Assembly (NCBI GenBank): GCA_001797815.1 | Contig: MGQK01000064.1 | Span: 7,982-20,352, forward strand | Length of the DNA: 12,371 nt | Direction of reading: 5' to 3' | Source of the DNA: Deltaproteobacteria bacterium RBG_13_61_14 | GTDB taxonomy: Bacteria > RBG-13-61-14 | Shown here: one piece after another, positions 1-12,371 of the stretch | Position numbering within the stretch: position 1 is the stretch's first letter | Layout of the letters: the number at the start of each line of letters is the position of its first letter | The notes under the pieces: generated by a model | Databases searched by the model: none | Told to the model about the DNA's origin: nothing | What the model saw: only the letters and a program-made list of their open reading frames with translations | Translations under genes and position numbers: made by a program

Positions 1-358
<358 letters not shown>

Positions 359-412
359 TCCCTTCCCCTGGTGTTTTTCTCCGTTGCAATCGTGCGTGCT
401 AAGCAAGGGTCG

Positions 413-440
413 CCTATAATATCACATTGATCCTTTCCAA
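413..440 (-). promoter_or_regulatory. Candidate promoter for the corrinoid protein gene
   Basis: On the minus strand TTGGAA and TATAGG are separated by 16 bp, each matching 4 of 6 consensus bases. They lie about 55-80 bp upstream of the corrinoid protein ATG. A perfect TATAAT also occurs on the plus strand at 415-420 but has no -35 box at a usable distance. Prediction by eye only. Confidence 0.35.
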
Positions 441-463
441 ACCATCTTTGATGGATTTCCGGC

Positions 464-492
464 TTGACACTGCGGGCCGTGGGATTTAGGAT
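464..492 (+). promoter_or_regulatory. Sigma70-like promoter upstream of the Gfo/Idh remnant and methyltransferase
   Basis: A perfect TTGACA (464-469) is followed after 17 bp by TAGGAT (487-492, 4 of 6 consensus). Transcription would start near 499, cross the 7-bp hairpin CCTCTCT-cca-AGAGAGG (522-538) and the oxidoreductase remnant, then enter the methyltransferase gene at 759 with a leader of about 260 nt. Confidence 0.55.
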
Positions 493-545
493 GAAAATCC
501 CTGGGGGGAAAAATAATCTATCCTCTCTCCAAGAGAGGGTGGATT

Positions 546-731
546 CGTGAGCATTCAAGATCGGGTGGCGGGGACCGGCAGATGCACGTCTTGGTGGAGG
601 AGCTGCTGGGAAAGACGGCCCCTGGCGAGCCGAGCCCCTTGGCCGGTGGTCTGGACGGCCGGCGGGCCATGGCAGTGGTCCTGGGCGCCTACGCATTTTC
701 CGAGCGGGCCGGAAAGGGTTATGAAAAGTAA
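546..731 (+). pseudogene. C-terminal remnant of a Gfo/Idh/MocA-family oxidoreductase
   Basis: One reading frame from about 546 to the TAA at 729-731 encodes about 61 residues. They contain SRSGGGDRQMHVLVEELLG and SPLAGGLDGRRAMAVVLGAY, then an acidic/basic tail ending GKGYEK. This order (a GGGD turn, a helix, an SPL..G.DGLRA-type final helix) resembles the C-terminus of Gfo/Idh/MocA NAD(P)-dependent sugar oxidoreductases, which are usually about 330-400 residues. No Rossmann domain is present upstream, an in-frame stop lies at 492-494, and the first ATG (582) lacks a Shine-Dalgarno sequence. The reading is therefore a decayed gene end, not a working enzyme. It ends 27 nt before the methyltransferase, as an intact upstream operon gene would. 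The family assignment is from remembered motifs; the alternative is a short unrelated ORF. Confidence 0.55.
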
Positions 732-758
732 CCCCCACGGCCTGGGAGAGGAGAGGCT

Positions 759-2285
759 ATGGTTTACATCCCAGGATTCTTGGTGAACAAGGTCTACGAA
801 CGCGGAAGTTTAAGAAACACCGACGAGGGGTTCGAATTCAGCTTTCTCAACAACATGACGCCGATCCGAATCAGCGGGATGAGAGATATCAGCTTGGAAG
901 TGGACGGCAAGCCCTACCCCCTGGATAAGCTGACGGTATCGCTCGGCTCTCGCAGGATCGGCCTTTTCGGCGGCGAGTTTTCCGAGCACCTTCCGTTCGA
1001 TAAGAACACCCGGTTGGTCATCCGCGTGGCGGGCGAGCCGCTGTCCCCGGGCAGGCACGCCATGAAAATCAGCTTTATCACCAACGAATACGGCGGGGCC
1101 ACGCTGAAGGTGAGTGACGTAATCGGCGAAGGCGAAGCGCCTTCCTTCTGGCGTCGGCTCAAAGACCGGCTGCGGGCCGGGAGCAAAGAGGAAGAGGCTG
1201 GCCCGGTTTCGGTGGAGGGCGAACTGGGCGGCGTTCCCCTGGACCCTGATTTCTCGCGGCTTTTAGCCGCTCTTCGGCGGGAAGAGCCGGACCGGGTTCC
1301 GCTGTTCGAGGCCGAGATTGCCATTCCCATCCAGGAGTGGTTTTTAGGCCGGGAGATTGCGAACGCCCGGGATGAACTCGAGTTCTACATCCGGGCCGGC
1401 TACGATTTTGTGCCGGTGCTGCCGCCGTTTCTTACTCCCCGGCTGATGCGCACGGCCTCGGATCAGGACGGGACGCTTTCCGCCCAAGACCGGGAACGGG
1501 CCTGGTTGACCGAGAGCGAGGGTCTGATCCAGACCGTGAAGGACGTGGAAAATTTCCCCTGGCCCCGGGCGGAAGAAGTGGATTTCTCCTCGTTTGATGA
1601 GATGGCGGAGCTGCTTCCGGCCAAGATGAAGATCCTGGGGATGCTCTCGCCCGCGGCCATTTTCGGAAACGCTTCCCAGGCGATGGGACTCCAGAATTTC
1701 GCTTATGCGCTCTACGATGACTTGAAAGTGGTGGAGGCCCTGTTCGAGATCATCGGATCCGCCTATCTGAAAATCGCCCGGCGCTTAGTTCGGGCGCCCA
1801 AGCTCGGGGCGGTTTTCATGTCCGACGACCTGGCGCACAGCCACGGGCTTTTGGTCTCGCCGGTGGTCTATCGCCGCTATGTCTTTCCCTGGTATCAAAA
1901 GATCGGGGAAGTTCTGGCTGATGCGGGCCTGCCCTTTATCTTTCACTCGGACGGCCGGCTTTGGGAAGTCTTGGACGACCTGGCCGATTGCGGAATGAGT
2001 GGGATTCATCCTTTTGAACCGAAGGCGATGGATATCGTCGAGGTGAAGAGACGGTACGGCGACCGGTTCTGTCTTTTTGGCAACATTGATCTGGACTATA
2101 CCTTGACCCGCGGCTCGGTGGCGGAAGTGGAGGCGCAGGTGAAACAGAAAATTTCCCAACTGGCTCCCGGGGGTGGATACGGACTGGCCGCCTCCAACTC
2201 GATTCCGGATTATGTGAATCCGGAAAACTACCGGGCCATGGTGATGGCAGCCAAAATATATGGAAAATATCCCATCCAAGTTTAA
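759..2285 (+). CDS. UroD-family (MtaA/CmuA-like) methyltransferase with an extra N-terminal beta-rich domain
   Basis: The ATG at 759 follows GGAGAGGAGAGG, a strong ribosome-binding site; the product is 508 residues. Residues 1-122 are a beta-rich module (IPGFLVNKVYERGSLRNTDEG near the start, LEVDGKPY at 46-53, EPLSPGRHAMKISF at 93-106). This resembles the small DUF6379-type domain of C-glycoside deglycosidase beta subunits. A charged linker (about 125-157) leads to a uroporphyrinogen decarboxylase-like barrel at about 162-505. Motifs include EEPDRVPLFEAEI (175-187), HSDG (396-399), GNID (441-444) and GGGYGLAASNSIPDYV (471-486). Stand-alone UroD-fold methyltransferases transfer methyl groups to or from corrinoid proteins, and a corrinoid protein gene is divergent at 358. 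The zinc site of MtaA/MtbA (HxC plus a distant Cys) is not intact: H396 is kept but the Cys positions read D398 and Ser/Asn. True heme-pathway HemE is unlikely given the fusion and context. Confidence 0.85.
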   Translation: MVYIPGFLVNKVYERGSLRNTDEGFEFSFLNNMTPIRISGMRDISLEVDGKPYPLDKLTVSLGSRRIGLFGGEFSEHLPFDKNTRLVIRVAGEPLSPGRHAMKISFITNEYGGATLKVSDVIGEGEAPSFWRRLKDRLRAGSKEEEAGPVSVEGELGGVPLDPDFSRLLAALRREEPDRVPLFEAEIAIPIQEWFLGREIANARDELEFYIRAGYDFVPVLPPFLTPRLMRTASDQDGTLSAQDRERAWLTESEGLIQTVKDVENFPWPRAEEVDFSSFDEMAELLPAKMKILGMLSPAAIFGNASQAMGLQNFAYALYDDLKVVEALFEIIGSAYLKIARRLVRAPKLGAVFMSDDLAHSHGLLVSPVVYRRYVFPWYQKIGEVLADAGLPFIFHSDGRLWEVLDDLADCGMSGIHPFEPKAMDIVEVKRRYGDRFCLFGNIDLDYTLTRGSVAEVEAQVKQKISQLAPGGGYGLAASNSIPDYVNPENYRAMVMAAKIYGKYPIQV

Positions 2286-2305
2286 AGGAGGTTTCATCGC
2301 CTCCT
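2286..2305 (+). terminator. Weak hairpin after the methyltransferase gene
   Basis: AGGAGG (2286-2291) and CCTCCT (2300-2305) can pair across an 8-nt loop directly after the TAA stop. No T-run follows, so this may only be an mRNA 3'-end structure. The rest of 2306-2390 shows nothing recognisable. Confidence 0.25.
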
Positions 2306-2390
2306 CCAGGGTCGGCGCCCGCCCGGGTGCAAGGTCACACCCGCAGGTATTCCCCGACCTTGGGCGCCGGGAATGCTCGCCCAAAAGGAT

Positions 2391-2418
2391 TTGCAGTTAA
2401 GGAAAAATGTGCTAGTCT
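2391..2418 (+). promoter_or_regulatory. Candidate promoter for the HEAT-like/NifU genes
   Basis: TTGCAG (2391-2396) and TAGTCT (2413-2418) lie 16 bp apart. A TG dinucleotide one base upstream of the -10 (TGCTAGTCT) gives an extended -10 form. The GTG start at 2448 is about 23 nt downstream of the expected transcription start, and AGGAGGG lies in between. Confidence 0.45.
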
Positions 2419-2447
2419 AACTGGTAAAGTATCACAGGAGGGAAACC

Positions 2448-2828
2448 GTGAGCGCGGTGAAAGAATTTTTGGGCAAATACAAGTCCGAGATCGGCCTGGC
2501 GGTGCTGGTTCTCTATACCCTGAGCTTGGGCGTGGCCACGGCGGACGAGCTCTTCGGCCTGGGCCTGTTCCCCACCAAGCTGGACCGGATGATCAGCGCG
2601 GCGATCGAGAAATGGGAGAGTCCGGATGCCGGCGTGCGGGAACAGGGGATGCGGGAGATCGAGGAATACGGCGATTTTGCCGTGCCCCAATTGACCAAGG
2701 CCCTGGACCGGGAAGGCACGGTGAAAGAGATGGCCTTGCAGGCCCTGCCCAAGGTCACCGGTCAGAATTTCGGCAACGACGTCGTCGCCTGGAAAAAATG
2801 GTATAAGGAACATAAGGATGAATTCTAA
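2448..2828 (+). CDS. Membrane-anchored HEAT-like repeat protein, function unknown
   Basis: GTG start preceded by AGGAGGG at a good distance; 126 residues. After a short basic N-terminus, residues about 14-34 (IGLAVLVLYTLSLGVATADEL) form one hydrophobic segment, probably a single membrane anchor. Residues about 60-105 look like one alpha-helical HEAT/PBS-lyase-type repeat (REQGMREIEEYGDFAVPQLT, then VKEMALQALPKVTGQ). The end, TGQNFGNDVVAWKKWYKEH, matches a phrase that often closes HEAT-repeat proteins (TGQ.FG.D...W..W...). HEAT repeats usually mediate protein contacts, and no catalytic residue is visible. The NifU-like gene starts 30 nt downstream, so they are probably co-transcribed. The specific role is unknown. 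Confidence 0.8.
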   Translation: MSAVKEFLGKYKSEIGLAVLVLYTLSLGVATADELFGLGLFPTKLDRMISAAIEKWESPDAGVREQGMREIEEYGDFAVPQLTKALDREGTVKEMALQALPKVTGQNFGNDVVAWKKWYKEHKDEF

Positions 2829-2858
2829 CTTGGCGGGAAGGCAGAGGAGGTGAACCGC

Positions 2859-3083
2859 ATGAAAGAACAGGTGCAAGCGGCTTTGGAAAAGCTTCGCCCG
2901 ATGCTGCAAGCGGACGGCGGAGACATTGAGCTGGTGGATGTCACGGACGGAAAGGTCCAAGTCAAACTTCGGGGCGCCTGCGCCGGCTGTCCGGGGGCGC
3001 AGATGACCATGAAGATGGGGGTGGAACGGTTCCTCAAAGAGAAGGTGGCCGGGATCACCGAGGTGATCGCGGTAAACTTTTAG
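2859..3083 (+). CDS. NifU-like C-terminal domain Fe-S scaffold protein (NfuA-type)
   Basis: The product is a 74-residue NifU C-terminal domain. It contains LRPMLQADGGDIELVDV, the VQVKLRGACAGCPGAQMT stretch with the CxxC pair that holds a [4Fe-4S] cluster between two subunits, and the MKMGVERFLKE helix. Such proteins carry assembled clusters to apo-proteins in the cytoplasm. I chose the ATG at 2859 because AGGAGG at 2845-2850 lies 8 nt upstream. An in-frame GTG at 2850 would add three residues but overlaps that site. Length is as expected for the stand-alone form. It sits between the HEAT-like gene and the ferredoxin gene, itself a cluster-bearing client class. Confidence 0.93.
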   Translation: MKEQVQAALEKLRPMLQADGGDIELVDVTDGKVQVKLRGACAGCPGAQMTMKMGVERFLKEKVAGITEVIAVNF

Positions 3084-3096
3084 CCCGCGTTTTTTC

Positions 3097-3125
3097 TTGA
3101 CAAATTCCTGCGTTTTCTTTAGATT
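3097..3125 (+). promoter_or_regulatory. Promoter for the ferredoxin gene
   Basis: A perfect TTGACA (3097-3102) is followed after 17 bp by TAGATT (3120-3125, 4 of 6 consensus). A T-run (3090-3095) lies just upstream, after the NifU-like stop codon, with no clear stem. The leader to the ATG at 3185 is about 53 nt. Confidence 0.55.
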
Positions 3126-3184
3126 GCGATAAGTCAAGCAAGGGCGGTTTACTTTAAATTCTTACCAAACATGGAGGAAGGGGA

Positions 3185-3370
3185 ATGGCTCATTCGATTA
3201 CCTGCGAGGATTGCATCTCGTGTGCGGCGTGCGAGCCGGAATGCGAACAGGAGGCGATCAGCGAGGTCGAAGACTGTTACGTGATTGATCCGGACAAGTG
3301 CACCGACTGTCACTCTTGCGTGGAAGTGTGTCCGCAAGAATGCATCGTGGGCACGAAAAAAGAGGACTGA
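3185..3370 (+). CDS. 2[4Fe-4S] ferredoxin, short clostridial type
   Basis: 61 residues, typical length for a small bacterial-type ferredoxin and a low-potential cytoplasmic electron carrier. The two cluster motifs are CISCAACEPEC (C10, C13, C16, C20) and CTDCHSCVEVCP (C39, C42, C45, C49). In the first motif the proline that usually follows the fourth cysteine is Glu. Three further cysteines (C7, C31, C53) lie outside the motifs. The composition is strongly acidic with a KKED tail. GGAGGAAGGGG precedes the ATG. It has its own promoter and is followed by a strong hairpin, so it is probably a single-gene transcript although next to the NifU-like gene. The redox partner is not evident in the window. 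Confidence 0.95.
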   Translation: MAHSITCEDCISCAACEPECEQEAISEVEDCYVIDPDKCTDCHSCVEVCPQECIVGTKKED

Positions 3371-3402
3371 ACAACCGCCCCGGTTCTGCTCGAGTGAACA
3401 TG

Positions 3403-3434
3403 GAACAAGGCCCCTGGCAACAGGGGCCTTGTTC
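3403..3434. terminator. Perfect 14-bp hairpin with GCAA tetraloop between convergent genes
   Basis: GAACAAGGCCCCTG (3403-3416) and its exact complement (3421-3434) flank a GCAA loop of the GNRA type. It lies between the ferredoxin stop (3370) and the radical SAM gene stop (3457), which converge. It can serve both strands. No long T-run follows on either side, so termination may be weak or partly structural. Confidence 0.7.
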
Positions 3435-3456
3435 GTGGTTAAGACCCTGTCGGGAT

Positions 3457-4887
3457 TCAAATGCAAGATCGGGTCCTCAGGATATCCCAGTAAGCGCCGC
3501 GCGCGCCTTTTTTAATGGCTTGCACCAGAATCCGGTTGTCGTTGTAGTTGTAGTTCCGCTCGGGGACTTCGCGGCTGGCAAAGAAGAAGCGGGGATCATC
3601 GCCGAGGAGACGGTGGAGATAAAGCTCCGGGTCGCGGCCCAGCGAGCGGGCCACGTAAAAAATCGGGAACAGGAGCTCCGGGTTGCCGTGCACCCGGCCG
3701 TGGAGGTTGGGATTCGCTTCCAGGGGGCCGGCCTCCGCGATCATCCGGGCCAGCCGGGTGCCGGGAAAGACGCGCACGCCGAAGCTCACCCCCACCCGGT
3801 CGGGCTTGAGCCGTTTCATCCCGGAAATGGTCTGGCGCATGGTGGCGCGGGTCTCGCCGGGCCCGGCCAGGAGCAGATCGAACATGACCGCGAGCTCGGC
3901 CGCGCGGCAGGCCCGCAGCGTGGCTTCGATGTCCGGGACCCGGTGATCGCGGCCCAGCCGCTCGAGTTGCTCGTCGCTCGCCGAGTCCACCCCGAAGTTG
4001 ATGCCCGCGCAACCCGCCCGGGCCATGAGCCGGGCCAGCTCCGGGTCAAAGGGCAAGGGCGCCGCATAGGTATACCACCGGACCCGCTGGTGCAGACCCT
4101 GCCGGATGATCGCCCGGCAGACCGCTTCGGCATGGGCCCGGGGAATATTGAACTCGCTGTCGCAGAGGTGGAAGGTGTGGACTCCCTGGTTCAGGAGCCG
4201 GCGCAACTCCTCGGCCACCGCCTCGGCCGGACGCCGGCGCACGCGTTTGCCCTTGGCCACCGGGTCCGCGCAATAGATGCAAGAGCGGTTGCAGCCGCGC
4301 TTGGTCTCGAGGTTCCCCTGGCCGCCTTCGCGAAAATAGCGGGCGTTCATGATCCAGCGGCGCCTCGCCGCGGGCCAGGCCGAGAGATCGGCGCAGGCGA
4401 GCGGGTTCACGGTGCCGTCCGGGAGCACCACCCCGGGAATCCGGGAGAGGCTTTTGCGGGCCAGGAGTGCGCGCAGCAATTGAGGGAACGCTTGCTCGCC
4501 GTCCCCCCGGAGGCCGATGTCCGCGCCGAGGAAGCGCAGCGCCGCGAGCGGCGCGACCGAGTATCCGACCCCGCCCAGGACTACCGGCGCCCGGGTCTCG
4601 CCTTGCAGCCAGCGCACGAGCGCGCGGATGGGGCCGAGAAGAAAAGATTGACTGGCGAAGTAGCAATCGTCCAGGTTGCGGATGGTGATCCCTACCGCGG
4701 CGGGCCGCTTTCGCTTGATCAGGCCCTGCAAGCGGGAGCGGTAGGAGGAGACAAAAGCCAGGTCGAAAAGGACCGGCTCAAACCCTTGCCGGTCCAGCGC
4801 CTCGGCCAGGTAATCCAGACCGAGCGGCCCCACTGCCGGCTTCATGCGGCTGGGGTTGATCAGCAGAACCGCCGGCCGGGAGGACAT
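3457..4887 (-). CDS. B12-binding-domain radical SAM protein, unknown substrate
   Basis: 476 residues from the ATG at 4887-4885. The frame stays open further upstream, but this start is 4 nt beyond the TAA of the hydrolase gene and gives the natural N-terminus MSSRPAVLLINPSR. Residues 1-150 form a B12-binding-like Rossmann domain (PLGLDYLAEALDRQGFEPVL, then APVVLGGVGYSVAPLAALRF and RGDGEQAFPQLL); no DxHxxG is present, as usual in this superfamily. The radical SAM barrel follows, with the cluster motif CNRSCIYC (C199, C203, C206), NFGVDSASDEQLERLGRD (297-314) and DLLLAGPGET (337-346). The C-terminus has a distinctive NYNYNDNRILVQAI...GARGAYWDIL (445-470). B12-dependent radical SAM enzymes often methylate unreactive carbons or rearrange skeletons. 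The substrate is not predictable here. Probably translationally coupled to the hydrolase. Confidence 0.88.
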   Translation of the reverse strand: MSSRPAVLLINPSRMKPAVGPLGLDYLAEALDRQGFEPVLFDLAFVSSYRSRLQGLIKRKRPAAVGITIRNLDDCYFASQSFLLGPIRALVRWLQGETRAPVVLGGVGYSVAPLAALRFLGADIGLRGDGEQAFPQLLRALLARKSLSRIPGVVLPDGTVNPLACADLSAWPAARRRWIMNARYFREGGQGNLETKRGCNRSCIYCADPVAKGKRVRRRPAEAVAEELRRLLNQGVHTFHLCDSEFNIPRAHAEAVCRAIIRQGLHQRVRWYTYAAPLPFDPELARLMARAGCAGINFGVDSASDEQLERLGRDHRVPDIEATLRACRAAELAVMFDLLLAGPGETRATMRQTISGMKRLKPDRVGVSFGVRVFPGTRLARMIAEAGPLEANPNLHGRVHGNPELLFPIFYVARSLGRDPELYLHRLLGDDPRFFFASREVPERNYNYNDNRILVQAIKKGARGAYWDILRTRSCI

Positions 4888-4891
4888 GGTC

Positions 4892-5656
4892 TTACCAGGA
4901 GTTGCGGAGCACCCGGATGGCGGCAAAACAAGCAGCAGGGTCGCTGAGGTCGAGGCTGGGAAACGAGCGCGCCAGCGCGGAGCGCAGCGCCGCCTCGGCA
5001 AACCGGAAAAAGGGGTTGTAGCGCCGCTCCTCCGCCAGCGTGCTGGCCGGAACTCCGCCCTCTGCCGCCGCCTTCCGGGCTTCGCTCAGCTTCGCCTGGA
5101 TCACGTCCGATCCCGGCTCCAGGCTGAGGGCGAAGCAAAGGTTGTTCTCCGCATAGTCGTGGCCTGGGCAAAGCCCTAGCCCGGGATCCAGGGGCAGGAT
5201 TTTCTCCCGGAAGCTTTGGTAGAGGTCGTCCACATTGCCGCCGAATAGGCAATTACCGGCACCGGCCAGGAAGACGGTGTCGCCGGTGATGAACTTGTCT
5301 TCCACCAGGTAGCAAGCGCTGCCCGCGGTGTGCCCCGGCGTGTGCAGAACCTTGACTTGGAGGGAGCCGACCTCGATCTCGGAGCCGTCGGAAAGAGCTC
5401 GAGCGCCGGTGACGCCATCCGGCGGATGAGACCAGACCGTGGCGCGGGTTGCCTCCAACAAGCGCGGGCAGCCCCCGGTATGATCGGGATGACCGTGGGT
5501 GAGGAAAATGGCAACCAGGTTCCAGCGGCCCTGGCGCAGTCGAGCCAGGATTTCCTCCGCATTCAGCGGATCCACCACCGCGGCCGCATGGGTCAGCGGA
5601 TCGCCCAAGAGGTAAGACCAATTATCGGCCCCGGCGCGAATGACCTCCCAATGCAT
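4892..5656 (-). CDS. Metallo-beta-lactamase-fold hydrolase, hydroxyacylglutathione hydrolase-like
   Basis: 254 residues from the ATG at 5656-5654. Metal-binding motifs are THGHPDH (H54, H56, D58, H59), HTPGHT (H109), GDT (D126) and GHDY (H166), a complete binuclear set. The C-terminal ERRYNPFFR (about 210-218) recalls the end of glyoxalase II proteins. The family hydrolyses thioesters such as S-lactoylglutathione, but many members act on other substrates. A longer TTG start at 5674 is possible, but it lies in the arm of the upstream terminator hairpin, whereas the ATG has AGAGGG in front of it. The radical SAM gene begins 4 nt after its stop, so the pair probably forms one transcript. It has no clear promoter of its own. 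Confidence 0.9.
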   Translation of the reverse strand: MHWEVIRAGADNWSYLLGDPLTHAAAVVDPLNAEEILARLRQGRWNLVAIFLTHGHPDHTGGCPRLLEATRATVWSHPPDGVTGARALSDGSEIEVGSLQVKVLHTPGHTAGSACYLVEDKFITGDTVFLAGAGNCLFGGNVDDLYQSFREKILPLDPGLGLCPGHDYAENNLCFALSLEPGSDVIQAKLSEARKAAAEGGVPASTLAEERRYNPFFRFAEAALRSALARSFPSLDLSDPAACFAAIRVLRNSW

Positions 5657-5672
5657 CAGGCCCTCTGAAAAC

Positions 5673-5706
5673 AAGATAACCCCTGACCCGGGCCAGGGGT
5701 TATCTT
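5673..5706 (-). terminator. Rho-independent terminator of the LysM gene
   Basis: Read on the minus strand, AAGATAACCCCTG and its exact complement form a 13-bp stem around an 8-nt loop that contains CCCGGG. The stem ends in TT and is followed by GTTTT. It begins 20 nt after the LysM stop and ends only 17 nt before the hydrolase ATG. Confidence 0.8.
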
Positions 5707-5725
5707 ACTTGCGACACTCACTGTT

Positions 5726-6469
5726 CTATTCGGTCTCGCCGCCACCTGCCCCTTCCTCCGTGCCCTCGGGAGGAGTCGGACTCGGGGGCGGAGCCTGCAC
5801 TCCCGGCACGCCGCCAATCGAGGGGATCAGCATCTCTTTTTTCTCGCCCTTCTCTTCCTTGCCGGCTTCTTCTTCTTCCACCGGCAGCAGGCTGGGGATC
5901 AACTGCACCTCTTCCTTCTCCCGAATGATTTTCGGTTTCTCTTCTTTGGGTAACCCCTGCTGGGCGATCCGCTTGCGCTCTTTGTCCATGAACTCGGGCA
6001 GGCTGAAGCGCGACTGCCATCCCGGGGGAACTTCAATCTTCAAGATCTGCCCTTCCTGGATCAGATTGGGGTTCTTGATCTTCTTCTTGTTGAGCTGGTA
6101 AATCTTGTTCCACTGCCGGGCGTCTCCATAGTAATAGGCGGCCAGGAGATGAAGGTTCTCATCCTTGCCCACCCGATGCAGCCGATACTGGGCCTGCCCT
6201 TCCGGAACCGCCGGCGCCGAAAAGGCCGGAGCCGAAGGCTCTAATGCCGGCGCGGTCATGCCCGGCTCCGTTTCCAACCCTTCTAAAAACATCTCGTCGC
6301 CCAGTCCCGGCTCTTCCGGCGTTTGCCCCTGCTCCAGTCCCGGCGTCTGCCCTTGCTCCTGCTCCGGTGCCGGTTCCAGGTCCTGAGCCCAGGCCGGCAA
6401 CCCAGCCCACACGGCCGGAATAAGACCTATGACTGCCCACACCGCTAATCTCTGCCACCGCCTCCACAT
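5726..6469 (-). CDS. Secreted LysM-domain protein with acidic low-complexity flanks
   Basis: 247 residues from the ATG at 6469-6467, preceded by GGGGGAAG. Residues 1-28 form a signal peptide (MWRRWQR, hydrophobic core, PAWA-Q cleavage). Residues about 30-93 are rich in Pro, Glu and Ala and include a short repeat (EQGQTPGLEQGQTPEE). One LysM domain spans about 95-146 (YRLHRVGKDENLHLLAAYYYGD, then W120, NKIYQLN, and LIQEGQILKI). LysM usually binds peptidoglycan or chitin-like glycans, so a periplasmic or wall-associated role is expected. The tail (165-247) is charged (KEEKPKIIREKEEVQL) and then Pro/Gly/Glu-rich. No catalytic domain is visible. It has its own promoter and terminator, so probably monocistronic. 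Confidence 0.88.
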   Translation of the reverse strand: MWRRWQRLAVWAVIGLIPAVWAGLPAWAQDLEPAPEQEQGQTPGLEQGQTPEEPGLGDEMFLEGLETEPGMTAPALEPSAPAFSAPAVPEGQAQYRLHRVGKDENLHLLAAYYYGDARQWNKIYQLNKKKIKNPNLIQEGQILKIEVPPGWQSRFSLPEFMDKERKRIAQQGLPKEEKPKIIREKEEVQLIPSLLPVEEEEAGKEEKGEKKEMLIPSIGGVPGVQAPPPSPTPPEGTEEGAGGGETE

Positions 6470-6520
6470 AATCTTCCCCCTTTCGCTGTGAGGCCTTTCC
6501 AGTCTTTTCCTAACTTACAT

Positions 6521-6549
6521 ATTTAACCATATTTTTTAAAACAAGTAAA
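6521..6549 (-). promoter_or_regulatory. Candidate promoter for the LysM gene
   Basis: In the very AT-rich gap, the minus strand has TTTACT and TTAAAT separated by 17 bp, each 4 of 6 consensus. They lie about 52-80 nt upstream of the LysM ATG. The local base composition contrasts sharply with the GC-rich genes either side. Confidence 0.45.
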
Positions 6550-6569
6550 GATTTTATTGAGTGGGATGA

Positions 6570-7355
6570 TTATTTTCCCAATCGAAGCCCTTGGGGCACC
6601 AGCCGGCCCTGGAAATAGAAACGGCCGTGCCCGTCCACCTGAAAATGCCCGCGGCCGATCGCTTCCAGGGTTTGGGGAAAAATCACCCAGTCCCCTTTCT
6701 CTTTCAGCCGCTCCTGGTTTTGAGACGCCACCCCTTCGAGCACCTGGGGGTCCGAGAGATCAACCCCTGGCGGAATCTCCACCGGCACGGCCGCGGAGAT
6801 CATGAAGAGCCGGCCCATGTCGCACTCGCCCTCGATCAGGTGGGTGGAGGACCGCAGGAATTTTTCGCCGGCGGCGATGGCGTCGCGCACCGCATGGGCG
6901 CCGGTCCATTTCCGCCTTCCGTCCGCAAGCGCGACGGAAAGATCGGCCGGATGCACGTTCACGCCCAGCCAGGCCTGGATCAAGGGCAAAGTGGCCAGGC
7001 TCATGTAGCCGGCATAGGCGGCCGCCGGGGCCGGATAAGGCGAAAGCGCCTGGACCGTGGCCCGGTCGAATTCCTCGCGCCGCTTGAGGTCGCCGCGGGA
7101 GACTCCCCGTTTTTTCAGCCAAGCCCGCAAGTCGCGGACCACCACGGGCAGGTCGTGGTCCCGGCCGATCTCGACCGCCTTGGAGTTCCAGGTGTCGCTG
7201 AAAATCACCACCACTTCGAAGACCGGCTTGCCCTCCTCGCGCGCCAGCCGCTCCTGGTGCTCCAGGATGCGCCGGAGGTTGGTGCCCGAGCCGGACATCA
7301 AGCCCACGACCCGGAGCGGGCCCTGGGCAGGATCGTGCAACGGTCTCAGCTTCAT
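6570..7355 (-). CDS. PurN-like formyltransferase-fold protein
   Basis: 261 residues from the ATG at 7355-7353. The N-terminal Rossmann part holds LRVVGLMSGSGTNLRRILEH (14-33), matching the PurN glycine-rich loop (SGxGSN). The formyl-transfer residues are all present: N133 and H135 in GVNVHPADLS and D179 in STHLIEGECDMG, matching the Asn-His-Asp triad of glycinamide ribonucleotide transformylase. YAGYMSLATLPLIQAW matches the LAGFM region. PurN is about 190-215 residues; this protein has an insertion (about 75-105, KKRGVSRGDLKRREEF) and a longer end (about 195-261). It may be a divergent purine enzyme or a formyltransferase for another amine. No purine genes lie nearby. A good promoter precedes it. 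Confidence 0.82.
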   Translation of the reverse strand: MKLRPLHDPAQGPLRVVGLMSGSGTNLRRILEHQERLAREEGKPVFEVVVIFSDTWNSKAVEIGRDHDLPVVVRDLRAWLKKRGVSRGDLKRREEFDRATVQALSPYPAPAAAYAGYMSLATLPLIQAWLGVNVHPADLSVALADGRRKWTGAHAVRDAIAAGEKFLRSSTHLIEGECDMGRLFMISAAVPVEIPPGVDLSDPQVLEGVASQNQERLKEKGDWVIFPQTLEAIGRGHFQVDGHGRFYFQGRLVPQGLRLGK

Positions 7356-7374
7356 CTTCTTGCTCTCGGCTCGG

Positions 7375-7404
7375 ACTATAGCAAAAAGGCGGTTTCAGCG
7401 TCAA
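7375..7404 (-). promoter_or_regulatory. Promoter for the PurN-like gene
   Basis: On the minus strand TTGACG and TATAGT (each 5 of 6 consensus) are separated by 18 bp. Transcription would start near 7368, leaving a leader of about 13 nt before the ATG at 7355. This is the best-scoring promoter by eye in the window. Confidence 0.65.
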
Positions 7405-7467
7405 CCGAGCCGGAGCCCCGGTCAGTTGCGGGTTTGACAGTGCCGGAGGTTTGAAGGAAAATAGCTA

Positions 7468-8292
7468 ATGATGACCAAGAGATTCGGGTATGTGCTGTTG
7501 TTGGCGCTGCTGGTCCTCACTTCATGCGAGCGCCGGGCCTGGGAGAAAACCACCCGAACCGATACCCTCGCCGCCTACCAGGCCTATGTGAAAGATTATC
7601 CCAACGGCCGGCACCTGGCCAACGCGCGGAGTGCCATCGAGAGCATTCGGCTCCGGGAAGTCATGATCTCCAATGCCGTGGCCGATTACGAAAAGTTTTT
7701 ACAGGATTTCCCGCGCACCATCGCTCGAGATTTTATTATTTCCAACCTGATGCGGCTGCTTGAGCCGAAAGTGCGGGCGCTGACCCCCGATGAAATGGAC
7801 CGGATGACCGCGGAAATCGAGACCTCGCTGGGGACGATCCGTTTCCGTTTCTATGCCCTGGATGCGCCCGAGACCTGCCGCAACTTCATCAAGTTGGCTG
7901 GGTCCCATTTTTACGACGGGCTGCCTTTCATCCGGGTTTCGCCCGGCGAACTCATCCAGACCGGCGCCCCGCGGGAAGACATGACCGCCGGGCCCGGCTA
8001 TACGATCAAGGCCGAGTTCAACGGCCATCTCCATGTCCCGGGCGCGGTCGCCATGCACCGGGACCGATACCCGGACAGCGCCGGCTCTCAGTTTTACATT
8101 GGCCTCGCCGACCTGCCCGAGCGGGACTATCAATATACCGTGTTCGGCCAGGTGACCGAGGGCATGGCGGTGGTGAAAAAAATCGGGGAGCTTGACACCA
8201 ACGGTCCCGACGGCCGACCCATCCCTTACCGGCCCCTGGAAAACATCTACATCACCCGTATCGCCATCTTGGAGCCCCAAGGCCAGCCCTGA
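7468..8292 (+). CDS. Cyclophilin-type peptidyl-prolyl cis-trans isomerase, lipoprotein
   Basis: 274 residues. The start has two consecutive ATG codons with AAGGA upstream. Residues 5-20 form a lipoprotein signal (hydrophobic stretch ending LTSC, Cys20 as lipidated residue). Residues about 31-95 hold two helical repeats of TPR-like type (DTLAAYQAYVKDYPNGRHLA, then ADYEKFLQDFP). The cyclophilin domain spans about 114-269: ETSLGTIRFRFY, APETCRNFIKLA, FIRVSPGELIQTG (F154, R156, Q164), GSQFYIGLA (206-214) and YTVFGQVTEGM. The catalytic arginine and the GSQFxI strand match active cyclophilins. It probably assists folding of envelope proteins from a membrane tether. Lys/Asp/Glu do not follow Cys20 in a way that clearly settles inner versus outer membrane. 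The adaptor-like gene begins 24 nt after its stop. Confidence 0.92.
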   Translation: MMTKRFGYVLLLALLVLTSCERRAWEKTTRTDTLAAYQAYVKDYPNGRHLANARSAIESIRLREVMISNAVADYEKFLQDFPRTIARDFIISNLMRLLEPKVRALTPDEMDRMTAEIETSLGTIRFRFYALDAPETCRNFIKLAGSHFYDGLPFIRVSPGELIQTGAPREDMTAGPGYTIKAEFNGHLHVPGAVAMHRDRYPDSAGSQFYIGLADLPERDYQYTVFGQVTEGMAVVKKIGELDTNGPDGRPIPYRPLENIYITRIAILEPQGQP

Positions 8293-8316
8293 AGGCAAGC
8301 GAAGAAGCACGACTTG

Positions 8317-8994
8317 ATGTTTAACCCCTCCTCTTCCCGGCTGCTCGCCGTCTTTCTCCTGGCCCCGCTTTCGGTTCTCGGCCAAGAGACGAGCTCCCGG
8401 CCGGCGGTAGTGGCGGAGCCGGTTTTTGTGACCGCCGGCCAGGCCCACGTCCGCTCCCTGGAAAAATGGCTGCCCGGACCAGCGGTGCTGGACTCGGTCC
8501 AGAAGCCGAAAACCGCCCGCCTCATTTTTCAGCCGGAGGAAGCCGCCACCGAGCCGATCCAAAAAGGACAGGCGGCCCGGGTAAAGCTGGAACCGCCCCG
8601 CCAAGGTTATCTCGCCGGCGTGGTGGACCGGGTAACCGACGGAGCGGACTCGCGCACCGGGCCTGTTCGGGTGGAGCTTCTGGTCGAGAACCCCGGCAAC
8701 GCCCTGGTCAAAGGCACGACCTATTCCGCCGAGGTCCAGGTGCTCAAGCGACCCAATGCCCTGGTCATTGCCCGCGCCGCCATCCTCTCCGAGGGCAACC
8801 AGACTTTCGTCTTCCGGCTCAGCCGGCCCTCGGGCAAAGCCAGGGTGGAAAAGGTGGCCGTGCATCTGGGTTATGCCACGGAAGAGTGGGCGGAGGTCTC
8901 TACCGGGCTTTGGCCCGGAGAGTGGCTGGCCACTTCCAACCTTAACCTGCTTGAGGACGGGGCCACGGTCTTTGTCCAAGGCGGCTCCAGGTAA
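8317..8994 (+). CDS. Short RND efflux adaptor-like (membrane fusion protein) secreted protein
   Basis: 225 residues from the ATG at 8317, with a TTG codon directly before it; ribosome-binding sequence is weak. Residues 1-23 are a signal peptide (SRLLAVFLLAPLSVLGQ). Residues about 65-145 read as the beta-barrel domain of periplasmic adaptors (TARLIFQPEEAATEPIQKGQ, ADSRTGPVRVELLVENPGNA, VKGTTYSAEV). Residues about 148-222 read as the membrane-proximal domain (VIARAAILSEGNQTFVFRL, VEKVAVHLGYATEEWAEVSTG, LWPGEWLATSNLNLLEDG). The N-terminal coiled-coil hairpin and biotinyl-lipoyl domains of full adaptors (usually about 350-420 residues) are absent. No RND pump or outer-membrane channel lies nearby. 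It could be a reduced adaptor with another role. It ends 6 nt before the RNase R gene. Confidence 0.75.
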   Translation: MFNPSSSRLLAVFLLAPLSVLGQETSSRPAVVAEPVFVTAGQAHVRSLEKWLPGPAVLDSVQKPKTARLIFQPEEAATEPIQKGQAARVKLEPPRQGYLAGVVDRVTDGADSRTGPVRVELLVENPGNALVKGTTYSAEVQVLKRPNALVIARAAILSEGNQTFVFRLSRPSGKARVEKVAVHLGYATEEWAEVSTGLWPGEWLATSNLNLLEDGATVFVQGGSR

Positions 8995-9000
8995 GCGGCC

Positions 9001-11016
9001 ATGGCCCGGCCTCGTCATTTGCGCCACAAAAAGCCCCGGGCCTCCTCTACCCTGACCGGCACCCTCTTGCGCCACCGCAACGGCTACGGGTTCCTGCAGC
9101 CCGACCAGCCGGACCGGCCCGACGTTTACATCTCCCGCTACGGGATGGGCGACGCCATGCACGGCGACCTGGTGGAAATCCGGGTCCGGGAAAAGGGCCG
9201 ACGCCAGGAAGGCGAAGTGGTGCGCGTGATCGAGCGCGTCCATTCCGAACTGGTCGGATATTTCAACGGGCATTTTGTGGCGCCCCGGGACGAGCGCATC
9301 GGCCACTGGGTCCGGGTCCTGCCCGGCAAGTTCGGCCAGGCCGAGCCCGGCGACGTGGTGGTGGTCCGCATCGTCCATTACCCCTCCGGGATGTCCGGCG
9401 CCGAGGGCGAAATCACCGAAGTGCTGGGCCGGGAAGATGACCCGGCGGCGGAGGCGGTGATCGTGCTCCGCGAGCACGGCTTTCTGACCGGCTTCGGCCC
9501 GCAATCCGAGGCCGAGGCCCGGCGCGCCGGAAAGGCCGTGAAAAAAGCGGACCTCCTCGGCCGGGAAGACCTCCGCCATCTTCCCTTTGTCACCGTTGAC
9601 CCGGAAGACGCCCGGGACCATGACGACGCGGTGGCGGTGGAGCGCGAGCGCGAGGGCTTTCGCCTTTACGTCGCCATCGCCGACGTCAGCCATTATGTTA
9701 CCCCCGGCAGCTCCCTTGACCGCGAGGCGTTCGAGCGCGCCACCTCGGTTTACTTCCCGGACCGCGCTTTTCCCATGCTGCCGGAGACGATCAGCGCCGG
9801 CATCGCCAGCCTCCAGCCGGACAAGGACCGCCTGGTCCTGGTCGCGGAGCTTCATCTGGACCGCTCCGGCCGGAGGCAGAGCTACCGCTTTTACGCGGCC
9901 GTGATCCGGAGCCGGCACCGCCTGAGTTATACCCAGGTCCATCGGCTGATGGAAGCACGCGACCCCGCGCTGCGCAAGGAATTGGCCGACGTGGTCCGCG
10001 ACCTGGAAGCCGCCTATCGGCTGGCCAAACTGCGCATCCAGGTCCGGGAAAAGCGGGGCAGCATCGAGCTGGATATCCCGGAGGCCAAAGTGATCTTCGG
10101 GCCGGAAGGCCAGGTGGAGACCATTGTCCGATCCGAGCGAACCATGGCTCACCGCATGGTCGAGGAATTTATGCTCGCGGCGAACGAGGCGGTGGCCGAG
10201 TTCATGACCGAGGCCAAGGTCCCGTTCCTCTACCGCATCCACGAGCCGCCTGACCCCAAGGCGGTGGCGACCCTGGCCGAGTTTCTCCAGAAGCTGGGCC
10301 TGCGGCTTTTGGAGAAGAACCAGGACCCGGAGCAGGTGAAGCCCGCCAACTACCAGCGCCTGATCCGGGCCGCGGAGCGCCGGCCGGAGGCGCGCCTGGT
10401 CTCGATGCTCGCCCTCCGCTCGATGATGCAGGCGATCTACAGCCCCAAGAACAAGGGCCACTTCGGGCTGGCCGCAGAGTGCTATACCCACTTCACCTCG
10501 CCCATCCGCCGCTACCCCGACCTGATCGTCCACCGTCTGCTCAAGCGCCAACTCGGGGTTGATACCGGCCGGGGCCCGGCCGCGCCCGGCGGCGATTTAT
10601 CCCTGGCCGCGGCGCATTGCTCCGAGCGCGAGCGGGCGGCGACCGAGGCGGAGCGGGAGATGGAGGACCTCTTCCGGGTGCGGCTGATGGCCTCGCACCT
10701 GGGCGAAACTTATTCCGGCATCGTCTCGGGCGTCACCGCTTTCGGCCTCTTTGTCGAGCTGGTGGAAATTTTTGTGGAAGGCCTGGTCCCGATTGAGAGC
10801 CTGGACGACGATTACGTCTTTGAAGAAAAAGAATATACCCTCCGCGGCCGGAACCAGGGCCGGCGCTATCGCCTGGGCGACCCGGTGATGGTCCTGGTCG
10901 AGTCGGTCAACCTCGAACGCCGCCAGATCACCTTCCGCCTCCTGGGCCAGCGGCATCCTGACATTCCCAGAAAAGAAAAAATTTCACGCCACGCCGCCAA
11001 GACCGCCAAGATTTGA
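9001..11016 (+). CDS. rnr: Ribonuclease R (RNB-family 3'-5' exoribonuclease)
   Basis: 671 residues from the ATG at 9001, 6 nt after the adaptor-like stop. Domain order: basic N-terminus; OB/cold-shock domains about 17-145 (TGTLLRHRNGYGFLQPDQPDRPDVYIS); RNB catalytic domain about 195-520; S1 domain about 568-648 (GIVSGVTAFGLFVELVEIFVEGLVPI). Catalytic acidic residues D200, D206, D208 and D209 are intact in TVDPEDARDHDDAV; the usual Phe between D206 and D208 is His207. Other landmarks are SVYFPDRAFPMLPETIS (249-265) and the YTHFTSPIRRYPDLIVHR region (495-512). The enzyme degrades structured RNA to short oligonucleotides in the cytoplasm. Compared with E. coli RNase R (813 residues) it lacks the N-terminal helix-turn-helix and has a short tail. 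The last codons (RHAAKTAKI) fall in a tandem repeat. Confidence 0.96.
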   Translation: MARPRHLRHKKPRASSTLTGTLLRHRNGYGFLQPDQPDRPDVYISRYGMGDAMHGDLVEIRVREKGRRQEGEVVRVIERVHSELVGYFNGHFVAPRDERIGHWVRVLPGKFGQAEPGDVVVVRIVHYPSGMSGAEGEITEVLGREDDPAAEAVIVLREHGFLTGFGPQSEAEARRAGKAVKKADLLGREDLRHLPFVTVDPEDARDHDDAVAVEREREGFRLYVAIADVSHYVTPGSSLDREAFERATSVYFPDRAFPMLPETISAGIASLQPDKDRLVLVAELHLDRSGRRQSYRFYAAVIRSRHRLSYTQVHRLMEARDPALRKELADVVRDLEAAYRLAKLRIQVREKRGSIELDIPEAKVIFGPEGQVETIVRSERTMAHRMVEEFMLAANEAVAEFMTEAKVPFLYRIHEPPDPKAVATLAEFLQKLGLRLLEKNQDPEQVKPANYQRLIRAAERRPEARLVSMLALRSMMQAIYSPKNKGHFGLAAECYTHFTSPIRRYPDLIVHRLLKRQLGVDTGRGPAAPGGDLSLAAAHCSERERAATEAEREMEDLFRVRLMASHLGETYSGIVSGVTAFGLFVELVEIFVEGLVPIESLDDDYVFEEKEYTLRGRNQGRRYRLGDPVMVLVESVNLERRQITFRLLGQRHPDIPRKEKISRHAAKTAKI

Positions 11017-11057
11017 AGGAGGAAAATCCACAGATTCCGCAGATTTCGCAGATTTTA
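10987..11057. repeat. Short tandem repeats at and beyond the rnr stop codon
   Basis: Two exact copies of CCGCCAAGA (10994-11002, 11003-11011) form the last rnr codons. After the stop there are three near-copies of a 9-nt unit: CAGATTCCG, CAGATTTCG and CAGATTTTA (11031-11057). Both unit types are of the kind seen as dispersed intergenic repeats in environmental bacterial genomes (from memory). Confidence 0.7.
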
Positions 11058-11089
11058 AGAGAAACTCAAGTTTATCAATCTGGAAGGGG

Positions 11090-11136
11090 GACAGGCATTC
11101 TTGCCTGTCATCCTTTGATCACTGTGCACCGTGCAC
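11090..11136. repeat. Inverted repeats: GACAGGCA hairpin and GTGCAC doublet
   Basis: GACAGGCA (11090-11097) and TGCCTGTC (11102-11109) form an 8-bp stem with a TTCT loop. Two copies of the palindrome GTGCAC follow (11124-11129, 11131-11136). The stem could act as a weak transcription end for rnr but has no T-run. Between 11137 and 11239 I see nothing else recognisable. Confidence 0.6.
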
Positions 11137-11239
11137 TGCTCACTACCACGCCAAAACCTGCTCCAAGAGCCGGCTGTCCTCAATTTCACCAATCGGTTGA
11201 ATTAAGTATGATGTCCCCCGAATTGAATTACAAAAAAGC

Positions 11240-11269
11240 TTGACAAGGTGGCCTAAGGAGCGGTAATTT
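11240..11269 (+). promoter_or_regulatory. Candidate promoter for the OmpA-family gene
   Basis: A perfect TTGACA (11240-11245) is followed after 18 bp by TAATTT (11264-11269, only 3 of 6 consensus). The transcript would start near 11276, just before a purine-rich GGGGAGGG (11280-11287) and the small ORF at 11298. Confidence 0.4.
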
Positions 11270-11297
11270 GATCACTTCCGGGGAGGGAAAAACCTAA

Positions 11298-11447
11298 TTG
11301 GCCCAGCAAGGGGACACGGCCTTTCGGGGCATCAGCGAAGCGATCGAAAGTTGCGGTAACGCATTCAAACCGTTAGGTGAGATCATTGGGAATGCTGGGA
11401 TGGAGACGGAGAAAAAGGACTCCCGGCACAGGAGGAAACAATCATGA
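11298..11447 (+). CDS. Possible 49-residue small ORF upstream of and overlapping the OmpA gene
   Basis: A TTG codon at 11298, directly after an in-frame TAA, opens a 49-codon frame. It begins MAQQGDTAFRGISEAIESC and ends in a basic DSRHRRKQS. Its TGA (11445-11447) overlaps the OmpA ATG in an ATGA arrangement, typical of translational coupling. A purine-rich GGGGAGGG lies about 10 nt upstream of the TTG. There is no signal peptide, membrane segment or recognised family. Codon third positions are less GC-rich than in neighbouring genes, which argues against it. It could be a leader peptide, a small protein or a chance ORF. Confidence 0.3.
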   Translation: MAQQGDTAFRGISEAIESCGNAFKPLGEIIGNAGMETEKKDSRHRRKQS

Positions 11448-11479
11448 ATTTTCCGAAGCGAGTTGAGGAAGCGATCATG
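11432..11479 (+). promoter_or_regulatory. Duplicated ribosome-binding/start element in the OmpA gene
   Basis: GAGGAAACAATCATG (11432-11446) and GAGGAAGCGATCATG (11465-11479) are identical at 13 of 15 positions and lie 33 nt apart, exactly 11 codons. Each contains a Shine-Dalgarno-like sequence and an in-frame ATG, so either can start the OmpA protein. Confidence 0.6.
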
Positions 11480-12358
11480 GGATCCATGAAGTTGGCGGCG
11501 ATTCTTGCGGCCGCCTTGCTGCTCGGATTACCCTTTGCCCCCGCCCAAGCGGAGGATGATGAAGAATCCGGGCCGAAGGCAAAAGACACCCCTTACTTTT
11601 CCGGCATGCCGAATTATAAAATAACCGATGCCCAGGATAAGGAATTTACCGATTATCGTTTCTTTAACGGCAAAGACTGCACTACGCTGGAAGGAAAAAT
11701 GTCGCACCGAGCCTATACCCTGAAGGATGGCGCCGAGCCGGCGAGCGAGCTCCAGATTACGCGCAATTACGCGAATGCCGTCAAGAACATGGGCGGAACC
11801 GTTCTTTTTGAAGGACTCTGTCAGGGCGCGGACTGCGCTGAAAACTGCGGCTATCGCATGCTGGTGGGAAAAGCGCTGAAGGGCGGCAATGAGCTTTGGG
11901 TCGAGGTGGTGCCCTTCAACGGCGGGGGTGATTACTATATCACCGTGGTGGCCAAAGAGGCAATGAAACAAGATGTCACGGCGAGCGCCATGCTTGATGC
12001 TTTGAACCGTGACGGCCATGTTGCCCTGTATATCAACTTCGATTTCGGCAAAGCGACGATCCGGCCCGACTCCAAGCCGGTGATCGAACAGATCGTCCAG
12101 ATGCTGAAAGCCAATCCGGCTCTGGAACTGAGCATCGAGGGCCACACGGACAACGTGGGCGACCCAAAATCGAACCAGGTGCTTTCGGAAAATCGGGCCA
12201 AAGCCGTTATGGCGGCAATCGTCGCGCAAGAGATTGACCCGAAGCGCCTAAGCGCTTTGGGCCATGGTCAGAACCGGCCGATTGCCAGTAACGAATCCGA
12301 AGCGGGCCGCGCCCAGAACCGCCGGGTTGAACTGGTGAAGAAAAGCCGGGCGTCCTAG
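11444..12358 (+). CDS. OmpA-family peptidoglycan-binding envelope protein
   Basis: 304 residues from the ATG at 11444, with AGGAGG 8 nt upstream. A second in-frame ATG at 11477 also has a good site (GAGGAAG) and would place the signal peptide (MGSMKLAAILAAALLLGLP, cleavage after AQA) right at the N-terminus; with the first start the n-region is 15 residues. Residues about 48-180 form an exported domain with cysteines C79, C126, C131 and C135. It includes PYFSGMPNYKITDAQDKEF and LQITRNYANAVKNMGGTVLFE, as in other OmpA-fused DUF4892-like proteins. Residues about 190-300 are the OmpA C-terminal domain: INFDFGKATIRPDS, IEGHTDNVGD (D236), LSENRAKAV (R251) and GRAQNRRVEL. D236 and R251 match the diaminopimelate-binding pair. 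It anchors the envelope to peptidoglycan. There is no N-terminal beta-barrel. Confidence 0.9.
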   Translation: MNFPKRVEEAIMGSMKLAAILAAALLLGLPFAPAQAEDDEESGPKAKDTPYFSGMPNYKITDAQDKEFTDYRFFNGKDCTTLEGKMSHRAYTLKDGAEPASELQITRNYANAVKNMGGTVLFEGLCQGADCAENCGYRMLVGKALKGGNELWVEVVPFNGGGDYYITVVAKEAMKQDVTASAMLDALNRDGHVALYINFDFGKATIRPDSKPVIEQIVQMLKANPALELSIEGHTDNVGDPKSNQVLSENRAKAVMAAIVAQEIDPKRLSALGHGQNRPIASNESEAGRAQNRRVELVKKSRAS

Positions 12359-12371
12359 GGGTCTGCAATCC

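Follow-up and report, generated by a model that had tools for sequence, protein, structure and literature searches.

The window analysed here is a stretch of 12,371 nucleotides from Deltaproteobacteria bacterium RBG_13_61_14 (contig MGQK01000064.1). The open reading frame at 759-2285 on the forward strand encodes a single protein of 508 amino acids, the parts of which are listed in Table 1 together with the features found upstream. Pfam searches identified a UroD match (PF01208) at residues 290-499 (80.3 bits versus a cut-off of 23.9, E 1.8e-22), which leaves residues 1-124 outside. The best Pfam match of this N-terminal part was PF25653 (HMG-CoA_red_N), covering residues 9-122 (E 1.8e-14, 51.6-54.7 bits versus a cut-off of 27). 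The presence of both families on one open reading frame agreed with an initial annotation made from the sequence alone, according to which the first 120 or so residues are not UroD and form a beta domain fused to a UroD-type enzyme. The divergent corrinoid protein gene that the same annotation had placed next to the fusion was also recovered. Upstream of the fusion, the match to a sigma-70-like promoter is weak, given how many such matches are expected (Table 1).

Table 1 Features of the fusion gene and of the DNA upstream. Positions are those of the window.
Feature	Position	Strand	Basis or remark
Corrinoid-binding protein gene, 5' part, cut by the window edge, divergent from the fusion	2..358	-	PF02607, E 1.6e-19
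Match to a sigma-70-like promoter (TTGACA-N17-TAGGAT) 5' of the fusion	464..492	+	1 found versus 0.7 expected
Reading frame of 49 aa, putative Gfo/Idh "remnant", identity uncertain	582..731	+	Weak tblastn similarity
CGD-beta-like / HMG-CoA_red_N beta domain, residues 1-124	759..1130	+	PF25653, AF2 model, Foldseek, VIA
Linker, residues 125-158	1131..1232	+	Variable in length and gapped in the orthologue alignment; modelled at low pLDDT in the full-length protein
UroD-superfamily barrel, residues 159-508, probable corrinoid:substrate methyltransferase MT1	1233..2285	+	PF01208, profile matches
H396-S397-D398, where MtaA has its His-x-Cys zinc motif	1944..1952	+	Invariant in 13 fusions; MtaA alignment
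N480, at the second zinc Cys of MtaA (approximate alignment)	2196..2198	+	Invariant in 13 fusions

The N-terminal domain had been proposed to resemble the beta subunit of C-glycoside deglycosidases (CGDs), a family formerly called DUF6379 and now CGDB (PF19906). Searches with PF19906 gave the window protein 17.9-20.7 bits, below the gathering cut-off of 27.6; this cut-off was passed solely by the orthologous domain at L028/L043 (31.7 bits). A profile built from four orthologues reached the solved CGD beta subunit 9m3b_B (E 0.0022) and, more weakly, 7bvs_B, 8umc_B and 8qvc_B. The AlphaFold model of the domain (pLDDT 82, pTM 0.76, 11-sequence alignment) was all-beta after one short helix. When this model was compared with the PDB using Foldseek, the top 17 matches were all CGD chains (E 3.6e-7 to 1.5e-4) and the next match followed at E 1.4e-3. 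VIA-align comparisons over about 115 residues gave Z scores of 9.0-12.3 for CGD chains versus 6.9 or less for all others. Structure prediction, the check that the initial annotation had called for, therefore came out in favour of the DUF6379/CGDB-like fold, and the modelled domain has the beta-sandwich fold of CGD beta subunits. The full-length model reached a pLDDT of 58.8 (7-sequence alignment), and the arrangement of the two domains is therefore not readable from it.

CGD beta subunits (DgpB, DfgB, CarC) thus share their beta-sandwich with the window domain, and their sequence kinship is detectable at the profile level (identity 12-23%); unlike them, the window domain is fused to a UroD barrel and scores below the CGDB cut-off. 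A chain that starts with the beta domain and continues with the barrel is already known from the single-chain CGD of Microbacterium testaceum (8un2, 8qrz; beta domain at residues 5-135 of 433-435), although its catalytic part is a CGD alpha barrel whereas that of the window protein is UroD.

Outside the fusion, bacterial HMG-CoA reductases (L024-L027) carry the same domain ahead of their catalytic part. These enzymes share the core "GSLRNTDDGF..F..N" with the window domain, which differs in being carried by UroD instead of HMG-CoA reductase and in having class-specific residues at the N-terminus and the last hairpin. Two copies of the domain surround an SCP2-like region in a protein of 550 amino acids, and the domain forms the end of archaeal proteins of 311 and 817 amino acids. 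Stand-alone proteins of about 120 amino acids occur in Chloroflexota and in many Asgard genomes; a match to the domain, mostly stand-alone, was found in 75 of 227 Asgard genomes. No relative was found on viral contigs. Because it is found in HMG-CoA reductases, SCP2-like proteins, archaeal proteins and on its own, the domain is a mobile module with a beta-sandwich related to that of CGD beta subunits, and no mark of C-glycoside metabolism.

Several of these genes have recurrent neighbours. The domain-SCP2-domain gene lies directly upstream of genes for an MttB-family methyltransferase and corrinoid proteins, an arrangement that is complete in L037 (7395-12580) and partly seen in L134 (1-2350), where the gene adjoins an MttB gene, and in L135. 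These loci are a second, separate tie of this domain to corrinoid systems. Asgard stand-alone copies (L102-L110, L119-L121) are often found near a conserved gene encoding 303 amino acids (MYVKIR.DGA.GIGR...) without a Pfam match. At other Asgard loci (L111-L113, L137-L139), the stand-alone domain is accompanied by an aminotransferase and an FGGY-like kinase and, in several cases, by an iron-ADH-like gene, all families judged by eye; this set looks as if it belonged to a sugar or polyol pathway.

The domain-UroD fusion was found at 13 loci (the window, L039-L044, L045/L136, L122 and L124-L127). It recurs at the same place in each and is therefore not a product of chance. Besides the window organism, the bacterial carriers are two relatives from its order (L041, L042), a deltaproteobacterial chromosome (L039), two Actinomycetota (L040, L044) and a member of a further phylum (L043); the remaining loci (L045/L136, L122, L124-L127) are from Asgard genomes. 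In the 13-locus comparison, identity to the window protein was 43-68% for the domain and 67-79% for the barrel, across domains of life. Phylogenetic analysis placed the Asgard fusions in one supported clade near the bacterial sequences, which suggests that the gene may have been transferred horizontally between bacteria and Asgard archaea. No description of the fusion was found in the open-licence literature on DUF6379 or on glycyl radical enzymes (GREs) with corrinoid proteins and UroD. The residues that are invariant in the fusions and not in other carriers of the domain fall partly at its N-terminus and last hairpin and include 1-2, 103, 106, 107, 113, 116 and 117; the fusions are in any case more similar to each other than to the other carriers, and this conservation is therefore weak support for a role of the domain in a substrate pocket.

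Profile searches with the UroD part reached CdmB (9rui, E 5.4e-6) and MtaA (4ay7, E 6.8e-6). Both share the UroD barrel and the profile match with the fusion, beside which a corrinoid protein is encoded; unlike these corrinoid methyltransferases, the fusion has an extra N-terminal domain and a GRE cluster as a recurrent partner. No NCBIfam equivalog cut-off was reached, with 53 bits versus 400 for MtaA and 29.5 versus 600 for MtbA. In place of the His-Cys-Cys zinc ligands of MtaA, the fusion has a His-x-Asp/Asn arrangement: H396, D398 and N480 align with the three ligands, and these residues and E420 do not vary among the 13 fusions. A thiol methyltransferase of the MtaA type was rejected, since the zinc ligands are absent. 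In O-methyl enzymes of the UroD superfamily, one or both Cys are replaced by a carboxylate or by non-ligands (PMC10418091), and CdmB functions without zinc (PMC13222342). The O-demethylases MtvB, OdmB, VdmB and MtoB are also UroD-superfamily corrinoid methyltransferases, likened to the fusion here by their description only (PMC13222342). Considering the replacement at H396/D398/N480, the zinc-free activity of CdmB and the profile matches to CdmB and MtaA, the fusion is most likely a corrinoid MT1 that acts on a methyl donor other than a thiol, similar to the O-demethylases. A methoxylated substrate would be compatible with the His-x-Asp motif. Two RACo-type corrinoid activases are encoded in the window genome, which supports the presence of corrinoid chemistry in this organism. 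The genome contains at least 18 UroD-superfamily matches, and the substrate of most of these proteins is unassigned.

Analysis of the gene neighbourhoods showed a corrinoid gene directly adjacent to the fusion, on the same strand, at 8 of the 13 loci (L040, L044, L045, L122, L124-L127); none was adjacent at L039, L041, L042 and L043. The corrinoid protein of the window matched TIGR02370 with an E value of 1.6e-30, below the cut-off. It is 62% identical to the MttB-linked corrinoid protein of L037 and 34-41% identical to those of the fusion operons, and on these identities it belongs to the MttB-linked subfamily, another than that of the fusion operons. The adjacent genes, the divergent gene of the window and the matches of the UroD profile upheld the corrinoid half of the pathway that the initial annotation had outlined, in which the breakdown of aryl C-glycosides or methoxylated aromatics is joined to corrinoid demethylation; the C-glycoside half found no support, as described below. 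The Asgard loci are mutually related, and independent neighbourhood support for the ties to corrinoid proteins and GREs therefore comes chiefly from two clades, Asgard and Actinomycetota. Two genes for B12-binding radical SAM proteins flank the region, one on each side (window 3457-5001 and L019 6144-7757).

A GRE gene adjoins 5 of the 13 fusions (L044, L124-L127), and in L127 a gene for a radical-SAM activase lies between the two. A close GRE (at least 52% identical to that of L044) was detected in 9 of 12 genomes with the fusion versus 1 of 4 genomes without it; at this threshold, none was found in the window genome, G386 or G552. The GRE beside the fusion belongs to the PFL2/glycerol-dehydratase group. 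Its best score was 483 bits, versus 678 for the broad subfamily TIGR01774, and assignment to a known class (CutC, HypD, HpsG, HPAD, IAD, PFL) was rejected since no NCBIfam equivalog cut-off was reached. Near the GRE, L156 and L158 encode a 3beta-HSD-like epimerase, an SDR, an acetoacetate-decarboxylase-fold protein and an acyl-CoA dehydrogenase; L153 and L154 have the same set minus the acetoacetate-decarboxylase-fold protein, which is found with an FAD_binding_4 oxidase in L157, L162 and L163. The fullest set, in L163, comprises GRE2, the FAD oxidase, ADC, the GRE, the fusion, a corrinoid protein, an MtaA-like UroD and a second corrinoid protein. The genes grouped around the GRE (L153, L154, L156, L158, L163) look like an undescribed anaerobic catabolic pathway. 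An SDR of the window genome (L019 5225-5995) was considered as the counterpart of the cluster SDR and rejected (32% over 187 residues). Since its corrinoid neighbour belongs to another subfamily and a close GRE is missing, the window fusion may work with partners other than those in the clustered genomes.

The initial annotation had tentatively taken the fusion as a link between C-glycoside or 3-keto-sugar deglycosylation and corrinoid demethylation, on account of the fold common to the domain and CGD beta subunits and of a presumed Gfo/Idh remnant next door. The remnant amounts at best to a 49-codon frame: within the frame 495-731, the part M582-731 showed weak tblastn similarity to the C-termini of Gfo/Idh proteins from the same genome (E 0.012-0.08, ten-sequence database) and no Pfam match. 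In published CGDs, the alpha and beta genes lie side by side (PMC8563793). Near the fusions, no match to PF01261, the CGD alpha family, was found within about 40 kb at the ten loci covered (L039-L048), the nearest on a fusion contig being about 44 kb away (G390). PF01408 had no match on the contig of the window, and Gfo/Idh queries from the same genome had none in the fusion neighbourhoods. The fusion was the sole match to PF19906 in the window genome, with no separate CGD beta subunit. The searches for PF01408, PF01261 and PF19906 around the fusions and in the genomes thus lent the C-glycoside link no support, and the survey of neighbourhoods that the annotation had proposed went against it. 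The barrel is moreover UroD and not CGD alpha, and the best Pfam match of the domain is another family. We consider a role of the fusion in C-glycoside or 3-keto-sugar breakdown highly improbable.

We propose instead that the fusion is a UroD-type corrinoid MT1 in which the CGD-beta-like N-terminal domain completes the substrate pocket, often within a catabolic cluster, and we give this proposal an even chance of being correct. Of its elements, we observed the fold of the domain, the fusion and its spread, the corrinoid and GRE neighbourhoods and the loss of the His-Cys-Cys zinc motif; that a methyl group is transferred, what kind of substrate donates it and that the domain contributes to the pocket are what we infer. 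The barrel would bind a methylated substrate, probably O-methylated or otherwise non-thiol, and the methyl group would be passed to the corrinoid protein. Located at the barrel mouth, the N-terminal domain would complete the pocket, much as the CGD beta subunit does for the TIM barrel of its own enzyme. The remaining skeleton would, in many hosts, be processed by the GRE, SDR/3beta-HSD-like reductases, the acetoacetate-decarboxylase-fold protein and the acyl-CoA dehydrogenase. CGDs have their active site between barrel and beta subunit, and the N-terminus and beta7-beta8 loop of the latter contact the aglycone (PMC8563793); by analogy, a pocket-forming role is our leading reading for the N-terminal domain. 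The role of the domain may instead be generic, since the domain occurs on HMG-CoA reductase, which is not a TIM barrel, beside an SCP2-like domain and often alone.

In an alternative that is possible though rather doubtful, the protein is a corrinoid methyltransferase, but its N-terminal domain takes no part in binding the substrate and serves only for oligomerisation or for docking, with the corrinoid protein or the GRE as conceivable partners. The range of other carriers, from HMG-CoA reductase and SCP2-like proteins to the two archaeal proteins and the stand-alone copies, would suit generic interaction, as would the position of the domain-SCP2-domain gene directly before the MttB and corrinoid genes (L037) or beside MttB (L134). 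However, in CGDs, the closest relatives of known structure, this fold contributes to the active site (PMC8563793); the class-specific conservation of the fusions also lies partly on elements equivalent to those that make contacts in CGDs. It is improbable that the UroD part is a decarboxylase or another UroD-fold enzyme with incidental corrinoid neighbours. It is true that the protein lacks a thiol-type zinc motif, falls far short of the curated MtaA and MtbA cut-offs and has no corrinoid gene beside it at four of the fusion loci. Corrinoid genes are nevertheless neighbours of the fusion in two clades far apart, Actinomycetota and Asgard, the profile of its UroD part matches both CdmB and MtaA, and CdmB itself functions without zinc (PMC13222342).

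UroD-type corrinoid methyltransferases are abundant in anaerobes, and we know of no substrate for most of them. Tentatively, the gene sets described here could represent a conserved and apparently undescribed module, spread over several bacterial phyla and Asgard archaea, in which corrinoid demethylation by a UroD methyltransferase that has gained a CGD-beta-like pocket domain would be combined with radical cleavage of the same substrate by an uncharacterised GRE class. With the GRE as a partner, candidate substrates are confined to compounds that require both demethylation and radical cleavage. A pocket-shaping domain of another TIM-barrel enzyme, fixed on one UroD clade, would offer a way to approach specificity. 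The CGD beta fold is no marker of C-glycoside metabolism, which calls for caution when annotations are transferred in either direction.
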